A stretch of DNA of 64,000 nucleotides from the NCBI RefSeq assembly GCF_003073135.1, contig NZ_PGDQ01000011.1:1-64000 (forward strand), given 5' to 3'. The position numbers were made by a program, and so were the translations under genes. How positions within the stretch are numbered: the stretch's first letter is position 1; each line of letters opens with the position of its first letter. Of the stretch, positions 1-64,000 are shown one piece after another. The notes below the pieces were generated by a model. The model was not told the origin of the DNA and did no database searches. It saw nothing but the letters and a program-made list of their open reading frames with translations. The stretch is from Euzebya rosea (GTDB taxonomy: Bacteria; Actinomycetota; Nitriliruptoria; Euzebyales; Euzebyaceae).

Positions 1-234
1 ACCCCCACCCGACGGCGTGTGCGATCCCCACCTGCACGAGGCGTCCAACGCACCCACCCCCTGGCGGCGTGGCCGACCCCCACCCGACGGCGTGTGCGAT
101 CCCCGTCCCGAGGGGGCGTCCAACGCACCCACCCCCTCGCGGCGTGGCCGACCCCCACCCGCCGAGGCCTGTCATGGCACACGACCGCCTACCCCGTGCC
201 CCATCCCCACCCGCGCGGGGCGTCCAACGCACAC
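1..234. repeat. Repeat array A: 75-bp direct repeats carrying imperfect hairpins
   Basis: This stretch has no credible gene. A 75-bp unit occurs at 1-75 and 76-150, and a third, degenerate copy starts at 151. Each copy contains a roughly 37-bp imperfect palindrome (17-53, 92-128, 196-234) with a left arm such as GTGTGCGATCCCC and a right arm ending in CCAACGCAC. The outer GTG-CG/CG-CAC and inner CCCC/GGGG segments can pair. The array ends about 80 bases after the stop of the minus-strand gene at 312-935. Related units occur in arrays B (25.3 kb) and C (26.5 kb). It may extend beyond the left edge of the window. Confidence 0.8.
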
Positions 235-311
235 GCGGCCCCGCTGGGACTGATGGGCCCGACCCGCCGCCTGAGTCGCCCGCCCCGGTCCCGGCCGGCC
301 GGTTCGGGTCG

Positions 312-935
312 CTACTGGCCGAGGAGCCGTGCCTTCTGGGCCTGGAACTCCTCCTCGGAGATGGTGCCCTGGGCGCGCAGCCGCTCGAACTTCGTCAGCT
401 CGTCGGCCACCGAGACGCCCGCACGCGCGGCACGCATGTCGTCACGCTCCTTGGACTTCTCGATCTCGGAGTAGATGCGGTTCTCCACGATCGAGGGGTT
501 CAGGACGTCGGAGAACGTCTGGCTGCCGGTCTCGCCCGCCGACTCGATCCTGAGGTCACCGACCCGGAGCAGCCGTTCGAGGACGGTCTGGCTGAACGCC
601 ACGTTGGTGATGCGTTCCAGCGGGATGTTCTGGCCGTGCTTGGAGACGACGCCGGACCGGTAGATCACCCGGTCGGTGGTCAGCACGAAGTGAGTGCTGC
701 GCCACACGATCCAGCGCCACACGAACCACGCGAGCCCGAAGGCCAGCGGGACCGCCGAGGCGATCTCGTAGACGGTGTCGACCTGATCCACGACCACCAC
801 GACCACGACGACAAGGGCCAGCGCGATCACCAGGAGGGCGAAGGGCCCGAGGAAGATCCGCCAGTGCGGGTTCAGGTCCAGCACCACGGACTCGTTGTCG
901 TTCAGGAGCTTCTTGGGGTACGCCACGGCGGGCAC
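312..935 (-). CDS. PH domain membrane protein with C-terminal SHOCT domain
   Basis: The product has 207 residues and appears to be an inner-membrane protein of the bacterial PH (bPH2, YdbT-like) type. Two closely spaced hydrophobic segments (about 26-50 and 58-75, including a run of nine valines) precede a PH-like core with the typical FVLTTDRVIYRSGV strand pattern (about 80-140). The last 30 residues (LTKFERLRAQGTISEEEF) form a SHOCT motif, a short helical oligomerisation module often found at protein ends. The start is GTG, 21 bases after the SGNH hydrolase stop, with a GAGGGTGG stretch as possible ribosome site. It is the last gene of a four-gene minus-strand operon. Its role there is unknown; a scaffolding or envelope-maintenance role is only a guess. 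Confidence 0.85.
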   Translation of the reverse strand: MPAVAYPKKLLNDNESVVLDLNPHWRIFLGPFALLVIALALVVVVVVVVDQVDTVYEIASAVPLAFGLAWFVWRWIVWRSTHFVLTTDRVIYRSGVVSKHGQNIPLERITNVAFSQTVLERLLRVGDLRIESAGETGSQTFSDVLNPSIVENRIYSEIEKSKERDDMRAARAGVSVADELTKFERLRAQGTISEEEFQAQKARLLGQ

Positions 936-956
936 GATACCGCCGACGGCCCACCC

Positions 957-1685
957 TCAGGCGAGCCGGTCCACGATCCACCCGGCGATCATGGGTGTGG
1001 CGGTCGGTCCGGGATGGAAGCCGTCGGGGCCGAAGTCGCTCGCTGGGGTGCCGATCTCGACCACGTCCACGCCGTGTGTGGCGAGCCAGCTGGCCTGCGC
1101 CCGCCCGACCCGGCCGGTCAGGAACCCGACCAGCCGACGCAACGGTTGCGGCAGCGCGGGGGCATGCCGCAGGTCCGGGGCGCCGACGAGGACGATGCGG
1201 GCGTCGGGGGCGACGTCCCGGATGGTGTGGACCATGGCCACGGTGTCCCGACGGATGGTCCGCAGCGGCCGCCGCTTGAGGCCGTCGTTGACCCCGGCGG
1301 AGACCACCACCACGTCGGGGGCCGGCTGGGGTGCGGGGACCAGCTGGCCGGCCACGTCGACGGTCGTGTGGCCGCTGACGGCCCGCTGCTCGACGTGCAC
1401 GGGGCGGCCCGTCGCCTCGGCCAGCCGGGACGCCACCTGCCGGGGCAGGGTCAGGTCGGGATCCTGGATGCCGTCGCCCGCCATGGCGCTGTCACCGAGG
1501 GTCAGCAGGCGCAGCGGGGTGGTGTCGACCGCCGGGCCGGGCGGGGGGACGAGCCCGTCCAGCTCGTGGGGCAACCGCAACCGTCGGGCCGTGCGCCGTG
1601 CACCGACCACACCGACGACGTTGCCGATGGCCCCGCCGACGAGGAGGCCCGGGCCGAGCAGCAGCGCCAGCCGCCCGCGTGGCAT
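957..1685 (-). CDS. SGNH/GDSL-family hydrolase (lipase/esterase-like)
   Basis: The 242-residue product begins with a hydrophobic segment (about 5-28) that may anchor it in the membrane or act as a signal. The SGNH blocks follow: LLTLGDSAMAGDG holds the nucleophilic serine of block I, VVVSAGVNDG is block III with its Asn, and DGFHPG near the C-terminus supplies the Asp-x-x-His of block V. These enzymes hydrolyse ester bonds in lipids, acylated sugars or acetylated glycans; the substrate cannot be told from sequence. Its ATG overlaps the stop of the upstream surface-protein gene by one base (TGATG), so translation is probably coupled. The link to a CWB2 surface protein suggests an envelope substrate, which is inference. 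Confidence 0.85.
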   Translation of the reverse strand: MPRGRLALLLGPGLLVGGAIGNVVGVVGARRTARRLRLPHELDGLVPPPGPAVDTTPLRLLTLGDSAMAGDGIQDPDLTLPRQVASRLAEATGRPVHVEQRAVSGHTTVDVAGQLVPAPQPAPDVVVVSAGVNDGLKRRPLRTIRRDTVAMVHTIRDVAPDARIVLVGAPDLRHAPALPQPLRRLVGFLTGRVGRAQASWLATHGVDVVEIGTPASDFGPDGFHPGPTATPMIAGWIVDRLA

Positions 1686-3736
1686 CAGGTGAGCTGCCCG
1701 CGGATCGCGCCGTCGGGGAAGTCCTCGGTGTGGACGTTGACGTAATGACCGCCCGGGTCGGCGAGGATCGCCGTGCGCACCGATGGGTCGACCTCTCGGT
1801 CACACCCAGCCGATCGGCTGCCGGGTCCCAGATTCAGCGCATGCACGACTCCACCCGATTCCGTCGAGGTCCCGGCGTGGATGTGTGCGCCGGTGACCGG
1901 CGAGTCGAGCCCCTCCCAGGAGATCGACCAGCACAGCTCGTCGGCCACCCCGGTGTCGTGGAGGGTGAAGGCACCCGTCGCGTCGGGGTGCCCGGGGCCC
2001 GGGACCTCGTTGGCCCCGGACAACGCCGCGACGCGCGAGGTGCCGGGGAGGAACACCTGGCCACGGATCTCCCCGGCCGGGTTCAGGTCGGTGTGCACGT
2101 TGAGGTAGTGGGCGGCGGGGTCGGCGACCAGCGCGGCGACGGCCTGTGCCTGCTCGGCCCCACCCCTCGAGCAGCCGACCACGCGACCGTCCTGGCCGGC
2201 GACCGGCTCGAGGTGCACCGGCACGGCGACCGGGCCGGGCTCACCCGGCGGGGCGACGTGGACGTGGGCGGCCACGATCGGGCCGGACAGGTCCCACACC
2301 TCCGCATCGACGCACAGCGCGTCCTCGCCGGCGTCGGAACGCCACATCCTGGCAACCCCCGAGGCTGCCGGGGTGGCGGGGTCGGTCGCGACCTCCTGTC
2401 CGACGTCCATGACCGCCATCAGGGGGTTCTGCAGGTCCTGGCGCCCGTGCGCGGCCACGGCCTGGCCGCACAGGTCGGCCGCGAGGGTCGGACCGCAGAC
2501 CACCGGCCCGCGGCGGAACAGGACCTCGACGGTGTCCCCGGGCAGGGCTGGACGGCCACCGTCGGCCAGCACCAGCCCGCCGTGCGCGTGCAGCGCCGCC
2601 GCGAACCCGCTGGCCCATGCCGTGTCACCGAATCCCTCGACGACCACGACGCCAGCAGCGTCGGGGAACGCCCCGATGAACGACGCGGCCGTGGCGGTAC
2701 GGGTCGGCCCCGCCGCCCGGACGACGGTGTGGGCCGAGGACAGGTCCTCCTCCACTGCGGCGGGGACGGCTGCCGTGCCGCCGACGATCGTGATCCGCTG
2801 GACCCCGTGGTCGGCGAGCCACGTGCGCAGCCCGTCGTCGACGGTGTCGCCGACCAGCAGCACCGGGGTCCCCTGGACGGCCCCGAGGGCGCCGGCCCCG
2901 AGGGAGTCGGCGAAGGCCGCCGACCCCTCGCCGAACGCGCGGGCCAGCAGCACCTCGGGGATGGTGTCCCCGAGCAGCAGGTCGGCGACCGCGCGGGCGG
3001 TCTCCAGCCGGCTCGGCCCCCCGACCCGGTCGACGGTGTCAACGACATCGGCAAGGGCCTGCTCGACCTCGGCGCCGATGGCCGCCTCCAGGCCAAGGAC
3101 GATCACCCGGGTCGTGCCCAGGCGTCGCAGCTCGTCGGCGACCCGAGGGTCGAGGGTGTCACGAGGCGTCAGCAGCAGCGGCGCATCCAGCAGGCCCTGC
3201 CCGGTGCCCGAGGCGAGGGAGTCCGCGAAGCCGCCCGCGGTCCCCACGAAGGCCGTGGTCGCGCCGCCGTCGGGCAGTCGCGCGCTCCACGCCAGCGACG
3301 TGGCGATCGGGTCGGTGCCGTCCAGCGGTCCGTCGATGGGCGGTTCGCTGCTCGGCGGTTCGGTCGGTTCCGGGTCCCCGGGCCCCTCCCCCTGCTCCAC
3401 GACGGTGACGGTTCCGTTCTGGCGATCGCCGTCGGGCGAGGAGTGGATCGCGCAGTAGTACTCGAACGTGCCGACGGCGTTGAACGTCACGTCGTAGGTG
3501 GTGTTCGACGTCTGCGTCCCGGAGTCGAAGCGCTCGTCGTCGGCGGTGACGGTGTGGGTGCCCTCCACGAACGTCCAGCGGACCACCTCACCCAGCTCGA
3601 TGGTGACGTCTGCCGGTTCGTAGTCGACGTTGACCACGTCCACCTCCGCCGCGGGTTCCTGTGCCGCCGCCGGGACGGCCACGAGGCCTCCCAGCAGCAA
3701 CGATCCGACGAGGAGGACACGGGCAGCGAGCGTCAT
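1685..3736 (-). CDS. Secreted cupredoxin-CWB2-CHRD multidomain surface protein
   Basis: The product has 683 residues. A signal peptide (1-25, ending AAAQ) precedes a plastocyanin-like cupredoxin domain (about 31-113) with copper ligands His61, Cys95 and His98. The position of the usual axial Met aligns with Gln106. After a Pro/Glu/Ser linker come about three putative cell wall binding repeat 2 units (about 143-435), then two CHRD domains (about 441-562 and 563-683), each ending in a conserved HYxNVHT...GxIRGQ block. It is probably a wall-attached copper protein; electron transfer or copper binding is plausible, while CHRD function is poorly known. The start ATG has AGGAACC upstream and lies 41 bases after the GMC oxidoreductase stop. 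A longer in-frame reading upstream only shadows that gene. Confidence 0.88.
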   Translation of the reverse strand: MTLAARVLLVGSLLLGGLVAVPAAAQEPAAEVDVVNVDYEPADVTIELGEVVRWTFVEGTHTVTADDERFDSGTQTSNTTYDVTFNAVGTFEYYCAIHSSPDGDRQNGTVTVVEQGEGPGDPEPTEPPSSEPPIDGPLDGTDPIATSLAWSARLPDGGATTAFVGTAGGFADSLASGTGQGLLDAPLLLTPRDTLDPRVADELRRLGTTRVIVLGLEAAIGAEVEQALADVVDTVDRVGGPSRLETARAVADLLLGDTIPEVLLARAFGEGSAAFADSLGAGALGAVQGTPVLLVGDTVDDGLRTWLADHGVQRITIVGGTAAVPAAVEEDLSSAHTVVRAAGPTRTATAASFIGAFPDAAGVVVVEGFGDTAWASGFAAALHAHGGLVLADGGRPALPGDTVEVLFRRGPVVCGPTLAADLCGQAVAAHGRQDLQNPLMAVMDVGQEVATDPATPAASGVARMWRSDAGEDALCVDAEVWDLSGPIVAAHVHVAPPGEPGPVAVPVHLEPVAGQDGRVVGCSRGGAEQAQAVAALVADPAAHYLNVHTDLNPAGEIRGQVFLPGTSRVAALSGANEVPGPGHPDATGAFTLHDTGVADELCWSISWEGLDSPVTGAHIHAGTSTESGGVVHALNLGPGSRSAGCDREVDPSVRTAILADPGGHYVNVHTEDFPDGAIRGQLT

Positions 3737-3777
3737 GGACGGTTCCTGTGATGGTGGGGTGCTGCGTGCTGTTCGGT

Positions 3778-5346
3778 TCAGGCGGCTCCGCGGATGGCGT
3801 CCACGGCCTTCTCGGCGATCATGATGGTCGGCGCGTTGGTGTTGCCGCCGATCAGGTCGGGCATGACGCTGGCGTCGACGACGCGCAGGCCGTCGAGCCC
3901 GTTGACGCGCAGCTGGTCGGGATCGACGACGGCGTCCTCGTGGGTGCCCATCGCGCAGGTGCCGACGGGGTGGTAGATCGTCTGCAGCTGCTGCAGGGTG
4001 GCCTGGCGGATCTCGTCCTCGCTGGTCGCGCTCGGCGGCGGGACGATCCGGTTGGCGCGGAACGGGTTGAGCGCCGGCTGGGTCAGCACGTCGTGGATGA
4101 TGTGCCAGCCGGCCATCAGCGCCTCGAAGTCGCTGGGATCGTCGAGGTAGTTCGGCTCGATGATCGGCGACCAGCGAGGGTCCGTCCCCTTCAGCTGGAT
4201 GTGGCCGACCGACCGTGGCCGCAGCAGCCCCGAGGAGCAGGTCAGCCCGTGCCCGTCGGGTTCGCGGAGCCCCTCGTCGGCGAAGATCGCGGGGGCGAAG
4301 TGCAGCTGGATGTCGGGCATCGACAACGACGGGTCGGTGCGGATGAACCCGCCCGCCTCGGCGACGTTGCTGGTCAGCGGCCCCTTGCCGCGCAGCAGGA
4401 AGTTGGCCAGGTGGTGGGGCGCGTCGGCCCCGAAGAGGCTGCCGCCCGGGGCGCCGAAGATCGGGCCGGCCATCACGTGGTCCTGCAGGTTCTGCCCGAC
4501 CCCCGGATGGTCGGCGACGACCGGGACGCCGACGTCGACCAAGTGGTGGGCCGGCCCGACACCGGACAGCATCAGCAGCTGCGGCGACCCGATGGCGCCG
4601 CTGGCGAGGATGACCTCGCGGGCCCCGACGTGCTCCACCCGGCCACGTCGCCGCACCTCCACGCCCGTGGCACGGGTCCCGTCGAACGTCACCCGGTTCA
4701 CCGGCGACTCGGTCCACACCTCCAGGTTCGGACGGTCCCTCGCCGGTGCCAGGAACGCGTCGGCGGCGCTCCACCGTCGGCCGCGGTGCTGGGTCAGCTG
4801 GTATATGCCGATCCCCTCCTGCTCCGCGCCGTTGAAGTCGTCGTTCATCGGCAGGCCCGCGTCGGCGGCGGCCTGCAGGAACGCAGGCGTCATGGGACGT
4901 GGGGACACCTGGTCGCTGACGTGCAGCGGCCCCCCGGTGCCGTGGAACCGGTCGTGCTTGGAGGCGTTGTCCTCGCTTCGCACGAAGTACGGCAGGACGT
5001 CGTCGTAGCCCCAGCCCTTGCACCCCCAGTGGTCGCGCCAGCGGTCGTAGTCGCCGCGGTGACCGCGGATGTAGATCATGGCGTTGATCGAGGAGGACCC
5101 GCCGAGGACCTTGCCGCGCGGCCAGTAGACGCGCCGATCCAGCACGTGCTTCTGCGGTTCGGTGTCGAAGTTCCAGTCCCAGCGCGAGCGGTAGAGGCTG
5201 GGGAACGCCGCGGGGATGTGCAGGTTGGCGTTGGTGTCGGGCCCGCCGGCCTCCAGCAGCAGCACCCTCGCGCCCTCGTCCTCGCTGAGGCGACCGGCCA
5301 GGACACAGCCAGCCGACCCTGCGCCGACGATCACGTAGTCGTACAT
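3778..5346 (-). CDS. GMC-family FAD-dependent oxidoreductase (choline dehydrogenase-like)
   Basis: The 522-residue product is full length for the glucose-methanol-choline oxidoreductase family. The N-terminus YDYVIVGAGSAGCVLAGRL is the FAD-binding Rossmann motif. GSSSINAMIYIRG is GMC signature 1. YHPVGTCAMG near the C-terminus carries the catalytic His, and NTNAPTIMIAEKA the second active-site polar residue (Asn). Such enzymes oxidise primary alcohols or polyols; the substrate is unknown. I chose ATG at 5346 because AAAGGG lies six bases upstream; a TTG two codons earlier would sit directly on that site. It is the first gene of the operon leading to the cupredoxin-CWB2-CHRD protein. No secretion signal is visible, so it is probably cytoplasmic. 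Confidence 0.92.
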   Translation of the reverse strand: MYDYVIVGAGSAGCVLAGRLSEDEGARVLLLEAGGPDTNANLHIPAAFPSLYRSRWDWNFDTEPQKHVLDRRVYWPRGKVLGGSSSINAMIYIRGHRGDYDRWRDHWGCKGWGYDDVLPYFVRSEDNASKHDRFHGTGGPLHVSDQVSPRPMTPAFLQAAADAGLPMNDDFNGAEQEGIGIYQLTQHRGRRWSAADAFLAPARDRPNLEVWTESPVNRVTFDGTRATGVEVRRRGRVEHVGAREVILASGAIGSPQLLMLSGVGPAHHLVDVGVPVVADHPGVGQNLQDHVMAGPIFGAPGGSLFGADAPHHLANFLLRGKGPLTSNVAEAGGFIRTDPSLSMPDIQLHFAPAIFADEGLREPDGHGLTCSSGLLRPRSVGHIQLKGTDPRWSPIIEPNYLDDPSDFEALMAGWHIIHDVLTQPALNPFRANRIVPPPSATSEDEIRQATLQQLQTIYHPVGTCAMGTHEDAVVDPDQLRVNGLDGLRVVDASVMPDLIGGNTNAPTIMIAEKAVDAIRGAA

Positions 5347-5378
5347 GCACAACCCTTTCGGCCCGAACGGAGGCCGTC

Positions 5379-5386
5379 ACCCTATA
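5379..5386 (-). promoter_or_regulatory. Probable -10 region of the GMC-surface protein operon
   Basis: Reading the minus strand, TATAGGGT contains TATAGG and TAGGGT, both close to the actinobacterial -10 consensus TANNNT. It lies about 35 bases before the ATG at 5346, leaving a short leader that contains the AAAGGG ribosome site. No clear -35 is seen. Confidence 0.45.
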
Positions 5387-5432
5387 CCCGGGTCGCGGGC
5401 TCCTCGGGTGCGGTGGTCACCGATGGGACCGG

Positions 5433-6584
5433 TCAGCGGCCGCGGTCCCCCACATCGACCTCACCGGGGCGGCGACGGGGGAAGGTCAGGACGATGTCCA
5501 GGCCACCCCCCTCGTTGTTCCGGGCGATGGCGGTGCCGTTGTGGCGGGTCATCACACCCCTGACCGACGCCAGCCCGAGCGCCGCGTGACCCGGCATGGC
5601 GGGCGGCCGATCACCCAGGCCGAAGATCCGCTCGAGCTGCGCGCGGGGCACGCCGGGACCGTTGTCGGAGAAGACGATTCGCTCGCCCTCCGCCACGAGC
5701 TCGGCACGAACGCGGATCCGCGGCTGTGTGCCCGGGGTGCAGTGCCGGATGGCGTTGTGGAGGATGTTGAGCACGACCTGCCGCAACGACGACGGCTCAC
5801 CCCAGACGTCGGGCAGGTCCTCCAGCAGGATCGATGCACCGGACTCGACGAACTCCTCGTGGAGCATGTCGTGGGCCCAGGCGACCATCTCGGTGACGTT
5901 GATCCGGGTGCGTCCGCTGGTGTCGGCGATGTCGATCAGCATCGCGTCGAGGGCCATCAGCGACCGCTCGGCCACCGCGGCCAGCTCCTGCCGGAGGCGC
6001 TGGCGGACCTCCTCGTCGATCTCGTCGCGGTTCAGCGCCTTGGCGTAGCCGCGCATCGCAACCATCGGGTTGCGCAGGTCGTGGGCGATCTGCTCCACCA
6101 TCTTGCGCAGCTGGGTGTTGCCGCCGAGGATCGCGCGGTTCTGGGCCTCCAGCGCGGTCCGGAACGCCGCCCGGTCGACGGCATGGGACAGGACGCGAGC
6201 GAGCACCTGGGGGGTCGTGACGTGCGCCTTGTCCAGCACGTCGTCCACCCCGAGCCGCAGGGACTCGCGCACCAGCAGGTCGTCGATGCTGCCCGACACC
6301 ACGACCAGCGGCGGCACGTTGGGGTGGGCGAGCAGCCTGCGAGGGGCGTCCAGCGCCCTTGCGTCGGGAAGCTTCAGGTCGATCATCCCGACGTCGAAGT
6401 CCAGCGACCACTCCAGCAGCTCCATCGCCTCGGCGAGGCTGGTGGCGATCTCGACCTCGAAGCGGTCCTCCGGGAGCATCCCGTGGGCGATGGCCGCGTC
6501 GGTCAGGCTGTCCTCGACCAGCAGCACTCGCGACCGGTCACGAACCCTGTTCGAGGGATCCGCGCGGGCCTCGGAGGGCTCCAT
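5433..6584 (-). CDS. Receiver-domain histidine kinase (hybrid REC-HisKA-HATPase)
   Basis: The 383-residue product is soluble, with no membrane segment. An N-terminal receiver domain (about 18-138) has the phospho-acceptor Asp69 in GMIDLKLPDA and the conserved Lys119. A histidine-kinase dimerisation helix follows with the phosphorylatable His168 in AHDLRNPM. The C-terminal HATPase domain shows an N-box (NILHNAIRH) and a G1 box (DNGPGV). This order, receiver first, fits a relay kinase that takes input from another phosphodonor rather than sensing directly. No separate response regulator is adjacent. The ATG is preceded by CAGGAG. The downstream GMC operon is on the same strand but has its own promoter candidate. 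Confidence 0.9.
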   Translation of the reverse strand: MEPSEARADPSNRVRDRSRVLLVEDSLTDAAIAHGMLPEDRFEVEIATSLAEAMELLEWSLDFDVGMIDLKLPDARALDAPRRLLAHPNVPPLVVVSGSIDDLLVRESLRLGVDDVLDKAHVTTPQVLARVLSHAVDRAAFRTALEAQNRAILGGNTQLRKMVEQIAHDLRNPMVAMRGYAKALNRDEIDEEVRQRLRQELAAVAERSLMALDAMLIDIADTSGRTRINVTEMVAWAHDMLHEEFVESGASILLEDLPDVWGEPSSLRQVVLNILHNAIRHCTPGTQPRIRVRAELVAEGERIVFSDNGPGVPRAQLERIFGLGDRPPAMPGHAALGLASVRGVMTRHNGTAIARNNEGGGLDIVLTFPRRRPGEVDVGDRGR

Positions 6585-6596
6585 CGGTGTGGCTCC

Positions 6597-6623
6597 TGAC
6601 TGCAGTCGGGAACCCCGATCCTA
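6597..6623 (-). promoter_or_regulatory. Promoter -10 and small palindrome before the REC-histidine kinase
   Basis: On the minus strand TAGGAT (6618-6623) matches TANNNT and gives a leader of about 25 bases. A perfect 10-bp palindrome GACTGCAGTC (6598-6607) lies next to the CAGGAG ribosome site, so a protein bound there could block translation or transcription. No -35 was identified. Confidence 0.35.
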
Positions 6624-6680
6624 GAGCCCGGCGCACCGGGCCCGGAACGGCAGGCGACGTCCGGCCTCCCGACGCGACGG

Positions 6681-7337
6681 TCAGCGGCGCCGAGGTTCGG
6701 TCGACGCACCGACGTGGCGGTCCAGCCACGCCAGCAGCGGCGCGCCGTGCCTGAAGGTGTCGCGGACGAACCGCACCGCCCGGCGGGTGTGGACGGTGGG
6801 GCCGGGTTCGGCCTCGCGCATCCACGTGAGGTTCTTGCGACGCAGCAGGTCGATCCGGGGATGGTCACGGTCCCATCCCCGCGGCGCCGTCCTGAGCATC
6901 TCGCTGTGGACCTCGACGCCCGTCCTGCCTGCCGTCGCGCGGATGAGCTCGGCAAGCTCCTCCCCCGTCGCCTCGTCCGCCGCGGCGTGGCGCAGGCGCT
7001 CGAGCTGGTCCCTGGCGAGCTGGTAGTACCCGCCGCCAGCGCCCAACCCGTCCGCAGACGCCCTGACGTAGAAGCCGCCGCCATCAGCGGTGTGGAAGGC
7101 TGCCGCGACCTGGGTCTTGTAGGGGGTCTTGTCCTTGCTGAAGCGGACGTCGCGGTGGGGTCGGAAGATCTTCGCCGTCCCGAACTCGTCCTCCAGCTCG
7201 GCGAGGAGGGCCTCCATCGGGGCACGCACCTCCTCGTCGTACACGTGCCTGTTGGCCTCCCAGAACGCCTTGGTGTTGTTCACCTCCAGCTCGGAGTAGA
7301 ACGTCACCAGCGATTCGGGCCACCCGCTGAACGTCAT
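6681..7337 (-). CDS. DUF2461 family protein
   Basis: The 218-residue product matches the DUF2461 (TIGR02453) family over its whole length: NTKAFWEANR near the start, FRPHRDVRFSKDKTPYK in the middle and the GGGYYQLARDQLERLR block after it. The biochemical function of this family is not established. The product is predicted cytoplasmic, with no signal or membrane segment. The ATG has a good ribosome site, GAGG four bases upstream, within GAGGAGCTGAGG. It stands alone, with spacers of about 100 bases on both sides. Confidence 0.88.
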   Translation of the reverse strand: MTFSGWPESLVTFYSELEVNNTKAFWEANRHVYDEEVRAPMEALLAELEDEFGTAKIFRPHRDVRFSKDKTPYKTQVAAAFHTADGGGFYVRASADGLGAGGGYYQLARDQLERLRHAAADEATGEELAELIRATAGRTGVEVHSEMLRTAPRGWDRDHPRIDLLRRKNLTWMREAEPGPTVHTRRAVRFVRDTFRHGAPLLAWLDRHVGASTEPRRR

Positions 7338-7450
7338 CGATCCTCAGCTCCTCGTCGGTCGTCGGCTACCGAAACGGTTGTACCGATGTCGACGAACACG
7401 CGTGGCGGCAATCGACGACGCTCGTGGACAACCGGGCCGACGCGGGAGCC

Positions 7451-8533
7451 TCAGAACGGCAGCGGCGGCGCGTCGGCGTCGTCCAGCGGCGGCGGGGCGT
7501 CTCCGGTGTGGACGGTGCCGAAGCACAGCACCATGCGTTCGACGAGCCCGCCGAGGCGGCGGCCGCGCAGGTAGGACTCGATCGTGGTCGTCGGCGTGGC
7601 GGCGACACCGGCGTCGAGGTCGACCCCGAGATGGCGGTGGATCGTCATCAGGTCGATGTTGCGCTTGAACACCGACTCCTCCGAGGCGAGGTCGTCGATG
7701 AGGACCTGTCCCACCTCGGGGCCGAGGACGCTGCGGCACCCCATCGGGTCGGCGACGGCCTCCTCGACGGTCTCGAACCGGTTCAGCAGGTCCTTGGCCC
7801 GCTTCGGGCCGATGCCGTTGATGCCCGGGAGGTTGTCGCTGGTGTCCCCGCGAAGCGCTGCGAACTCGGTGTACTGCCCGGGCGCGATACCGAGCTCCCG
7901 GCGGTAGCGCGTAGTGTCCATGCGCTGGGCACGGTGCATGCCCGAGCGGATCCGGAGCACCGAGGTGGCGTCGCTGACCAGCGAGAACGCGTCGCGGTCC
8001 GACGTCGCGACGACGCAGCGACGGTTGGCGTCCTCGGCGGTGGCGGCGACCGACCCGCAGACGTCGTCGGCCTCGTATCCCTCGTGGGTCACCACGCAGG
8101 CACCGAGCGCGTCCAGGGCCATCGGGATCTCGTCCAGCAGCGCGTCCAGCGCGTCGGGCTTGTCGGGCCGCTGCCCCTTGTATGCCGGCCACGCCTCCTT
8201 GCGGACCGATCGCTTGCGGCAGTCGAAGCCGATGACGGTCGAGGCGGGACGGACGATGTCGACCACCGCCGCGAGCAGGGCGAGGAAGCCGTACAGGCCA
8301 GCCCCCACCAGGTCCCCGTCGTCGCGTCGCCCGGCGTAGGCGTGGTAGCCGCGGTGGGCCAGGGAGTTGCCGTCGACGGCGAGCACCGTCGGGCCGAGCG
8401 GCACCTCGGCGGGCTTGCGGGCGATGGGGGTGCGGCGCGGGATCACGGTGTCGGTGACCGGGCGCACCGGCACGGCCGCCTCGGCGACCTGCATGTCATC
8501 GTCGAACAACGCCAGGGAGTCCATCGCGCACAC
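7451..8533 (-). CDS. 5'-3' exonuclease (FEN/PolA N-terminal type)
   Basis: The product has 360 residues from a GTG, or 357 from an ATG three codons later; neither has a strong ribosome site. It resembles the stand-alone 5'-3' exonuclease domain of DNA polymerase [17 protein letters not shown] carries the first metal-binding Asp, YEADDVCGS and [11 protein letters not shown] hold the acidic cluster, and [22 protein letters not shown] is the helix-hairpin-helix H3TH DNA-binding motif. It would remove RNA primers or DNA flaps. An unusual unconserved extension of about 45 residues precedes the nuclease core. The alkyltransferase-like gene lies 37 bases upstream on the same strand, so the two may form a small repair operon. 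Confidence 0.87.
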
Positions 8534-8570
8534 CCGTTCGACCCGATCGGGCGGGGGGAGGGATGCCGCG

Positions 8571-8870
8571 TCAGCGACCCGCCGGTCGAACTCGTCCGTT
8601 GACTATAGCGACACCCTCCGCGGCCAACCGACGAGCCTGGTCGTCCCCCTTGGCCAGCGTCCCGTCGGCGCGGATGACCCGCCACCACGGCAACCCGTCG
8701 GACTCACGCAGCACCCGGCCGACACCCCGAGCGGCCCCCGGACGACCCGCTTCCTCGGCGACCTCGCCGTAGCTGGCGCACTCCCCGGGACGCAGGCTGG
8801 CCACGACCTGTCGCACGGCCGCACCGAAGTCCTCGGGCGGCTGGCTGTCCTCGTCCGTCGCCTCCCCCAC
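8571..8870 (-). CDS. Alkyltransferase-like (ATL) DNA repair protein
   Basis: The 99-residue product is the MGMT C-terminal fold without the reactive cysteine: the PCHRV motif of O6-alkylguanine transferases reads PWWRV here, with Trp at residue 62. The flanking [23 protein letters not shown] helix-turn-helix and the following RADG are conserved. ATL proteins bind O6-alkylguanine and flag it for nucleotide excision repair instead of removing the alkyl group. The GTG start follows a run of purine boxes including GGAGGAACGG. It is probably co-transcribed with the downstream exonuclease, which also has a possible internal -10 (TATAGT, near 8602-8607) inside the end of this gene. Confidence 0.88.
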
Positions 8871-8987
8871 CGTCCGTTCCTCCTCTCCTCCTCGAAGTCG
8901 AGTCGTGTCATCGTTTCGTCATGGTGGCAGACGGCCACGCTCGTACCGTGTGGTCTCCCACACTCGTCCACCAACGAGGAGCATCCC

Positions 8988-9422
8988 ATGACCGATGTCG
9001 ATCCGACGAGCACCGAGCCGGGTGGCGCGGACCAGCGCGTCGAGCTCACCGACGAGGAGTGGCGTCGCCGGCTGACCCCGGAGCAGTACCAGGTCCTCCG
9101 CCGTGCCGGCACCGAACGTGCCTTCACCGGCGCCTACTGGGACACCAAGGACCCGGGCGTGTACCGCTGCGCCGGGTGCGGGGCCGAGCTGTTCCGCTCC
9201 GACACCAAGTACGACTCCGGCAGCGGCTGGCCGTCCTTCACCGAACCGATCAGCCCCGACGCGGTCGAGGAACACACCGACCGGTCGCTGGGGATGGTCC
9301 GCACCGAGGCCGTCTGTGCCCGATGTGGCGGCCACCTCGGCCACGTCTTCCCCGACGGCCCCGGACCGAACGGCCTGCGGTACTGCATGAACTCCGTCTC
9401 CATGGAGCTCGACACGCAATGA
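8988..9422 (+). CDS. msrB: Peptide-methionine (R)-S-oxide reductase
   Basis: The 144-residue product is a full-length MsrB that reduces methionine-R-sulfoxide in damaged proteins. Two CxxC pairs (Cys61/Cys64 and Cys110/Cys113) form the structural zinc site. The catalytic cysteine is Cys133 in RYCMNS. The GWPSF and HLGHVF motifs of the family are present. There is no signal peptide, so it acts in the cytoplasm. ATG 8988 follows CGAGGAG. A TACCGT at 8944-8949 is a reasonable -10. The gene is monocistronic, ending in a hairpin. Confidence 0.94.
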
Positions 9423-9426
9423 CCTC

Positions 9427-9485
9427 GGCCGGGAACTCTCCCGGCCAACCGATCGACCCCTCGGCGACACAGTCCACGAGGGGTC
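9427..9485 (+). terminator. Two hairpins after msrB
   Basis: Directly after the stop, GGCCGGGA and TCCCGGCC form a perfect 8-bp stem with a 4-base loop (9427-9446). A second perfect 9-bp stem, GACCCCTCG/CGAGGGGTC, spans 9455-9485. There is no T-run, as is common in high-GC actinobacterial terminators. Confidence 0.6.
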
Positions 9486-9528
9486 CAGTCGTTTCCCGAC
9501 GGTCCCCACCCGATCCAGGAAACGACCG

Positions 9529-10266
9529 ATGACCGCTGCCAGCTCCACCACGTCCCGCCGCCTCGTGCTGCTCCTCCTCGCGACCGTCGTCGCGCTGCTG
9601 TCCCTCACCGGTCCAGCGCTGGCGCACGTGACGGTCCGCACCGACAACCCGACCGCCAACGGCTACGGGGTCTACACCGTCCGCGTGCCCACCGAACGCG
9701 ACGACGCCTCCACCACCACGATCGAGGTCCAGATCCCCGAGGGGCTGACCGTCCACAGCTACGAGCCGGTGCCCGGCTGGGAGATCGAGATCGGCGAGAC
9801 GGTCATCACCATCTCCGGCGGCGCGATCGAACCGGGGCAGTTCCAGGACTTCCGCTTCTCCGCCCGCAACCCCGAGGAGGCAACCGCGCTGCGGTTCGCC
9901 GCGATCCAGACCTACGACTCCGGTGAGGTCGTGGAATGGACGGGAGGGGAGGGCGCGGACAAGCCGGCCTCGATGGTGGAGCTGGTCGCCGCCGACGCCG
10001 ACGACGCCCACGGCCACTCCGCCAGCGACGACGACGCAGCCGAGGACGCCACCACCGAGGACAGCGCGACCGAGGACAGCGCGACCGAGGACGCCGCAGC
10101 CGAGGACGCCATGACGGAGGACACCACAGACGAGGACACCGGCGAGTCCACTGACGAGGCGACCACCGCCGGCACCGGATCGGGCCTCGCCGTGGCGGCA
10201 CTCGTCGTCGGCCTCGCCGGGGCGGGTCTGGGCGGGACCGCGCTCGCGCGAGCAGGCCGCAGCTGA
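9529..10266 (+). CDS. YcnI-like (DUF1775) copper-associated membrane protein
   Basis: The 245-residue product has a signal peptide ending ALA, leaving His33 as the mature N-terminus (HVTVRTDNP), as expected for YcnI-family proteins, where the N-terminal His takes part in copper binding. The conserved Trp is in VVEWTGGEG. The DUF1775 domain covers about 33-160. A very acidic Thr/Glu/Asp/Ala linker with a 15-base tandem repeat (about 170-220) leads to a C-terminal hydrophobic helix (about 222-242). It is therefore an envelope protein displaying a copper-binding domain outside. The usual YcnJ/CopCD partner genes are not adjacent. No good ribosome site is visible before ATG 9529. Confidence 0.88.
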   Translation: MTAASSTTSRRLVLLLLATVVALLSLTGPALAHVTVRTDNPTANGYGVYTVRVPTERDDASTTTIEVQIPEGLTVHSYEPVPGWEIEIGETVITISGGAIEPGQFQDFRFSARNPEEATALRFAAIQTYDSGEVVEWTGGEGADKPASMVELVAADADDAHGHSASDDDAAEDATTEDSATEDSATEDAAAEDAMTEDTTDEDTGESTDEATTAGTGSGLAVAALVVGLAGAGLGGTALARAGRS

Positions 10267-10310
10267 GCTGACTGGCGTCGCCGTCGGTGCCATCCGCCCC
10301 CCGACGCGGT

Positions 10311-10340
10311 TTGTCACCGGCGGCGACGCCGCCCTAGCGT
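10311..10340 (+). promoter_or_regulatory. Leaderless promoter of the CitE-like gene
   Basis: TTGTCA (10311-10316) and TAGCGT (10335-10340) are separated by 18 bases. The -10 is followed by exactly seven bases and then the ATG at 10348, so transcription should start at or next to the start codon. No ribosome binding site is present, which fits leaderless translation. Confidence 0.65.
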
Positions 10341-10347
10341 GATCGGC

Positions 10348-11397
10348 ATGCGCCCACCCAAGGACTTCTTCCGCCCCCTCGCCGTCGGCGCCCCCGAGCC
10401 GCTGCGCGAGATCCCCGTCCGTCCGTCCCGGATGATCCACTTCTTCCCGCCCTCGGTGGACAAGATGGTGGCCAAGGTCCCCGACATCATCCCGACCGTC
10501 GACGTGCTGCTGGCCAACCTCGAGGACGGCGTCCCCGCCACCGACAAGGACGCGGCCCGCGCCGGGATGGTCCGGGTGGCCCGGGACAACGACTTCGGCG
10601 AGACGCAGTTCTGGACCCGCATCAACTCCCTCGACTCGCCGTGGTGCCTGGATGACCTGACCGCCGCGGTGCTGGAGGCCGGGGAGGCCCTGGACGTCAT
10701 CATGGTGCCCAAGGTCGAGGGCCCCGAGGACATCCACTACGTGGACCGCCTGCTCGCCCAGCTGGAGGCGAAGGCCGGCCTGGACACCCCCCTGCAGGTC
10801 CACGCGATCCTGGAGACCGCCCGCGGCGTGGCCAACGTCGAGGCGATCTGCGGCGCGTCGCCCCGCATGCAGGGCCTGTCGCTGGGCCCGGCCGACCTGG
10901 CGGCCAACCGACGGATGAAGACCACCCGCGTCGGTGGTGGCCACCCGGGGTACCTGGTCCGCTCCGACCCCGACGCCGACAACCCCGAGGCCGCGCGCCC
11001 CACCTTCCAGCAGGACCTGTGGCACTACACGATCGCCCGGATGGTGGACGCCTGCGTGACCCACGGGATCCTGCCGTTCTACGGCCCGTTCGGCGACATC
11101 AAGGACACCCAGGCGTGCGAGGACCAGTTCCGCAACGCCTACCTGCTGGGCTGCGTCGGCGCCTGGTCGCTGCACCCCGTCCAGATCGACATCGCCAAGA
11201 AGGTGTTCTCCCCCGACCCCGCCGACGTCGCCCACGCCAAGCGCGTGGTCGAGGCGATGGGTGACGGCACCGGCGCGATCATGCTCGACGGCAAGATGGA
11301 GGACGACGCCAGCGTCAAGCAGTGCCGCGTCATCCTCGAGCTGGCCCGTGAGCTGGGCTCCCGCGACCCCGAGCTGGCCGCCACCTACGACCTGTAG
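10348..11397 (+). CDS. HpcH/HpaI-CitE family CoA-ester lyase, malyl-CoA lyase-like
   Basis: The 349-residue product belongs to the CitE/HpcH aldolase superfamily, whose Mg-dependent members cleave or form malyl-CoA, citramalyl-CoA or similar thioesters. [31 protein letters not shown] (metal-ligand Glu region) and [16 protein letters not shown] match the TIM-barrel motifs in order. The long form with an [14 protein letters not shown] segment resembles malyl-CoA/methylmalyl-CoA lyases more than the 290-residue CitE proteins. The exact substrate is not assigned. I chose ATG 10348 over an in-frame GTG nine bases upstream because it sits at the predicted leaderless transcription start. The gene stands alone, convergent with a kinase gene. 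Confidence 0.85.
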
Positions 11398-11413
11398 GCC
11401 CAGGCACCCCGGG

Positions 11414-12331
11414 TCAGGTCGGCGGCAGTGGCGGGGGGCCGGACTCGATGGTCGTGTCGATCATCCGGCGTTCGTGGGTCGGCGGCGCCGGGCCGGCCTG
11501 GGTCGGCGCGACGGGCAGGGTCGTGGTCGACCAGCCCATCTGGTGCTCGACCTCGACGAGCATCCGGCCGAACGCATCGGCCGTGGGGCGCTGGGCCGGG
11601 TCCTTGGCCAGTCCCTGCTCGATCACCCGGACGAGCGGGTCGGGCACGCCTCGGGCCCGGAGGTCCGGGGCCGGGGCATCGATGATGCGCAGCAGCATGG
11701 CGATCGGCTGCTCGGCAGCGTCGCCCTCCACGAACGGGGCGTGACCGGCCAGCAGCTCGAACAGGGTCGATGCGAGGGAGTACACGTCGGAGGCGATCGT
11801 CGCCGTGCCCCCCTCGACGACCTCGGGTGAGACGTGGGCCAGCGTCATCCCTCCCCCCGTGGTGTGGGTGGCGTCGACCAGGCCGGAGATGCCGAAGTCG
11901 GCCAGCTTCACCTCACCGAAGACGCTGCGCAGGATGTTGGCCGGCTTGACGTCCCGATGCAGCACGCCGGCCTCGTGGGCGCAGTGCAGCGCACCGGCGA
12001 TCCGGATGCCGACGCTGGTCGCCTCGGGGGCGGAGAGGGGCTGGTCGCCGCCCAGCGCCCCACCGCCGAGGTACTCCATGGCGATGTAGGGGATGCCCTT
12101 CGGCGTCTGGCCGGCGTCGAAGAGGACCACGATGTTGGGGTGCCAGCCGAGCGCCCCCAGCGCCTGGGACTCCCGGGTGAACCGCTTCTCGGTGCGGGCG
12201 TCCAGCGCCGGCGCGGCCAGCACCTTGATCGCCACCTCGCGACCGATGCTCTCCTGCGTGGCCCGGTAGACCGTGGCCGTGCCACCCGAACCGATCGGCT
12301 CGAGCTGGCTGTATCCGGGGATCTCGTGCAT
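11414..12331 (-). CDS. Serine/threonine protein kinase (soluble, short)
   Basis: The 305-residue product has a complete Hanks-type kinase domain (about 5-270): glycine loop GSGGTATVY, invariant Lys36, catalytic loop HRDVKPAN (125-132) and DFG at 145-147. The activation segment is short and the APE motif reads SPE. A Pro-rich tail of about 35 residues follows; no transmembrane helix or sensor domain is present, unlike typical PknB proteins. TAGCGT lies ten bases before the ATG on the minus strand, so the mRNA is probably leaderless or nearly so. It is the distal of two kinase genes in the same orientation, separated by 45 bases. Confidence 0.92.
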   Translation of the reverse strand: MHEIPGYSQLEPIGSGGTATVYRATQESIGREVAIKVLAAPALDARTEKRFTRESQALGALGWHPNIVVLFDAGQTPKGIPYIAMEYLGGGALGGDQPLSAPEATSVGIRIAGALHCAHEAGVLHRDVKPANILRSVFGEVKLADFGISGLVDATHTTGGGMTLAHVSPEVVEGGTATIASDVYSLASTLFELLAGHAPFVEGDAAEQPIAMLLRIIDAPAPDLRARGVPDPLVRVIEQGLAKDPAQRPTADAFGRMLVEVEHQMGWSTTTLPVAPTQAGPAPPTHERRMIDTTIESGPPPLPPT

Positions 12332-12376
12332 GGCAGCGCTGACGCTAGCGCGTCGGTGTCCCGCTCACCCGCTGCG

Positions 12377-14416
12377 TCACTGGATCAGCTCCACCAGCGC
12401 GGCGTCGGGTTCGGCGACGACGACGCCCGCGCCGGTCGTCGCCAGGCGGGTGACGTCGCCGACGGTGTCGACCGCAGCGGTGGCACCGTCGAGGCGGATC
12501 AGCTGCAGCCGACCGTCGACCACGGCCCACAGCCGCCCGTCGGTGGTCCCGGCGACGTCGGTGGCTCCGGTGGTGACAACCGCACCACCGGGGACGAGGT
12601 CGTGCAGCCGGCCGTCGCCGGTGAGGACGGCCACGCGATCGGGACCGGCGGTGACCAGCTCGACGGGGGTCCCGCTGACCTGCTCGAGCTGGTCGACGAT
12701 GCCGTCTCGCACGCTGACGACGGTGCCGTCCGTCGTGGCGGCGACGATGGTGTCCCCGGCGCTGTCGACCTGGGTCGCTCCCGGCAGGTCCACGACCCGC
12801 TCGACCGTCCCGTCGACCCAACGGGCCAGGCCCTGCCGATCGGCCAGGAGGAACCCGCCGGTGGCCGGGCTGACGTCGACCGCGCCGGGGACGACGTCGC
12901 CGACGGGCCGCAACGTCGTCGCGTCGAGGACCTGGACCCCGTTCGGCAGCCGCACCGCCAGCAGGTCACCGCTGACGGCGAGGCCGGAGATGTCCGGGAC
13001 GGGGGTCGCAATCCGGCCCCCGTCGGCCAGGCGGACGACCTCGGTGGCCGTCGACACCCAGATGACATCGCCGTCGCTGGCCAGCGCGGTCGCGGTTCCC
13101 TCGAACGTGACGGCCGCGACGGCGGCCGGGTCGCCTGTCGTGGGCAGCGGCGGTGGTGGTGGCGCCGGCGCAGGGGGGCCCGGGGCAACGGTCGGCGCGG
13201 GCGCGGGCTCGAGGGTCGCCGTCACCGGCGGCGCCTCGGCCGCGTCCTGACCCGGGTCGTCCTCGGGGTCGCCGGGCTGGGGACCGGTCTGGGGGAGGTC
13301 CGGCAGCTCCTCCGCCGCGTCGGGCGCCTCGCCGAGCTGGGTCGGCAGCACGTCCGGGGCGGCGTCGCTGCCCACGTCCGGGTCACCGCCCCCGGTGAAG
13401 GACGAGGTGGCCACGAAGGTCACGGCCACCAGCGCTGCCGCAGCTGCACCGATGCCCCCCACGATGCGCTGCAGCCGCTGGGCCTTCCGCCGCGCCTCGG
13501 CCGGTGGCTGGTCGGGCAGGCCGGCTGCCGGGGCGGGCAGGCCCGACGCGGAGGGGGACGCGGGACGACCGGCGGTCACGACCGGGACGGCCGCGAGCCC
13601 GAGCTCCTGCCGGGCCGACTGCAGCTCGCGGGCCAGGTCCTCGGCCCTGGCCGGCCTGTCGGTGGGGGCCTTCGCCATCGCGCGGCGGAGCACCCGGGCG
13701 ACGGGCAGGGGGAACCCCTGCTCGGCGAGGTCGGGCACGGGGTCGCGATGGGCTCGCAGCATCATCGCCGCCGGCGACTCGTCGGTGTCGCGATGGAAGG
13801 CGGGCTGGCCGGTCAGCAGCGCATAGAGGGTGGCACCCAGCGCGTAGATGTCCGTTGCCGTCGATGCGCCGGCGCCGGCCAGCAGCTCGGGGGCGCTGTA
13901 GGCGATCGTCCCCGTCGTCCCGCGACGACGTCCCGCGGCCCCTGCCGCCAGCGCCACCCCGAAGTCCGACACCTTGACCTGCCCGTCGTCGGCGATCAGC
14001 AGGTTGTCGGGCTTCACGTCGCGGTGCAGCAGCCCGGCGTTGTGCGCCACCTGCAGGCCCGTGGCCGCCTGGATGCCGGCGGCGGTGACCATGTCGACGG
14101 GCTGCGCGCCCTCCCGTCGCATCAGGTCCCCGAGCGACCCGCGAGCCAGGTACTCCATCGCGATCCACGGCTGGCCGTCGACGTCGCCCGCGTCGATGAT
14201 GGCGACGATTGCCGGGTGCCACGCGAGGGTGCCCATGACCTGCACCTCCGCGGCCACGCGGTGCACAGCATCCTCGTCCAGCACGCGGTGCAGCACCTTG
14301 AGGGCCAGCGGCTGTCCAGACCGGGTCGCCGTCGCCAGGTACACCACGCCGAATCCCCCTCGCCCCAGCTGCTGCTGCAGCTGGAACCCCGGGACGGCGA
14401 ATGCCGGTTCGTCCAT
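12377..14416 (-). CDS. Transmembrane Ser/Thr protein kinase with extracellular beta-propeller-like sensor
   Basis: The 679-residue product has an N-terminal kinase domain (about 8-268: LGRGGFGVVY, Lys40, HRDVKPDN at 131-138, DFG 151-153, SAPE). A basic juxtamembrane segment precedes one transmembrane helix (about 318-338). Outside the cell there is an acidic then proline-rich linker (about 340-450) and a repetitive domain (about 452-679) made of about 40-residue blades of the type VDVSPATGGFLLADRQG, as in WD/NHL-like propellers. PASTA repeats are absent, so the ligand is probably not muropeptide. TAGGCT lies nine bases before the ATG on the minus strand. It is divergent from the PAS-GGDEF pair. 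Confidence 0.9.
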   Translation of the reverse strand: MDEPAFAVPGFQLQQQLGRGGFGVVYLATATRSGQPLALKVLHRVLDEDAVHRVAAEVQVMGTLAWHPAIVAIIDAGDVDGQPWIAMEYLARGSLGDLMRREGAQPVDMVTAAGIQAATGLQVAHNAGLLHRDVKPDNLLIADDGQVKVSDFGVALAAGAAGRRRGTTGTIAYSAPELLAGAGASTATDIYALGATLYALLTGQPAFHRDTDESPAAMMLRAHRDPVPDLAEQGFPLPVARVLRRAMAKAPTDRPARAEDLARELQSARQELGLAAVPVVTAGRPASPSASGLPAPAAGLPDQPPAEARRKAQRLQRIVGGIGAAAAALVAVTFVATSSFTGGGDPDVGSDAAPDVLPTQLGEAPDAAEELPDLPQTGPQPGDPEDDPGQDAAEAPPVTATLEPAPAPTVAPGPPAPAPPPPPLPTTGDPAAVAAVTFEGTATALASDGDVIWVSTATEVVRLADGGRIATPVPDISGLAVSGDLLAVRLPNGVQVLDATTLRPVGDVVPGAVDVSPATGGFLLADRQGLARWVDGTVERVVDLPGATQVDSAGDTIVAATTDGTVVSVRDGIVDQLEQVSGTPVELVTAGPDRVAVLTGDGRLHDLVPGGAVVTTGATDVAGTTDGRLWAVVDGRLQLIRLDGATAAVDTVGDVTRLATTGAGVVVAEPDAALVELIQ

Positions 14417-14509
14417 GTCCCGCGCAGCCTATGCCCGACGGCTCAGGTCGCGCTGCGTCCCGCCGATTCGTACGAACAGCAACTGACGTAGCGGGACAGG
14501 TGGAGCGAA

Positions 14510-15388
14510 GTGCTGACTGAAGACGAATGGGGGGACGACGCGATACGCAGGGTGATCGACGATCTTGCCGACCCGCTCGTCTGCTTCCTTCCCGACGGCA
14601 CCCTCCTGTACTCCAACCGTGCGCACGACCTCATCCACGGGGCGGCCCCGGGCACGTTGGTGGGCACCGACTTCGTCAACCTGCTGCCCGAGGAACATCA
14701 CCGGACTGCCCGTCGCTTCCTGGCTCGGCTGGCGACCGACGTGACGCCGGAGAACCGCACGGTGCACAGCGTCACCGAGGTCCGGCCCGGGGGGAAGCCG
14801 ATGTTCGTCGAGTGGACCAACACGGCACACTTCGACGACGACGGACAGCTGCTCGGCGTCATCGCCTCCGGCCGTGACATCACCGCCCGCCAGATCGAGC
14901 AGGCGCAGCTTGCCCACGAGATCCGCCACGACGCCCTCACCGGGGTGCTGAGCAGGTACGGCGTCGAGCAGCACCTGGCGGAATGCTACGCCGTGGCCGA
15001 GCAGGAGGTCCCCGAGCTGACGTTGATCTACCTCGACCTCGACGGGTTCAAGGAGATCAACGACCGGCACGGCCACCACGTCGGGGACGCCACGCTGATC
15101 GCGGTCGGCGACGTCCTCCAGGGTGTGGTGCGGCCCGACGACGCCGTCGGCCGGCTCGGCGGGGACGAGTTCGTCCTCATCCTCCACGGCACCGACCGGA
15201 CATCCCTCCCCATCGCCAGGATCCGCCAGATCATGCGGGCGCTGAACACCCTCGACCATCCCGTCGGGGTGTCGGTCGGACTGGCCAGCCCCCGGTACGG
15301 CGAGTCGTGGGCCCAGCTGATCGCCGAGGCGGACCGCCAGATGTTCGTGCACAAGCACGGCACCAAGGAGGTGCGCATCGATGCCTGA
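14510..15388 (+). CDS. PAS-GGDEF protein, probable diguanylate cyclase (first of tandem pair)
   Basis: The 292-residue product has an N-terminal PAS domain (about 12-125, ending GVIASGRDITARQ) and a GGDEF domain (about 135-290) with an intact RLGGDEFVLI active site, so it should make cyclic di-GMP from GTP. The LYLDLDGFKEINDRHGH metal/nucleotide motif is present. No RxxD inhibitory site five residues before GGDEF is evident. The product is soluble. The GTG start follows GGTGGAG. The stop overlaps the next gene by 8 bases, so the two are co-translated. It is divergent from the membrane kinase gene. Confidence 0.93.
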   Translation: MLTEDEWGDDAIRRVIDDLADPLVCFLPDGTLLYSNRAHDLIHGAAPGTLVGTDFVNLLPEEHHRTARRFLARLATDVTPENRTVHSVTEVRPGGKPMFVEWTNTAHFDDDGQLLGVIASGRDITARQIEQAQLAHEIRHDALTGVLSRYGVEQHLAECYAVAEQEVPELTLIYLDLDGFKEINDRHGHHVGDATLIAVGDVLQGVVRPDDAVGRLGGDEFVLILHGTDRTSLPIARIRQIMRALNTLDHPVGVSVGLASPRYGESWAQLIAEADRQMFVHKHGTKEVRIDA

Positions 15389-16241
15389 CCACTCCAACGC
15401 CCTCTGGCAGCAGCTGTCCCTCAAGGCCATCGTGGACGACCTCCCGGACATGGTCTTCCGCACCCGCGTCGACGGGACGATCAACTACGCCAACCAGGCC
15501 TACCTCGACTTCCACGGCCTGCCCGCCGAGCAGGTCATCGGCCGGTCGTTCGTGGACCTGTCGCCGTCGGAGGAGCGCGACGTCATCAGGACGGTCCTGC
15601 TGGAGCTGCAGCAGCTGACACCCGAGCACCCCACCCGCCGCAACGAGCACGAGACCCGGACGGTCACCGGTGCACCGTCGTGGCACGAGTGGTCCGACCA
15701 GGCGATCTTCGACGGTGACGAGCTGCTGGGGTTCATGTCGGTCGGGCGCGACGTGACCCGCCGGCGCCTGCAGCAGGCACGGGCGGCGTTCCACCTGATC
15801 CACGACTCGCTGACGGGCCTGCGCAACCGTCGCGGCCTGTTCCGCCACCTCGACGGGCTGCTGGAGGACGGGGTGGTCCCCGACGTCGGCCTCCTGTACC
15901 TCGACCTCAACGGCTTCAAGGCCGTCAACGACACCCTCGGCCACCGGGTCGGTGACATGGCCCTGGTCGGCTGCGCCGATGCGCTCCGTGCGGCCTCGGG
16001 TCCGCGCGACCTCGTGTGCCGCCTCGGCGGCGACGAGTTCGTGGTCGTCACCGCCGGTCCCGACGGTGGGGGTCAGGCGAAGGCCCTGATCCCCGAGCTG
16101 CGGCGGGCGCTGGCCGGCCTGCCCCATCCGCTGGGGGCGAGCATCGGCCTGTCGGTCCCCCGGGAGGGCGACACGCCGACCGCACTGCTGGAACGGGCCG
16201 ACGCATCCATGTACGCAGAGAAGCGGTCCCGCAGCCGGTAG
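15381..16241 (+). CDS. PAS-GGDEF protein, probable diguanylate cyclase (second of tandem pair)
   Basis: The 286-residue product repeats the architecture of its upstream neighbour: PAS (about 12-128, ending FMSVGRDVTRRR) and GGDEF (about 138-286) with intact RLGGDEFVVV. LYLDLNGFKAVNDTLGH supplies the metal/substrate motif. The two proteins look like diverged tandem duplicates, so they may form heterodimers or answer different ligands of the PAS domain. The ATG lies inside the end of the preceding gene (8-base overlap). No EAL or HD-GYP phosphodiesterase is nearby. Confidence 0.93.
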   Translation: MPDHSNALWQQLSLKAIVDDLPDMVFRTRVDGTINYANQAYLDFHGLPAEQVIGRSFVDLSPSEERDVIRTVLLELQQLTPEHPTRRNEHETRTVTGAPSWHEWSDQAIFDGDELLGFMSVGRDVTRRRLQQARAAFHLIHDSLTGLRNRRGLFRHLDGLLEDGVVPDVGLLYLDLNGFKAVNDTLGHRVGDMALVGCADALRAASGPRDLVCRLGGDEFVVVTAGPDGGGQAKALIPELRRALAGLPHPLGASIGLSVPREGDTPTALLERADASMYAEKRSRSR

Positions 16242-16260
16242 CCCGCGGTCGTCGCCCCGG

Positions 16261-17316
16261 TCAGCCGGTGGCGACGTAGATGGCGTTCATGGGGTCGCCC
16301 TTGGCCGGCAGCACCTCGACGTCGCCGAAACCGGCATCCCGCAGCAGCGCAACGGCGGCGTCCTGCCCCCACATGTTGCCCAGTCCCTCCCCTCCCTGGG
16401 ACCGGGCGGTACCGACGCAGCCGAACATCGACAGGCCGTACATCATCGGCGCCCACGGCAGCTCGGCCTGCGCATCCAGCGACGCCGGGGCGGCGCTGTC
16501 GCACATGACGAACCGGCCGCCGTCGGCGAGGCAGGACCGCACGTGGGCGACCGCCTCGGCTGGGTGCCCGAGGTCGTGGATGACATCGAAGGCCGTGATC
16601 AGGTCCTGGGGGCCGTCGAGCTGGTCGATCCTCCCCTCGACGAAGGTCACGTTGTCGACGCCCTCGTCCCGGGCGGCTGCGCGTGCCGTGGCGATCGACG
16701 GGGCGGACAGGTCGATGCCGGTGACCCGGCTGTCGGGGAACGCCGTGGCGATCAGCAGGGCGACCCGGCCCGTCCCGCACCCGATGTCGGCCACCCTGAT
16801 GCCGGCGTCCAGGTCCTGGGCCAGCCCGTCCACCTGCCCCAGGTAGCTGTCGATCAGGAACGTCTCGTACCTGGCCCGGCTGAGCCGGTCCATCATCGCC
16901 GGCATGTCGCCGGCCTGGTCGTGGAACGGGGTGCCCTCGCCGGTCGTGAACGCGTGGGCAAGGCCGTCCAGGTTGCCGCCTGCCGCGGCGGCCATGGCCG
17001 CGATGGCCGTGGTGTTGAGGAAGCTGTCCCCGGTGAGGGAGATGGCGTGTTCGGGAGGGAGGGAGAACGTCCCGTCGGCGTGCTCGGCGACGCCGCCGAC
17101 GACGAGGGCGTGCAGCCACTCGCGCACGTACCGCTCGTGCATGCCCGCCCGGGCGGCGATCTCCGCCGACGTCCCCGGCGCCTCGGCGAACGCCGCCGTC
17201 AGGCCGGTGCGGGCGCCCAGGGCGATGGCGTTGGTCAACATCGCCTCGCCGTACATCGACATCAGGCGCTGCGAGAACGCCCGTGAGCGGGTGCGGTCGA
17301 ACGTGTCCTCGGCCAT
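16261..17316 (-). CDS. Class I SAM-dependent methyltransferase with winged-helix N-terminus
   Basis: The 351-residue product has an N-terminal helical/winged-helix dimerisation region (about 15-100, TSAEIAARAGMHERYVREWL) followed by a Rossmann methyltransferase domain. Motif I is RVADIGCGTGRVALLIA and motif II contains VTGIDLSAPSI. The organisation resembles mycobacterial Rv2258c and plant-like O-methyltransferases, which act on small molecules. The substrate is unknown. A TAGCAT at 17356-17361 (minus strand) may be its -10, and GGGAGAGG precedes the ATG. Confidence 0.87.
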   Translation of the reverse strand: MAEDTFDRTRSRAFSQRLMSMYGEAMLTNAIALGARTGLTAAFAEAPGTSAEIAARAGMHERYVREWLHALVVGGVAEHADGTFSLPPEHAISLTGDSFLNTTAIAAMAAAAGGNLDGLAHAFTTGEGTPFHDQAGDMPAMMDRLSRARYETFLIDSYLGQVDGLAQDLDAGIRVADIGCGTGRVALLIATAFPDSRVTGIDLSAPSIATARAAARDEGVDNVTFVEGRIDQLDGPQDLITAFDVIHDLGHPAEAVAHVRSCLADGGRFVMCDSAAPASLDAQAELPWAPMMYGLSMFGCVGTARSQGGEGLGNMWGQDAAVALLRDAGFGDVEVLPAKGDPMNAIYVATG

Positions 17317-17375
17317 GGTCGGTCGGCCCTCTCCCTGATCGGTCGGCGGGCCGGGATGCTACCGCCACCGACCAC

Positions 17376-17402
17376 CGGGGGAGGGCCCGTGGCCCTCCCC
17401 CG
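17376..17402 (-). terminator. Strong hairpin terminator after the CWB2 beta-propeller gene
   Basis: A perfect 12-bp GC stem (CGGGGGAGGGCC with GGCCCTCCCCCG) and a 3-base loop lie 34 bases beyond the stop of the minus-strand propeller gene. It separates that transcript from the methyltransferase gene. No T-tract is seen. Confidence 0.7.
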
Positions 17403-17435
17403 TCCCCCGTCAGCGGGGACCGATGGCGGTCGACG

Positions 17436-20400
17436 TCAGTCGATGACCACGCAGCACTCGTCCTGGGTGCCGGGGAACTCCGCGAAGCCGAGGTCGGCCA
17501 GGCTGGAGACGTCGTGGGCGGACAGGCCGCGGTAGGACACCGTGTACAGCGTCCCGTCGGCCACGAACGTCCGGTCGGGCGCCGGGCTGTACCCACCCTG
17601 CTGGGTCGGCTGGGTGACCTCGCCCGCCAGCGTCAGCGTCTGGTCGGTCGTCGACACGTCGATGGCCTGGACCCCGCCGCGGTACCCAGAGTAGTCGGGG
17701 CCGTAGAGGGTGCTCGGCACGAACGCTCGCCCGAGGCGTGCCCAGAACAGGAAGGCCTTGTGGTCCCACTCCACGGGCGAGTCGCCGGGGCCGAACTCGA
17801 GGGAGTCGACCCGCGTCGGGTTCGCCCGGTCGGAGATGTCGAACAGGCTGACCTGCAGGCCGGTGAGGCGACCGTCGTCGTCGCCGTCCTGTCCGACGCC
17901 CAGCAGGTGGTCCTCGTCCAGCGGGTGCAGGTACCGCGACACGCCGGGGATCTTCAGCTCGCCGGTGACCCGCGGGGCCTGGGGGTTGGTCAGGTCGACC
18001 AGGTACAGCGGGTCGATCTGCTCGAAGGTCACGACCGCGGCGATGTCCCCGAGGTACCGGACGGCGAAGATGCGCTCGCCCTCGCCGAGCCCGAACACCC
18101 TGCCCGTCTCGAACAGCTCGCTGCCCCCCTCGGTGAGGATCGTCACGCCGTTGTCGGTCGCGGGCGCCTGGTCCCCGAGCCACGGCGGCTGGGTGGTCGT
18201 GGCCACCCGGTAGTAGCCGTCGCGCTCGCTGAGGGCGAAGCTGTTCAGGACGTAGCCCGGCACCTCGCCCGACGCCACGTAGGTCGTGGCGGCCGGGTCG
18301 CTGATGTCGAAGCTGTGCAGCTGGGTGGTGACGGCCTCCGGCTGGGCGTCGCTCCAGACCCCCCACTGGCTGGAGCTGACGACCAGACGGTCCTTCGAGG
18401 CGTAGATGGTCTCGGCGTTGGCCAGGACCGCAGCCGACGAGGTCGGCTGGACGGAGCTGGCGGCGTCGATGGTGGACACCAGCACCGTGGCCATGCCCGA
18501 GAAGCCGGGCGGGGCGAACACGGCATCGCAGTCGACGGCCGGACGGGCGTCCTCGCCCTCGCCGACGCTGGGCAGCCACTGGTCGATGGTGGACTCCTCG
18601 ATCACCCGGCGGTTGTGGGCGATCGCGGCGTCGTGGGCCTCCTGGCTGCCGTCGGCGGGGTAGACGAAGTGCAGGCCGGAGGGGTTGGAGGAGGTCACCA
18701 ACCGGACGGTGCCGTCGACCATGCGGGCCGAGCGGTAGTCGCCGTCGATGACGGTGTCGTCCAGCAGCACCGGCGCGGTCGGCGTCGACACGTCGTACCG
18801 GGCGATGCGGGTGGTCGGGTCCGGGTAGTAGTACGGCGGCATGAAGTCGGTCTCGGCCGGTGGGCTGTCGACCGGGTACACGAAGCCGTCGCCACGGCTG
18901 AGCACCAGCAGGACGTCGTCGTCGAGCAGCAGGTCGTGGCCCCAGACCTCGCCGGGCACGGCGAGGGAGGTGACGTGCACCGGCGCCTCGCCCGCGGTCA
19001 GGTCCATGACCTCGACCTCGCGCCCGTTGCTGACGTACGCGGCGTCGCCGTTGGTCTTGACCCAGTCGGGCTCGTCGACGCCGACCTCCTGCACGTTGGT
19101 GTCGGACACGTCGACCGACCCGCCGTCGTCGCTGGCGTCACCACCGTCGGCGCCCTCCTGCGGCGCAGCGGGAGCCGCAGGGGCGTCGCCGCCGCTGTCC
19201 TCCTCGGGCTGGGCAGGCGCGGGTGCGGGGACGGGCTGCCCGACCGCGACGTCCTCGAGGAACGGCGCGTCGTACCAGTAGCCGTCCAGGCCGTAGGGGC
19301 CGACCCGCTCCAGTCCCTCCGCCACGAAGAAGTCCAGCGTCGCGGTGCACGAGTCGAAGGGGTCGAGCCTGGTGAACGCGTTGGCGCAGGCCTGCCCGTC
19401 GAAGGTGGTGAGCGCCTGCTCGATCGCGGCGTCGATGATGGTCTCGTCCCCGACGAGGACGAGGTCGACGGCGGCCGGACCACACGTGGACACCTCGCGC
19501 CGGGTCGACGGGCTGACGTTGCCGACGACCATCAGCGGCGGGGCGCTGGCGTCGGCGGCGATGCCGGCGCCGGACAGGCCGTAGGCCCACCCGTCGGCCC
19601 GGCCACCGTCGAGCACGACGTAGCGGCGGGTGCTGCTGATAGGCCACAGGTCCGAGCCGGCGATCGCGGCGGCGGTGGCGGTCCGCTCGGGGCCGTGCAG
19701 CCGTTCGGCGTTCGGGGCGGCGTCCTCGACGGCCTCGGCCAGCGCGGCGTCACCACCGAGCAGGACGGTGCGGTCGGGCTGGACGGCCTCCAGCCACGTG
19801 GCGACGGCCGGGTGCATCCCGTCGGTCGGGGTGACGACGATCGGGACCCGGGCGGCGGCGGCCAGGCTGCCACCGGTCATCGAGTCGGCCCAGGCGCTGG
19901 TCGGGTTGCCCTCGGCACCCTCGGAACGGGCGAGGAGGACCACCGAGGAGGGGGTGAGGCGACGGACCTCGTCGGCGACCGCCAGGGCCGTCTCGACGCG
20001 GGTCGTGCCCGCCAGGCGGACGACGACGAGCCCCAGGGCGGTGATGCCGTCGGCCACGGCGGGCGACAGCGCCGCCTCGCCGCCCAGGACGTAGACGGTG
20101 CTGCCGTCGGCCAGGACGCGGTCCAGCTCGGCGGCGGTGGCGCCGGCGAGGCGGTCGGGGCCGGTCAGCAGGAGTGGACCCTCGGAGGTCAGGGCAGCGC
20201 CCGCGAGGGAGTCGGCGAAGGCATCGGTGGTCGCCACGACTGCGTGGCTGGCCTGACGGCCGTCGCTCCCCGCGGCGGCGAACCGGGTCCGCGACACCTC
20301 CAGCGCTGCGGCTGCCGGGTCCCCGGCGAGGATGCGCTCGGTGGTCGCGGGGTCGCCATCGAAGGCGCTGCTGCCGTCCTGCGCGGCCGAGGGGATGGCC

Positions 20401-20516
20401 GTCAGCAGCGGGAGCAGCAGCGCCAGGACCACCGCCGCGAACCCTGCCGTTCGGAGTGCCGATGGCCGTCGTGGTGCGGGACGGGTCGGACGCGGGACGG
20501 CAGTGGCGTGGCTCAC
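17436..20516 (-). CDS. Secreted CWB2 repeat protein with C-terminal beta-propeller (COG4880/PF09826 type)
   Basis: The 1026-residue product has a Pro/Arg-rich n-region, a signal peptide (hydrophobic core about 24-42, ending SAAQ) and about three CWB2 units (roughly 60-380; markers include SDGRQASHAVVATTDAFADSL, VYVLGGEAALS and AGTTRVETALAVADEV). An acidic Ala/Pro linker leads to a beta-propeller (about 480-1026) beginning with TNVQEVGVDEPDWVKTNG, the hallmark of this family. It is likely wall-attached by the repeats and exposes the propeller outside. The function of the propeller is unknown. I chose GTG at 20516, with AAGGA seven bases upstream. It ends with a CCVV tail carrying two adjacent cysteines. 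Confidence 0.9.
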   Translation of the reverse strand: MSHATAVPRPTRPAPRRPSALRTAGFAAVVLALLLPLLTAIPSAAQDGSSAFDGDPATTERILAGDPAAAALEVSRTRFAAAGSDGRQASHAVVATTDAFADSLAGAALTSEGPLLLTGPDRLAGATAAELDRVLADGSTVYVLGGEAALSPAVADGITALGLVVVRLAGTTRVETALAVADEVRRLTPSSVVLLARSEGAEGNPTSAWADSMTGGSLAAAARVPIVVTPTDGMHPAVATWLEAVQPDRTVLLGGDAALAEAVEDAAPNAERLHGPERTATAAAIAGSDLWPISSTRRYVVLDGGRADGWAYGLSGAGIAADASAPPLMVVGNVSPSTRREVSTCGPAAVDLVLVGDETIIDAAIEQALTTFDGQACANAFTRLDPFDSCTATLDFFVAEGLERVGPYGLDGYWYDAPFLEDVAVGQPVPAPAPAQPEEDSGGDAPAAPAAPQEGADGGDASDDGGSVDVSDTNVQEVGVDEPDWVKTNGDAAYVSNGREVEVMDLTAGEAPVHVTSLAVPGEVWGHDLLLDDDVLLVLSRGDGFVYPVDSPPAETDFMPPYYYPDPTTRIARYDVSTPTAPVLLDDTVIDGDYRSARMVDGTVRLVTSSNPSGLHFVYPADGSQEAHDAAIAHNRRVIEESTIDQWLPSVGEGEDARPAVDCDAVFAPPGFSGMATVLVSTIDAASSVQPTSSAAVLANAETIYASKDRLVVSSSQWGVWSDAQPEAVTTQLHSFDISDPAATTYVASGEVPGYVLNSFALSERDGYYRVATTTQPPWLGDQAPATDNGVTILTEGGSELFETGRVFGLGEGERIFAVRYLGDIAAVVTFEQIDPLYLVDLTNPQAPRVTGELKIPGVSRYLHPLDEDHLLGVGQDGDDDGRLTGLQVSLFDISDRANPTRVDSLEFGPGDSPVEWDHKAFLFWARLGRAFVPSTLYGPDYSGYRGGVQAIDVSTTDQTLTLAGEVTQPTQQGGYSPAPDRTFVADGTLYTVSYRGLSAHDVSSLADLGFAEFPGTQDECCVVID

Positions 20517-20544
20517 GGTCGGATCCTTGATGGCTGGGGTCAGC

Positions 20545-20588
20545 GTGGACCTGTCCACGAGGGGTGATGCCCCCGTGCTGTGGACAGG
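20545..20588 (-). promoter_or_regulatory. Hairpin/operator in the leader of the CWB2 beta-propeller gene
   Basis: A perfect 9-bp inverted repeat, CCTGTCCAC (20550-20558) and GTGGACAGG (20580-20588), encloses an inner AGGGG/CCCCC-type stem. It overlaps a second palindrome, GTGGAC-CT-GTCCAC (20545-20558). The structure starts about 30 bases upstream of the GTG start and could be a protein-binding site or an mRNA leader structure. Confidence 0.5.
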
Positions 20589-20612
20589 CGCCAACCTCAG
20601 ACGTGCCGTGCG

Positions 20613-21980
20613 TCACGAGGGTTGCGCGGAATCCAGGTTTTCTCTCGAGTCGGCCCGTGGCGCAACCGGTGCGGTGCGGTGGCCGGCAACCGTGTCCGAG
20701 GCGTCGACGTGGGCCTCCGGGGAAGCCACGAGCCAGCTGTCGGGATCCACGATCGTCGGGTCGTGGCCGAAGCCGACGCCCGGCGGCAGGCCGGCCAACC
20801 GGCGTCGCAGCGCGGCACCCAGGACGGGGACGGCGACGAGGATCGGGACCACCGCGAGCATGCGGATGAGCGACGCGGCGCCGACACGGTCCAGCAGCAG
20901 CCCGGCGACGGTCTGTCCGATGCCCGCACCGATGAGGATCATCGCCGGGTACAGGGCGAAGCCCTCGGCACGCCGGGGGGTGGCGACGGTCCGCTGGAAG
21001 GCCAGGCCCGCCAGGGCGTTGAGCGGGGCGATCGGCAGGCCGAACCCGAAGATCGCCAGGCCGAGGAGGGGCAGCGAGGTGGCGTGGGCGGTCGGCAGGA
21101 TCAGGAGGCCGAACGCGACGAGCAGGGCGCTGGCCATCAGGCGGCCGTAGCGCAGCGGATCCCGCAGGTTGGCTGCGGCGAGCCCGGCGATCCCGCTGCC
21201 GAGGGCGGCGAGCGCCATCAGCGGGCCGGCGCTGGCGGGGTCCATGCCGAACGCCTCGATCCGGGCCGGGATCGTGGCCTCCCACGCCCCGAGCGGCAGG
21301 CCGGTGGCGAAGACCAGCGCGTAGACGGCGGTGGCGCCACGGGTGCGCAGCGGTGCCGGGCCGCGCGTGGCCCCGGGTTCGGCTGGTTCGCGGGTGGGCA
21401 GGCCACCGAGCATCAGCGCGGCCACGACGAAGGAGGTGACCATGGTGACCAGCACGCCGAGCGGGCCGACGGCCAGCGCGAGGACACCGGCGACCGCGGG
21501 GCCGGCGACGAAGGCGACCTCGACGAAGACCGCGTCGAGGGCGTTGGCCGGCTCGAGGTCCTCCTTGGGCACGCACTCGACCAGCAACGTCCGGAAGGCC
21601 CCGAGGATCGCGGCCGAGGCCACACCCTGGACGGCCACCAGCACCGCGAGGACGGCGAACGGGGCATCCGCTGCGGCCGCGCCGAGGAGGGCGAGGACGG
21701 TGATGGCCGACAGCCCGAGATGGCGCCGCAGCCCGTCACGCAGCTCGACGCGGTCGAGCATGCGACCACGCCACTGGGCGGCGAGTCCGGCGGAGACGGT
21801 GGCGATGCCGGCCAGCGACGCACCGTTGGCCAGCGAGCCGGTGACGGCCTCGCCGACCAGCACGAGCGCCAGCAGGTTCATCGTCATCGGCAGGCGTGCG
21901 AGCAGGTTGACGACCGCCCAGCGGCGGAACAGCGGGCGGCGGAGGAGGCGTCGCAGTGGCGACGACGACGTGGAGGACAT
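20613..21980 (-). CDS. MFS transporter
   Basis: The 455-residue product is a polytopic membrane protein with about twelve hydrophobic helices, beginning LFRRWAVVNLLARLPMTMNLLALVLVG. The A-motif-like WRGRMLDRVELRDGLRR follows helix two, and a basic loop (TREPAEPGATRG) separates the two halves, as in major facilitator superfamily drug or metabolite exporters. Substrate is unknown. The last about 50 residues form a hydrophilic tail. On the minus strand TACGCT (22034-22039) is a plausible -10, leaving a leader of about 45 bases that contains a CCTCCC/GGGAGG hairpin. The gene is divergent from the Rpf-like gene. Confidence 0.85.
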   Translation of the reverse strand: MSSTSSSPLRRLLRRPLFRRWAVVNLLARLPMTMNLLALVLVGEAVTGSLANGASLAGIATVSAGLAAQWRGRMLDRVELRDGLRRHLGLSAITVLALLGAAAADAPFAVLAVLVAVQGVASAAILGAFRTLLVECVPKEDLEPANALDAVFVEVAFVAGPAVAGVLALAVGPLGVLVTMVTSFVVAALMLGGLPTREPAEPGATRGPAPLRTRGATAVYALVFATGLPLGAWEATIPARIEAFGMDPASAGPLMALAALGSGIAGLAAANLRDPLRYGRLMASALLVAFGLLILPTAHATSLPLLGLAIFGFGLPIAPLNALAGLAFQRTVATPRRAEGFALYPAMILIGAGIGQTVAGLLLDRVGAASLIRMLAVVPILVAVPVLGAALRRRLAGLPPGVGFGHDPTIVDPDSWLVASPEAHVDASDTVAGHRTAPVAPRADSRENLDSAQPS

Positions 21981-22091
21981 GGGTTGGCTCGGCTTCGGCG
22001 GGATGCCTCCCCCCGGTGGGAGGGAAGCACGCGAGCGTAGCGCAGCACCCCCCGGTCGCACCCTCGTCCGCTTGTCGCCGTGGGTGAGCGG

Positions 22092-22097
22092 TACCGT
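22092..22097 (+). promoter_or_regulatory. Leaderless -10 of the Rpf-like gene
   Basis: TACCGT is followed by seven bases and GTG 22105. This spacing is the same as at other genes in the window, and it selects this GTG among several in-frame GTG codons. A -35 is not clear. Confidence 0.5.
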
Positions 22098-22104
22098 GGC
22101 TCGC

Positions 22105-23220
22105 GTGCGTGATGCCCTCGAGGCGCCGCGGCCGGCAGTGCGGTCCGCCCTGGCGTCGGTGATCGTCGTGCTGCTCGCGGTGGGCGGCTCGACGGCCGAG
22201 GCACGCCGTGCCGACGACACCGCCGCGGCCGACAAGGCCGTGGTCGTGGTGGACCGGCCGGAGCCCACCGAGGTCGCGGCACCGCCCGTGGTGCCCGAGG
22301 CGGTCCGTGCCACCCCCGAACCGGTCGGCACCCCGGTGCCCGTCGCCACGATGCAGACGGTCGTCGGGGCGGCGGACGAGCCGTTCGTGCCGGTCGACTC
22401 CACGACCCGGGCCGCCGTGACGGTAGCCGTCGACGACACCTCCGAGGCCGTCGCCCGCGAGGTCCTCGACGGCCTGGACGGGGTCGTCCACGTCGCGCGA
22501 GTGCAGCTGGTGACGACCACGTTGGGCGGCGTCGAGGCGGACGTGGCCGGGGTCGACCCCGACGAGTTCCGCCCCTTCACCCCGGAGGCCACCGCCGACC
22601 ACGAACCGCTGTGGAGCCGCATCGAGGCCGGTGACGTCGCGGTGACCCACGAGTTCGGCACGGTCCACGAGGTGGAGCTCGGGTCGATGCTCGGCGTCGG
22701 CGCGGTGCAGACGCCGATCCGGGTCGGGGCGTTCGCGACCAACGGCACACCGCCGGTGGCCGACGCCATCGTGCACGCCGACCAGCTGTCGACGCTACCG
22801 GTGACCGGGGCGTCCGCCCGGCTGCTCGTGGGGCTCGAGGACGAGGCCAGCCCGACGGCGACCGTGGAGGCGCTGGAGGACGCCGGGCTGGAGGCGGAGG
22901 AGGTCCCCGACCCGCGCCTGCCGAACAGCCAGACGATCGTGCCGCCCGCCGGGATCACCCCGGAGAACGTGTGGGACCACCTGGCGATGTGCGAGTCCTC
23001 CGGCGACTGGCACATCAACACCGGCAACGGCTACTACGGCGGCATCCAGTTCCTGCCCGAGTCGTGGGCGTGGGTCGGCGGGACCGGCCTGCCCCACGAG
23101 CACACCCGCGAGGAGCAGATCTACCGCGGGACCCTGCTGTGGCAGATCCAGGGCTGGGAGGCGTGGCCGCAGTGCGCGCGCAAGCTCGGCCTCATCGTCG
23201 ACGCGCCCAGCGAAAGCTGA
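22105..23220 (+). CDS. Resuscitation-promoting-factor-like secreted muralytic protein
   Basis: The 371-residue product has an N-terminal signal/anchor segment (about 12-30), a Val/Pro/Ala-rich region, a central domain of unknown type (about 100-270) and a C-terminal Rpf/transglycosylase-like domain (about 288-366). The domain is recognisable by WDHLAMCESSGDW, where Glu297 is the probable catalytic acid, by GYYGGIQFLPESW and by the second disulfide cysteine in WPQCARKLG. Rpf proteins cleave peptidoglycan and help dormant actinobacteria resume growth. The central part lacks the usual DUF348/G5 arrangement that I can recognise. It is followed closely by a 70-residue protein with its own start signals. 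Confidence 0.88.
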   Translation: MRDALEAPRPAVRSALASVIVVLLAVGGSTAEARRADDTAAADKAVVVVDRPEPTEVAAPPVVPEAVRATPEPVGTPVPVATMQTVVGAADEPFVPVDSTTRAAVTVAVDDTSEAVAREVLDGLDGVVHVARVQLVTTTLGGVEADVAGVDPDEFRPFTPEATADHEPLWSRIEAGDVAVTHEFGTVHEVELGSMLGVGAVQTPIRVGAFATNGTPPVADAIVHADQLSTLPVTGASARLLVGLEDEASPTATVEALEDAGLEAEEVPDPRLPNSQTIVPPAGITPENVWDHLAMCESSGDWHINTGNGYYGGIQFLPESWAWVGGTGLPHEHTREEQIYRGTLLWQIQGWEAWPQCARKLGLIVDAPSES

Positions 23221-23262
23221 TGACGGGGCGGCCTCGCCTCGTTGGTTGGGCACACGGTCGCG

Positions 23263-23268
23263 TATCCT
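23263..23268 (+). promoter_or_regulatory. Leaderless -10 of the 70-residue gene
   Basis: TATCCT is followed by exactly seven bases and ATG 23276. TTGGTT fifteen bases upstream is a weak -35 candidate. Confidence 0.5.
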
Positions 23269-23275
23269 GCCGTCG

Positions 23276-23488
23276 ATGACTGGTACGACGACGGATCACG
23301 ACAAGCTCCTCCTGCAGGCCTTCGGGCGCATCGAGGAACGGCACGAGGTCCCCACGGTGCAGGCGGCCGCGATCGAGGCACGCCTGACGTTCATGGAGGC
23401 CTACGACCTCGTGAACACGTTGTTCACGGCCGGCTACCTGACGCACGACCTGCGGCTGACCGACGCGGGCAGGAAGGCCATCAAGTAG
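23276..23488 (+). CDS. Small winged-helix-like protein
   Basis: The 70-residue product reads as three helices plus a beta-wing: KLLLQAFGRIEE, TVQAAAIEARLTFMEAYDLVNTL, then GYLTHDLRLTDAGRKAIK. The end resembles winged-helix transcription factors, in which the last segment is the wing (LTDAGRKAI). It could be a small DNA-binding regulator, but this is inference from pattern. The leaderless -10 seven bases upstream fixes ATG 23276 rather than the ATG ten codons earlier. It lies between the Rpf-like gene and an ECF sigma gene. Confidence 0.7.
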   Translation: MTGTTTDHDKLLLQAFGRIEERHEVPTVQAAAIEARLTFMEAYDLVNTLFTAGYLTHDLRLTDAGRKAIK

Positions 23489-23498
23489 GTCGTCATTA

Positions 23499-23531
23499 CC
23501 CGGTCTGAACCGACCGGGCCGCTCGTGCGTC
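23499..23531 (+). promoter_or_regulatory. ECF-type promoter and inverted repeat before the sigma factor
   Basis: TGAACC (23506-23511) and CGTC (23528-23531) are 16 bases apart, resembling ECF promoters of the GGAACC-N16-CGTC kind, so the sigma factor may drive its own gene. A perfect 7-bp inverted repeat, CCCGGTC/GACCGGG (23499-23518), overlaps the -35 and could be an operator or the terminator of the small upstream gene. Confidence 0.5.
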
Positions 23532-23543
23532 CCAAGGGGTGAG

Positions 23544-24080
23544 ATGACACGACACGAGCAAGGGGGCTGGGCCACGCCGGAGGCGTTCTGCGCCGACGTG
23601 CGCGGCCCGCTGGTGGGCACGCTCGAGCTGTACGTCGGCCAGCGAGCCACGGCGGAGGAGCTGGCCCAGGAGGCGTTGGTCCGCGCCTGGCAGCGGTGGG
23701 GGCAGCTGGACCATCCACGGGCGTGGACCTACCGGTGCGCCTTCAACCTGGCACGGTCGGGGTTCCGTCGACGGCAGGCCGAGCGGCGAGCCAACGCCCG
23801 GGTGTCCTCGATGGCCTCGCGGGTCGTCGTCGACCATGACTCGGCGGACGCGGTTGCGGTGCGCGCGGCGGTGGCCGAGCTGACCCCACGGCAGCGCGAG
23901 GTGGTGCTGGCCCGCTTCTACGCCCAGCTGACCGTGGCCGAGACCGCCGACGTCATGGCCTGCGCGGAGGGGACGGTCAAGTCGTTGACCAGCCAGGCCA
24001 TCACCGCGCTCCGCCGCTCGGGCCTCGTCGTGGACGAGCCCGGCCCGGCCCGACCAGCCGAGGTGGCGACCGATGCCTGA
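23544..24080 (+). CDS. ECF RNA polymerase sigma factor (sigma-70 family)
   Basis: The 178-residue product has region 2 (about 25-75: ELAQEALVRAWQRWGQL, HPRAWTYRCAFNLAR) and region 4 (about 108-165: ELTPRQREVVLARFYAQLTVAETADVM and the helix-turn-helix AEGTVKSLTSQAITALRR), the normal content of extracytoplasmic-function sigma factors of the SigE/SigM-like type. AAGGGGTGAG precedes the ATG. The stop overlaps the next gene by 8 bases. That neighbour has a single membrane helix and is a likely anti-sigma factor or sensor partner. Confidence 0.92.
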   Translation: MTRHEQGGWATPEAFCADVRGPLVGTLELYVGQRATAEELAQEALVRAWQRWGQLDHPRAWTYRCAFNLARSGFRRRQAERRANARVSSMASRVVVDHDSADAVAVRAAVAELTPRQREVVLARFYAQLTVAETADVMACAEGTVKSLTSQAITALRRSGLVVDEPGPARPAEVATDA

Positions 24081-25200
24081 CCTGACCGACCTGCTCCACC
24101 GCGCCGTCGACCCGTCGGATCCGTCGTTCGGGGTCGAGGACGTCCGCGCCCGGGTGGCGTCGTCGCAGCGGCGGCAGCGTCGCGCGACGGTCGCGCTGAT
24201 GGCCAGCGTCGTCGTGCTCGTCGCGGTGGGGGTGGTCAGCGGGCTGCGGACCACGGGCGGTGACGCGGCCATCGACAGCCCGGACGGCGATCCGGACAGC
24301 GTTGCGGCGACTGCCGCCGCCACACCCGGGCCGGGAGGACCCGCCACCCCGGCCTCCTCGACCCCCGTGCCCTCCCCGACCCCCTCGACGGTCGAGACCG
24401 GGGCGGAGGACCCGGCGGTTGCCACGGGCGAGCAACCCGTGGCCGCCGGGCTGTTCGCGGCCGTCGAAGCCGGGGGCCTGGCGCTGGGCGAACGGACCGT
24501 TGACGAGGTCAGCACGACCGTGACGTACACCCCTCCCGGCGTCGGTACGTCGGCGGTGTGGGTCAGCGTGGCCCACGAGGGGGTCGATCCGGGCTGGGTG
24601 GTCGACGGCGACACGGAGATCGTGCCGCTGGCCGACGGGGAGGCCGCGGTGCTGGACGACAGCGGGATGCTCGCCTTCACCTGCGGGGACGCGTCGGTCA
24701 CCACGACGGGACCGGGCGCCGGCGGCAGCGACCCGGACTCGGTCGCGGCCTTCCCCTTGGCGGCGGGATGCCAGCCCCGTCCGCCCGGGGTGCCGACGTC
24801 GTTCACCGCCGACGACGGCTCCACGATCGAGCGGTGGCAGTCCATCCGCGAGGCGAGGGTGGGGGCGGCCATCGATGCGCTCGGCCTGGTGCAGTGCTGC
24901 GGCGAGCCGTCCCACGGCGGGTCCGGCGCCTCCACCGGGTTCGAGTGGGACAGCGGCCCCGAGGTGTACGTCTTCGCCGGCCCCTCGCTGGTCGGCGGGT
25001 CACTCCTCACCGAGGGGGTGGAGGTGCCCGTGGCCGACGGCGTCGCCCGCTACGTGGAGGCCGACGGCCTGCCCGTGACGGCGTTCGACTGCGGCGACAC
25101 CGGCTACACGCTGATGCTCGACTCGACGGATGCCGACGTGCACGTCGCCGCCGCCGAGCTGCTGGTCAGCGCGCTGGCCTGCACCCCCTCCACCGGCTGA
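24073..25200 (+). CDS. Single-pass membrane protein, probable partner/anti-sigma of the ECF factor
   Basis: The 375-residue product has a short cytoplasmic part (1-38) rich in Arg (RARVASSQRRQRR), one membrane helix (about 40-58), a Pro/Thr/Ser linker and an extracytoplasmic domain (about 120-370) with several cysteines, including QCCGEP. Gene order and overlap with the sigma factor suggest it holds or senses for the sigma factor; the cytoplasmic part is too short for a classical ZAS domain (no HxxxCxxC). The function is therefore inferred from context only. The 3' end lies inside a three-copy 34-bp repeat, so the last residues are encoded by repeat DNA. Confidence 0.75.
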   Translation: MPDLTDLLHRAVDPSDPSFGVEDVRARVASSQRRQRRATVALMASVVVLVAVGVVSGLRTTGGDAAIDSPDGDPDSVAATAAATPGPGGPATPASSTPVPSPTPSTVETGAEDPAVATGEQPVAAGLFAAVEAGGLALGERTVDEVSTTVTYTPPGVGTSAVWVSVAHEGVDPGWVVDGDTEIVPLADGEAAVLDDSGMLAFTCGDASVTTTGPGAGGSDPDSVAAFPLAAGCQPRPPGVPTSFTADDGSTIERWQSIREARVGAAIDALGLVQCCGEPSHGGSGASTGFEWDSGPEVYVFAGPSLVGGSLLTEGVEVPVADGVARYVEADGLPVTAFDCGDTGYTLMLDSTDADVHVAAAELLVSALACTPSTG

Positions 25201-25284
25201 CCACACCTCCCCCAGCGCCCCCTCCACGGGCTGACCACACCTCCCCCCAGCGCCCCCTCCACGGGCTGACCACGCCTCCCCCAG
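25182..25284 (+). repeat. Three-copy 34-35 bp tandem repeat overlapping a stop codon
   Basis: Copies lie at 25182-25215, 25216-25250 and 25251-25284 and differ at a few positions. Each contains CTCCACSGGCTGACCAC, and the TGA in copy 1 is the stop codon of the membrane protein gene. Expansion or contraction of the array would not change the protein unless copy 1 itself changed. Confidence 0.85.
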
Positions 25285-25610
25285 CGCCCCCCCTCCCCCT
25301 GGCGCGTGCGTTCCCCCACCGCTGCCGGCGGGCATGCCACACCACCCTCGGTCCTGTGCGCCCCCTCCCCTCCTCTGGCGTGTGCGTTGCCCTCCCCTTC
25401 CGGGCGGGCATGCCGCACACCCTCCGCCCTCGTGTGGCATCCCCCACCCCTGCGGGCGGCCATCGCACACGGTGGCCGAGGGTGTGTGTGATCCCCTGCC
25501 CAGGGGGGTGTGGATCGCACACGCCGGCCCGGCCGACACCGCCCGCCCGGCCGACACACCGGCCCGGCCGACACCGCGGGCGGCCGACACCGCGGGCGGC
25601 CGCCGGGTGG
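25285..25610. repeat. Repeat array B: four hairpin units and a short GC tandem tract
   Basis: This intergenic stretch between convergent genes holds four imperfect palindromes of 37-41 bp (25306-25342, 25380-25420, 25432-25470, 25484-25522). The last has an 11-bp stem, GTGTGTGATCC/GGATCGCACAC, with a single G-T pair. A tract of repeated GGCCGACACCGC-like words follows (25523-25610), ending at the SDR stop. I see no gene. Units share arms with arrays A and C. Confidence 0.8.
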
Positions 25611-25612
25611 GG

Positions 25613-26401
25613 TCAGCCGGAGCCGTGGGTGGAGATGCCGCCGTCGACGGGGATGATCGCGCCGGTCAGGTACGCCCCGGCACGGGAGGAGAGGTACAGC
25701 ACCGTCCCCGCCACGTCCTCGGGGGAGCCGATCCGGCCGCGCGGCACCACACCCTCGATCACCTTCCGGGTCTCGGGGTCATCGAGTGCGTAGGCCATCA
25801 TCTTCGACTCGAACGGGCCCGGCGCGATGGCGTTGAAGGTGATGTCCTCGTGGACCAGGTGGTGGGCCATGTGGCGGGTCAGCATGTGGATGCCGGCCTT
25901 GGAGGCGGAGTAGGAGTAGTTGGGCGTGTCCGGCACCCGTCGGCCGTCGATCGACCCGATGTTGATGACGCGGGCGGGGTCCTCCGCCGACCCCGACGCC
26001 TTCAGCAGCGGCAGCAGCGCCTGGGTCAGCATGAACGGCGCCTTGACGTTGATGGCCAGCACCTTGTCGAAGCCCTCCTCGGGGAACTCCCCGATCGGCG
26101 CGCCCCACACGGCCCCGGCGTTGTTGACCAGGATGTCCAGACGGTCCTCGCGCGCCGACACCGCGGCCGCGAAGGCAGTGACGCCTTCCTCGGTCGACAT
26201 GTCGCCGGGGATGGAGATGCACTCCCCGATCTCGCTCAGCTCCGCCGCCGTGGCGTCGCACGCCTCGGCCTTGCGCGCCGTGATGTAGACCTTCACGCCG
26301 TTGGACACGAGGCCCTCGGCGATCATCCTCCCGATCCCGCGCGACCCGCCGGTGACGACCGCGACCTTGCCCTCGACCCTGAACAGCTCTGTGATCTTCA
26401 T
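25613..26401 (-). CDS. SDR-family NAD(P)-dependent oxidoreductase
   Basis: The 262-residue product is a classical short-chain dehydrogenase/reductase. VTGGSRGIGRMIA is the cofactor motif, LVNNAGAVWG the NNAG motif, INIGSIDG contains the catalytic Ser, and YSYSASKAG the Tyr-x-x-x-Lys. The C-terminus PVDGGIST is usual for enzymes of the FabG type that reduce or oxidise small alcohols. The substrate is not predictable. On the minus strand TAGGTT ends six bases before the ATG, so the transcript is likely leaderless, and an operator-like palindrome lies just upstream of the -10. It is flanked on both sides by repeat arrays. Confidence 0.93.
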   Translation of the reverse strand: MKITELFRVEGKVAVVTGGSRGIGRMIAEGLVSNGVKVYITARKAEACDATAAELSEIGECISIPGDMSTEEGVTAFAAAVSAREDRLDILVNNAGAVWGAPIGEFPEEGFDKVLAINVKAPFMLTQALLPLLKASGSAEDPARVINIGSIDGRRVPDTPNYSYSASKAGIHMLTRHMAHHLVHEDITFNAIAPGPFESKMMAYALDDPETRKVIEGVVPRGRIGSPEDVAGTVLYLSSRAGAYLTGAIIPVDGGISTHGSG

Positions 26402-26407
26402 GGGCGC

Positions 26408-26434
26408 AACCTAGGCCAAAGTGACCACAGTCAC
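26408..26434 (-). promoter_or_regulatory. SDR promoter with GTGAC-N4-GTCAC palindrome
   Basis: On the minus strand the -10 TAGGTT occupies 26408-26413, followed by six bases and the ATG. A perfect inverted repeat, GTGAC-CACA-GTCAC (26421-26434), lies between the -35 and -10 positions, where a TetR- or GntR-type repressor would block transcription. Confidence 0.5.
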
Positions 26435-26453
26435 CCAACCGAGCCACCCCGGC

Positions 26454-26700
26454 GTGTGGCATGGACGGCCCCGGCGGGTGGGCAACGCACCCATCCCCGG
26501 CCACCGTGCGCGATGCACGCCCCCAGCGGGCGGGCAGGGCACACGCCCGGCCAGGGTGGGCGGCATGGACTGCGCCGGAAGGTGGGCAATGCACACACCG
26601 CCCGACCACGCCGACCACACCGCCCGGGAGGGTCGACCGCGCCGACCACACCGCCCGGGACGGCCGACCACACCGACCACACGCAGGGGGCACCCACGAC
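26454..26700. repeat. Repeat array C: hairpin units and a CCGACCACACCG tract
   Basis: Three palindromic units (26454-26490, 26506-26544, 26556-26596) share arms with arrays A and B, for example GTGTGGCAT...GGGCAACGCAC. They are followed at about 26600-26690 by tandem words of the type GCCGACCACACCGCCCGG. The region lies between the SDR gene start and the stop of the XPB helicase gene at 26747. No gene is visible in it. Confidence 0.8.
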
Positions 26701-26746
26701 AACGGCCAGACCGACCACCGAGCGGGCCGGGCCCGCACCTCCGGGC

Positions 26747-28453
26747 CTACAACCCCGCGAGGTCGGTGATGTCGTAGGCGTAGCCCTGCTCGGTGAGGAA
26801 CCGCTGGCGGTTGGCGGCGAACGTGGCGTCGATCGTCTCGCGCGCCACGACCGTGTAGAAGCTGGCCTGCCCGCCGTTGGCCTTGGGACGGATGATCCGG
26901 CCGAGGCGCTGCGCCTCCTCCTGCCGCGACCCGAACGCACCCGAGATCTGGATGGCCACGTTGGCCTCGGGCAGGTCGATGGAGAAGTTGGCGATCTTCG
27001 ACACGACCAGCAGCTCCAGGTCGCCGTCCCGGAAGGCGTTGAACCGTTCCTCCCGGACGGTCTGGGAGGTCTGGCCGGTGATGAGCGGCGCGTCGAGGTG
27101 ATGGGCGACCTGCTTGAGCTGGTCCAGGTACTGCCCGATGACCAGGATCCGGTCGCCGCGATGGCGCTGCACCAGCCGGTCGACCGCCTTCAGCTTCGCC
27201 GGCGCCGTGGCCGCCAGCCGGTACCGCTGCTGCGGCTTGGCCGTCGCGTAGGCCATCCGCAGGTCCTCGGGCAGGTCGACCCGGACCTCGGTGCAGGTCG
27301 CCGGGGCGATCCAGCCCTGCGCCTCGAGCACCTTCCACGGCGCGTCGTACCGCTTGGGGCCGATGAGGGAGAAGACGTCCTCCTCGCGGCCGTCCTCGCG
27401 GACCAGCGTCGCGGTCAGGCCCAGCCGGCGGATCGCCTGGATCCGCGACGTGGCGCGGAACACCGGGGCGGGCAGCAGGTGGACCTCGTCGTAGACGACC
27501 AGGCCCCACGGCTCGCGGTTGAACAACGACAGGTGTGGGTGGGCCAGCTCCTCGTCGGCGTCCTCGGCCACCCCGGGCTGGCGCCAGGTGAGGATCTGGT
27601 AGGTCGCGACGGTCAGCGGCTTGACGTCCTTGGTCTCGCCGGAGTACTCCCCCACCTGGTCGGCGGTCAGGTCGGTCTTGTCGATCGCCTCGTTGATCCA
27701 CTGGCGGGCCGCCATCACCGACGTCGCGATGACCAGCGTCTTGGTGCCGGCCTGCACCATCGCGGCCAGGCCGATGATGGTCTTGCCCGCCCCGCACGGC
27801 AGCACGAGCACGCCGTTGCCGCCGGCGGCGGACCCGTCGGCCCACCAGGAGGCCACCGCATCTCCCTGGTACGGCCGCGGTTCGCAGGTCAGGTCGATCG
27901 GCAGCTGTGCGCCGTCGTCGTAGCCGGCCTCGTCGGACGGCGGCCAGCCCAGGGTCACCAGCGCCTGCTTCAGCGCCCCACGGTCGCCGATGCGCACGGC
28001 GAAGCGGTTGCCGTCCAGCCGGTCGCCGACCAGCGGCGCCACCCGGTCGTGGGCGACGAGGGTGTCCAGCAACGACGGTTCGTCGGTGGTGATGGCCAGT
28101 CCGCCGGAGTCGAAGTCACGCACGAGCCGAAGCCGGCCGTAGCGGCTGATCTGCTCGGCGACCTCCGTCAGCACCGCCGGTGGCACCGGATACTTGGCGA
28201 AGCTCGTCAGGGTCGTCGTGGCGTCGCTGGCCGTCAGCCCGGACGCCGCGGCGTTCCACAGCGTCAGCGGGGTGATCCGGTAGGTCTGGATGTGCTCGGG
28301 CGCCTTGTCGAGCTCGGCGAAGCGGGACAGGGCCCCACGGGCCTCGGCGGCCCGGGGCGCGGCCGTCTCCAGCAGCACCGTCAGGTCGGCCTGCACGATC
28401 AGCGGGTTGGTCGGGTCGGGCATGGCCGGTGCCTGCCCACCGAGCAGGCTCAT
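26747..28453 (-). CDS. XPB/Ssl2-type DNA repair helicase
   Basis: The 568-residue product is an SF2 helicase of the bacterial XPB type. After an N-terminal domain (about 1-195, including the damage-recognition-like region) come Walker A PCGAGKT, the DEVH box (VVYDEVHLLP), the XPB RED motif (LVREDGRE) and motif VI QRLGRIIRPK. It unwinds DNA 3'-5' and is thought to work in DNA repair or transcription-coupled processes. The ATG overlaps the stop of the upstream partner gene by four bases (ATGA). Repeat array C lies after its stop. Confidence 0.95.
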   Translation of the reverse strand: MSLLGGQAPAMPDPTNPLIVQADLTVLLETAAPRAAEARGALSRFAELDKAPEHIQTYRITPLTLWNAAASGLTASDATTTLTSFAKYPVPPAVLTEVAEQISRYGRLRLVRDFDSGGLAITTDEPSLLDTLVAHDRVAPLVGDRLDGNRFAVRIGDRGALKQALVTLGWPPSDEAGYDDGAQLPIDLTCEPRPYQGDAVASWWADGSAAGGNGVLVLPCGAGKTIIGLAAMVQAGTKTLVIATSVMAARQWINEAIDKTDLTADQVGEYSGETKDVKPLTVATYQILTWRQPGVAEDADEELAHPHLSLFNREPWGLVVYDEVHLLPAPVFRATSRIQAIRRLGLTATLVREDGREEDVFSLIGPKRYDAPWKVLEAQGWIAPATCTEVRVDLPEDLRMAYATAKPQQRYRLAATAPAKLKAVDRLVQRHRGDRILVIGQYLDQLKQVAHHLDAPLITGQTSQTVREERFNAFRDGDLELLVVSKIANFSIDLPEANVAIQISGAFGSRQEEAQRLGRIIRPKANGGQASFYTVVARETIDATFAANRQRFLTEQGYAYDITDLAGL

Positions 28454-30543
28454 CGGGACGCCCCCTCGGCTGCCAGCAGCTCCTCGGCCAGCGCCATCGT
28501 GTCGGGGGTGGCGCCCCGGTCGACCTCGGGCGGCAGCCCGGTGTCGTCCAGCGCCACCCCGCTGGTGCGGCGCGGGGGGACCAGCGCACCGTCGCCGTCC
28601 TCGGCCACCGCGATGATGCCGCGGGTCCGCAGGGCCTTGATCATCGCCTCCCGCGACAGCGGGCTGACGGCGACGGTCGGTGCGAGCACCCGCAGCTTGG
28701 CGGTCGAGACCGCCGCGGCAGCCGCGACGTCCGCCGGATCGTCCCCACGCAGGTAGGACCCGACGACCCCGGCCCGCACGCGACCGTGGCGGGCGGCCAC
28801 GTCGTCGATGGTGACCAGCACGTTGCCGGGCGGGGGCACGCTGGACGTCTCGGTCAGGAACGTCACGATCTCGTCGCGGGTACGACCGTCCGCCAGCGCC
28901 TCGGCCACCTTCTTCGGCGTGATGCGCCAGATCTGTGCGCCGGCGTCGGACTCGAGCTCGGCGATGGCGCCCAGCTGACCGGCCACCCGCGGGGACAGGC
29001 CGGGCGGGGCGAAGACGCTGTGGTCGGCCTGCACGACGATCTGTTCGGCGACCGGGCCGAGGGCCCGTGCCGCGGCCTCGACCCCGCCGTCCCACAGCGC
29101 CCGGGCGGCGGCGGTCAGGCCCACCGCACCGGTGGAGGGGACGAGGTCGAGGACGCGGAGGGCGGCGATGATCTGCTCGGCGCCGTGGCGGCCGAGCGCC
29201 TCGGGCGAGCGCCAGTCGCACAGCTCCACCAGCGTCTCGTCGTCGACGCCGGTGCCCTCCTCGAGCGTGGACAGCACGTCGAGGACGACCCGTCGCTGCG
29301 CCATCGGTGGCGGCCAGACCATCTCCCCCGTCCACCGGGTCGGCAGGCCCTCGTGTTCGTCGAAGGTCGACGCCTGGCGGTAGGCGGTGACGAGGGCCGA
29401 CCACTGCTGTGCGGGCGGACGCGCCAGGAAGCCGGGCAGCGCGGGGGTCGGGGCCCACTCCCCCTCCTCGGTCTGCCCCAGCAGGCCGAGGTCGATGGCG
29501 AGGTGGGCGAGCAGGCCGATGGACTCCGGCGTGACCCCGAACCCCTTGGCCGCAGCCCGGATGGGACGCACGCCGAGGCCACCGGACGCAAGGCCCGGGG
29601 CGGGTTCGCCGGCCCACAGCTCCAGCAGCATCTGCAGCCGGCGCAGCACCGTCGGGGTGCGGGGGCCGGGGTCGTGCAGCGGCTGGGGCTGGACCGGCGG
29701 AGGCGACAACGGCCAGTCGTCGAACATGCGCTCGCGCAGCCCGTAGGCGACGTCGAGCCAGGCGTGGGCCCGCTGCTTGGCCGTGTCGACGCCGGCCATG
29801 CCGCGCTGGACGACCTCGTGCAGCGGTCCACCCCGACGGTCCCACGGGTCGAACGGGGGCAGGCCGAGGTCGGCGACCCGCTGGCTGCCGTGCTCGACGA
29901 GGACGTCGAGCACCCGTTGGGCGTCGGGGTCGAGCTCGTCGCGGATCCCCTGTGCCACCTCGCGTCGACGCATCATCCGACCGATCAGCCGTCGCCGGTC
30001 CTCGTGGCGGTAGGGCAGGTCGTCGACCACGCCGAGGCGCTGCAGCAGCAGGTCGAGGTCCGAGCCCGACAGCGACTGCAGCGCGTCGTACATGCGGATG
30101 CCGGGGAACGGGACGTAGCGCAGCACCCCCGGACGCAGGACCAGCCACTCGCCCTCGTCGTAGGCGGGGTGGGCCAGCAGGAGGTGGGCCAGGGCGGCCT
30201 GTGCCCGGTCGAGCTCGCGATGGTTGCCGGCCTCGGCGACGACCTGCTCGCGTTCGACGGCGCCGTCGTTGAGCGCGGCGACGAGCAGCAGCTGGCGTTC
30301 CAGGCGGTTGAGCGACCCGATGGTGGTCGTCACCCCCCTCGGGGAGGCCATCAGGACGGCCAGGTGGGTCAACGTCCGGTCGGAGCGGGTGACGAGCGGT
30401 CCGAGGTCGTAGTCGCTGCCGGGGGCCAGCGGACCGGTGCCGTCCAGCGACTCGGCAAGGGCAGGCACCCGCCCGAGCAGGGCGGCCAGGTCCGGGGCTG
30501 CCATCCTCCGCAGGGCGGAGATCCGGTCCGACGAAGGGCGCAT
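28450..30543 (-). CDS. Helicase-associated (Helicase_C_3/XPB-partner) protein
   Basis: The 697-residue product is the usual upstream partner of actinobacterial XPB. It is mostly helical, with winged-helix-like segments (LNRLERQLLLVAALNDGAVEREQVV, SPEALGRHGAEQIIAALRVL) and a C-terminal helicase-associated domain (about 470-620: VVQADHSVFAPPGLSPRVAGQL, WRITPKKVAEAL). A direct enzymatic role is not shown by motifs. The start ATG at 30543 is supported by TACGCT seven bases upstream on the minus strand; an in-frame ATG ten codons earlier lies upstream of that box. The four-base ATGA overlap couples it to the helicase gene. Confidence 0.88.
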   Translation of the reverse strand: MRPSSDRISALRRMAAPDLAALLGRVPALAESLDGTGPLAPGSDYDLGPLVTRSDRTLTHLAVLMASPRGVTTTIGSLNRLERQLLLVAALNDGAVEREQVVAEAGNHRELDRAQAALAHLLLAHPAYDEGEWLVLRPGVLRYVPFPGIRMYDALQSLSGSDLDLLLQRLGVVDDLPYRHEDRRRLIGRMMRRREVAQGIRDELDPDAQRVLDVLVEHGSQRVADLGLPPFDPWDRRGGPLHEVVQRGMAGVDTAKQRAHAWLDVAYGLRERMFDDWPLSPPPVQPQPLHDPGPRTPTVLRRLQMLLELWAGEPAPGLASGGLGVRPIRAAAKGFGVTPESIGLLAHLAIDLGLLGQTEEGEWAPTPALPGFLARPPAQQWSALVTAYRQASTFDEHEGLPTRWTGEMVWPPPMAQRRVVLDVLSTLEEGTGVDDETLVELCDWRSPEALGRHGAEQIIAALRVLDLVPSTGAVGLTAAARALWDGGVEAAARALGPVAEQIVVQADHSVFAPPGLSPRVAGQLGAIAELESDAGAQIWRITPKKVAEALADGRTRDEIVTFLTETSSVPPPGNVLVTIDDVAARHGRVRAGVVGSYLRGDDPADVAAAAAVSTAKLRVLAPTVAVSPLSREAMIKALRTRGIIAVAEDGDGALVPPRRTSGVALDDTGLPPEVDRGATPDTMALAEELLAAEGASR

Positions 30544-30550
30544 CCGAGGC

Positions 30551-30556
30551 AGCGTA
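30551..30556 (-). promoter_or_regulatory. Leaderless -10 of the XPB operon
   Basis: On the minus strand TACGCT is followed by seven bases and the ATG at 30543. No clear -35 is seen. Confidence 0.5.
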
Positions 30557-30651
30557 GCCGTGCCGTGTGACATCCGCGGCGGTCGCGGAGGGCGACCAAA
30601 CGGTGACAAGTCGCCCATCGAACGTCCCGGTGCGGTACACAATGGAGCCAC

Positions 30652-31380
30652 GTGAAGATTCAGGCATTCGGTCGCACAGATGTAGGCCTGGTCCGAGAAC
30701 GAAACGAGGACCGTGCCCTCGTCGGCGAGCGCCTGTTCGTCGTCGCCGACGGGCTGGGTGGCCACAACGCGGGCGACGTGGCGTCGTCGATGCTCGTGGC
30801 GGAGATGGACGGGCTGGACATCCAGACCTTCGCCACGGCCGACGACGCCTACGCCGCGCTGGTCAACAGCATCGAGGCGGCCAACAAGCGCATCCACCAG
30901 CGGGCCGTCAACGAACCCGAACGCGAGGGAATGGGCACCACCGTCACCGCCGGGCTGCTGCACGGCGACACGATGCTGCTTGCCCAGGTCGGGGACACGC
31001 GCGCCTACCTCAAACGGGGCGATGCCCCGATGCGACGGGTCACGCCGGACCACTCCTACGTCGGCGCGCTCATCGAGGCGGGCGTCATCACCGAGGAGGA
31101 GGCGCGGACCCACCCGAAGCGATCGGTGATCCTCAAGGCGCTCGGACAGGCCGAGGAGGTGGGCGTGGAGGCCGGCGAGCACGTCGACCTGCAGGTCGGC
31201 GACGAGCTGGTCCTGGTCAGCGACGGGGTGCACGGGGTCATCGACGACGCCGAGCTGGAACGCATCGTGCACGACAAGCCGCTGATGGACGCCGTCGAGG
31301 GTGTCATCACCGCAGCCAGAGAGGCCGGGGGGCCGGACAACATCACGATCGTGATGGTCCGAGTCCTCCCCGATGGCTGA
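30652..31380 (+). CDS. PP2C-family protein phosphatase (PstP/PrpC-like)
   Basis: The 242-residue product is a soluble Mn/Mg-dependent Ser/Thr phosphatase. Motifs in order: VRERNEDRALV, FVVADGLGGHNAGDVAS (metal-binding Asp), GMGTTVTAGLL, AQVGDTRAYL, VLVSDGVHGVI and GGPDNITIVMV. It lacks the C-terminal membrane helix of mycobacterial PstP. It would reverse phosphorylation by the Ser/Thr kinases encoded at 11.4-14.4 kb, although it is not in the same operon. The start is GTG with no ribosome site; CACAAT eight bases upstream is a weak -10. The next gene overlaps by 8 bases. Confidence 0.93.
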   Translation: MKIQAFGRTDVGLVRERNEDRALVGERLFVVADGLGGHNAGDVASSMLVAEMDGLDIQTFATADDAYAALVNSIEAANKRIHQRAVNEPEREGMGTTVTAGLLHGDTMLLAQVGDTRAYLKRGDAPMRRVTPDHSYVGALIEAGVITEEEARTHPKRSVILKALGQAEEVGVEAGEHVDLQVGDELVLVSDGVHGVIDDAELERIVHDKPLMDAVEGVITAAREAGGPDNITIVMVRVLPDG

Positions 31381-32146
31381 CGCCCCCCTTCCGGGGCGGG
31401 GGCTCCCGCAGGCGTCCGAGGAGGTCGCCGGGGCACAGGCGCGACGCACGTTGCTGGCGTCACTGGTCATCACCGCGGTGCTCTACGTCGTCCCGGGCGG
31501 CGACATCGTCGGTTACCCGCTTCTGCTGATCTCCACCTACGTCCACGAGATGGGCCATGGGCTGGCTGCCATCCTCGTCGGCGGCAGCTTCGAGAGCCTG
31601 CGGATCTTCGGCGACGGCTCGGGGGTGGCGCTGACGGCGACCAGCGGCGGGCGTGTTGCCCGCGCGGTCGTCTCGGCAGGCGGGTTGGTCGGCCCGGCAG
31701 TGGCCGCCGCCGTCGGGTTCACGTTCGGTCGCAAGGGGTTGTGGGCCAGGTGGTTCCTGCTGATCGGCGGGATCCTCGGCATCCTCACCGCCGCGTTCTG
31801 GGTGCGCAGCCTCGTCGGCTGGGCGATCGCGCTGGGCCTCTCCGGTGTCTCCCTTGCCATCGCCCTGGGGATCAAGCAGCACCACTGGTCGCAGCTGTGG
31901 CTGGTGTTCCTCTCGGTGCAGCTCGGCCTGTCGGTCTTCTCCCGGTCGGAGTACCTGTTCGCGCGGACGGCAGCGACCGGCGCCGGGGTGGGCCGGAGCG
32001 ACTCGGCTTCGATCGCCGACGCCCTGCTGGGCCCGTACTGGTTGTGGGGTGGCGTGTGCGGCGTGTTCTCGCTGCTCGTGCTTGCCTACGGCGCATGGAT
32101 CTTCCTGCGAACCGCAGCGGGCGGCCGCACCCGTGACCCCGTCTGA
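31373..32146 (+). CDS. M50-family membrane metallopeptidase-like protein
   Basis: The 257-residue product is an integral membrane protein with about six hydrophobic helices. The zinc motif HEMGH (His58, Glu59, His62) sits in the second helix ([15 protein letters not shown]), as in M50B site-2-protease relatives. The usual second metal ligand (Asp in an NxxPxxxxDG loop) is not obvious, so activity is uncertain. It starts inside the PP2C gene (8-base overlap) and its end overlaps the uracil-DNA glycosylase start by 14 bases, giving a tightly coupled operon. Confidence 0.86.
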
Positions 32147-32840
32147 CCACCCCGCACCCAAGGACGCCCCACCCGCCCATGCCTCCCTTGCCGAGGTCGG
32201 CGCGGCGGTGTCGACCTGCCGTGCCTGCCCGAGGCTGGTGGAGTGGCGGGAGGAGGTCGGTCGCGTCAAGCGCAAGGCCTTCGCCGACGAGGACTACTGG
32301 GCGAGGGGTGTGCCCGGGTTCGGCGATCCAGCCGCCAAGCTGCTGGTCCTCGGCCTGGCCCCGGCGGCACACGGCGCCAACCGAACCGGCCGCATGTTCA
32401 CCGGTGATCGTTCGGGGGATTTCCTGTACGCGGCGCTGCATCGGGCGGGCCTGGCCAACCAGCCCGAGTCGGTCAGCATCGACGACGGGCTGGAGCTGGA
32501 CCGGGTGTGGATCACCTCCCCTGTCAAGTGCGCCCCGCCGGCCAACAAGCCGACGGCTGCAGAACGCGACGAGTGCGCGCCGTACCTCGCCGACGAGATG
32601 CGCCTGCTGCAGCCCGAGGTGATCCTGTGCCTCGGCCGGTTCGCGTGGGACGGCGCCTGGATGTTCCTCGGCAAGCCGCGCCCGAAGCCACAGTTCGGGC
32701 ACGGTGCCGTCGCCGAGGTGGAGGGGCTGACGCTGGTGGGCAGCTACCACGTCAGCCAGCAGAACACCTTCACCGGCCGGCTGACCGAGGCGATGTTCGA
32801 CGAGGCGCTGGGGATGGCGATCGAGCTGGCGTACGGCTGA
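32133..32840 (+). CDS. Type-5 uracil-DNA glycosylase (UdgB-like, Fe-S)
   Basis: The 235-residue product carries the UDGb signature [16 protein letters not shown] followed by TGDRSGDFL, and a C-terminal [15 protein letters not shown] motif. Four cysteines (CRAC, SPVKC, ERDEC) are placed as in the 4Fe-4S cluster of family 4/5 glycosylases. It would excise uracil and some other deaminated bases. I chose the GTG at 32133, which lies inside the M50 gene. It is the last gene of the PP2C-M50-UDG group. Confidence 0.93.
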
Positions 32841-32865
32841 GCGGGTCGACGGTCGGCAACGGCCG

Positions 32866-32871
32866 TACCCT
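32866..32871 (+). promoter_or_regulatory. Leaderless -10 of the 130-residue gene
   Basis: TACCCT is followed by exactly seven bases and GTG 32879. It lies in the 38-base gap after the glycosylase stop. Confidence 0.5.
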
Positions 32872-32878
32872 GCACGAC

Positions 32879-33271
32879 GTGTCCGCCCTCACCTCGCTGC
32901 TGCTCCGTTCGCCCCTGCATCGCCTGCGGTCGGGGGCGTGGCTCATCGTGTCAGTCGACGGTGCCGACCCGGCGGTGGTGCGCTACCACCGCGATGGCGA
33001 CCGGCTGGTCGTGCTCGGGGGCGCGTCGCAGGACTGGTGGCGGGCCATCCCCGCGGACGGGACGGCCCCGGTGCGCGTCCGCCTGGGCGGCGGAAACAGG
33101 TCGGGTGAAGCGGCCTTCCTGGAGGGCGACGCGCTGGACGCGGCGATGGTCGCCTACCTGCACACCAACCCGTCGGCGTGGTCGGACCTGGGTGTTGCGC
33201 CGACCGCAACGGGGCACGACGTGGCCGCCGCCGCCCGCGAGGCCGCGGTCGTGGCCATCGACCTCAGCTGA
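32879..33271 (+). CDS. Small protein, possibly a deazaflavin-dependent nitroreductase-like split barrel
   Basis: The 130-residue product has the strand pattern GAWLIVSVDG, AVVRYHRDGDRLVVLGGASQDWWRAI and VRVRLGGG, reminiscent of Ddn-type F420-dependent proteins (a small split barrel). The match is weak and key cofactor residues cannot be confirmed, so this is a suggestion only. The GTG start is supported by the leaderless -10. The gene is convergent with the lipoprotein gene at 33334. Confidence 0.6.
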   Translation: MSALTSLLLRSPLHRLRSGAWLIVSVDGADPAVVRYHRDGDRLVVLGGASQDWWRAIPADGTAPVRVRLGGGNRSGEAAFLEGDALDAAMVAYLHTNPSAWSDLGVAPTATGHDVAAAAREAAVVAIDLS

Positions 33272-33333
33272 CCGTCGACCGTCGCCGCACCGACGACAGT
33301 CCCCGAGCACTCGGCGAGCCCACCACCAGCGGC

Positions 33334-34410
33334 TCATTCGTCCCAGCGACGTTCCAGCGGGCTGATGGTCGTGCTGCGCAGGTCCGACACCATGTTCTCC
33401 CACAGGACCTCGTGGATGGCGACCACGGCCCCGGAGTCCAGCGTCCGCGTCGCGAAGGCGTGGAAGCTCGTGCTGTCCTCGGGGATGGCGTCGCCGGGGG
33501 TGATGGTGCCGGGGACCAGGCGGGCCCGGATGCCGTCGTCGTCCAGCAGGTGCTGGGTCGAGAGCGTGGCGAGGGCGGCGCCGAGGTTGTTGGCCTGCAC
33601 GGGGATCTCGCCGGCCTCCCAGTCGGTCCCGGGGGTGCGTGCGGCGGCCAGGCGATCGGCGGGGGTGGGGGTGTCCTCCGGGTCGACGATCGCCAGGAGC
33701 GCGGCCACGTCCCGCAGCGCCTCGTCGAGGACGACCTCGGCACGTTCGGCCCCGACCCGGTCGGTCAGCGCTCGGCCGAACGGGCCGACCACCGCGGCGA
33801 CCGAGGTGACCACGGCGTCCATGAAGTCCCCGCCCCGGATGCCGTCGTCGGCCACGGCCGGTCCCCACTCGCGCACGCCCGACGCCTGGTGGGCGATCAC
33901 GAGGCGGGCTGCGGCCGTCACGTCGTCACCGTCCAGCGGTGCGAGCATGCCGTCGAAGGTGCCCTCGAACACGTCGTCGGTCAGGCCGGTGTCGTTCGGG
34001 GTCGCCGCACGACGGATGGCCGGGCCCAGGGCGTCCAGCACGAGGAGCACCGTGTCGGGGTCGGCGTCGCGAGCGGCCCCGGTCCCCGCACCTGCCGCGG
34101 TCAGCAACGGGGTCGCCAGGGACGGGTCGGTGGACAGGCCGGCCACGACTCCTGCCACCGATTCCGGGGCGACGTCGGACTCCAGCAGCGCCCGCCAGGA
34201 CTCGGTGGGGTCGACGGCGTCCAGCAGCAGTGACCGGGCCGCGGCCGGGTCTTCCGCGAGGACCTCGACCACATCTGCGGAGTCCTCGGCCGCCTCGGCG
34301 AGCCCCGCCCGCGTCGCAACATCGACCAGATCGGGCGCGGCCGTGCAGGCCACCAACGTCGCGGCGAGCAGGGCCGCGAGGAGGACGCGGTGGACGACAC
34401 CCCAGGTCAC
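33334..34410 (-). CDS. Lipoprotein of the WXG/EspC-like cassette
   Basis: The 358-residue product has a lipoprotein signal peptide with lipobox LVAC (Cys22), so it should be anchored to the outer face of the membrane. The mature part is mainly helical and acidic, without a family I can name. Its start GTG overlaps the stop of the large WXG protein gene by four bases (GTGA), so the two are made together. Some segments (helical, Asp/Ala-rich, for example DDVFEGTFDGMLAPLDGDDVT) resemble the middle of the upstream protein. A role as immunity-like or surface partner of that protein is possible but unproven. Confidence 0.75.
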   Translation of the reverse strand: MTWGVVHRVLLAALLAATLVACTAAPDLVDVATRAGLAEAAEDSADVVEVLAEDPAAARSLLLDAVDPTESWRALLESDVAPESVAGVVAGLSTDPSLATPLLTAAGAGTGAARDADPDTVLLVLDALGPAIRRAATPNDTGLTDDVFEGTFDGMLAPLDGDDVTAAARLVIAHQASGVREWGPAVADDGIRGGDFMDAVVTSVAAVVGPFGRALTDRVGAERAEVVLDEALRDVAALLAIVDPEDTPTPADRLAAARTPGTDWEAGEIPVQANNLGAALATLSTQHLLDDDGIRARLVPGTITPGDAIPEDSTSFHAFATRTLDSGAVVAIHEVLWENMVSDLRSTTISPLERRWDE

Positions 34411-36593
34411 GTGCCGGCCTCGACGGCGTCGAGGATGTCGTTGAAGAAGGTTTCGTAGGTGTGCTCGTTGACGACGGCCACCTGCCCGTTGCCGACGTCG
34501 ATGACCAGCCCGGGGTCGGTCCCGGACGGCACGTCGCCGTCATCGACCAGCGTCACCGCGTTGGTGTCGAGCATGTGCCCGAGCGCCTCGGGGTTGTGCA
34601 GCAGCAGCGGCAACATCTCGTTGACGATAACGGTCGTCTGCTGGTGGACCGAAGGCGCCGGCACCTGGTCCGGGGCGACGGCGTCGGCGACCTCCTCGGC
34701 GATCCACGTCGTCAGGCGCTTCGTGACCTCGCGGGCCACCACCTTGGCCACCGCACCCGACGGGCCGGCCAGGCCGATCACGGTGCTGGCGAGGCCGGCG
34801 CCGGTGGTGAACGCCGAGGTGATCGCGGCGCGGGCTTCCTCCACCGACAGCTCGTTGGCCTCCAGCGCGTGCTGCAGCGGGTTGAGCCAGTCGGCCAGCT
34901 CGTTCTTCAGCAGGTCCGACAGCGCGGTGTCGTCGGGGATGTCGTCGAGGCCCAGCGCGGCCGCGTCGGCGACGGCGGCGCTGATCACGAGATCGGTCAG
35001 CACCTGTGCATCGGGGCCGTCGAGCCCGTCCAGCAGGTTGGTGAACAGGGCGGTCACGTCGGCGTGGGTCAGGTCGCTGCTGGGCAGGGCGAGGTCGTCG
35101 ATGATCTCGGCGAGGTGTGGCTGGAGGAGCGCGGTCAGGGCCAGGTTGATGTCGAGGTGGCCGGCCCCGTCCCCGGCGATGGTCCCCGCCAACGCCTCGG
35201 CCACGGCGAGGGCGTCACCGTTGCTCGTGTGCAGGGCCGCGACGAGGACGGCGATGACCCCTTCGTCCACGCCGTGGGCGTAGGGGTCGAGGTCGAGCAG
35301 CAGCCTGACCCGCTCGGCGAGCTGGTCGGCGTCACCGGGGTCGAGGTAGGCCCGGACGGCGTCGGGATCGCTGGACAACGCCGTCAGCACGACCGCCAGG
35401 TGCTCACCGAAGCCCATGCTGGGGAAGAACTCGTTGCGGGCCGGGATGAGGAAGAAGTCCCGGTCGGGCAGGACCTCCTCGGCGATGGCCACGAGCACGT
35501 CGGTGCCCAGGCCGGCGACGGTGGCGAGGATCACGGCGGTGAACGGACCGTTGTCCTCGACGGTCGCCACGAGGGTCTGGCGTCCGGCCGCGCTGTGGGA
35601 CGCCGCGCCGATCATGGACAGGATCGCCTCGGCGAGGTCACCGTGGTCCGCCGCATCCCGGTAGCGCCCGAGGTACTCCAGGCTGGTGAGGGAGGCGGCG
35701 ACCCCGCCGGTCCCGAGCGCCTCGACGACGGCGCCGGCCGCAGCCTCGTGTCGGGCCAGCGCCTCGAGCATGCGTTCGGTGGCACGCAGCGCGTCGTCGG
35801 TCAGGTCGTGGTCGGGATCGAGCAGCTCCCCCTGGACGTGCAGCAGCAGCTCACCGAGCTCCGACGGGTCGATGATGCCGTCCCTGCCGGCGGCATCGAA
35901 GCCCGGGATCAGGTCGTCTGCGACGGCCGCGGCGACCGCGACCCCGAACGGCAGCAGGTCCGGCGTCGGGGGGATCGCCGCCCGCAGCCGCTGGGCCACG
36001 GCCATCGCGGCGGCCTCGTGCTCCTCCAGCAGCGCGGCCGCCTCACCCTTCAGGCGGGCCGCCTCGGCTTCGCACTCCGCGATGCCGGCATCGATCTCCG
36101 CCAGCCGTTCGGCGGCACGTTCGACCGCCCGGCGGGCGCTGTCGGTCGAGCCGTCCTCGTCGTCGCGCGCGTCGCGGAGTGCGTCACGGGCGCTCGCCAG
36201 CGCCTGCACCGCGGCCGGTCGTGCCTGCACCAGGGCGAGCCGTCGATCCTCGTTGGCCTCGGCCAGGTCGAGCAGGACGTCGGCGCGGGCCTGCATGCCC
36301 TCGACCGTCGCGGCCCAGTCGGCCAGCACCCCTGACACCGCCGTCCACGCCTCGCCCTGGGCGGCCACCATCGGCGGGGTGGTGGCGAGGGTCCGAAGGA
36401 ACCCGTCGGCGCTGTCCCCGCTCCAGTCGGAGGTGCCGACCGCGAGCCCCAGCCCGTCCACGTCGGCCGCCAGGTCGGTGCTGGACGTGGTCAGGTCGTC
36501 GACGCCCGCACGCATGTACTTCAGCACCTCGATGTCCCCGGGTGCCGGGTCGTTGCCGCCCAGGAGCGTGAAGTCCTTCCCTCGTCCGGCCAC
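34407..36593 (-). CDS. Large WXG-domain protein, candidate type VII secretion substrate
   Basis: The 728-residue product begins with a helical domain containing the WXG turn SDWSGDSADGFL (about residue 56), followed by long helices, typical of WXG100-like or T7SS-signal N-termini. A coiled-coil segment (about 120-190: RRAVERAAERLAEIDAGIAECEAEAARLK) leads into a large all-helical Ala/Leu/Asp-rich body (about 200-720) with no recognised catalytic motif or toxin domain. No signal peptide is present. The GTG start lies eight bases after the stop of an EspC-like gene. The cassette order EspC-like, WXG protein, lipoprotein suggests a secreted effector or envelope complex. No EccC/EccB-type secretion genes are in this window. 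Confidence 0.75.
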   Translation of the reverse strand: MAGRGKDFTLLGGNDPAPGDIEVLKYMRAGVDDLTTSSTDLAADVDGLGLAVGTSDWSGDSADGFLRTLATTPPMVAAQGEAWTAVSGVLADWAATVEGMQARADVLLDLAEANEDRRLALVQARPAAVQALASARDALRDARDDEDGSTDSARRAVERAAERLAEIDAGIAECEAEAARLKGEAAALLEEHEAAAMAVAQRLRAAIPPTPDLLPFGVAVAAAVADDLIPGFDAAGRDGIIDPSELGELLLHVQGELLDPDHDLTDDALRATERMLEALARHEAAAGAVVEALGTGGVAASLTSLEYLGRYRDAADHGDLAEAILSMIGAASHSAAGRQTLVATVEDNGPFTAVILATVAGLGTDVLVAIAEEVLPDRDFFLIPARNEFFPSMGFGEHLAVVLTALSSDPDAVRAYLDPGDADQLAERVRLLLDLDPYAHGVDEGVIAVLVAALHTSNGDALAVAEALAGTIAGDGAGHLDINLALTALLQPHLAEIIDDLALPSSDLTHADVTALFTNLLDGLDGPDAQVLTDLVISAAVADAAALGLDDIPDDTALSDLLKNELADWLNPLQHALEANELSVEEARAAITSAFTTGAGLASTVIGLAGPSGAVAKVVAREVTKRLTTWIAEEVADAVAPDQVPAPSVHQQTTVIVNEMLPLLLHNPEALGHMLDTNAVTLVDDGDVPSGTDPGLVIDVGNGQVAVVNEHTYETFFNDILDAVEAGT

Positions 36594-36601
36594 GTCGTCG
36601 C

Positions 36602-36880
36602 CTAGAAGATGCTGAGCAGGCGGTCGAGGAGCTCGGCGGACACGGCCGTGCCGTCGAGGTACCCCGCGGCGTCCTCGAGCTGCTCGGCGATCGTGTCGGC
36701 CCGCTCGCGCGAGGCGCGTCGGACGTCGGCCACTGCGTCGGCGATGGCGGCATGGCCGACGGCGTTGTCGCTCGGGGCCCCGCCGCTGGACGCGATGTCC
36801 TCGACACGGGCCGCGATGGCGCGTGCGTGGTCCGCGTGGGCACGCAGGTCGTCGGGATCGACGGTGATGGAGACGGTCAC
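36602..36880 (-). CDS. EspC/WXG100-like small helical protein
   Basis: The 92-residue product is a helical hairpin starting [26 protein letters not shown] and continuing with a second helix (RRASRERADTIAEQLEDAAGYLDG). This matches the size and pattern of EspC (DUF2580)-type ESX-associated proteins, which pair with larger WXG partners. It lacks a W-x-G turn itself. The start is GTG, preceded by GAGGACC. Its position directly before the large WXG protein supports a partner or chaperone role, which is inference. Confidence 0.75.
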   Translation of the reverse strand: MTVSITVDPDDLRAHADHARAIAARVEDIASSGGAPSDNAVGHAAIADAVADVRRASRERADTIAEQLEDAAGYLDGTAVSAELLDRLLSIF

Positions 36881-36920
36881 GGTGGTCCTCGGAGGAGTCG
36901 GGCACCCTCCTCTACCGATC

Positions 36921-36947
36921 GCGGCCGTCGGATTCCTCCCCGGCCGC
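36921..36947 (-). terminator. Possible hairpin between recD and the EspC-like gene
   Basis: A 7-bp perfect stem, GCGGCCG/CGGCCGC, with a 13-base loop lies just beyond the recD stop on the minus strand. It is a modest terminator candidate. Confidence 0.35.
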
Positions 36948-36959
36948 CGAGAAACCCGT

Positions 36960-38831
36960 TCAGGAGAGCGCGCGTCGCAACCGGTCGGGCAGGGCGCTGG
37001 CGCGGGTGACCGGTCGGCTGATCGCCCGGCGGACGGCGTCCTCGGTCGCGACGACCGTGACCGACCGGCGGGCACGGGTGACGGCGGTGTACAGCAGCTC
37101 GCGGGTGACGATCGGCGAGGGGTCGGTCGGCAGGACCACGACCACGTCGTCGAACTCGCTGCCCTGGCTCTTGTGGATCGTCATCGCGTGCACGGTCTGG
37201 ACCGACCCCAGCCGACGACGTTCGATGGGGGCGCCGTCGCGGCCGTCGATGATGACCCGCAGCCTGCCGTCGGTCTCCACGGTCACACCGACGTCGCCGT
37301 TGAAGACACCCAGGTCGTAGTCGTTGCGGCTGACCATGACGGGCCGGCCGGCGTACCACTCGGGCCGCTGGTAGCTGGGCACGTCCATGGCCCAGCCCTC
37401 GACCGCGGCGTTCCACACGGTCACCCCGTCGATGCCACGACGGTGCGCACACAGGACCTGCGCCGACATCGTGGTCCGCAGCGCCTCGTCGGCCTTCCCC
37501 GCCAGGCCCAACCGCATGGCCTCACGGACCTGCGGTTCGAGCAGCGCTCGCACCCCCGCGAGGGTGCCGGTCCCGTGGGGCCACGAGCCCGGCCGGTCCG
37601 GCACGACCAGGCTGACCGCCTGGGCGGTGGGGTCGGCGGGGTTGCGGACCATGGCGGCCAGCGCCCCGTCGACGTCGCCGGCCCGGATGAGCTGGGCGTA
37701 GGTGGAGATGCCCTTGTCGGAGCGGTAGTTGGTCCGCAGGGTGGTGACCTGCTCGGCCAGCGGGGTGCCGTCGGCGGCGGCCATGATGTCGCCCAGCACC
37801 GTGCCCGCCTCGACCGCTGCCAGCTGGTCGGGGTCGCCGACCAGGACGAGCGTGGCGTCGGGCCGCATGGCCTCGAGCAGGCGGGCGAGCATCGACAGCG
37901 ACACCATCGACACCTCGTCGACGATCACGAGGTCGAACGGCAGCGGGTTGTCGGCGTCGTGGCGGAACCGGGTGCGCGACCCCATCGATCCCAGCAACCG
38001 GTGCAGCGTGGTCGGGACGATGGCCAGGGCCCCGTCGACGTCGACCGTGCCGTCGGCGGCGAGGGCCGGGTCGATGGCCTCGGCGGCCTGGCGGATGGCC
38101 TCGCCCAGCCGGGCGGCGGCCTTGCCGGTGAACGCCCCGATGGCGATGCGCACCGGCCGGCCCTCGACGCGGGCATGGGCCAGCGCCACGCCGACCATCC
38201 GCGCAACCGTCGAGGTCTTGCCGGTCCCGGGGCCGCCGGCGATGACCGACAGGCCGGTGCGCAGCGCTGCATGGGCGGCGGCGTTCTGCTCGACGTTGGC
38301 CGACAGCAGCGTGTCCAGCGCCCGGGTGCCCTCTGCGGGCAGCTCCACGGCGCTGCCGCCGGAGCCCACTCGGCCGACGATGGCGTCGGCCACCGCCTGC
38401 TCGTTGCGCCAGTACCGGTCCAGGTACAGCCGGTCGTCCTCCAGGTGCAGCGGCCCGTCGGCACCGACCAGGGGCGACCCGGCGACGGCGGCGATCCACC
38501 CGTCGGGGTCGGGCCAGGTCTCGACCGGCAGCTCGACGACACGTCCGTCCTCGTCGACGACGGTGTCCGCGAGCTGGCGGATCGCCGCGAAGACGTGGCC
38601 GAACCGGGGGGCCCGGACCGCGAAGGCCGCACCCAGGACGGCCAGCTCGTCGGTGGTGCGCGTCAACCTGCCGATGCGCAGCGCCGCGTGCACGTCGGCG
38701 GCCGAGAGGATGCCGGCGGCGTTGAACACCCCGAGCAGCCCCGCGGCCCCCACGACACGCTCGGCGTCATGGGGGTCGACGCCGACCGGCTGGGGGCCGG
38801 GGACGGGTGTGGATGCGGGGACGCCGGTCAC
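36960..38831 (-). CDS. recD: Exodeoxyribonuclease V subunit alpha (RecD helicase)
   Basis: The 623-residue product is an SF1 5'-3' helicase. GGPGTGKTSTV is Walker A, VIVDEVSMVSLSML Walker B, LVGDPDQLAAVEAGTVLGD motif III, and VHAMTIHKSQGSEFDDV with LYTAVTRARRSV are motifs V and VI. The N-terminal domain (about 15-190) contacts RecC in known complexes. The start is GTG at 38831, overlapping the recB stop as GTGA. It is the third gene of a complete recC-recB-recD operon, the double-strand-break end-processing machine. Confidence 0.95.
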   Translation of the reverse strand: MTGVPASTPVPGPQPVGVDPHDAERVVGAAGLLGVFNAAGILSAADVHAALRIGRLTRTTDELAVLGAAFAVRAPRFGHVFAAIRQLADTVVDEDGRVVELPVETWPDPDGWIAAVAGSPLVGADGPLHLEDDRLYLDRYWRNEQAVADAIVGRVGSGGSAVELPAEGTRALDTLLSANVEQNAAAHAALRTGLSVIAGGPGTGKTSTVARMVGVALAHARVEGRPVRIAIGAFTGKAAARLGEAIRQAAEAIDPALAADGTVDVDGALAIVPTTLHRLLGSMGSRTRFRHDADNPLPFDLVIVDEVSMVSLSMLARLLEAMRPDATLVLVGDPDQLAAVEAGTVLGDIMAAADGTPLAEQVTTLRTNYRSDKGISTYAQLIRAGDVDGALAAMVRNPADPTAQAVSLVVPDRPGSWPHGTGTLAGVRALLEPQVREAMRLGLAGKADEALRTTMSAQVLCAHRRGIDGVTVWNAAVEGWAMDVPSYQRPEWYAGRPVMVSRNDYDLGVFNGDVGVTVETDGRLRVIIDGRDGAPIERRRLGSVQTVHAMTIHKSQGSEFDDVVVVLPTDPSPIVTRELLYTAVTRARRSVTVVATEDAVRRAISRPVTRASALPDRLRRALS

Positions 38832-41800
38832 GGGCGGTCCTCCGGGTCCAGGCCCTCGGTCAGCAGGCGATCGAGATCCTCCAGCAGCGCGGGAGGGGGT
38901 GTCCACGTGAACACCCCGTACGGGGTGCCGTCGGGCTGGACGGGCGCGTCCGGCCCGGTCATGCCGCGAACGAACAGGTAGGCCACGCCGGCCAGGTGCA
39001 CCGCCGGGTCGTAGTCGGCGATCCGCCAGCGCAGGTACCGGTGGGTGGCCACGGCGTAGAACAGCGCCTGCACCGGATAGTGGTGGTGCATCATCGCCTC
39101 GGCCATGGAGGCGCGGCTGTAGTGGCCGACGTGCAGCTCCTCCACCCCCGCCGGGCCGATGCGGTTGGTCTTGTAGTCCGCGACGAGGAACCGGTCGGGG
39201 CCTCCGTCGGCGTCGGGCACACGGGCGATGAGGTCGATGAAGCCGGCCAGGTAGCCGCGGATCTCCACGCTGCCGAGCGCGTCCTCGAGCACGTCGGCGT
39301 AGTCGGCCAGCGGGTCGTCGTCGGGCAGGTGGCGCCGCAGCAGCAGGGCCAGGTCGGTCAGCAGTACCCGGCCGGCGTCGTCGGCGCGGTCGCCCGGCAG
39401 GACGGGCAGCTCGAACTCGAGCTCGTCGATCCGGTCGGCCCGGCCGATGTCACGCAGCGCCCGTCCGGCCGCGGCCGGCCCGAGCGGGGTGTGGACGACG
39501 TCGACGAGCGCGTCGACGATGCCGTCGACCTCCGTCAGGTCCACCGAGGACGCCCGTGCCTGCACGGCCAGCTGCCGCGCGATCTGCTCGGCCAGGTCGT
39601 CGGCGTCGAAGGTGATGTGCTCGAAGACGGCGTGCACGGCGCTGCCCACGTCGGCCCCGCCGGGCATGACGGTCAGCGGCACGACCGCCCCGAGGTCGTC
39701 GGGGTCCTCGGGTTCGGGTCCGGCATGGGCGCCGGCGGTGCCGACCGGGTCGTCAAGGGCGTCGGGCCCGGCAGGGACCCCGTCGTCGACCACCCGCGGT
39801 GCGTCGGCGGACAGCCCGGCCACCCCGCCGCTGGCGGCCAGCGCGTCAGCGGTGCCGGCGGCGACCAGCCCGGAGTAGGAGTACCGGCGCCATCCGCGGT
39901 CGATGTCGCGGTCGAACGTCGACAACTCGACGCGGGGGGTGCGGTCGGGCGGGGTCCATCGGTCCCGGGATGCCCAGTCGGTGACGACGGTGCGGTGGAA
40001 CAGCCCGGGGTGGCCGTCCACCAGGTCGGTGGCGTTGCGGACGGCGTGGGTGGCCGTCGGGGTGACCCGGCCACGTCCCAGCAGCGTCGACATGGGCGAC
40101 TGCTTCGCCCTGTTGGCGTGGCCGTACCAGAGGACGAGGTGGTGCATGGCGCGGGTGGCCGCGACGTAGGCCAGCCGCATCTCCTCCTGCTCGGCCTCCT
40201 GCTCGGCGATCTCCTTGTGCGCGGCGTGTTCGGGACGGCGCGGCCACTTGCCACCGACGTCGGCCATCCGTCGCTTGCTCGTGGGGTCGGTGAAGACGAT
40301 GACGTCGTCCATGATCCCGACGACGTCCCACAGGAAGGGAACGAGCACGACGCGGCGCTGGAGCCCCTTGGCGCCGTGGACGGTCATGATCTCCACCGCA
40401 TCGCCGGTCTGCTCGAGCCGGCGGGCCAGCCGGTCGGGGGGCGGGTCGACGGCCGACGCCATGGCCGACTCGAGCCAGCTGATCAGCGATCCGAGCCCGT
40501 GGGCGGAGCTGCGTTCCTCGGCGTGCAGGACCTCGGTGACGTGAAGCAGGTCGGCGAGCCGCCGGTCGCCGCCGGGACGCGACCGCAGGCGAGGCGAGAA
40601 GCTGGTGCGGGCGTCCAGCCAGCGGTGGGCGGCGGCCACGCCGTGGGCGTGCAGGTGCTCGGCGAGCTCGTGCAGCATCACGTGCAGGCCGTCGACGTCC
40701 TCGTCGGTACCTGCGGCGACCCGTTCGGGGGACCAGCCGATCAGGTCGGTCAGGGCGGCCAGCCGGGCGCTGCCGGCGTGCCACGGCTGCTGCACGGCGC
40801 GGAGCACGGCCAGCCAGTCACGGGCAGCGGGGGTGTCCAGCACGTTGCCGACGCCGTTGAGGACGGTCGGGAGCCCGACCTCGTGCATGTGGGTCTGGAC
40901 CAGGCGGGCCTGGGCGTTGGTCCGCACGAGGACGGCGATGTCGGCGGGGCCGAGGTCACGTCTGCCGCCGTCGTCCTCGATGACCGTCGTGCCCGCCGAG
41001 AGCAGCTCGACGGTGTGGGCGGCCACGTCGCGGGCGACGAACTCGCGCATCTTGCCGACCAGCGGACCCCACCGGCTGGCGGGGATGTCGGCGTCGGGAT
41101 CGACCAGCCGGATGGCGACGGGCGCCACCGGCGGCGGGTCCAGCCGGACCGGCTTGGTCGGCACGACCGGGTCGACGCGGATCCGGCTGTAGCCCAGCGG
41201 CATGCCGGTGAAGAGGGTGGTGCACGCCTCGACGACGGGACCGTCGCTGCGGTGGTTGCGCTGGAGCGTGGCGTCGGGCCGGTCGCCGCGGGCCGCGAGG
41301 TAGGTGGAGATGTCGGCGCCACGGAAGGCGTAGATGGCCTGCTTGGGGTCACCGACCAGGACCAGGCTCCGGCCGTCGGCCCCGTCGGGGTCGCCGAACA
41401 GCGCGGTGAGGATCTGCCACTGGACGGGGTCGGTGTCCTGGAACTCGTCGACCAGGCCGACACGGAACCGCGTGCCGACGAGGTCGGCGACCGTGGGGCC
41501 ACGGTCCTCGTCGGTCAGCTGGGCAGCCAACCGGTCGAGCAGGTCGTCGTGGCTGTGCAGGCGCCCGGCCTGCTTGCGCTTGGCGGCTTCGACGCCGGCA
41601 GCGATCGCCATCCAGACCCTGGCGCCACCCTCGTCGTCGAAGGACGCGTCGGGACGCAGCGCCGAACGTGGGTGCTGCATGCCCGCCCGGATGATGGGCA
41701 GCGCCTTCATCGGGGCGTACGGCAGGTCGTCGCCGAGCCGCGGTTCGTGCCGGGCCATCCGGACGTACACGTCGCCCATGATCTGGGTCGCCAGCGCCCC

Positions 41801-42274
41801 CTCGTCCTCCAGCAGCGTCCCCAGCGCCGGGTCCCCCAGCCGCCGGAGCAGGTCGTCGCAGAACCCGTGGATGGTGGCGATGCTGGCATGGTCGATGTCG
41901 GCCAGCGCCGTGCGCAGGCGGGCCAGGCGTGCGGCCGGGTCACCGTGCTCGGGGGAGGCCAGGGCGTCATGCAGCTGTTCGTCGTCGACGTCGCCGGGCA
42001 CGGGGCGGCCGGACACGGCTGCGTCGAGCTGGTCGACGCTGGTCGACAGCCGGGTCAGCAACCGTCCGCGGAGCTCGCGGGACGCCGAGCGGGAGAAGGT
42101 GACGACCAGCAGCTCCTCCGCGGTGCAGCGGCCCTCTGCCAGGTATCGGGTGGCCAGCCCGACGATGGCATGGGTCTTGCCGGTGCCCGCGGACGCCTCG
42201 AGCGTGTGGTGGCCCACGGGCAGCGGGTGGACACCGATCCCGAAGGCTGGGGCGAGGGCGCGATCGGTCGTCAT
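38828..42274 (-). CDS. recB: Exodeoxyribonuclease V subunit beta (RecB helicase-nuclease)
   Basis: The 1148-residue product is an UvrD-type 3'-5' helicase with a C-terminal nuclease. EASAGTGKTHAI is Walker A, VDEFQDTDPVQW Walker B, LVGDPKQAIYAFRGADI motif III, and MTVHGAKGLQRRVV motif V. The nuclease domain carries the RecB-family motif LVADYKTNR with the preceding GFIDLIARV metal-ligand block, so it should be active. I chose the internal ATG at 42274, which overlaps the recC stop (ATGA). The protein is of normal RecB length. Confidence 0.96.
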   Translation of the reverse strand: MTTDRALAPAFGIGVHPLPVGHHTLEASAGTGKTHAIVGLATRYLAEGRCTAEELLVVTFSRSASRELRGRLLTRLSTSVDQLDAAVSGRPVPGDVDDEQLHDALASPEHGDPAARLARLRTALADIDHASIATIHGFCDDLLRRLGDPALGTLLEDEGALATQIMGDVYVRMARHEPRLGDDLPYAPMKALPIIRAGMQHPRSALRPDASFDDEGGARVWMAIAAGVEAAKRKQAGRLHSHDDLLDRLAAQLTDEDRGPTVADLVGTRFRVGLVDEFQDTDPVQWQILTALFGDPDGADGRSLVLVGDPKQAIYAFRGADISTYLAARGDRPDATLQRNHRSDGPVVEACTTLFTGMPLGYSRIRVDPVVPTKPVRLDPPPVAPVAIRLVDPDADIPASRWGPLVGKMREFVARDVAAHTVELLSAGTTVIEDDGGRRDLGPADIAVLVRTNAQARLVQTHMHEVGLPTVLNGVGNVLDTPAARDWLAVLRAVQQPWHAGSARLAALTDLIGWSPERVAAGTDEDVDGLHVMLHELAEHLHAHGVAAAHRWLDARTSFSPRLRSRPGGDRRLADLLHVTEVLHAEERSSAHGLGSLISWLESAMASAVDPPPDRLARRLEQTGDAVEIMTVHGAKGLQRRVVLVPFLWDVVGIMDDVIVFTDPTSKRRMADVGGKWPRRPEHAAHKEIAEQEAEQEEMRLAYVAATRAMHHLVLWYGHANRAKQSPMSTLLGRGRVTPTATHAVRNATDLVDGHPGLFHRTVVTDWASRDRWTPPDRTPRVELSTFDRDIDRGWRRYSYSGLVAAGTADALAASGGVAGLSADAPRVVDDGVPAGPDALDDPVGTAGAHAGPEPEDPDDLGAVVPLTVMPGGADVGSAVHAVFEHITFDADDLAEQIARQLAVQARASSVDLTEVDGIVDALVDVVHTPLGPAAAGRALRDIGRADRIDELEFELPVLPGDRADDAGRVLLTDLALLLRRHLPDDDPLADYADVLEDALGSVEIRGYLAGFIDLIARVPDADGGPDRFLVADYKTNRIGPAGVEELHVGHYSRASMAEAMMHHHYPVQALFYAVATHRYLRWRIADYDPAVHLAGVAYLFVRGMTGPDAPVQPDGTPYGVFTWTPPPALLEDLDRLLTEGLDPEDRP

Positions 42275-45200
42275 CGCTGGCCTCCCAGGCGCTGCAGCAC
42301 GGGTGCCCACAGCCGCATGGCGAGCGCGCCGAAGCGGTGGGGCTCGGCCGCCATGCCCAGCCGCTGGTCGTCCGTCCGGGCGGGGTCGCGGGTCAGCCGG
42401 TCGTAGGTGTGGACGTCACCGAGCAGCAGCACGTGGGCGGGGCGGCCGCAGTCGCTGGAGAACCCCATCGGGTGGGGGTCCCATGCCTTCGCCGCGGTGT
42501 TGTCGGCCTCCTCCGGGGGTTCGTGGTCGACCACCCTCGCCCGGGCGTAGGCATGGGCGGTGTCCGACGGCACGACGAGCGGTTCGCGCAGGCCGTCGTG
42601 GCGCAGCTGCAGCAGGTCGGCGAGGAAGCCGGTGGCCAGCTCCAGGCGGCGGTCCGCGGACGGGGCCAGCGGGTCGATGCGCCGGCTGGACGCGACGTCC
42701 TTGCGCTGGACCTTGTCGCGTCCGACGACGACGGACTCCCAGGAACGGTCCGGGTCCTGCACGGTGAGGGCGAGCAGGTCGATCCACGCCCGCATCAGCC
42801 GCTTGCCGGTGAGCCGCGAGTAGGACACGTCGACGATGCGGTCCCCGACCACGCCGTGCACCGCCCCGTGCACTCGCCAGCGGCCGACCTCGACGTCGAC
42901 GGCGACGTGGTCGCCCGATCCGTCGGCGGGCACCCCGATCTGCTCGCAGTGGGCGCGCAGCTCCTCCACCATCACCGGGATGGTGTTCACCTTGCCCGGC
43001 CGCAGCTCGGGTGGGGGCAGCAGGCCACGACCGCGGGCCGCGGTCACGACGGCGTCGAGGGCCTCGGTGTCGGACGGGTCCACGGCCAGCAGCGCCTCAC
43101 CGACCTTCCAGCCCTCGAGGCCGTCGAGCTCGACCGGCACGTTCTCGTCGGGCGCCTCGGGGTCCTCGGGCACCCAGATGCCCAGCGCCTCTCGGACGAA
43201 GGTGGTCGCCGGGTCGATCGCGAACCGCGACAGCGCGGCCAGGTCGACGTCGTCGTCCTCGGGCGGCGGCAGCAGCGCCGGTCCGGTGTCCTCGGTCGAC
43301 ACGGTGGCCGCAGCGGCCCGGTACGCCAGCCGGTCGAAGCCGGGACGACCGTCTGGGTCGAACGCGGCCGGGTCGTGGGCGTACCGTGGATGCCGGGTGG
43401 TCAGGCGGTCCGACAGCGGCCGGTCGGCGTCCGGGTCGAGCTGGTCGACAGCGCGCATCAGCTCGGCGACCGGCACACACGGCGGCACGGCCTCGTCGCT
43501 GCGTTCCTCCTGCCCCGTCCACGTGACGATCAGGTGGTCGCTGGCGGAGGCAACTGCGTCCAGCAGCAGCTGGCGGTCCTCGGTCCGCGGGTCGTGGTCC
43601 CCCACACGGGGCGTCCGGGCGATCAGGTCGTCGACGTGCGGCCGGGACGTGCGCGGGAACACCCCGTCGTCCATTCCGAGCAGGCAGACGACCCGGTGGG
43701 GCACCGACCGCATCGGCACGAGGGTGCACACGGTCAGGTCGCCGGTCATGTGGTTGGCCCGGCTGGGTCGGCCGCGCAGCCGGTCGGCCAGGAGGTCGCG
43801 GACCTCGCCCAGCGCCACGTCCGTCGGCAGGCCGTCGGCGCTGTCGGCCAGGTCACGGAGCAGCGCCGTCAGCTCGGTGCGCTGCCACGGTTCGTCCCGG
43901 GAGGCCAGGCCGAGCTGGTCGACGGTGTCGCCCAGCAGGTCGACCCACGCGTCGACCGGGCGGGGGGTGCGCAGCTGGGGCAGCAGGGCGGCCAGCCGGT
44001 TGCCGACCTCGGCCAGGCGGCCCACGGTGCGCACGCCGGTCCCCTCGATGTCGTCGTAGGGCGTGATCCCCTCGAGGGTCCGGTTGCCCTCGTCGGCCAT
44101 GGCCACCCCCAGCAGCAGCCGGTCGAGTCCCTCGTCGAGGGTGTTGTGGCGCACGCCGTCGAGGCCGAAGCGTGACCGTTCGGCCGCGTCGACGCCCCAA
44201 CGCACCCCGGCCCGTTCCAGCCACGTGCCGATGTCCTCGAGGTCATCGGTGTCGAAGCCGAACCGGCGACGCACCGGGTCGGCGGCCAGAAGGTCCAGCA
44301 GGCGGCTGGCGGTGACGCGCGTGGCCGCGAGGTCCAGCACCTCGTCGAGCAGCCGCAGGATCGGGTTGGTCTGCCGCAACGACCGGTCGGCCAGCCGGAC
44401 GCGCAGGTCGGGCCGGTCGTCCGCCGCGCTGCCGCCGCCCGCCAGGTGCGCCGCGACCAGCGGGGCGAAGGCCTCGACGTCGGGACACATGACGATGATG
44501 TCGCGCGGGCGGATCGTCGAGTCGGCGGCCATGACCCGCAGGATCTCGTCACGTAGCACCTGGACCTGGCGGGCCCGGCCGGGGCAGGCGTGCAGCTGCA
44601 CGCTCTGGTCGGGATCGACCGTCCCGGTCACCCCGTCGAGGGGCGAGTCGGTCCGCACGGCGCGCTGCAGGCGCTGAAGGATCGTCGGGCGCATCGGCAG
44701 GGTGTCCGCGGTGTCGGCGTCGACGTCACGGGTGCCGTCGGCGACGGTCTGGACGACGACCTGCAGCTCGCGCACGTCGCGCCCCCAGGCACGCAGCAGG
44801 CGGTTTCGCGGATCGGGCAGCACGACGTCCCGCCGGGCCGGCAGGATCGGCAGGCCCCGGGCGTCGATCGTGCCCGTGACGGACTGCACGGCCGCCCAGT
44901 CCGCCGCGGACGGATGCAGCAGCAGCAGGTGCACGTCGATGCGTCGGGCAAGCGCGGCGAGCACCGCCAGCTGGGTCGAGGGGATGGCGGTGAACCCGAA
45001 CAGCGCGAGGCGGTGGAGCCCCGGAGGGGTGGGAGCACCGCCGTCGAGCGCCGCCACCGTGTCGACGACCTGCTGGGGGAAGGCGGGCCGGTCGATGTGT
45101 GCGGCGAGCAGCCGGACGACCTCGGCCTGCCAGGCGTCGGCGTCGTCCAGCGTCCCACCGGCGCCGTCACCACGGCCGCCGTCCAGCCAGTCCAGCACCA

Positions 45201-45642
45201 TGTCGGGGCGGTGGACGGCGTAGCGGTGCAGCTGCTGGGCGAGCAGGCCGAGGGGAACCAGCCGTCGATCGCCGGCCGCCTCGGTGCGGGCGGCCAGCGG
45301 TCGCGCGGCCGGGGGAAGGCCGCGGTCGACGAGGTCCAGCAACCGCCAGGTCAGCGACGCCGGCTGCCAGGCCCTGACCGCGACCGGGTCGGCCCCGGCG
45401 GCGCGCATGACCTCGGCGACGACGTCGGATGGCGAGGGGAACGCGACGTTGGCGCACACCCCGTCGGCCCGCCCCGTCGCACCGAGCCGCAGGCCGAGGT
45501 GCTGGCTGATCCAACGCTCGATGCCGTGGCTGTGGACCACGACGTGCTCGCGGGCCATCGGGTCGGGCAGCGGGGTTGCGAGCACGTCGGCCAGCGCCCC
45601 CACCAGGACGTCACCGGTCGCACCCCGCGTCACCTCGAGCAT
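42271..45642 (-). CDS. recC: Exodeoxyribonuclease V subunit gamma (RecC)
   Basis: The 1123-residue product shows the RecC pattern: REHVVVHSHGIERWISQHLG near the start, the inactive-helicase core including DIIVMCPDVEAFAPLV, and VVCLLGMDDGVFPR in the middle. RecC recognises Chi-like sites and holds RecB and RecD together. On the minus strand TACGGT lies nine bases before the ATG, so transcription starts near the start codon. Many actinobacteria use AdnAB instead of RecBCD, so the intact recCBD operon is a notable trait. Confidence 0.93.
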   Translation of the reverse strand: MLEVTRGATGDVLVGALADVLATPLPDPMAREHVVVHSHGIERWISQHLGLRLGATGRADGVCANVAFPSPSDVVAEVMRAAGADPVAVRAWQPASLTWRLLDLVDRGLPPAARPLAARTEAAGDRRLVPLGLLAQQLHRYAVHRPDMVLDWLDGGRGDGAGGTLDDADAWQAEVVRLLAAHIDRPAFPQQVVDTVAALDGGAPTPPGLHRLALFGFTAIPSTQLAVLAALARRIDVHLLLLHPSAADWAAVQSVTGTIDARGLPILPARRDVVLPDPRNRLLRAWGRDVRELQVVVQTVADGTRDVDADTADTLPMRPTILQRLQRAVRTDSPLDGVTGTVDPDQSVQLHACPGRARQVQVLRDEILRVMAADSTIRPRDIIVMCPDVEAFAPLVAAHLAGGGSAADDRPDLRVRLADRSLRQTNPILRLLDEVLDLAATRVTASRLLDLLAADPVRRRFGFDTDDLEDIGTWLERAGVRWGVDAAERSRFGLDGVRHNTLDEGLDRLLLGVAMADEGNRTLEGITPYDDIEGTGVRTVGRLAEVGNRLAALLPQLRTPRPVDAWVDLLGDTVDQLGLASRDEPWQRTELTALLRDLADSADGLPTDVALGEVRDLLADRLRGRPSRANHMTGDLTVCTLVPMRSVPHRVVCLLGMDDGVFPRTSRPHVDDLIARTPRVGDHDPRTEDRQLLLDAVASASDHLIVTWTGQEERSDEAVPPCVPVAELMRAVDQLDPDADRPLSDRLTTRHPRYAHDPAAFDPDGRPGFDRLAYRAAAATVSTEDTGPALLPPPEDDDVDLAALSRFAIDPATTFVREALGIWVPEDPEAPDENVPVELDGLEGWKVGEALLAVDPSDTEALDAVVTAARGRGLLPPPELRPGKVNTIPVMVEELRAHCEQIGVPADGSGDHVAVDVEVGRWRVHGAVHGVVGDRIVDVSYSRLTGKRLMRAWIDLLALTVQDPDRSWESVVVGRDKVQRKDVASSRRIDPLAPSADRRLELATGFLADLLQLRHDGLREPLVVPSDTAHAYARARVVDHEPPEEADNTAAKAWDPHPMGFSSDCGRPAHVLLLGDVHTYDRLTRDPARTDDQRLGMAAEPHRFGALAMRLWAPVLQRLGGQR

Positions 45643-45657
45643 CGCGGCGACACCGTA

Positions 45658-45690
45658 CTGCCCGGGTGCGACATCGGCCGACCCGGGCAG
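45658..45690 (-). terminator. Hairpin between small lipoprotein gene and recC
   Basis: CTGCCCGGGT (45658-45667) and ACCCGGGCAG (45681-45690) form a perfect 10-bp stem with a 13-base loop, 25 bases past the lipoprotein stop on the minus strand. It adjoins the recC -10, so it could also affect recC transcription. Confidence 0.6.
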
Positions 45691-45714
45691 TGCGGACTCC
45701 TCACCGGTGGGTGA

Positions 45715-45981
45715 TCAGTCCAGGTCGACCCCGCACTCGATCAGCGCATCGGTCAGGGCGTCGATGTCGATGCCCTCCGGCGGCTCGTCGGCGTCGATGT
45801 TGTCGACCAGCAGCTGGGCCTGCTCGTCGCCGACGGCGTCGACGAAGCACTCCGCTTCCTCCTGGGTGGCGCCCTCGTCGACGAAGGTCTGGACGAGGTC
45901 GCTCCCGCCACCACCGCAGGCGGTCAGCAGCAGCCCGAGGGCGAGCACGAGGGCGGTCATGGTGTGGCGTGGGGAGATCAT
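45715..45981 (-). CDS. Small lipoprotein
   Basis: The 88-residue product has a lipoprotein signal peptide ending LLTAC (Cys22) followed by a Gly4 spacer. The mature part is very acidic and helical, with two further cysteines (EECFVDAV, LIECGVDLD) that could form a disulfide outside. AGGACACC precedes the ATG. The function is unknown. It lies between the siderophore ABC operon and recC on the same strand, but separate terminator and promoter signals suggest an independent unit. Confidence 0.78.
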   Translation of the reverse strand: MISPRHTMTALVLALGLLLTACGGGGSDLVQTFVDEGATQEEAECFVDAVGDEQAQLLVDNIDADEPPEGIDIDALTDALIECGVDLD

Positions 45982-46076
45982 CAGGTGTCCTGTCGACGCG
46001 GTCGTTGAGGGCACAGGTCGTACCACCACGATCCGCCGTCGCGGGGCCCGGTAAGGGGTTGGTAAGGGCACCGGCG

Positions 46077-46835
46077 TCAGCCGAAGTACACCCCCAGCCG
46101 CTTGCCGGCGACCTCGTGGACGTCCACGGGCGTGTCGAAGACATCGCTGAGGACGGCCCCCTCGACGATGTCGGTGGGGTGTCCGTCGGCGACCACCCTC
46201 CCGTCGCGCATGGCGACGATCCGGTCGGCGTGCCACGACGCGAAGTTGATGTCGTGGATCACCACCACGACGGTGCGACCGAGCTCGCTGGCCATGCGGT
46301 GGAGCAACCGCATCATGGCGGCGGAGTGCCGCATGTCGAGGCTGGCCAGCGGCTCGTCGAGCAGCACGTAGTCGGTTCGTTGCGCCAACGTCATCGCGAC
46401 GAACGCCCGCTGGCGCTGGCCGCCCGACAGCTGGTCGAGGTACCGCTCGGCGTACGGCTCGAGCTCCAGGAACGCGATCGCCTCGGCGACGGCGGTGGTG
46501 TCCTCCGCCGACAGCCGGCCCCGCGAGTGGGGGAACCGGCCGAACGCCACGAGCTCGCGGACGGTCACCCGGACCGAGAGGTGGGTGTCCTGGCGCAGGA
46601 TTGCCAGCCGTCGGGCCAGGTCCCGCGACGGGGTGGACGCCACGTCCATCCCGTCGACGGTGACCGACCCTCGGTCGGGGTCCAGCAAGCGGCCGACGAT
46701 CGACAGCAGCGTCGACTTGCCGGCCCCGTTGGGGCCGATGACGGCGGTCACCCCTCCCCTCGGCAGCACCAGCGAGACGTCGTCGACGACCACCGTCGAT
46801 CCGTAGGACTTGGTCACGCCGTCGATGACGATCAT
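46077..46835 (-). CDS. Siderophore ABC transporter ATP-binding protein
   Basis: The 252-residue product is a FepC/FhuC-type ATPase: Walker A GPNGAGKSTLL, Q-loop LRQDTHLSVRVTV, signature LSGGQRQRAFVAMTL and Walker B VLLDEPLASLD, with the H-loop VIHDINFAS. It would energise import of ferric siderophores through the two permeases encoded upstream. AAGGAGG lies seven bases before the ATG, the best ribosome site in the window, within the end of the preceding permease gene (ATGA overlap). It is the last gene of the importer operon. Confidence 0.95.
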   Translation of the reverse strand: MIVIDGVTKSYGSTVVVDDVSLVLPRGGVTAVIGPNGAGKSTLLSIVGRLLDPDRGSVTVDGMDVASTPSRDLARRLAILRQDTHLSVRVTVRELVAFGRFPHSRGRLSAEDTTAVAEAIAFLELEPYAERYLDQLSGGQRQRAFVAMTLAQRTDYVLLDEPLASLDMRHSAAMMRLLHRMASELGRTVVVVIHDINFASWHADRIVAMRDGRVVADGHPTDIVEGAVLSDVFDTPVDVHEVAGKRLGVYFG

Positions 46836-47866
46836 CGGCGACCCTCCTTCATCAGCAACACCAGGAAGTACAGGCCGCCGACGAGGTTGACGACGATGCC
46901 CAGGGCTGTGCCGAACCCGAGCAGTCGCTCGAGCACGAGCTGGCCGCCGACCAGCGCGATGACGCCCAGCAGCGTCGCCGCGGGCAGGACGACGGCATGG
47001 CGGCTGGTGCCGGTCAGCTGCCGCGCGAGGTTCGCCGTCAGCAGCCCGAGGAAGGTGACCGGACCGACCAGGGCGGTCGGCACGGCCACCAGCACGGCGA
47101 CCAGCACGAGCTGTGCGGTGACGAGCCGGCGGTGGTCGACGCCGAGGCCGAGCGCCGTCTCGCGGCCGAGGGCCACGACGTCGAGCTGGCGCCTGCCCCG
47201 CCAGGCCAGCCCGGCCCCGCCGGCGACGACGACGGCGGAGAGGGCCAGCAGCTCCTCCCGCACGGTGTTGACGCTGGCGAACAGCCGGTCGGCGAGGACG
47301 ACGAACTCGTTGGGGTCGATCAGGCGACCGACGAGGTCGCTGCCGGAGGCGAACAACGTGCCGCACACGACCCCGGCCAGCACCACGGCGTGCAGGTCGC
47401 GGCCGGTCGATCCGAACAGCAGCCGATGCAGGACGAGGGCGAACCCGACCATGGCGGCGGTCTCGACGGCGAAGCGGACCTCGGGGCGGACCCGCGACAC
47501 CTCCAGCCCGCCCAACCAGTACACGGCGGCGGACTGGATCAGCACGTAGAGGGCGTCGAAGCCCATGATGCTGGGGGTCAGGATCCGGTTGGTGGTGATG
47601 GTCTGGAACAGGACCGTGGAGGTCCCGACCGCGGCGGCGACGACGACCATGGCTGCCACCTTGGTGGCGCGCAGCTCCAGCGCGAACGCCCAGGAGCCCC
47701 GGACGCCGAGCAGCATGAAGGCCGCGACGACCGCGAGCGCCACGGCCAGCAGGACGAGCAGGACGCGACGAGTCCGACGGTCGCCGTGGCCCCCCGGCCA
47801 CGGCGCCGTCGGACCGCCCCGGATGTCGGGCCGGTGGTTGGGCACGAGCAACTCAACCACCGACAC
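46832..47866 (-). CDS. FecCD-family siderophore ABC permease (second)
   Basis: The 344-residue product has about eight to nine membrane helices of the FecCD/BtuC fold, with the conserved GxxxGxLFASGSDLVGRL and PTALVGPVTFLGLLTANLARQLTG cytoplasmic loop that contacts the ATPase. A GTG at 47866 overlaps the upstream permease stop by 14 bases. The N-terminus up to about 35 is polar and may be shorter if a later GTG is used. It pairs with the other permease at 47853-48881. Confidence 0.9.
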   Translation of the reverse strand: MSVVELLVPNHRPDIRGGPTAPWPGGHGDRRTRRVLLVLLAVALAVVAAFMLLGVRGSWAFALELRATKVAAMVVVAAAVGTSTVLFQTITTNRILTPSIMGFDALYVLIQSAAVYWLGGLEVSRVRPEVRFAVETAAMVGFALVLHRLLFGSTGRDLHAVVLAGVVCGTLFASGSDLVGRLIDPNEFVVLADRLFASVNTVREELLALSAVVVAGGAGLAWRGRRQLDVVALGRETALGLGVDHRRLVTAQLVLVAVLVAVPTALVGPVTFLGLLTANLARQLTGTSRHAVVLPAATLLGVIALVGGQLVLERLLGFGTALGIVVNLVGGLYFLVLLMKEGRR

Positions 47867-48881
47867 GAACGGGACGCCTGAGGACGAGGGCCAGGAACAC
47901 CACGCTGCCGACCACGCCGACAACGGTGCCCACGGGCACCTCGTAGGGGTACCTGACGACGCGGCCGATGACGTCGCACACGAGGACGAAGCCGGCACCG
48001 CACAGGGCCACCAGCGGCAGGGAGGACCGCAGGTTGTCCCCGCGCCACAACGAGACGACGTTGGGGACCACCAGGCCGAGGAACGGGATGGCGCCGACGA
48101 CGACCACGACGATGCCGGTCACCGCGGCCACGACGAACAGCCCGGTGGCGACGACCCGACGGTGGGACAGCCCCAGGTTGGTGGCCATCTCCTCCCCCAT
48201 GCCCGCGACCGTGAACCGGTCGGCCCAGAGGTAGGCGAGGAGCACGGCACCGGCGACCAGCCACAGCAGCTCGTAGCGGCCGCGCAGCACGCCGGAGAAG
48301 TCCCCGTTGGTCCACGCGCCGAGGGACTGCAGGAGGTCGAGGCGATAGGCGAGGAACGTCGCGACCGACCGGACGACCCCGCCGAACAGCAGGCCGACCA
48401 GCGGGATCATCAGCGTGTCGCGAAGCTCCAGGCGACGCAGCAGCGCCAGCAGGATCGCCGTGCCGGCCATCGCGAAGGCGACGGCCACGACCATCTTCAC
48501 CATCAGCGAGGCGCCGGTGAAGGCGAGTGTGGCCACGACGATGCCCAGGCCCGCCGACTCGATCGTGCCGGCGGTCGAGGGGGCGACGAACCGGTTGCGG
48601 GCCAGGTGCTGCATGATCATCCCTGCCACGCCGGCACCGGCCCCGGCGAGCAGGATCGCGACGGCCCGGGGCAGGCGGCTGACCAGCAGCAGCCGCAGCG
48701 CATCGGGGTCAGCACGGACCACCCCCACGACGTCGAGGTCGCTGACCCCGATGGCCATGGAGGCCACGGTGGCAACGCCCAGCAGGCCCATCCCGATGGG
48801 GACGGTCCAGCCAGCCGAGCGCCTGCCCGGCGAGCGCAGGAGGCCGGTCACCACGGGCCCGGTCACGAGGGGACCGGTCAC
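47853..48881 (-). CDS. FecCD-family siderophore ABC permease (first)
   Basis: The 342-residue product shows the same fold: LLVSRLPRAVAILLAGAGAGVAGMIMQHLARN is the usual permease start, and VGAIPFLGLVVPNVVSLWRGDN the ATPase-contact loop. Start GTG 48881 overlaps the binding-protein stop as GTGA; two later in-frame GTG codons within the first ten residues are alternatives. With its neighbour it forms a heterodimeric transmembrane channel. Confidence 0.92.
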   Translation of the reverse strand: MTGPLVTGPVVTGLLRSPGRRSAGWTVPIGMGLLGVATVASMAIGVSDLDVVGVVRADPDALRLLLVSRLPRAVAILLAGAGAGVAGMIMQHLARNRFVAPSTAGTIESAGLGIVVATLAFTGASLMVKMVVAVAFAMAGTAILLALLRRLELRDTLMIPLVGLLFGGVVRSVATFLAYRLDLLQSLGAWTNGDFSGVLRGRYELLWLVAGAVLLAYLWADRFTVAGMGEEMATNLGLSHRRVVATGLFVVAAVTGIVVVVVGAIPFLGLVVPNVVSLWRGDNLRSSLPLVALCGAGFVLVCDVIGRVVRYPYEVPVGTVVGVVGSVVFLALVLRRPVRVGG

Positions 48882-49933
48882 GACAGGGCGGCGTCGATCT
48901 CGCCGATCATCGCCTGGACCGACCGCAGGCCCGAGGGGACCAGGTACCAGTTGACGCCGTCGAGGTAGTGCACGTCGCCGTTGGCCCAGGCGGTGGTCTG
49001 GTGGACGATCTCGTTGTCCAGCATGACCGATGCGGCCTCGCCGTCCTCCCCGATGGTGGCGTCGCGGTCGAGGACGAACAGGTGGTCGGGGTTCGCCTCG
49101 GCGATGAACTCCCACGAGATGGCGTCGCCGTGGGTGGCGGCCTCGACGTCCTCGACTGCCGGGGCGACACCCAGCAGGTCGTGGATGATGCCGAAGCGCG
49201 AGCCGGGCCCGTAGGCCGACACCTCGCCGCCGGTGGTCAGCACGATCAGCCCGGTGCCGGCCTCGGCCGCCTTGTCGTTGACCGCGGCGATGGCGGCATC
49301 GACGTCGGCAAGGGCGTCGGCGACGCGGTCCTGCACACCGTGGATCTCCCCGATGATCTCCAGGTTGCGTTCGATGGACCCGAGGAAGTCGTCGTCGTCG
49401 GTGGTCAGGTCGATGGTCGGCGCGAGCTCCGACAGCTCCGGATAGACGGTCGAGGAGCGAGCCGCGACGACGATCAGGTCGGGCTCGAGGGCGTTGACGG
49501 CCTCGTAGTCGGGCTCGAACAGCGTGCCGACCTTCGCGTACTCCTCGCCTGCGTACTGCGCCAGGTGCTCGGGCAGGTTCGGCACGTCCGGGACACCGGC
49601 GATCGGGGCGCCAGCCCAGTCGAGCATGTCGAGCGCGCCGAGGTCGAACACGACGACCGTCTCCGGATCGGTCGGCACGGTCGTCTCGCCCTGCGCGTGG
49701 GCGATCACCACCTCGTCGGCGGCCGCGCCGTCGGCTGGGTCGGCGTCGGCGGTGGCGGTGGCGGTGGCGGTGGCGGTCGACGATCCGCTCGCGTCGGCGT
49801 CGGCGTCGGCGGTGGCGGTGGACGATCCGGTCGCGTCGGCGGTGGCGGTCGTGTCGGCACACGCGGCGGCGAGCGACAGCAGCAGGACGAGCAGGAGGGC
49901 GCGCAGCGGCATGCGGCGGGGACGGGCGGTCAT
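48878..49933 (-). CDS. Siderophore-binding lipoprotein of ABC importer
   Basis: The 351-residue product has a lipobox LAAAC (Cys25), a long Ala/Thr/Asp-rich linker (about 27-72) encoded by repeated GCGGTG and GCGTCG hexamers, and a FatB/CeuE-like periplasmic-binding domain (about 73-351): VVVFDLGALDMLDWAGAPIAGVP, FEPDYEAVNALEPDLIVVAARSS and LTTGGEVSAYGPGSRFG. It captures ferric siderophore outside the membrane. It is the first gene of the importer operon. Two IdeR-type boxes lie 20-58 bases upstream of its ATG, so expression should rise when iron is scarce. Confidence 0.94.
   Translation of the reverse strand: MTARPRRMPLRALLLVLLLSLAAACADTTATADATGSSTATADADADASGSSTATATATATADADPADGAAADEVVIAHAQGETTVPTDPETVVVFDLGALDMLDWAGAPIAGVPDVPNLPEHLAQYAGEEYAKVGTLFEPDYEAVNALEPDLIVVAARSSTVYPELSELAPTIDLTTDDDDFLGSIERNLEIIGEIHGVQDRVADALADVDAAIAAVNDKAAEAGTGLIVLTTGGEVSAYGPGSRFGIIHDLLGVAPAVEDVEAATHGDAISWEFIAEANPDHLFVLDRDATIGEDGEAASVMLDNEIVHQTTAWANGDVHYLDGVNWYLVPSGLRSVQAMIGEIDAALS
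49741..49860 (-). repeat. Hexamer repeats encoding the lipoprotein linker
   Basis: The linker DNA is built from GGCGGT and GGCGTC hexamers with two copies of a larger unit (about 49741-49794 and 49795-49840). All units are multiples of three in effect, so slippage would lengthen or shorten the Ala/Thr/Asp linker without shifting frame. Confidence 0.75.
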
Positions 49934-49952
49934 CGTGGATCTCCGAGTTGGG

Positions 49953-49971
49953 TGAGGTAAGGCTTGCTTAA
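49953..49971. promoter_or_regulatory. IdeR/DtxR-like iron box 1
   Basis: TGAGGTAAGGCTTGCTTAA matches 14 of 19 positions of the DtxR/IdeR consensus TTAGGTTAGGCTAACCTAA. It lies between the importer operon and the siderophore-interacting protein gene. Confidence 0.7.
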
Positions 49972-49972
49972 G

Positions 49973-49991
49973 TAAGGTGAGGTTTACCTAC
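49973..49991. promoter_or_regulatory. IdeR/DtxR-like iron box 2
   Basis: TAAGGTGAGGTTTACCTAC matches about 14 of 19 consensus positions and begins one base after box 1. The two could bind repressor dimers cooperatively and shut both divergent transcripts when Fe(II) is plentiful. Confidence 0.75.
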
Positions 49992-50030
49992 GCCGTTGTG
50001 CCGACGCAAATCCAGCCCGAGAGGACCGCC

Positions 50031-50870
50031 ATGCCCGCCACCGAGCGCACTGCCACCGAGACGACGCCCACCGCCCCACCGACCGGGCCTCCCCGTCGGC
50101 GCATCCGCCGCGCCACGGTCACCGACAGCCAGCGCATCAGCCCGCACGTGCAGCGCGTCACCGTCGAGGGCCCCGAGCTGGCCGACTTCGATCCCGCACG
50201 GGACGGGTTCGGCGGCCACGTCAAGCTGTTCCTGCCCACCCCCGGCGAACGGGTGGCCACGATCCCCACGTTCGGTCCGAACGGCCTGGAGTTCCCGGAA
50301 CGCGCCAGCAGGCCGATCGTCCGGACCTACACCCCACGTGCGTTCGACCCGTCCACCCACCGCCTGTCCGTCGACATGGTGCTGCACGGCGAGGGTGCGG
50401 CCAGCAGCTGGGCAGCCAGGGCCCAACCGGGGCACGTGATCGGCGTGGCCGGTCCGGGCCGGGGGTACCACCCCTCCCCCGACGCCGCCCACCTGCTGCT
50501 GGCCGGCGACGAGACCGCCCTGTCGGCGATCATCGCCATCGCCGCCGCCGTCCCCTCCGCCACGGCCCTGCAGGTCCTCGTCGAGGTGCCCGAGCTCGCC
50601 GACGCGCAGGACGTCGCCTCACCCGCCGGGGCCACGGTGTCGTGGTTGGCCCGCGGGGACCACGAGCCGGGCGCGCTGCTGCGTGCGGCGGTCGTCGCAG
50701 CCGACCTGCCGTCCCAGGCGCACGCCTGGGTGGCCGCCGAGGCCCGGACCGTCCGCGACATCCGGCGGGACCTGCTGGATGTCCACGGCTGCGCACGCGA
50801 CCGGGTCGTCATCCGCGGCTACTGGCGTGCCGGCACGGCGGACCACCCCGACCACGACTACGGCGACTGA
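50031..50870 (+). CDS. Siderophore-interacting flavoprotein (SIP, ViuB-like ferric reductase)
   Basis: The 279-residue product belongs to the siderophore-interacting protein family. RTYTPR is the FAD-binding motif, LLLAGDETALSAI the NAD(P)H-domain motif, and the C-terminal VIRGYWRAG is diagnostic. It reduces ferric siderophores in the cytoplasm to release Fe(II), completing the path begun by the divergent importer. An N-terminal extension of about 25 residues is Pro/Thr-rich. I chose ATG 50031, with GAGAGGA six bases upstream, over an in-frame ATG at 49977 that lies inside iron box 2. Confidence 0.95.
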   Translation: MPATERTATETTPTAPPTGPPRRRIRRATVTDSQRISPHVQRVTVEGPELADFDPARDGFGGHVKLFLPTPGERVATIPTFGPNGLEFPERASRPIVRTYTPRAFDPSTHRLSVDMVLHGEGAASSWAARAQPGHVIGVAGPGRGYHPSPDAAHLLLAGDETALSAIIAIAAAVPSATALQVLVEVPELADAQDVASPAGATVSWLARGDHEPGALLRAAVVAADLPSQAHAWVAAEARTVRDIRRDLLDVHGCARDRVVIRGYWRAGTADHPDHDYGD

Positions 50871-50920
50871 CGGCCGCCACCACTCCCCCTGCCCCCCGCC
50901 CCCCCCTCCACGACAGCCGT

Positions 50921-51008
50921 CTCGTGCACTTCCGCGCACATGCCGCCCGACGTGCACGAGCTGAGGGCCGGCTCGTGCACTTCAGTGCACCACGTGCCCG
51001 AAGTGCAC
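50921..51008. repeat. Cluster of GTGCAC palindromes (two hairpins)
   Basis: CTCGTGCAC (50921-50929) pairs with GTGCACGAG (50952-50960). GTGCACTTC (50975-50983) pairs with GAAGTGCAC (51000-51008). The first arm is repeated as CTCGTGCACTTC at 50921 and 50972. The cluster lies between convergent genes and may act as a two-way terminator or a protein-binding region. No gene is visible here. Confidence 0.6.
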
Positions 51009-51070
51009 AACGCGATCCCGTGGCCGGGTGGTCGCCCGGCGCGGCGCCCCCGCCCCACAGACCGAGCACG

Positions 51071-51096
51071 CGGTTGTCCACAGGTGTGGACAACCG
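51071..51096. promoter_or_regulatory. Inverted pair of DnaA-box-like sites
   Basis: A perfect 12-bp inverted repeat with a 2-base centre contains TTGTCCACA (51074-51082) facing TGTGGACAA (51085-51093). TTGTCCACA is the preferred DnaA box of high-GC actinobacteria. It could be a DnaA-binding site or a terminator hairpin for the convergent genes. Confidence 0.5.
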
Positions 51097-51119
51097 CTGT
51101 GGAGACCGAGAACGCGGGC

Positions 51120-53582
51120 TCAGGCGGCGGCCGTGGGTACCCAGACGAGCGTGACGGCAACCAGGTCGATGTCGTTCTTCTCCAGGTCGACCTCGACCTC
51201 CTCGATGGCGCTGGCGGCCTGCATCCAGCGGTGGTCGATGTCCATCAGCTCCGCCGACAGCTCCTGCTCGAGCTCGATGAGGTCCTCCTGGGCGTCGACG
51301 AGCTTGCCCTGGGCGGTGTCCAGCCGTTGCTGCGTGCGCGAGGTGGTGCCCCGCTTGGAGGCGGCCCGCCGCAGGTCTGCTGCCACTCCACGCGCGGACT
51401 TCCGCCCACCGAGGAACCCACCGAGGATGGACGAGCCGATGTTGATGAGCTCGCTGGACTTGCGCGAGGAGACGTCCGCCTCGAGCTGGGCGACCCGGTC
51501 CTGTGCCGTGCGCATGGCGGCGGTGATCCGGTCGGCCTTCGTCGCGAACCGGTCGCGCACCTTGGCCGCTTCCTCGTCCTCGCGCTGCTCGGAGAGGACC
51601 TCGCAGCGCTGCTCGAACGCCTCGCGGGTCTCCGCCGGTCGGCTCCAGCAGTCCAGCTCGGTGTTGTGCAGCACCGTCATCGTGCGGGTGCGGTACAGCT
51701 CGTCGCGCACGCCCACCTCGACGGACTTCCACCACGTCTTGTTGCCGATCTTCGCCTCCGGGATGACCCACACCGCGCCGTCCGGTGCGTCCTCGCGCAG
51801 GTCACGGTCGTCGTAGTCGACGGTGGTCAGCCCCGAGAGGTCCTTGGGGTCGTCGTTAAGCGGGAGGACGGCCTCGAACTCCTCGGTGTGGTCGAGGCCG
51901 GCCTTGGTCTCGTCGAACGTCATCCGCACCCTGATGGCGACGTGGGGTTCGAGGCGGGTGCCGCCCGGGATCGCCCCGACCTCGCCCGCCCATGCGGCCG
52001 CCGGGTCGAGGTAGCGCTGCACGACCTCGTCGGGCACGGTCGGGGCGACGGTGGACTCGTCGTCGGCAAGGGTCGTCCCGGCGGGTGGGGCGGGCACGGC
52101 CGCAGCGGTCCCTGCTGCCGCGCCCTCCCCGGCGCGGGTGGTCGACGGGGGTGTGGTCGGGGCGGTCGGCGAGGCTGTGGCCGGCGCGCTGGCGGTGGCC
52201 GCGGCGGCGGCCAGCTCGGCCTTCTTGTCGGCCATGAGCTGGGCGATCTGTGGACCGGTCAACGGGCCCGCCAGGTAGTTCATCGCCCAGCGGGTGCCGA
52301 AGACCCCGCGGCCACCGTCCTTGGCGGAGTGCAGCACGAACTGCCGCTTGTCCAGGCTGGAGATCGCGGCGGCCACGGCGTCGATGTCGACCGCGCCGTC
52401 AGCGGAGCGCATGCCCTCCAGCAGCCGGTCGCGGTCGCGTTCGGTCTGCAACCTGCCGATCATCCACGTGCCGGCGTTGGAGATCGCCTTGTAGTCCAGG
52501 TCGACGGGGTTCTGCGTCGACAGCACCATGCCGACCCCGAAGGCGCGGGCCTGCTTGAGGATGGTGAGGATCGGCTGCTTGGCCGGCGGGTTGGCGACCG
52601 GCGGCACGAACCCGAAGACCTCGTCCATGTAGACCATCGCCCGGAGGGAGGAGGTGCCGGACTGCCCGCGCATCCAGGTGATCAGCCGGGACAGCACGAG
52701 GGTGACCACGAACTGCCGTTCGTTGTCGTCGAGGTGGGCCAGCGACACGACCGCGCAGCGTGCACTGCCGTCGTCACCGAAGAGCATCTGCTGGATGTCC
52801 AGCGGGGCCCCCTGCGCCCAAGCCGCGAAGGTCGGGGAGGCCAGCATGCCGTTGAGGCGCATGGCCAGGCCCATGCGGTCCTTGGCCGGGAAGAACGTGT
52901 CGAGGTCCATCACGCCGAGCTTGCGCAGCGGCGGGTCCTGCACGCGGGCGACCAGGTCGGGAAGGCCCAGCGACTCGCCCTTGCCCCACGCGTCGGTCAG
53001 CAGGTTGGTCAGCAGGATGTGCTCGCGACCGGTCAGCGGGTCGGAGTCCACGTCGACCAGCGCCAGCAGCCCCGAGACCAGGTCCGTGACCTCGTCGTTG
53101 ACCGCCTGGGGGTCGGCGTCGGCGGGGACGTCCAGGCGGCCGACCAGGTCCAGACCGACCCCGGTGGTGGCACCCGGCGTGTAGATGGTCACGTCGACGT
53201 CGGCCAACGCCTGCATCCACTCGGGGGTGATGCCGCTCCGGGCCGTGCCCCCCTGCCACAGCTCCGCCTTGGCGGCCGCATGGTCCTCGGGTGTGCGTCC
53301 CTCGCGCTGGGCCTCGGCCTCGTCGATCCACGGACGGAAGTCCTCACCCCTGAACCGGGGGAACGTCAGGCACAGGTTGGCCATGTCGCCCTTGGGGTCC
53401 AGCACCAGCGTGGGGATGCCCGACAGCAGGGCCTCCTCCAGCGCCACGATGCCGAGGCCGGTCTTGCCCGAGCCCGTCATGCCCACGATCACCCCGTGGG
53501 TGGTCAGGTCCTCGGCGTCCACCTCCACTCGTTCGTCGGTGTCTGCAGCGGTACCGAGGTGGAGCGCTCCGGTCGAGGTCAT
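51120..53582 (-). CDS. HerA-like ATPase with C-terminal coiled coil
   Basis: The 820-residue product has an N-terminal HerA/FtsK-superfamily ATPase domain (about 1-470): GMTGSGKTGLGIVALEEAL Walker A, MVYMDEVFGFVPP Walker B and VLSTQNPVDLDYKAISNAGTWMIGRL sensor region. An Ala/Pro/Thr linker (about 475-540) leads to a C-terminal region with long coiled coils (about 650-790: RITAAMRTAQDRVAQLEADV, TQQRLDTAQGKLVDAQEDL) and a short GGFLGG hydrophobic patch. HerA enzymes pump or unwind DNA, usually with NurA; no nurA is nearby. The role here is therefore open. TAGTCT (53631-53636, minus strand) is the likely -10. Confidence 0.87.
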   Translation of the reverse strand: MTSTGALHLGTAADTDERVEVDAEDLTTHGVIVGMTGSGKTGLGIVALEEALLSGIPTLVLDPKGDMANLCLTFPRFRGEDFRPWIDEAEAQREGRTPEDHAAAKAELWQGGTARSGITPEWMQALADVDVTIYTPGATTGVGLDLVGRLDVPADADPQAVNDEVTDLVSGLLALVDVDSDPLTGREHILLTNLLTDAWGKGESLGLPDLVARVQDPPLRKLGVMDLDTFFPAKDRMGLAMRLNGMLASPTFAAWAQGAPLDIQQMLFGDDGSARCAVVSLAHLDDNERQFVVTLVLSRLITWMRGQSGTSSLRAMVYMDEVFGFVPPVANPPAKQPILTILKQARAFGVGMVLSTQNPVDLDYKAISNAGTWMIGRLQTERDRDRLLEGMRSADGAVDIDAVAAAISSLDKRQFVLHSAKDGGRGVFGTRWAMNYLAGPLTGPQIAQLMADKKAELAAAAATASAPATASPTAPTTPPSTTRAGEGAAAGTAAAVPAPPAGTTLADDESTVAPTVPDEVVQRYLDPAAAWAGEVGAIPGGTRLEPHVAIRVRMTFDETKAGLDHTEEFEAVLPLNDDPKDLSGLTTVDYDDRDLREDAPDGAVWVIPEAKIGNKTWWKSVEVGVRDELYRTRTMTVLHNTELDCWSRPAETREAFEQRCEVLSEQREDEEAAKVRDRFATKADRITAAMRTAQDRVAQLEADVSSRKSSELINIGSSILGGFLGGRKSARGVAADLRRAASKRGTTSRTQQRLDTAQGKLVDAQEDLIELEQELSAELMDIDHRWMQAASAIEEVEVDLEKNDIDLVAVTLVWVPTAAA

Positions 53583-53630
53583 CGCTGGTTGCTCGCTTCG
53601 TTCTGGGGGAATCGGACAGGTCGCGGATGG

Positions 53631-53657
53631 AGACTAGCCCCGTGGGGTCGCTAGGCT
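53631..53657. promoter_or_regulatory. Symmetric divergent promoter region
   Basis: CTAG-CCCC-GT-GGGG-TCG-CTAG forms an imperfect palindrome (53634-53654). TAGTCT on the minus strand (53631-53636) and TAGGCT on the plus strand (53652-53657) flank it as back-to-back -10 boxes for the HerA-like gene and the 72-residue gene. A regulator bound in the centre would control both. Confidence 0.45.
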
Positions 53658-53701
53658 CCGCCCACACAGTCAGTCACCGAGAAATGAAAAGGATGAGGAC
53701 C

Positions 53702-53920
53702 ATGGGTTTCGCCGACAAGGCCAAGGACATGCTGGACGACGCCAAGGACAAGGCCGAGGACCTGGCCGAGGAGCACGGGGACAAGATCACCGGGGCCATC
53801 GACAAGGCCAAGGACATGATCACCGACAAGACCCCCGACAACATCGACGACAAGGTCGAGGGCGCGGCGAAGGCCGCCAAGGACTTCATCGGCAAGATGG
53901 GCGACGACAAGGCCGAGTAG
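53702..53920 (+). CDS. MT0933-like small helical protein
   Basis: The 72-residue product is a highly charged Lys/Asp-rich amphipathic helical protein beginning GFADKAKDMLDDAKDKAEDLAEEHG, matching the pattern of the MT0933-like antitoxin family (PF14013). In mycobacteria such proteins can be antitoxins paired with an SRPBCC toxin, but no such toxin is adjacent, and many family members may be general stress or CsbD-like proteins. AAAGGATGAGG precedes ATG 53702. Confidence 0.8.
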   Translation: MGFADKAKDMLDDAKDKAEDLAEEHGDKITGAIDKAKDMITDKTPDNIDDKVEGAAKAAKDFIGKMGDDKAE

Positions 53921-53948
53921 CCGGCCGCCGACGATTGCCAATGTGTGA

Positions 53949-53971
53949 CGGGCGGCCCGACGGGCCGCCCG
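53949..53971 (+). terminator. Hairpin terminator after the 72-residue gene
   Basis: CGGGCGGCCC and GGGCCGCCCG form a perfect 10-bp stem with a 3-base loop, followed by TT. Confidence 0.7.
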
Positions 53972-53989
53972 TTGGCGCATCATCCCCCC

Positions 53990-54469
53990 ATGGCTGATCT
54001 GGCGAAGAAGATCCTGAAGCACGCTGCGGACACGCTCGAGCCCGGGGAGCAGGTCCTCGAGACGGCGATCGTCACCCCCCGTGGGGCCATGGCCCGTCAG
54101 GCCGTCGCCGGCGGGGTCGGCGGCGTGGTCGGGCTGGGTGTCGCCGCGGCGATGGACAAGAAGCGGCGGGACGGGGCACCGGACGCGCCCGAGGGCACGT
54201 GGGCCGACCAGTTCCCCAAGCGCAAGGTGTTCCTGTCCGTCACGGACCGTCGGCTCGTCGTCCACGCCTTCGGCGAGATGATGGGCCGTCCCAAGGAGCT
54301 GCTCGGCTGGGTGCCCCGCGAGGCCGTGCAGGCCGTGCAGGTGGAGAAGGCCAAGCTGGCCCACAAGGGCACGCTGTGGTTCTCCGACGGGTCGGCCTAC
54401 GAAATGGACGTGGCACGGGCGGGCGGCGAACCGGATCGCCTGGGGCGGGCGCTCGGCCTGCACGCCTGA
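53990..54469 (+). CDS. PH-like domain protein of unknown function
   Basis: The 159-residue product starts with a helix (ADLAKKILKHAADTLEPGEQVLET), has a glycine-rich hydrophobic hairpin (about 38-55, AVAGGVGGVVGLGVAAAM) and a C-terminal PH-like beta domain with the VFLSVTDRRLVVHAF signature (about 80-155). The hydrophobic part may insert into the membrane. CATCAT six bases before the ATG is a weak leaderless -10. I cannot assign a function. Confidence 0.7.
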   Translation: MADLAKKILKHAADTLEPGEQVLETAIVTPRGAMARQAVAGGVGGVVGLGVAAAMDKKRRDGAPDAPEGTWADQFPKRKVFLSVTDRRLVVHAFGEMMGRPKELLGWVPREAVQAVQVEKAKLAHKGTLWFSDGSAYEMDVARAGGEPDRLGRALGLHA

Positions 54470-54526
54470 CGACCGACGACGCGGCGCAGCTGCCCCCTGG
54501 GTGACAACCGAGAGGACCAGAGCCTC

Positions 54527-54532
54527 TACGCT
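54527..54532 (+). promoter_or_regulatory. Leaderless -10 of the epimerase gene
   Basis: TACGCT is followed by exactly seven bases and ATG 54540. GTGACA at 54501-54506 is a possible -35 with a long 20-base spacer. Confidence 0.55.
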
Positions 54533-54539
54533 GCCCGAC

Positions 54540-55562
54540 ATGCGCATTCTGCTCACGGGGCATCTGGGATACATCGGGGCCGTCATGGCCCCCTTCTTCG
54601 TCGAGGCGGGCCACGACGTGACCGGGCTGGACACGGGATACTTCGCCGAGTCCGTCATGGGCGACCCCCTGCCGCCGCTGCCGGAGATCCGCAAGGACCT
54701 CCGGGACGTCCAGCCGGCCGATCTCGAGGGCTTCGACGCCGTGGTGCACCTGGCCGCGCTGTCCAACGACCCGGTCGGCAGCCTGGAGCCCCAGACCACC
54801 TACGACATCAACCACCACGCGTCGATCCACCTGGCCGAGTGCGCTCGCACCGCGGGGGTGGGCCGCTACGTGTACTCCTCCTCCTGCTCCATCTACGGCA
54901 AGGCCGGTGGGGCCGGGGCGCTGGACGAGACCGCCGAGTTCGCGCCAGTCACCCCCTACGCCGAGAGCAAGGTGCGCGTCGAGGCCGAGCTGTTCGAGCT
55001 GGCCACCGACGACTTCGTGTGCACGAGCATGCGCAACGCCACCGCCTACGGCTGGTCGCCGATGCTGCGCACCGACATCGTGCTGAACGACCTCGTCGGG
55101 TGGGCGTACCTGACCAAGGAGATCAAGGTGCTCTCCGACGGCACCCCGTGGCGTCCGATCGTGCACATCGAGGACATCTCACGGGCCTTCCTCGCGGCCG
55201 TCGAGGCCCCGGCCGAGCAGGTGCAGCGGGAGGCGTTCAACGTCGGCCGTGACGACGAGAACTACCAGGTCGCCGAGATCGCCGGGTTCGTGAAGCAGGT
55301 CGTGCCCGAGGCCACGCTGAGCATCACTGGCGAGGCCGGCAACGACCCGCGCAGCTACCAGGTGGACTTCTCCAAGATCGGTCGCCACCTGCCCGCCTAC
55401 CAGCCCCAGTGGACCGCCCTGAAGGGCGCCGAGCAGCTGTACGAGGCCTACCAGCAGCTGGGCCTGACGATGGACACCTTCCAGCGGCTCTACAAGCGGC
55501 TGCCCATCCTGAGGCAGCATCGCGAGCAGGGACTGCTCGACGACATGCTGCGCTGGACCTGA
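54540..55562 (+). CDS. NAD-dependent epimerase/dehydratase (sugar-nucleotide type)
   Basis: The 340-residue product is an extended SDR: ILLTGHLGYIGAV is the NAD-binding motif, YSSSCSIYG carries the catalytic Ser/Thr region, PYAESKVRVEAEL the Tyr-x-x-x-Lys, and RNATAYGWSPMLR the substrate loop. Enzymes of this group act on nucleotide sugars used for surface polysaccharide; the exact substrate is unknown. The leaderless -10 supports ATG 54540 and rejects an earlier in-frame start. No glycosyltransferase is adjacent. Confidence 0.92.
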   Translation: MRILLTGHLGYIGAVMAPFFVEAGHDVTGLDTGYFAESVMGDPLPPLPEIRKDLRDVQPADLEGFDAVVHLAALSNDPVGSLEPQTTYDINHHASIHLAECARTAGVGRYVYSSSCSIYGKAGGAGALDETAEFAPVTPYAESKVRVEAELFELATDDFVCTSMRNATAYGWSPMLRTDIVLNDLVGWAYLTKEIKVLSDGTPWRPIVHIEDISRAFLAAVEAPAEQVQREAFNVGRDDENYQVAEIAGFVKQVVPEATLSITGEAGNDPRSYQVDFSKIGRHLPAYQPQWTALKGAEQLYEAYQQLGLTMDTFQRLYKRLPILRQHREQGLLDDMLRWT

Positions 55563-55578
55563 GGCCGGACGCCACCCC

Positions 55579-57909
55579 TCACCAGCGGGAGCTGCGTCCG
55601 CTGCGCGACCGGCCCGAGCTGGACCGGCTGCGCGAGGACGACCCCGACCGGCTGCGGCTGCTGGACCCGGTCCGGCTGCGGCTGGACGAACCCCGGCTCG
55701 ACGAACCCCGGCCGGACCCACCGCCGAAGCCACCACCGAACCCGCCCGAGCTGCGACGTGGCCGGCTGGTGCCGAAGGCGCCACCCAGGCCCCCGCCGTA
55801 GCCGCCGCGTCCCGGCCCGTAGGGGCTCGGCCGAGTGGCCGTGGCGCGGCGGACCGACCGGCGGATGTCGTCGGACAGGCCGATGATCTCCCGCTGGATG
55901 CCGGCGGCCCGGGTCTCGCGCTGCACGGGATCGGTGACGGCGTCGAGCTGCGCGAGCCGGTCGGTGATGTCCTGCAGGGCGCGGGCGCTGCCGGCGGAGA
56001 CGTAACGACGATGGCTGGTGGCGTAGCGCTGGAGCTGGTGCAGCTCCTGGCGGGCCGACGACACCGTCTGCTCGGCACGACGCCGGGCCATGTCCGCCGC
56101 GGTCACCTCCTGCCGCGCGGTCGCGAGCAGCTCGGCGACCTCGGCCTGGACCTGCCCGGCCGCGGCGACGACGGCCGCCGGGTTGGGACGGTCCTCCGAC
56201 AGGGTGGACTCGACCTGCTCCATGCGGCTGGTCAGCTGCGTGATCCGTGACTCGATCGGGTCGCTGACGTCGGTGGTGTGCTGCCGCGCGAACGCGGCCG
56301 CCTCCGCCACCGCACTCGCCGCACCGGCGAGCGTGCTGGGGGCCAGGTCCGCGGCCTCCTGCAGCGCCGCGTCACGGGCGTGGATGGCGTCCAGCAGCGC
56401 CGCGGCGTCGTCGAGGTCGTCCTCGGCGGCGTCCAGGGCGTCATGGGCCTCGTCCCAGTCCTGCACGTCCATGAGCTGGGCGTGCTCCGCCGCGTGCAGG
56501 GCGTCGGCCGCCCGGGCCAGCTCGGCCTCGGCCTCGCTGCCGTTGCCGGCAACGTCCTCCCATGCCGCGGTGGCCCATCGCGCCTCGAGCGACTCCATCG
56601 TGGTGCCGGCGGCGTCGACGCGATCCTCCAGCGCCTGCCGCCGGGCGCGCAACGAGGCCAGGTCCTCGGCGAGCGCCGCGCGCATCTCCTCGATGCCCTC
56701 GACCCACTCGATGGCCTCCGCGACCGCGGCCTCGGCCAGGTCCAGGTGTTCGTCGGTGCCGCGGACCAGCCGCTGTGCGTGGGCGTCGCGGGCCCGGCCG
56801 AGTGCGGCGACGGAGACCGACAGGTCGGCCTCCGCCGGGTCGGTCCGGTAGCCCCGCTGCTGGGCATCGGCGATGGCGGATCGGGCGGCATCGTGGTGAC
56901 TGCCGAGGGCGTCCAGCCGGCTGGGGAGTCCCTCCTCGACCGCCACGAACGCCGCGACGTCGGCGGCGAAGCCGGCCACGAGCTCGCGGGCGTGCACGGC
57001 CGTCGGGGCCAGCTCGACGATCTCCTCGGCCACGCGGTCGTAGGTCACCGGGTCCCCGCTGGGTGTGGCGTCGACCTGCTGGGTCAGCGCGTACCACCGG
57101 GTCACGACGGACATGACGGTGCCGCGGACGGTGGTCAGCTGCTGGCGCAGCGGGGTGGCCTCGACCAGCGCCAGGCGGTCGGCGAGGGCGTTGGCGTCCA
57201 GGACGGCGATGTCGAGGTCGCGTTCCATGTCGACGATGGTCTGCGCCATGTCGGCCTGGGCGGCCACGGCCCTCGCGTGTGCCTCCTCGCGCCGGCGACG
57301 TGCCGTCCGGGACCGTGCGGCCAGCGCGGCCCCTCCACCGGCGAGGACGGTCGCCCCCACCCCGCCGGCGAACCAGCCGGTGCCCCCGCCGTCGGGCCCG
57401 TCCGCGTCGGCCGTGGCCGACCCCGCGACCTCGGCCTGGATGGCCGCCATGCGGTCCAGCCCGGCGACCAGCCCGCCAGCCAGGTCACCCTCGGCGAACC
57501 GCGGGTTCATGACGTCGATGTCGACGTCGGTCTCGTTCACGTCCAGCTCCGGGAGCTCCCCGCCCTCGTACACGGCGGTCTCGCGATCCTCCACCGCCAC
57601 CAGCACCGCCAGGACGTTGCCGCCCCACTCACCGCTCCCGTCGGTCAGGCCCTGACATCCCTCGACGATCGACACGAGGACGTCCTCGGCGTCGTTGCCG
57701 GACAGGGTCTCGGTCACCACGACGAGCGGCCTGACACCCACGGCTGCCAGGCGCTCGGCGGCCTCCCGCACCTCGTCCTCCTCGGGCGCGGTCAGCAGGT
57801 CCTCGCCGTCCTGCACCACACCGCCGCAGGCGGAGGCGGCCAGGGCGACGGGGGCGGACGCCAGCACCAGCGTGCCGACGAGCAGGAGGAGGGCGGCGAG
57901 ACGGGTCAT
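55579..57909 (-). CDS. TPM-domain membrane protein with long coiled coil and SR-rich tail
   Basis: The 776-residue product has a signal peptide (1-25), a TPM domain (about 28-155: DGEDLLTAPEEDEVREAAERLAAVG, VLAVLVAVEDRETAVYEGGEL), a membrane helix (about 182-200) and a very long alpha-helical cytoplasmic region (about 200-690). It ends in a low-complexity tail of about 85 residues: a Gly/Phe/Tyr-rich stretch (GRGGYGGGLGGAFG, GGFGGGFGGGSGRG) followed by Ser/Arg dipeptides (SRSRTGSSSRSRSGSSSRSR). TPM proteins occur in membrane-protein repair and envelope stress; the SR tail may bind nucleic acid or acidic lipids. TACGCT lies eight bases before the ATG on the minus strand. Confidence 0.88.
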   Translation of the reverse strand: MTRLAALLLLVGTLVLASAPVALAASACGGVVQDGEDLLTAPEEDEVREAAERLAAVGVRPLVVVTETLSGNDAEDVLVSIVEGCQGLTDGSGEWGGNVLAVLVAVEDRETAVYEGGELPELDVNETDVDIDVMNPRFAEGDLAGGLVAGLDRMAAIQAEVAGSATADADGPDGGGTGWFAGGVGATVLAGGGAALAARSRTARRRREEAHARAVAAQADMAQTIVDMERDLDIAVLDANALADRLALVEATPLRQQLTTVRGTVMSVVTRWYALTQQVDATPSGDPVTYDRVAEEIVELAPTAVHARELVAGFAADVAAFVAVEEGLPSRLDALGSHHDAARSAIADAQQRGYRTDPAEADLSVSVAALGRARDAHAQRLVRGTDEHLDLAEAAVAEAIEWVEGIEEMRAALAEDLASLRARRQALEDRVDAAGTTMESLEARWATAAWEDVAGNGSEAEAELARAADALHAAEHAQLMDVQDWDEAHDALDAAEDDLDDAAALLDAIHARDAALQEAADLAPSTLAGAASAVAEAAAFARQHTTDVSDPIESRITQLTSRMEQVESTLSEDRPNPAAVVAAAGQVQAEVAELLATARQEVTAADMARRRAEQTVSSARQELHQLQRYATSHRRYVSAGSARALQDITDRLAQLDAVTDPVQRETRAAGIQREIIGLSDDIRRSVRRATATRPSPYGPGRGGYGGGLGGAFGTSRPRRSSGGFGGGFGGGSGRGSSSRGSSSRSRTGSSSRSRSGSSSRSRSSSGRSRSGRSSRW

Positions 57910-57954
57910 CGCGCGGAAGCGTAGTCCGCCCGTGTCGGGCCAGCGGGCACGAGA

Positions 57955-59412
57955 TCAGCCCGGCAGGACGGCTCCGACGGTGTCGGCGTTGGCACCGGCC
58001 CAGTCCCCGACGGCCGACCGGCCCGCCCATTCCCTCAGGTCGATGACCTCCATCGGCTGTGCGGCATCGGGGTCCTGTCCGGACGCGGCCGGATCGGTCA
58101 ACGAGAAGGCGCCGAGCCGCCGAACGGACATGTACGCCGCCGACGACGGGGCCGACTCGTCGTCAGGACGAGGGCCCTCGACCAGCGCCTGATAGGCCGC
58201 TTCGTTCCTGACGGCGTCCCTTGGCACCCAACGGTCCATCCAGGCCACTGTGTAGTAGGCCGCGAGGGCCTCGCCTTAGCGGGTAGCCGGTCCGTGGTAG
58301 GCCACCTGTGACCACTCGAGGTGCGTGCCCGCACGAATGACGAGGGTGTAGGTGTCGATGCCTGCGGCCGTCCATGCATCGTGCGCGACCAGCTTCTCGT
58401 GGGGATCGGGGGCAGTTGGCGACGGTGTCGGCGACAGGAAGTAGCCATCGGCTGCCTGGTTCATGCCGGGCACGACCGGTACGTAGTCCGTGGTCCCCAG
58501 CTGGTCCCAGCCGACGACGGCGCGGATCGGATAGGACTCGCCGTGGCAGTCGGGCACGTCGAGGTAGCGGGTGGACTCGTCGGAGCACTGCTGCACCACG
58601 GTGACCGCCGAGGCCCCGAGCGAGTGACCGGCGATGCCGATGTTCTCCCCGTCCAGGACGGCCCATGCCGGGTTGACCCAGTCCATGCGCTCGCCGTCGG
58701 AACGAGCTTCCTGGGACGCGACGTCGTCGGCGGTCCACGTGGCGGGCACGTAGGGGTGCTCCGGAGTGGACAGGAAGAACCGCATCGCATCGATCGTGCC
58801 CTGCACGAAGTTGAACGACTGCTGGAAGGGCACGCCCTCGGCGGTCGGCAGTGCACTGCCGGGGGCGTGGCCGAACGTCTCGGACTGCCCCTGCCCCTGC
58901 ACGTCGTAGGTCATGACCACGTATCCAGCAGCGCTCAGCGCTCGCGCGGCCCACCAGTACATCTGGTTCGACCCCTGGATCGACCCGGTCGTGATCACCA
59001 CGCCCGGGCGAGGCCCCGGCAGCTCGCTGCCCCAGATGTGCCCGTACAGCTTGGCCCCCGTCTGGCTGACGAACGCGATCTCGCGGGGGGTGACGTCGAA
59101 GTAGTCCTCCGCGTTCCCCACACCCCACGTGGACATGTACTGGGATGCCCCCACGTAGGCACGGCCGTACCGCGCGTCCGCGAGCTGATGACCCTGTGCC
59201 CGTGCGAGTGAGTCGGCCGAGGCGGAGACGAACGCCTCGCTGTAGGCCGGTGTGGTCAGCTGGTAGAGCTGCATGCCGCGGCCACGTGTCAGGTTGTCGC
59301 CTTCGTGCGACCGGTACTCCGGATCGGTGTAGTCGTCAGCGGCGGCCGCTGGAGCGGCCATCACCACCGCGAGGACGAGGCAGAGGAACAGGCGGATCGA
59401 TGGACGTCGCAC
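57955..59412 (-). pseudogene. Secreted alpha/beta hydrolase split by an in-frame TAA
   Basis: Two reading blocks in the same frame, 58276-59412 (378 residues plus stop) and 57955-58275 (106 codons plus stop), make one hydrolase of 485 residues interrupted by a single TAA at 58276-58278. The first block has a signal peptide (ending AAAADD), the nucleophile elbow IAGHSLGASAV and the catalytic-His region RAGTHLEW. The second continues without shift as GEALAAYYTVAWMDRWV, the conserved C-terminal helix of such enzymes. A TAC (Tyr) to TAA change would explain it (ATR-Y-GEALAAYY). GTG 59412 has AAGGAG upstream. The truncated protein keeps the apparent triad but loses 106 residues. Confidence 0.82.
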
Positions 59413-59512
59413 GACTTCGGCTCCTTGATGACGAGGACCGGTCGGCTCCGAGGACCGGTACTCGCGTCCTTCGCCGCGCCTGCACCGAACACCTCCCCGC
59501 CCCCGGAAGGAC

Positions 59513-59525
59513 GAGACGACGTCTC
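59513..59525. promoter_or_regulatory. 13-bp palindrome between tetR and the hydrolase
   Basis: GAGACG-A-CGTCTC is a perfect palindrome around one central base. It lies ten bases after the TetR stop and about 100 bases upstream of the hydrolase start on the same strand, a plausible operator for that promoter. Confidence 0.45.
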
Positions 59526-59534
59526 AGGAAGGGG

Positions 59535-60104
59535 TCAGGCAGGCAGCGTGAGCAGTGCCCGGTGGAGATCACGGGCGAGCTCGAGGTCCGGCTCGTGGCT
59601 GTGCAGCAGGTCGGCGAAGATCATCGACTCGCCGATGCGGACGAACATGTAGGCCAACCGATCGGTGTCGCGGGGCAGCTCGAAGCCACCGTCCCGGGCG
59701 GTCGCGTCCATCAGGGCCGCCCACGAGGCGACCGACGCCGCATGCACGCCACCGACCTCGGTGAACAGGACCCGGAAGGCCGTCTCCGGATCGTTGCTGA
59801 CCAGCTGGCGCAGCGGCCTGAACGCCACGACGTCGCTGTTCATGCGGTACGCCGCCTGCACGATGCGTTCCACCGACGGGGGGTGCTCGGCCGACGCGGC
59901 CTCGACCGCCTGCGACTGGGTCACGGCCGCCAGGTCGGCCACGATCCGCCCGAGCAGGCGATCCCGGCTGCCGACGACCCGGTAGAGGGTGGCCCGGCCG
60001 ACGATCAGCTCCTCGGCCAGCGCCTTCATGTCCACGTCGCCGCTGGCCATGAACTGGCGACGTGCGGCGATGTAGGCGTCGGAGTACGAGATGACCCTGC
60101 TCAT
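59535..60104 (-). CDS. TetR-family transcriptional regulator (QsdR-like)
   Basis: The 189-residue product has an N-terminal helix-turn-helix (about 12-50: YIAARRQFMASGDVDMKALAEELIVGRATLYRVVGSRDRLL, spread over two helices) of the QsdR type and a helical ligand domain. I chose ATG 60104 rather than the longer reading because family members start close to this point. Its gene is divergent from the gamma-glutamyltransferase-like gene and upstream of the broken hydrolase, so it may regulate either. Ligand unknown. Confidence 0.87.
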   Translation of the reverse strand: MSRVISYSDAYIAARRQFMASGDVDMKALAEELIVGRATLYRVVGSRDRLLGRIVADLAAVTQSQAVEAASAEHPPSVERIVQAAYRMNSDVVAFRPLRQLVSNDPETAFRVLFTEVGGVHAASVASWAALMDATARDGGFELPRDTDRLAYMFVRIGESMIFADLLHSHEPDLELARDLHRALLTLPA

Positions 60105-60141
60105 CAGCACCGTGTCTACCACCCGATGAGGGCACACGGGC

Positions 60142-60157
60142 AAGGCCGGTTAGCCTT
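60142..60157. promoter_or_regulatory. Operator-like AAGGC-N6-GCCTT at the GGT-like promoter
   Basis: The 5-bp inverted repeat overlaps TAGCCT (60151-60156), the likely -10 of the plus-strand gene, which starts nine bases later at 60166. TetR binding here would block that gene. Confidence 0.4.
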
Positions 60158-60165
60158 CCCCGGCG

Positions 60166-61572
60166 ATGACGTCGCCGCTCGCCCGCCCCGCAGCAGGCCC
60201 CACCGCCTCCTCGGCGGCGGGTGTCGGCGTCGCGGCGCACTCCCCGGCGACCGCGGAGGCCGGCATGGCGCTGCTGGACGCCGGCGGGACCGCGGCCGAC
60301 GCCGCGGTGGGCATGACGCTGGCTGCCTGCGTGGTCGAACCGTTCGTCGTCTCGTTGTTGTCGGGGCTGCACGGCATCCATGTCGACACCGACGGGACGA
60401 CCCGGGCCGTTGACGGGTTCGTCGACGTGCCCGCCGTCCCGTCCGGCGGGCGTCGGGCGGAGACCACGATCGACTTCGGCGGCGCTCGCGTGCCCTACAC
60501 CATCGGTGGCGCGACCTTCGGCACGCCGGGCCTGGTCGCCGGGTGCTGGCACCTCCATCGACGCTTCGGCCGCCTGCCGTGGGCCGAGGTGGTGGCGCCG
60601 GCCATCGGCTGGGCCGAGCGAGGGTTCGTGCTGTCCGAGCAGGACGAGTCGTTGCTGCACATGCTCGAGCCCGTCATGACGATCGGGGTGGGTCGCGAGG
60701 TCTTCTGCGTCGGGGACCGCATGCGGGTGGCGGGCGAGCGGGTACGCATCCCCGACCTCGCCGACGCGCTGCGGCAGATCGCCGAGGAGGGTGGGCCGAC
60801 GCTCTACGAGGGTCCCATGTCACGCGAGCTGGCCACCTTCGCCGCGGAGGCGGGTGCGCTCGTGACCGCCGAGGACCTGGCGGCCTGCACCGCGGTGGAG
60901 CACACGCCACCGACGGTGCGGCTCGGCGGCTGGCAGGTGCGCAGCCGTCGGGGCCTGTCACCCCTCACTGACTGGGTCGCCCGGCTGGACGCCAGCGACG
61001 GCCCCCACGCCGCACGGCTGGCCCTGGCCCAGTCGGCGACCCCACCGAAGGCGCTGGGCACGACGTCCCTTGCCGCGACCGACGCCGAGGGCCGCGCCTG
61101 CGCGATCACCGCAAGCCTCGGCCTGGGCACCGGCGACTGGTTCCGTGGCAGCCAGCTGAACTCGATGCTCGGCGAGGTCGACCTGCTGGTCGGCGGGCTG
61201 CGGCCCCGGACCCGGATGGGCAGCATGATGGCGCCGACCGCGATCGTCTCGCCGACGGGAGCGGCGACGGTCCTCGGGGCGGCCGGCGGCTCCCGCATCC
61301 CCAGCGCCATGCTCAGGACGATCGACGGGATCGTGCTCGGCGAGCTCGACGCGACCACGGCCGTCGACCTGCCCCGTCTGCATCGTCTGGGAGATGTTGT
61401 CCACGTCGAACCGCACCTGCGGGAGGAGGACGAAGCCGCCCTGGTCGCCGCGGGGTTCACCGTGCAGCGCTGGACGTCGCGCCACCACTTCTTCGGTGGG
61501 GTCAGCGTCGCCGGCGCTGCCGGCACGCAGGGCGACCCACGGCGGGGCGGCGTCGGGCTGGCCCATCGGTGA
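60166..61572 (+). CDS. Gamma-glutamyltransferase family protein
   Basis: The 468-residue product has the GGT (Ntn hydrolase) pattern: VAAHSPATAEAGMALLDAGGTAADAAVGMTLAACVVEP at the start, GGATFGTPGLVAGCWHLHRRFGRLPW in the middle, and the small-subunit start GTTSLAATDAEGRACAIT, where Thr in TTS is the likely autoprocessing nucleophile. Classical enzymes have TTHFS and are about 550 residues, so this is a shorter divergent member that may lack normal glutathione activity. No signal peptide is seen, so it is probably cytoplasmic. The transcript is likely leaderless or nearly so. Confidence 0.86.
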   Translation: MTSPLARPAAGPTASSAAGVGVAAHSPATAEAGMALLDAGGTAADAAVGMTLAACVVEPFVVSLLSGLHGIHVDTDGTTRAVDGFVDVPAVPSGGRRAETTIDFGGARVPYTIGGATFGTPGLVAGCWHLHRRFGRLPWAEVVAPAIGWAERGFVLSEQDESLLHMLEPVMTIGVGREVFCVGDRMRVAGERVRIPDLADALRQIAEEGGPTLYEGPMSRELATFAAEAGALVTAEDLAACTAVEHTPPTVRLGGWQVRSRRGLSPLTDWVARLDASDGPHAARLALAQSATPPKALGTTSLAATDAEGRACAITASLGLGTGDWFRGSQLNSMLGEVDLLVGGLRPRTRMGSMMAPTAIVSPTGAATVLGAAGGSRIPSAMLRTIDGIVLGELDATTAVDLPRLHRLGDVVHVEPHLREEDEAALVAAGFTVQRWTSRHHFFGGVSVAGAAGTQGDPRRGGVGLAHR

Positions 61573-61587
61573 ACCCCGGTTGGCCGC

Positions 61588-62430
61588 TCACCCGATGCGG
61601 TCGGTGACCCGGTCCATCAGGGTCTCCGCCCTGGCGATCGGCGGTTCGAGCAGGGCCAGCCGCTCGGCGGTGTTCACCCGTTCGAGGGACCACAGGACGT
61701 CCTGGTAGATCCCGGTTGCCTCCGTCAGGATGGCATCCAGCTCCGGGTCGTCGGCGATCGTGACGTGCTCCTCGGTCCGGAGGATCCGGTCGGCCAGGGT
61801 CTGGAGGCGGGAGCGGAGCTGGGCCTGCTCGGCGGCGAAGGACCGCTGGGCTCCCGCCCGCTGGCGACGACGGTCCAGCAGCTGGCCGATGACGACGACG
61901 AGACCGACCAGGGTGGCCGCGACTGCGACCCAGACCCAGATCGGTGTCGCACGATGGGTCAAGGCGTCCATGAGCGCCCGGCTGGCAACGGCCGCATCGC
62001 TGTCGAGGGCGGCCCGACCAGCCCGGTCGAAGGCTGCGTCGACGTCCTCGGAGGTGTGTAGGGTGCTGGCCACCGCCACGTCGTCGGGGGTGAACAACAC
62101 CACCGTGTCGGCGGCGACGACCCGGAGGAGGTCGTTCGCCCGGTCCTCCGGGGTGGGGGACAACCCGGCGGCGAAGACGGCGATCACCAGGCGCTCCTCG
62201 TCGGCGAAGTCGGCCACCACTCCCCTGAGCGCACCGGGGTCCTGCCCGGTGCCCGACGCCACGTACACCCCGTCGTTCAGGTTCTCCACGGCGTCGCCGA
62301 TGGTGGAGGCAAGGGCCGTGCCCCCGTACCCGAACACCCCGCCCAGCACGAACAGTCCGTGCAGGAGGACGAGCCCACCCAGGACGACGACGGGCTGGGG
62401 AACACGATGCACACGGGCACGGCGGATCAT
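61588..62430 (-). CDS. TPM-like membrane protein with two helices and coiled coil
   Basis: The 280-residue product has a first membrane helix (about 13-34), an extracytoplasmic TPM/Rv1476-like domain (about 40-150: DEERLVIAVFAAGLS, DTVVLFTPDDVAVAS), a second helix (about 163-182) and a cytoplasmic helical tail (about 185-280). The architecture resembles the larger TPM protein at 55.6-57.9 kb in miniature. It is divergent from marR and may be its target. AGGAT lies ten bases before the ATG. Function unknown. Confidence 0.75.
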   Translation of the reverse strand: MIRRARVHRVPQPVVVLGGLVLLHGLFVLGGVFGYGGTALASTIGDAVENLNDGVYVASGTGQDPGALRGVVADFADEERLVIAVFAAGLSPTPEDRANDLLRVVAADTVVLFTPDDVAVASTLHTSEDVDAAFDRAGRAALDSDAAVASRALMDALTHRATPIWVWVAVAATLVGLVVVIGQLLDRRRQRAGAQRSFAAEQAQLRSRLQTLADRILRTEEHVTIADDPELDAILTEATGIYQDVLWSLERVNTAERLALLEPPIARAETLMDRVTDRIG

Positions 62431-62538
62431 CAGTCCGACATCCTGCCAGACCGCCCGGTCCGGCCCTCGACGGGGAGTTGTATCGTCGGAGGAACACGGC
62501 GAGGGGAGAGCCAAGATGGTAAGAATCAGAACGATCCA

Positions 62539-62544
62539 TAGAGT
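62539..62544 (+). promoter_or_regulatory. Leaderless -10 of marR
   Basis: TAGAGT is followed by six bases and ATG 62551. No ribosome site is seen. Confidence 0.45.
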
Positions 62545-62550
62545 GGCGTC

Positions 62551-63036
62551 ATGAGCAACACGACCACCGAGACGCGCTGGCTGACCGCGGAGGAACAGGC
62601 GTCGTGGCGCGCGTTCGTCACCGCGATCACGATGTTGTCCCGCCAGCTCAACGCCGAGATGCTCAGCGCCCACGACCTCTCGATGGATGACTACGCCATC
62701 CTGGCGATGCTGTCCGAGGCCCCCGAGGGGCGGCTGCGCTTCGGGGAGCTCGCCGACGTGCTGCGCGTCGCCAAGGCCCACATCACCTACCGCTTCCGTC
62801 GCCTCGAGGAGCGCGGACTCGTCGAACGGCAGGCATGCGCAACCGACGCACGCGGCGCCTACGCGGCGCTGACCGCCGACGGCCGAGCCCGGATCGAGGT
62901 GGCCGCACCGACCCACGTCGAGTCCGTCCGACGCCACCTGCTGGACCACCTGACCCCCGAGCAGCTGCACGTGGTGGGCGAGGCCATGACGGCCGTGGTC
63001 GAGGCCGAGTGCGCCGAGACCCCCCACCGCCACTGA
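62551..63036 (+). CDS. MarR-family transcriptional regulator
   Basis: The 161-residue product has the MarR winged helix (about 45-110: LSMDDYAILAMLSEAPEGRLRFGELAD, VAKAHITYRFRRLEERGLVERQ, then the wing with DARGAYAALTADG) flanked by dimerisation helices. MarR proteins usually repress their own and a divergent gene, here the TPM-like membrane protein at 61588-62430. The ligand is unknown. Confidence 0.93.
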   Translation: MSNTTTETRWLTAEEQASWRAFVTAITMLSRQLNAEMLSAHDLSMDDYAILAMLSEAPEGRLRFGELADVLRVAKAHITYRFRRLEERGLVERQACATDARGAYAALTADGRARIEVAAPTHVESVRRHLLDHLTPEQLHVVGEAMTAVVEAECAETPHRH

Positions 63037-63107
63037 GCCCGACGGCCGCGTCCGGCCGCGCCGTCCATGGTCCGAGGCATCGCTCACGAGGCCCGACGAC
63101 AAGGGCC

Positions 63108-63136
63108 TTCACACCTCGCACTTTTCACACTACGAT
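63108..63136 (+). promoter_or_regulatory. Promoter of the 134-residue gene
   Basis: TTCACA (63108-63113) and TACGAT (63131-63136) are 17 bases apart, close to a sigma-70 consensus. The expected transcript has a leader of about 65 bases. Confidence 0.65.
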
Positions 63137-63211
63137 CCGTAACGTATCCGGTGCCTGCCTCGTTGGGTGGGATGTCACCCCGGAACCCCGATCGTCCAGC
63201 GAGGCCCAACG

Positions 63212-63616
63212 ATGTCGACCGCACTCCTGCGTCCCTACATGCGTGGCGCGGTGCACACCGTCCCGCGTACGGGCGAGTGGCCCCGTTCCTTCGTCGTCAC
63301 CCTGACCGATGACCACGGCCAGCGCTGGCGGGCCGAGTACACGCTGCACACCGAGGGCAGCGCGCTGTTCACGTTGGAGTCCACACGTGACAACGCGATG
63401 GTCGACCCGCCGGTGGTCGGCTGGGTCAGCTGGAGCGACGGAGAGGTCGTCTGTGCCTTCCGCGACGCGGCCAGCGGTACGCACGGCGGCGGGTACCTGC
63501 CGGGCTGCGCCCCCGTGGAGGACGGTCCGTTCCAGACGGCGAGCTTCGACGTCGGTCGGTGGATCGCGCTGGCCCAGGAGCTGCTGCGCACCATCGAGGA
63601 CAGCCGGCCCAGCTGA
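63212..63616 (+). CDS. Conserved-looking protein of unknown function
   Basis: The 134-residue product is a soluble protein with beta-rich stretches (RSFVVTLTDDHGQRWRAEYTL, ALFTLEST, PPVVGWVSWSDGEVVCAFRD) and a C-terminal helix. No signal or membrane segment is present and I recognise no family. I chose ATG 63212, with CGAGG upstream, rather than an earlier in-frame ATG at 63167. It has its own good promoter. Confidence 0.6.
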   Translation: MSTALLRPYMRGAVHTVPRTGEWPRSFVVTLTDDHGQRWRAEYTLHTEGSALFTLESTRDNAMVDPPVVGWVSWSDGEVVCAFRDAASGTHGGGYLPGCAPVEDGPFQTASFDVGRWIALAQELLRTIEDSRPS

Positions 63617-63706
63617 CGTCGGGCCCGGCGGTCAGCCGGACGCCCGGCCCCGACCGACCGACCCGGACCCGAGCCCGCGAGTACCGGGACCGGCAGACTG
63701 GCCGGG

Positions 63707-64000
63707 ATGAATCCCCTCCTCAGGTTGTGGCAGCACGCCACCGGTCACCGTCGCAGGATCGTCTTCGCCGCCCTCACCAGCGTCCTCAACAAGCTGATGG
63801 ACCTGGCCCCGCCGCTGCTCATCGGGGCGGCCGTGGACGTCGTGGTCCGCCAGGACGACTCGTTCCTGGCCGACGCCGGCATCGCCACGGTCCGCGGGCA
63901 GGTGGTCGCGCTCGCCGTGCTCAGCGCCGTCGTCTGGATCCTCGAGAGCATCTTCGAGTACCTCTACGCCGTGGCCTGGCGGACGCTGGCCCAGCGGGTG
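63707..64000 (+). CDS. ABC exporter, N-terminal part (cut by window edge)
   Basis: The first 98 codons read as the transmembrane start of a fused permease-ATPase exporter: [44 protein letters not shown] and [18 protein letters not shown]. The gene runs off the right end of the window, so the ATPase is not seen. CAGACT seven bases before the ATG is a near-match -10. Confidence 0.82.

Follow-up and report, generated by a model that had tools for sequence, protein, structure and literature searches.

Three genes lie on one strand near the start of the window, which denotes the whole 64,000-nucleotide stretch of DNA that was analyzed, and the middle one encodes a protein of 683 amino acids in which a cupredoxin domain is combined with CWB2 and CHRD domains. 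The features of this locus are as follows, with residues numbered in the 683-aa protein:

957..1685, minus strand: SGNH/GDSL hydrolase gene (Pfam), the start of which overlaps the stop of the cupredoxin gene by one base
1685..3736, minus strand: gene for the cupredoxin-CWB2-CHRD protein, 683 aa, ATG start and TGA stop (Pfam, open frame; the orthologue in genome G003 is 87% identical)
1691..2029, minus strand: CHRD domain 2 with His618, His620, and His669, SOD-like predicted fold (Pfam, AlphaFold2, VIA-align)
2054..2416, minus strand: CHRD domain 1 with His491, His493, and His548 (Pfam and sequence)
2447..3304, minus strand: CWB2 region, from about residue 145 to 430 (Pfam recognizes two repeats, the best at 237-329; a degenerate third by eye)
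3389..3661, minus strand: cupredoxin domain, residues 26-116 (NCBIfam, profile, AlphaFold2, Foldseek, VIA-align)
3419..3421, minus strand: Gln106 (codon CAG), putative axial position (alignments, profile register, sequence)
3443..3445, minus strand: His98, putative equatorial copper ligand, invariant in 17/17 rows of alignment A1
3452..3454, minus strand: Cys95, putative equatorial copper ligand, invariant in 17/17 rows of alignment A1
3554..3556, minus strand: His61, putative equatorial copper ligand, invariant in 17/17 rows of alignment A1
3662..3736, minus strand: Sec signal peptide over residues 1-25, recognized by inspection of the sequence
3778..5346, minus strand: GMC oxidoreductase gene, choline-dehydrogenase-like, 522 aa (Pfam, NCBIfam)

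The frame at 1685-3736 is open, and its GC content by codon position (0.77/0.54/0.91) shows a strong coding bias, which is the pattern of a gene in a GC-rich host genome; the host is probably a marine actinobacterium. The domain order given in a preliminary description of this DNA was borne out, with a signal peptide followed by the cupredoxin domain, a proline-rich linker, the CWB2 region, and two CHRD domains. The Pfam models for CWB2 (76.3 bits against a cut-off of 24.9, 2.8e-21) and CHRD (153.7 bits against 24.1, 4.6e-45) each matched two stretches of the protein, while the cupredoxin was recognized by profile comparisons and an AlphaFold2 model. Two CWB2 and two CHRD stretches were also present in all five of the other full-length homologues scanned. 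The signal peptide and CWB2 repeats support secretion and a wall-binding module, as had been proposed, and make a location on the cell surface plausible. Since the window's genome (G000, 5.5 Mb) contains at least 159 CWB2 matches, many of them within very large proteins, CWB2 is not a special trait of the 683-aa protein.

Regarding the cupredoxin domain, the Pfam models Copper-bind (17.6 bits, cut-off 21.2) and Cupredoxin_1 (14.4 bits, cut-off 27) both scored below threshold, the former more weakly than for Met-type homologues, and the NCBIfam models for halocyanin, plastocyanin, and amicyanin gave weak matches; the orthologous domain in genome G002 exceeded both Pfam cut-offs. The domain is nevertheless considered to be real because plastocyanins and amicyanins of known structure were matched by its profile (5e-19 to 1e-14) and its model superposes on plastocyanin. 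With the profile of a 17-row alignment, 66 PDB sequences reached 1e-4 or better; plastocyanins and amicyanins were the closest matches among the best 60 of these 66. The AlphaFold2 model, built from an alignment of four sequences, had a pLDDT of 86.3 and a pTM of 0.78, and Foldseek returned 83 PDB matches at an E of 0.001 or better. In the 50 VIA-align rows shown, the Nitrosopumilus maritimus purple cupredoxin (PDB 5fc9) tied for the top position (Z 12.2, 1.5 Å, 80 residues), and the model was also superposed on plastocyanin 1bxu (Z 12.1, 1.8 Å, 82 residues) and the M98Q mutant of amicyanin 2idt (Z 10.7, 1.8 Å, 82 residues). In this structure prediction, which the preliminary description had suggested, the model superposed on plastocyanins at Z 11 to 12, whereas the ligand loop (model residues 71-80) has a mean pLDDT of only 64, which is low confidence. 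The model confirms a Greek-key cupredoxin fold, not the geometry of Gln relative to copper.

The residues previously named as the copper site, His61, Cys95, His98, and Gln106, proved to be exact. The equatorial His-Cys-His set is present in order with a C-x2-H spacing, and its three members are kept in orthologues that are 87% and 48% identical; Cys95 is the sole cysteine before residue 414. In the comparison of the 17-row profile with PDB sequences, Gln106 occupies the column of the axial Met of cyanobacterial plastocyanins, as had been claimed. A Met at the axial position, named beforehand as the finding that would overturn this assignment, was looked for and none was found in the domain: the only Met residues of the 683-aa protein are 1, 440, 443, and 464, and an axial Met ligand is excluded because residues 2-439 contain none. 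Since the axial Met of plastocyanin- and amicyanin-like cupredoxins is absent and Gln106 stands in its column, the domain is a variant rather than a plain member of this group.

The axial residue was then compared across the genus of the window's organism (genus g1). All eight related domains fetched from four of its genomes carry Gln, namely the window's domain, its orthologues in G003 and G002, paralogues in the window's genome and G003, and domains of giant proteins in the window's genome, G001, and G003. These eight domains have 12 invariant columns, the Gln column included, and the distance from the counterpart of His98 to Gln is seven residues in five of them, six in two, and two in one, such that Gln stays at the Met-x-Gly position across three loop lengths; in the overall survey described below, Met-type domains with spacings of seven, six, and two numbered 20, 6, and 93, respectively. 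A sporadic substitution is rejected because every fetched relative of this branch shares Gln (8/8), and Gln106 is not a chance letter. In total, 15 domains of the genus comprised eight with Gln and seven with Met, and two weak places (G003:C1:3520251 and 5141326) stand outside this count. In a survey of the same domain order, the architecture was found again, with Gln inside the genus and Met in both homologues outside it (G017 and G050). Judging from these alignments, Gln is fixed in one protein branch of the genus. The domain tree, which has few columns or long branches, required two changes between Gln and Met, and none of its 200 bootstrap trees showed one; the full-length tree of seven rows, to which the same limit applies, allowed a single change to Gln with a support of 88/89.

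Beyond the genus, a first sample covered 61 genomes, 41 of which had a domain match, together with three loci of another collection, and yielded 68 distinct C-x2-H domains (8 Gln and 60 Met) after two rows without C-x2-H were dropped and weaker listed places were mostly left out. A second, larger sample comprised 396 Actinomycetota genomes and was searched with a profile of the Gln-type domains, the bias of which, if any, would be toward Gln, and 169 genomes had a match at 1e-8. From it, 30 loci and 80 further regions were read, with the weakest listed and unlisted matches left out, and both samples together gave 172 distinct domains of at least 25 bits, which a script assigned to Met (146), Gln (13), no C-x2-H (10), and unclear (3). 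One of the scripted Gln cases, L069, reads H-G-Q-M and has Met by eye, and the corrected survey therefore comprises 147 Met and 12 Gln among 159 callable domains. A restriction of Gln to genus g1 is rejected since four of these cases belong to other Actinomycetota: L122 (G183), L173 (G308), L177 (G152), and L190 (G405). These four are isolated axial-Gln cupredoxins with differing loop lengths, and those of G152, G308, and G405 form one family (f41). Considering these sequences, Gln is a minority state that probably arose more than once in Actinomycetota.

The same survey contained other departures from the usual ligand set. In L128, L141, L144, and L145, the motif YFCRINPxxMNG has Asn in place of the equatorial His of C-x2-H and retains Met, and L057 has Asp at this His (YFCRFDVDKGM). 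No relatives were found on viral contigs. The plasmid search returned pieces of CHRD or CWB2 only, and none of the records reached 80% coverage of the query; a match to the 683-aa protein lies at 285428-285829 of the Euzebya pacifica plasmid NZ_CP031166.1 (571,580 bases), and another at 285092-285997 of the second contig of G003, on the same strand as the plasmid match. Judging from these two places, G003 is probably E. pacifica and genus g1 probably Euzebya.

The preliminary description had likened the site to that of stellacyanins and attributed a low redox potential to it. The exchange of Met for Gln is best known from the plant stellacyanins, with which the window domain shares the axial Gln and the two His and one Cys, as judged by register. 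As phytocyanins, stellacyanins have a conserved disulfide next to their copper, whereas the only Cys of the window domain is the ligand. No phytocyanin was present among the best 60 of the 66 PDB profile matches or the 50 VIA-align rows. Because the domain lacks the disulfide and is closest to plastocyanin and amicyanin among the matches listed, its likeness to stellacyanins is probably convergent. With the plastocyanin, amicyanin, and halocyanin types, it has in common the fold, the His-Cys-His set, and the Met-x-Gly register of the axial position, and differs from them in its axial Gln and its fusion to CWB2 and CHRD. Amicyanin M98Q, a close structural relative, represents the same exchange of Met for Gln, but is an engineered mutant.

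As for the potential, one source reports that the potential of rusticyanin decreased from 667 mV in the wild type to 563 mV in M148Q, and cites the often-drawn contrast between stellacyanin at 265 mV and plastocyanin at 375 mV (PMC11881046); a study of a green cupredoxin names stellacyanin as the example of an axial Gln ligand (PMC4059628). By analogy, these values support an axial Gln lowering the potential by approximately 100 mV relative to a Met version. A low absolute value does not follow from Gln because rusticyanin M148Q still had a potential of 563 mV, and the low redox potential assigned to the window cupredoxin can only be inferred. A natural His2-Cys-Gln type 1 copper was described in the nitrite reductase TsNirK of Thermus scotoductus (PDB 6hbe; PMC6400189), resembling the putative site in the window; this copper sits in the catalytic N-terminal domain, whereas the cupredoxin-like C-terminal copper, to which the window domain corresponds, has Met434. 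A natural axial Gln in bacteria is thus already known, and the window protein adds a putative plastocyanin-like case. Searches of the open-access literature brought up neither a report of natural axial Gln in bacterial cupredoxins of the plastocyanin-like or single-domain kind nor one on fusions of CHRD with cupredoxin.

The neighboring genes had been presented as an operon that adds a GMC oxidoreductase and an SGNH hydrolase to the copper protein. The arrangement is consistent with this, as the three genes share one strand, the GMC gene ends 41 nt before the cupredoxin gene, and the latter overlaps the SGNH gene by one base; the same gene order is found in G003, with 96% identity for the GMC enzyme and 86 to 89% for the cupredoxin protein and SGNH hydrolase. 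The functional partnership, on the other hand, was weakened. Although the GMC gene adjoins the cupredoxin gene in all three genomes with an orthologue (the window's, G003, and G002), the 522 residues of the enzyme lie within an open frame of 532, which extends at most approximately 10 residues upstream of the start, too few for a Sec signal; from its frame, the enzyme is a cytoplasmic neighbor. It is also conserved at 71% in G001, which had no CHRD match, and thus occurs without the cupredoxin protein. A direct partnership of the GMC enzyme with the window cupredoxin is unlikely. Adjacency of the SGNH gene to the cupredoxin gene is limited to the two nearest species (the window's genome and G003), and SGNH is not a fixed partner because other genes, which appear on inspection to encode a MocR-like regulator and an AzlC-like membrane protein, follow the cupredoxin gene in G002. 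The neighbors scanned included no extracytoplasmic dehydrogenase.

A dehydrogenase domain is present in the giant Gln-type relatives. All three giants have the same domain order, which runs from ThuA through glucose/sorbosone dehydrogenase, CBM6, PKD, and concanavalin-type domains to the Gln-type cupredoxin and, last, CWB2 in three copies. They comprise 2360 to 2681 aa and are located at L253:315-8342, L254:1789-8868, and L255:833-8875, with the copy in G001 running to the end of its contig. The glucose/sorbosone dehydrogenase family uses PQQ, and the presence of this putative quinoprotein-type dehydrogenase and a putative type 1 copper in one chain suggests an electron relay at the cell surface from the oxidation of sugar. 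By analogy, a similar relay may be extended to the window protein.

The CHRD domains showed a likeness to superoxide dismutase (SOD). A profile of bacterial CHRD domains found the CHRD of chordin (PDB 9rd6) at E 1.8e-8 to 1.9e-7, which belongs to the same family and has an SOD-like fold, but the chordin rows aligned without the histidines of H-x-H and N-x-H. Among 42 distinct bacterial CHRD domains, a script pattern recognized H-x-H in 39, [YF]-x-N-x-H in 38, and the two together in 37. The profiles were built from 26 of the 42 domains after most of the divergent ones were left out, such that invariance within them is not independent evidence; including all 42 did not alter the picture. The AlphaFold2 model of CHRD2, based on two sequences, had a pLDDT of 81.5 and is predicted to be an SOD-like Greek-key barrel. 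All 50 VIA-align rows shown for it were Cu/Zn SODs or the SOD-like domain of an SOD chaperone (Z 9.2 to 10.2; best superposition Z 10.2, 2.6 Å, 103 residues), while Foldseek returned nothing at E 0.001 and ranked an immunoglobulin-type chain first. The H-x-H of SOD provides copper ligands. Against sets of 9 and 12 actinobacterial SODs, the CHRD profile gave weak matches (probability 6.6 and 8.2%) in which H-x-H paired with the H-x-H of SOD and the third His was left unaligned. In the CHRD2 model, this His (model residue 101) lies in the final part of the last strand but one (96-102), the place of the fourth copper-binding His in SOD, and the two may correspond. The bridging His and the zinc-loop segment of Cu/Zn SOD have no counterpart in CHRD, which accordingly lacks the full ligand set. 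A search for Cu/Zn SOD, the only type searched for, gave no match in the window's genome.

Taken together, we lean toward the view that the 683-aa protein is an exported, wall-attached electron-transfer protein with a type 1 copper and an axial Gln106 in its cupredoxin domain. The domain would hold one copper through His61, Cys95, His98, and Gln106, and Gln would favor the oxidized state more than the Met sites of relatives do, which would make the domain suited to accepting electrons from a dehydrogenase. These electrons would be taken from an extracytoplasmic dehydrogenase and passed on at the cell surface, a role suggested mainly by the Gln-type ThuA-GSDH-cupredoxin-CWB2 relatives. By family, the CWB2 repeats would attach the protein to the wall, and the CHRD pair may be an SOD-like scaffold that possibly binds metal.

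Another possibility is that Gln106 points away from the copper, with water or nothing completing a type 1 site that would be open, like the axial site of the N. maritimus purple cupredoxin. The tie of 5fc9 for the best structural match and the low confidence of the ligand loop are in keeping with this view; however, a residue without use would not need to be invariant in 8/8 domains through three loop lengths, and loops of six and seven residues also occur in the Met-type domains counted above, and we consider an effectively empty axial site to be unlikely. The abundance of CWB2 proteins in the window's genome and the cupredoxin scores below the Pfam cut-offs would also suit a structural or adhesive surface protein, the cupredoxin of which performs no redox work and only stabilizes it or binds copper incidentally, but the invariance of the three equatorial ligands (17/17 rows) and their retention in both orthologues argue for a working site and render this account quite improbable.

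The main work may instead fall to the CHRD domains, the SOD-like copper sites of which would deal with superoxide on the cell surface while the cupredoxin feeds or drains electrons. The SOD matches of the CHRD2 model, the conserved histidines and their register with the copper ligands of SOD, and the lack of a Cu/Zn SOD match in the window's genome are consistent with this role, whereas the weak profile match with its unaligned third His, the Foldseek result, and the missing bridging His and zinc loop are not; moreover, a study on human CHRD domains describes SOD-like barrels without visible metal (PMC13382577). We regard it as very doubtful that CHRD performs the main work. We are similarly skeptical of the more far-reaching proposal of a wall-anchored three-copper protein, in which a stellacyanin-type copper and two SOD-type three-histidine CHRD coppers would handle superoxide or extracellular electrons in an organism with no detected Cu/Zn SOD. 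If this proposal is true, bacterial CHRD domains in general would represent an unrecognized class of SOD-derived copper domain. The CHRD result would offer a chemistry that can be tested for a bacterial domain that is common but of unknown function.

Returning to the electron-transfer protein with an axial Gln, the Gln-type domains constitute a genus-wide natural set of plastocyanin-like domains in which the axial Met is replaced by Gln across three loop lengths, with Met-type siblings in the same genomes. This set represents a natural experiment on the tuning of the axial ligand, which has so far mostly been studied by mutation.

Follow-up and report, generated by a model that had tools for sequence, protein, structure and literature searches.

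Does the single in-frame TAA in a hydrolase gene of Euzebya rosea mark a gene that has been broken, a shorter gene that works, a stop that is read through, or a base that was read wrongly? The gene occupies positions 57955-59412 (- strand) of the window, the 64,000-nucleotide stretch of DNA that was analysed. The window lies on contig C11 (218 kb) of a 5.5-Mb draft assembly in 40 contigs. Three other genomes of the genus (G001, G002 and G003) were used for comparison, of which G003 is complete (two contigs, 6.4 Mb).

Reading frame, orthologue and paralogues

The region of the window is syntenic in G003, mostly at 86-88% DNA identity. The G003 orthologue of the hydrolase gene (G003:C1:561026-562477) is syntenic, intact and free of stops, and aligned gap-free with all 1458 bases of the interrupted gene (86% DNA and 90% protein identity). 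Both genes share the final TGA. The interrupted gene has 485 codons with one internal TAA at codon 379 (58276-58278, - strand), where the orthologue has TAC. A second copy of the gene, 51% identical, is intact both in the source genome and in G003 and carries Tyr (TAC) at the same site in each. This shared TAC, present in the orthologue and the two paralogues alike, bears out the earlier note, which had traced the TAA to a single change in a Tyr codon. A TGA seemingly inside the G003 paralogue was rejected as a lesion, being the normal end of that gene. G001 holds only a distant relative of the hydrolase (38%), and a search of G002 found no relative of it.

The open reading frame 5' of the TAA (58276-59412, - strand) starts with GTG at 59412 and encodes 378 residues with the hydrolase core. 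The part 3' of the TAA (57955-58275, - strand) encodes the final helix of the core together with a C-terminal lobe and would stay untranslated unless the stop were read through. The same frame remains open there for exactly 106 codons, to the TGA at 57955-57957, just as first described. Open frame as evidence by itself was rejected: the DNA is GC-rich and 14% of base-shuffled versions of the tail were likewise without a stop, so the openness of this stretch proves little. At the level of sequence, the interruption of the gene is settled by orthology and not by the openness of the frame. Apart from the TAA, no lesion was found in the gene (no indel and no second stop relative to G003). A scan for promoters and terminators found nothing.

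Fold, catalytic residues and the part behind the stop

The protein scored below the gathering cut-offs of both Pfam families that it resembled (PF12740 PETase, 20.5 bits, cut-off 28; PF12146 Hydrolase_4, 19.0 bits, cut-off 27). At E 0.01 or better, Hydrolase_4 was matched by 21 of 23 family members and PETase by 15 of 23. Sequence searches of NCBIfam and the PDB gave no informative relative. Modelled at a mean pLDDT of 84.8, the structure of the G003 orthologue shows an alpha/beta-hydrolase core; among solved structures, Foldseek matched it best to PETases and cutinases (E of about 1e-9 to 1e-8, with 3.7e-9 for PETase), at 12-19% identity and a TM-score of 0.32-0.37 on the query. Across an alignment of 24 sequences, Ser264 (in GHSLG), Asp303 and His364 never vary. 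Residue 322 lies where the next strand after Asp303 ends, is acidic throughout the same alignment (13 D, 11 E; Asp322 here) and stands at the commoner position of the catalytic acid in this fold. The protein thus has the alpha/beta-hydrolase fold, and its nucleophile Ser, acid and His follow one another in the order of that fold. It shares with PETases, cutinases and S33-type alpha/beta-hydrolases a common core, the GHSLG nucleophile elbow and a late catalytic His; it differs from PETase in a long N-terminal helical part and a C-terminal lobe that have no PETase match, and it falls short of both curated cut-offs. A hydrophobic N-terminal helix is a putative signal peptide, and the enzyme is likely secreted.

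All four residues (Ser264, Asp303, Asp322 and His364) lie 5' of the TAA. It had been noted from the outset that the N-terminal product retains the serine and the apparent catalytic His, and on that ground three outcomes had been offered: a working short form, a fresh pseudogene or a readthrough product. A secreted 378-residue enzyme that works with its catalytic residues would fit the position of Ser264, Asp303, Asp322 and His364 before the stop. The core of the truncated product was also modelled with a mean pLDDT of 86.5, although how stable a truncated protein is cannot be read from an AlphaFold model.

What the stop removes speaks against such a short form. Residues 380-395 make up the last core helix after the catalytic His (pLDDT about 92-95 in the G003 model) and are absent from the truncated product; behind them the model has another helix, strands and a disordered terminus. 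Helix 380-395 is common to every homologue that can be read at this point. Of 24 aligned rows, 23 have W391 and 22 have S429; the remaining rows have gaps there. All homologues with sequence past the site continue; their ends lie behind the C-terminal lobe or are cut off by the contig edge. Whether orthologues end at the position of the stop had been proposed as a check; among the homologues found, none ends at position 379. The continuation is therefore typical of the family, as first proposed, with the lost part kept in homologues and two of its residues nearly invariant. Of the three outcomes, the pseudogene gained and the short form lost ground, since it would lack a helix of the core and residues that hardly vary; we regard a working short enzyme as improbable.

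Sequence conservation and the structure model together point to a likely loss of function. The favoured explanation, which we hold to be likely, is a recent nonsense mutation that probably inactivated the secreted alpha/beta-hydrolase and left the sequenced strain with a young pseudogene. A recent substitution would have turned a Tyr codon into TAA in an otherwise intact gene, and translation would end after 378 residues. Deprived of its C-terminal lobe and the final helix of the core, the product would probably be unstable or inactive; some of the enzyme's role may be taken over by the 51%-identical paralogue, which is intact and lies elsewhere in the genome.

Selection, age of the stop and broken genes on the contig

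dN/dS was calculated by the method of Nei and Gojobori between the hydrolase gene and its G003 orthologue, with a bootstrap interval on the ratio of the values after and before the stop. dN/dS was 0.081 for residues 31-378 versus 0.159 for residues 380-485, a ratio after/before of 2.0 (95% interval 0.9-4.7). For the intact paralogue pair, the corresponding values were 0.166 before and 0.128 after the site (ratio 0.77). Because the interval spans 0.9-4.7, relaxed selection after the stop is possible at most. The comparison with G003 indicates that the downstream part is under purifying selection; since it carries neither an indel nor a second stop, this segment must have stayed constrained through most of the two species' divergence. 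A downstream part still under such selection means either that the disruption is recent or that the TAA is a sequence error. Dating of the TAA by polarising the substitutions of the tail with the paralogues was dropped, as 14 of 16 gave no polarity.

To gauge how often genes are broken, codon usage served to call genes along the entire 218-kb contig and the corresponding 232 kb of G003, which gave 111 orthologue pairs (44,444 codons). The hydrolase gene has the only internal stop on the source-genome side of these pairs. Beyond the window, near position 135460 of the contig, a gene that corresponds to a 508-aa G003 gene is distributed over two frames and looks frameshifted, and is a candidate for a second broken gene on the contig. 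On the G003 side of the pairs there are a split gene, an internal stop and a further stop close to the end of a gene. Broken genes thus number about one or two per hundred in each genome, an ordinary rate. TAA is rare as a terminator, ending 3 of the 153 genes called on the contig, and one of these three is probably the codon-379 site itself. Apparent internal stops in other open reading frames of the window were rejected: they disappeared when codon usage guided the gene calls, being antisense shadow frames or stretches 5' of the true start. A 728-aa protein encoded at 34407-36593 (- strand) of the window is intact here and lies in two frames in the syntenic region of G003; it matches a T7SS secretion-signal domain weakly, the longer 832-aa open reading frame scoring 26 bits (cut-off 27).

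These counts bear on the main rival, an error of sequencing or assembly, in which case a sense codon stands at this site in the organism and the gene is unbroken. An isolated internal stop in a gene that is otherwise clean, with a constrained downstream part, in a draft of this kind, is what such an error would leave. The gene shows no further sign of poor quality, however, and the sister genome has broken genes at a similar frequency. Single-base consensus errors that yield a stop would also be expected only rarely in well-covered drafts, and we consider an error unlikely.

Readthrough of the TAA, programmed or simply efficient, that gives the full-length enzyme would likewise agree with an intact downstream frame under purifying selection. 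The stop is absent from the sister gene, however, and so is not conserved; a recent mutation explains the same pattern, and no other orthologue pair has an internal stop on the source-genome side of the contig. Readthrough is accordingly rated as very improbable. That the stop is real and the gene not dead, whether through a functional short enzyme or a full one made by readthrough, is given only a small chance. The fresh disruption suggested by the earlier note remains the favoured reading, on the strength of an intact G003 orthologue with TAC and a constrained tail without further lesion.

Neighbouring genes and known parallels

The upstream neighbour on the same strand (59535-60143, - strand) encodes a TetR-type regulator (TetR_C_36), which is intact, is 96% identical in G003 and is separated from the hydrolase gene by 122 bases. 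It had been suggested that this regulator may control the broken gene. G001 has an orthologue of the regulator (69%; L069 6880-7446, - strand, equal to G001:C14:36882-37448) that is adjoined by unrelated genes and stands without a hydrolase, which argues against a fixed pair of regulator and target and leaves the suggestion unsupported. The link between the two genes is adjacency in two close species and nothing more. Divergent from the TetR gene, a gamma-glutamyltranspeptidase-like protein of 468 aa is encoded at 60166-61572 (+ strand) of the window; a TPM-domain protein is also encoded among the neighbours.

For annotation, the 378-aa open reading frame is to be labelled an interrupted gene rather than a short hydrolase that is complete; nor is the organism to be credited with the hydrolase enzyme unchecked. 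A freshly broken gene copy is an ordinary event in bacterial genomes and is of little general importance.

Two marks of a pseudogene were found at this locus: an intact orthologue at the same place in a close relative (G003, 90% identical) and the loss of a conserved part of the protein (helix 380-395, W391 and S429). Nonsense pseudogenes of bacteria are well documented (for example in the surveys PMC522871 and PMC2916853). Young examples resemble the hydrolase gene in having one disabling substitution, an intact orthologue in the closest relative and a constrained remainder, and no difference between them and the present gene is evident.
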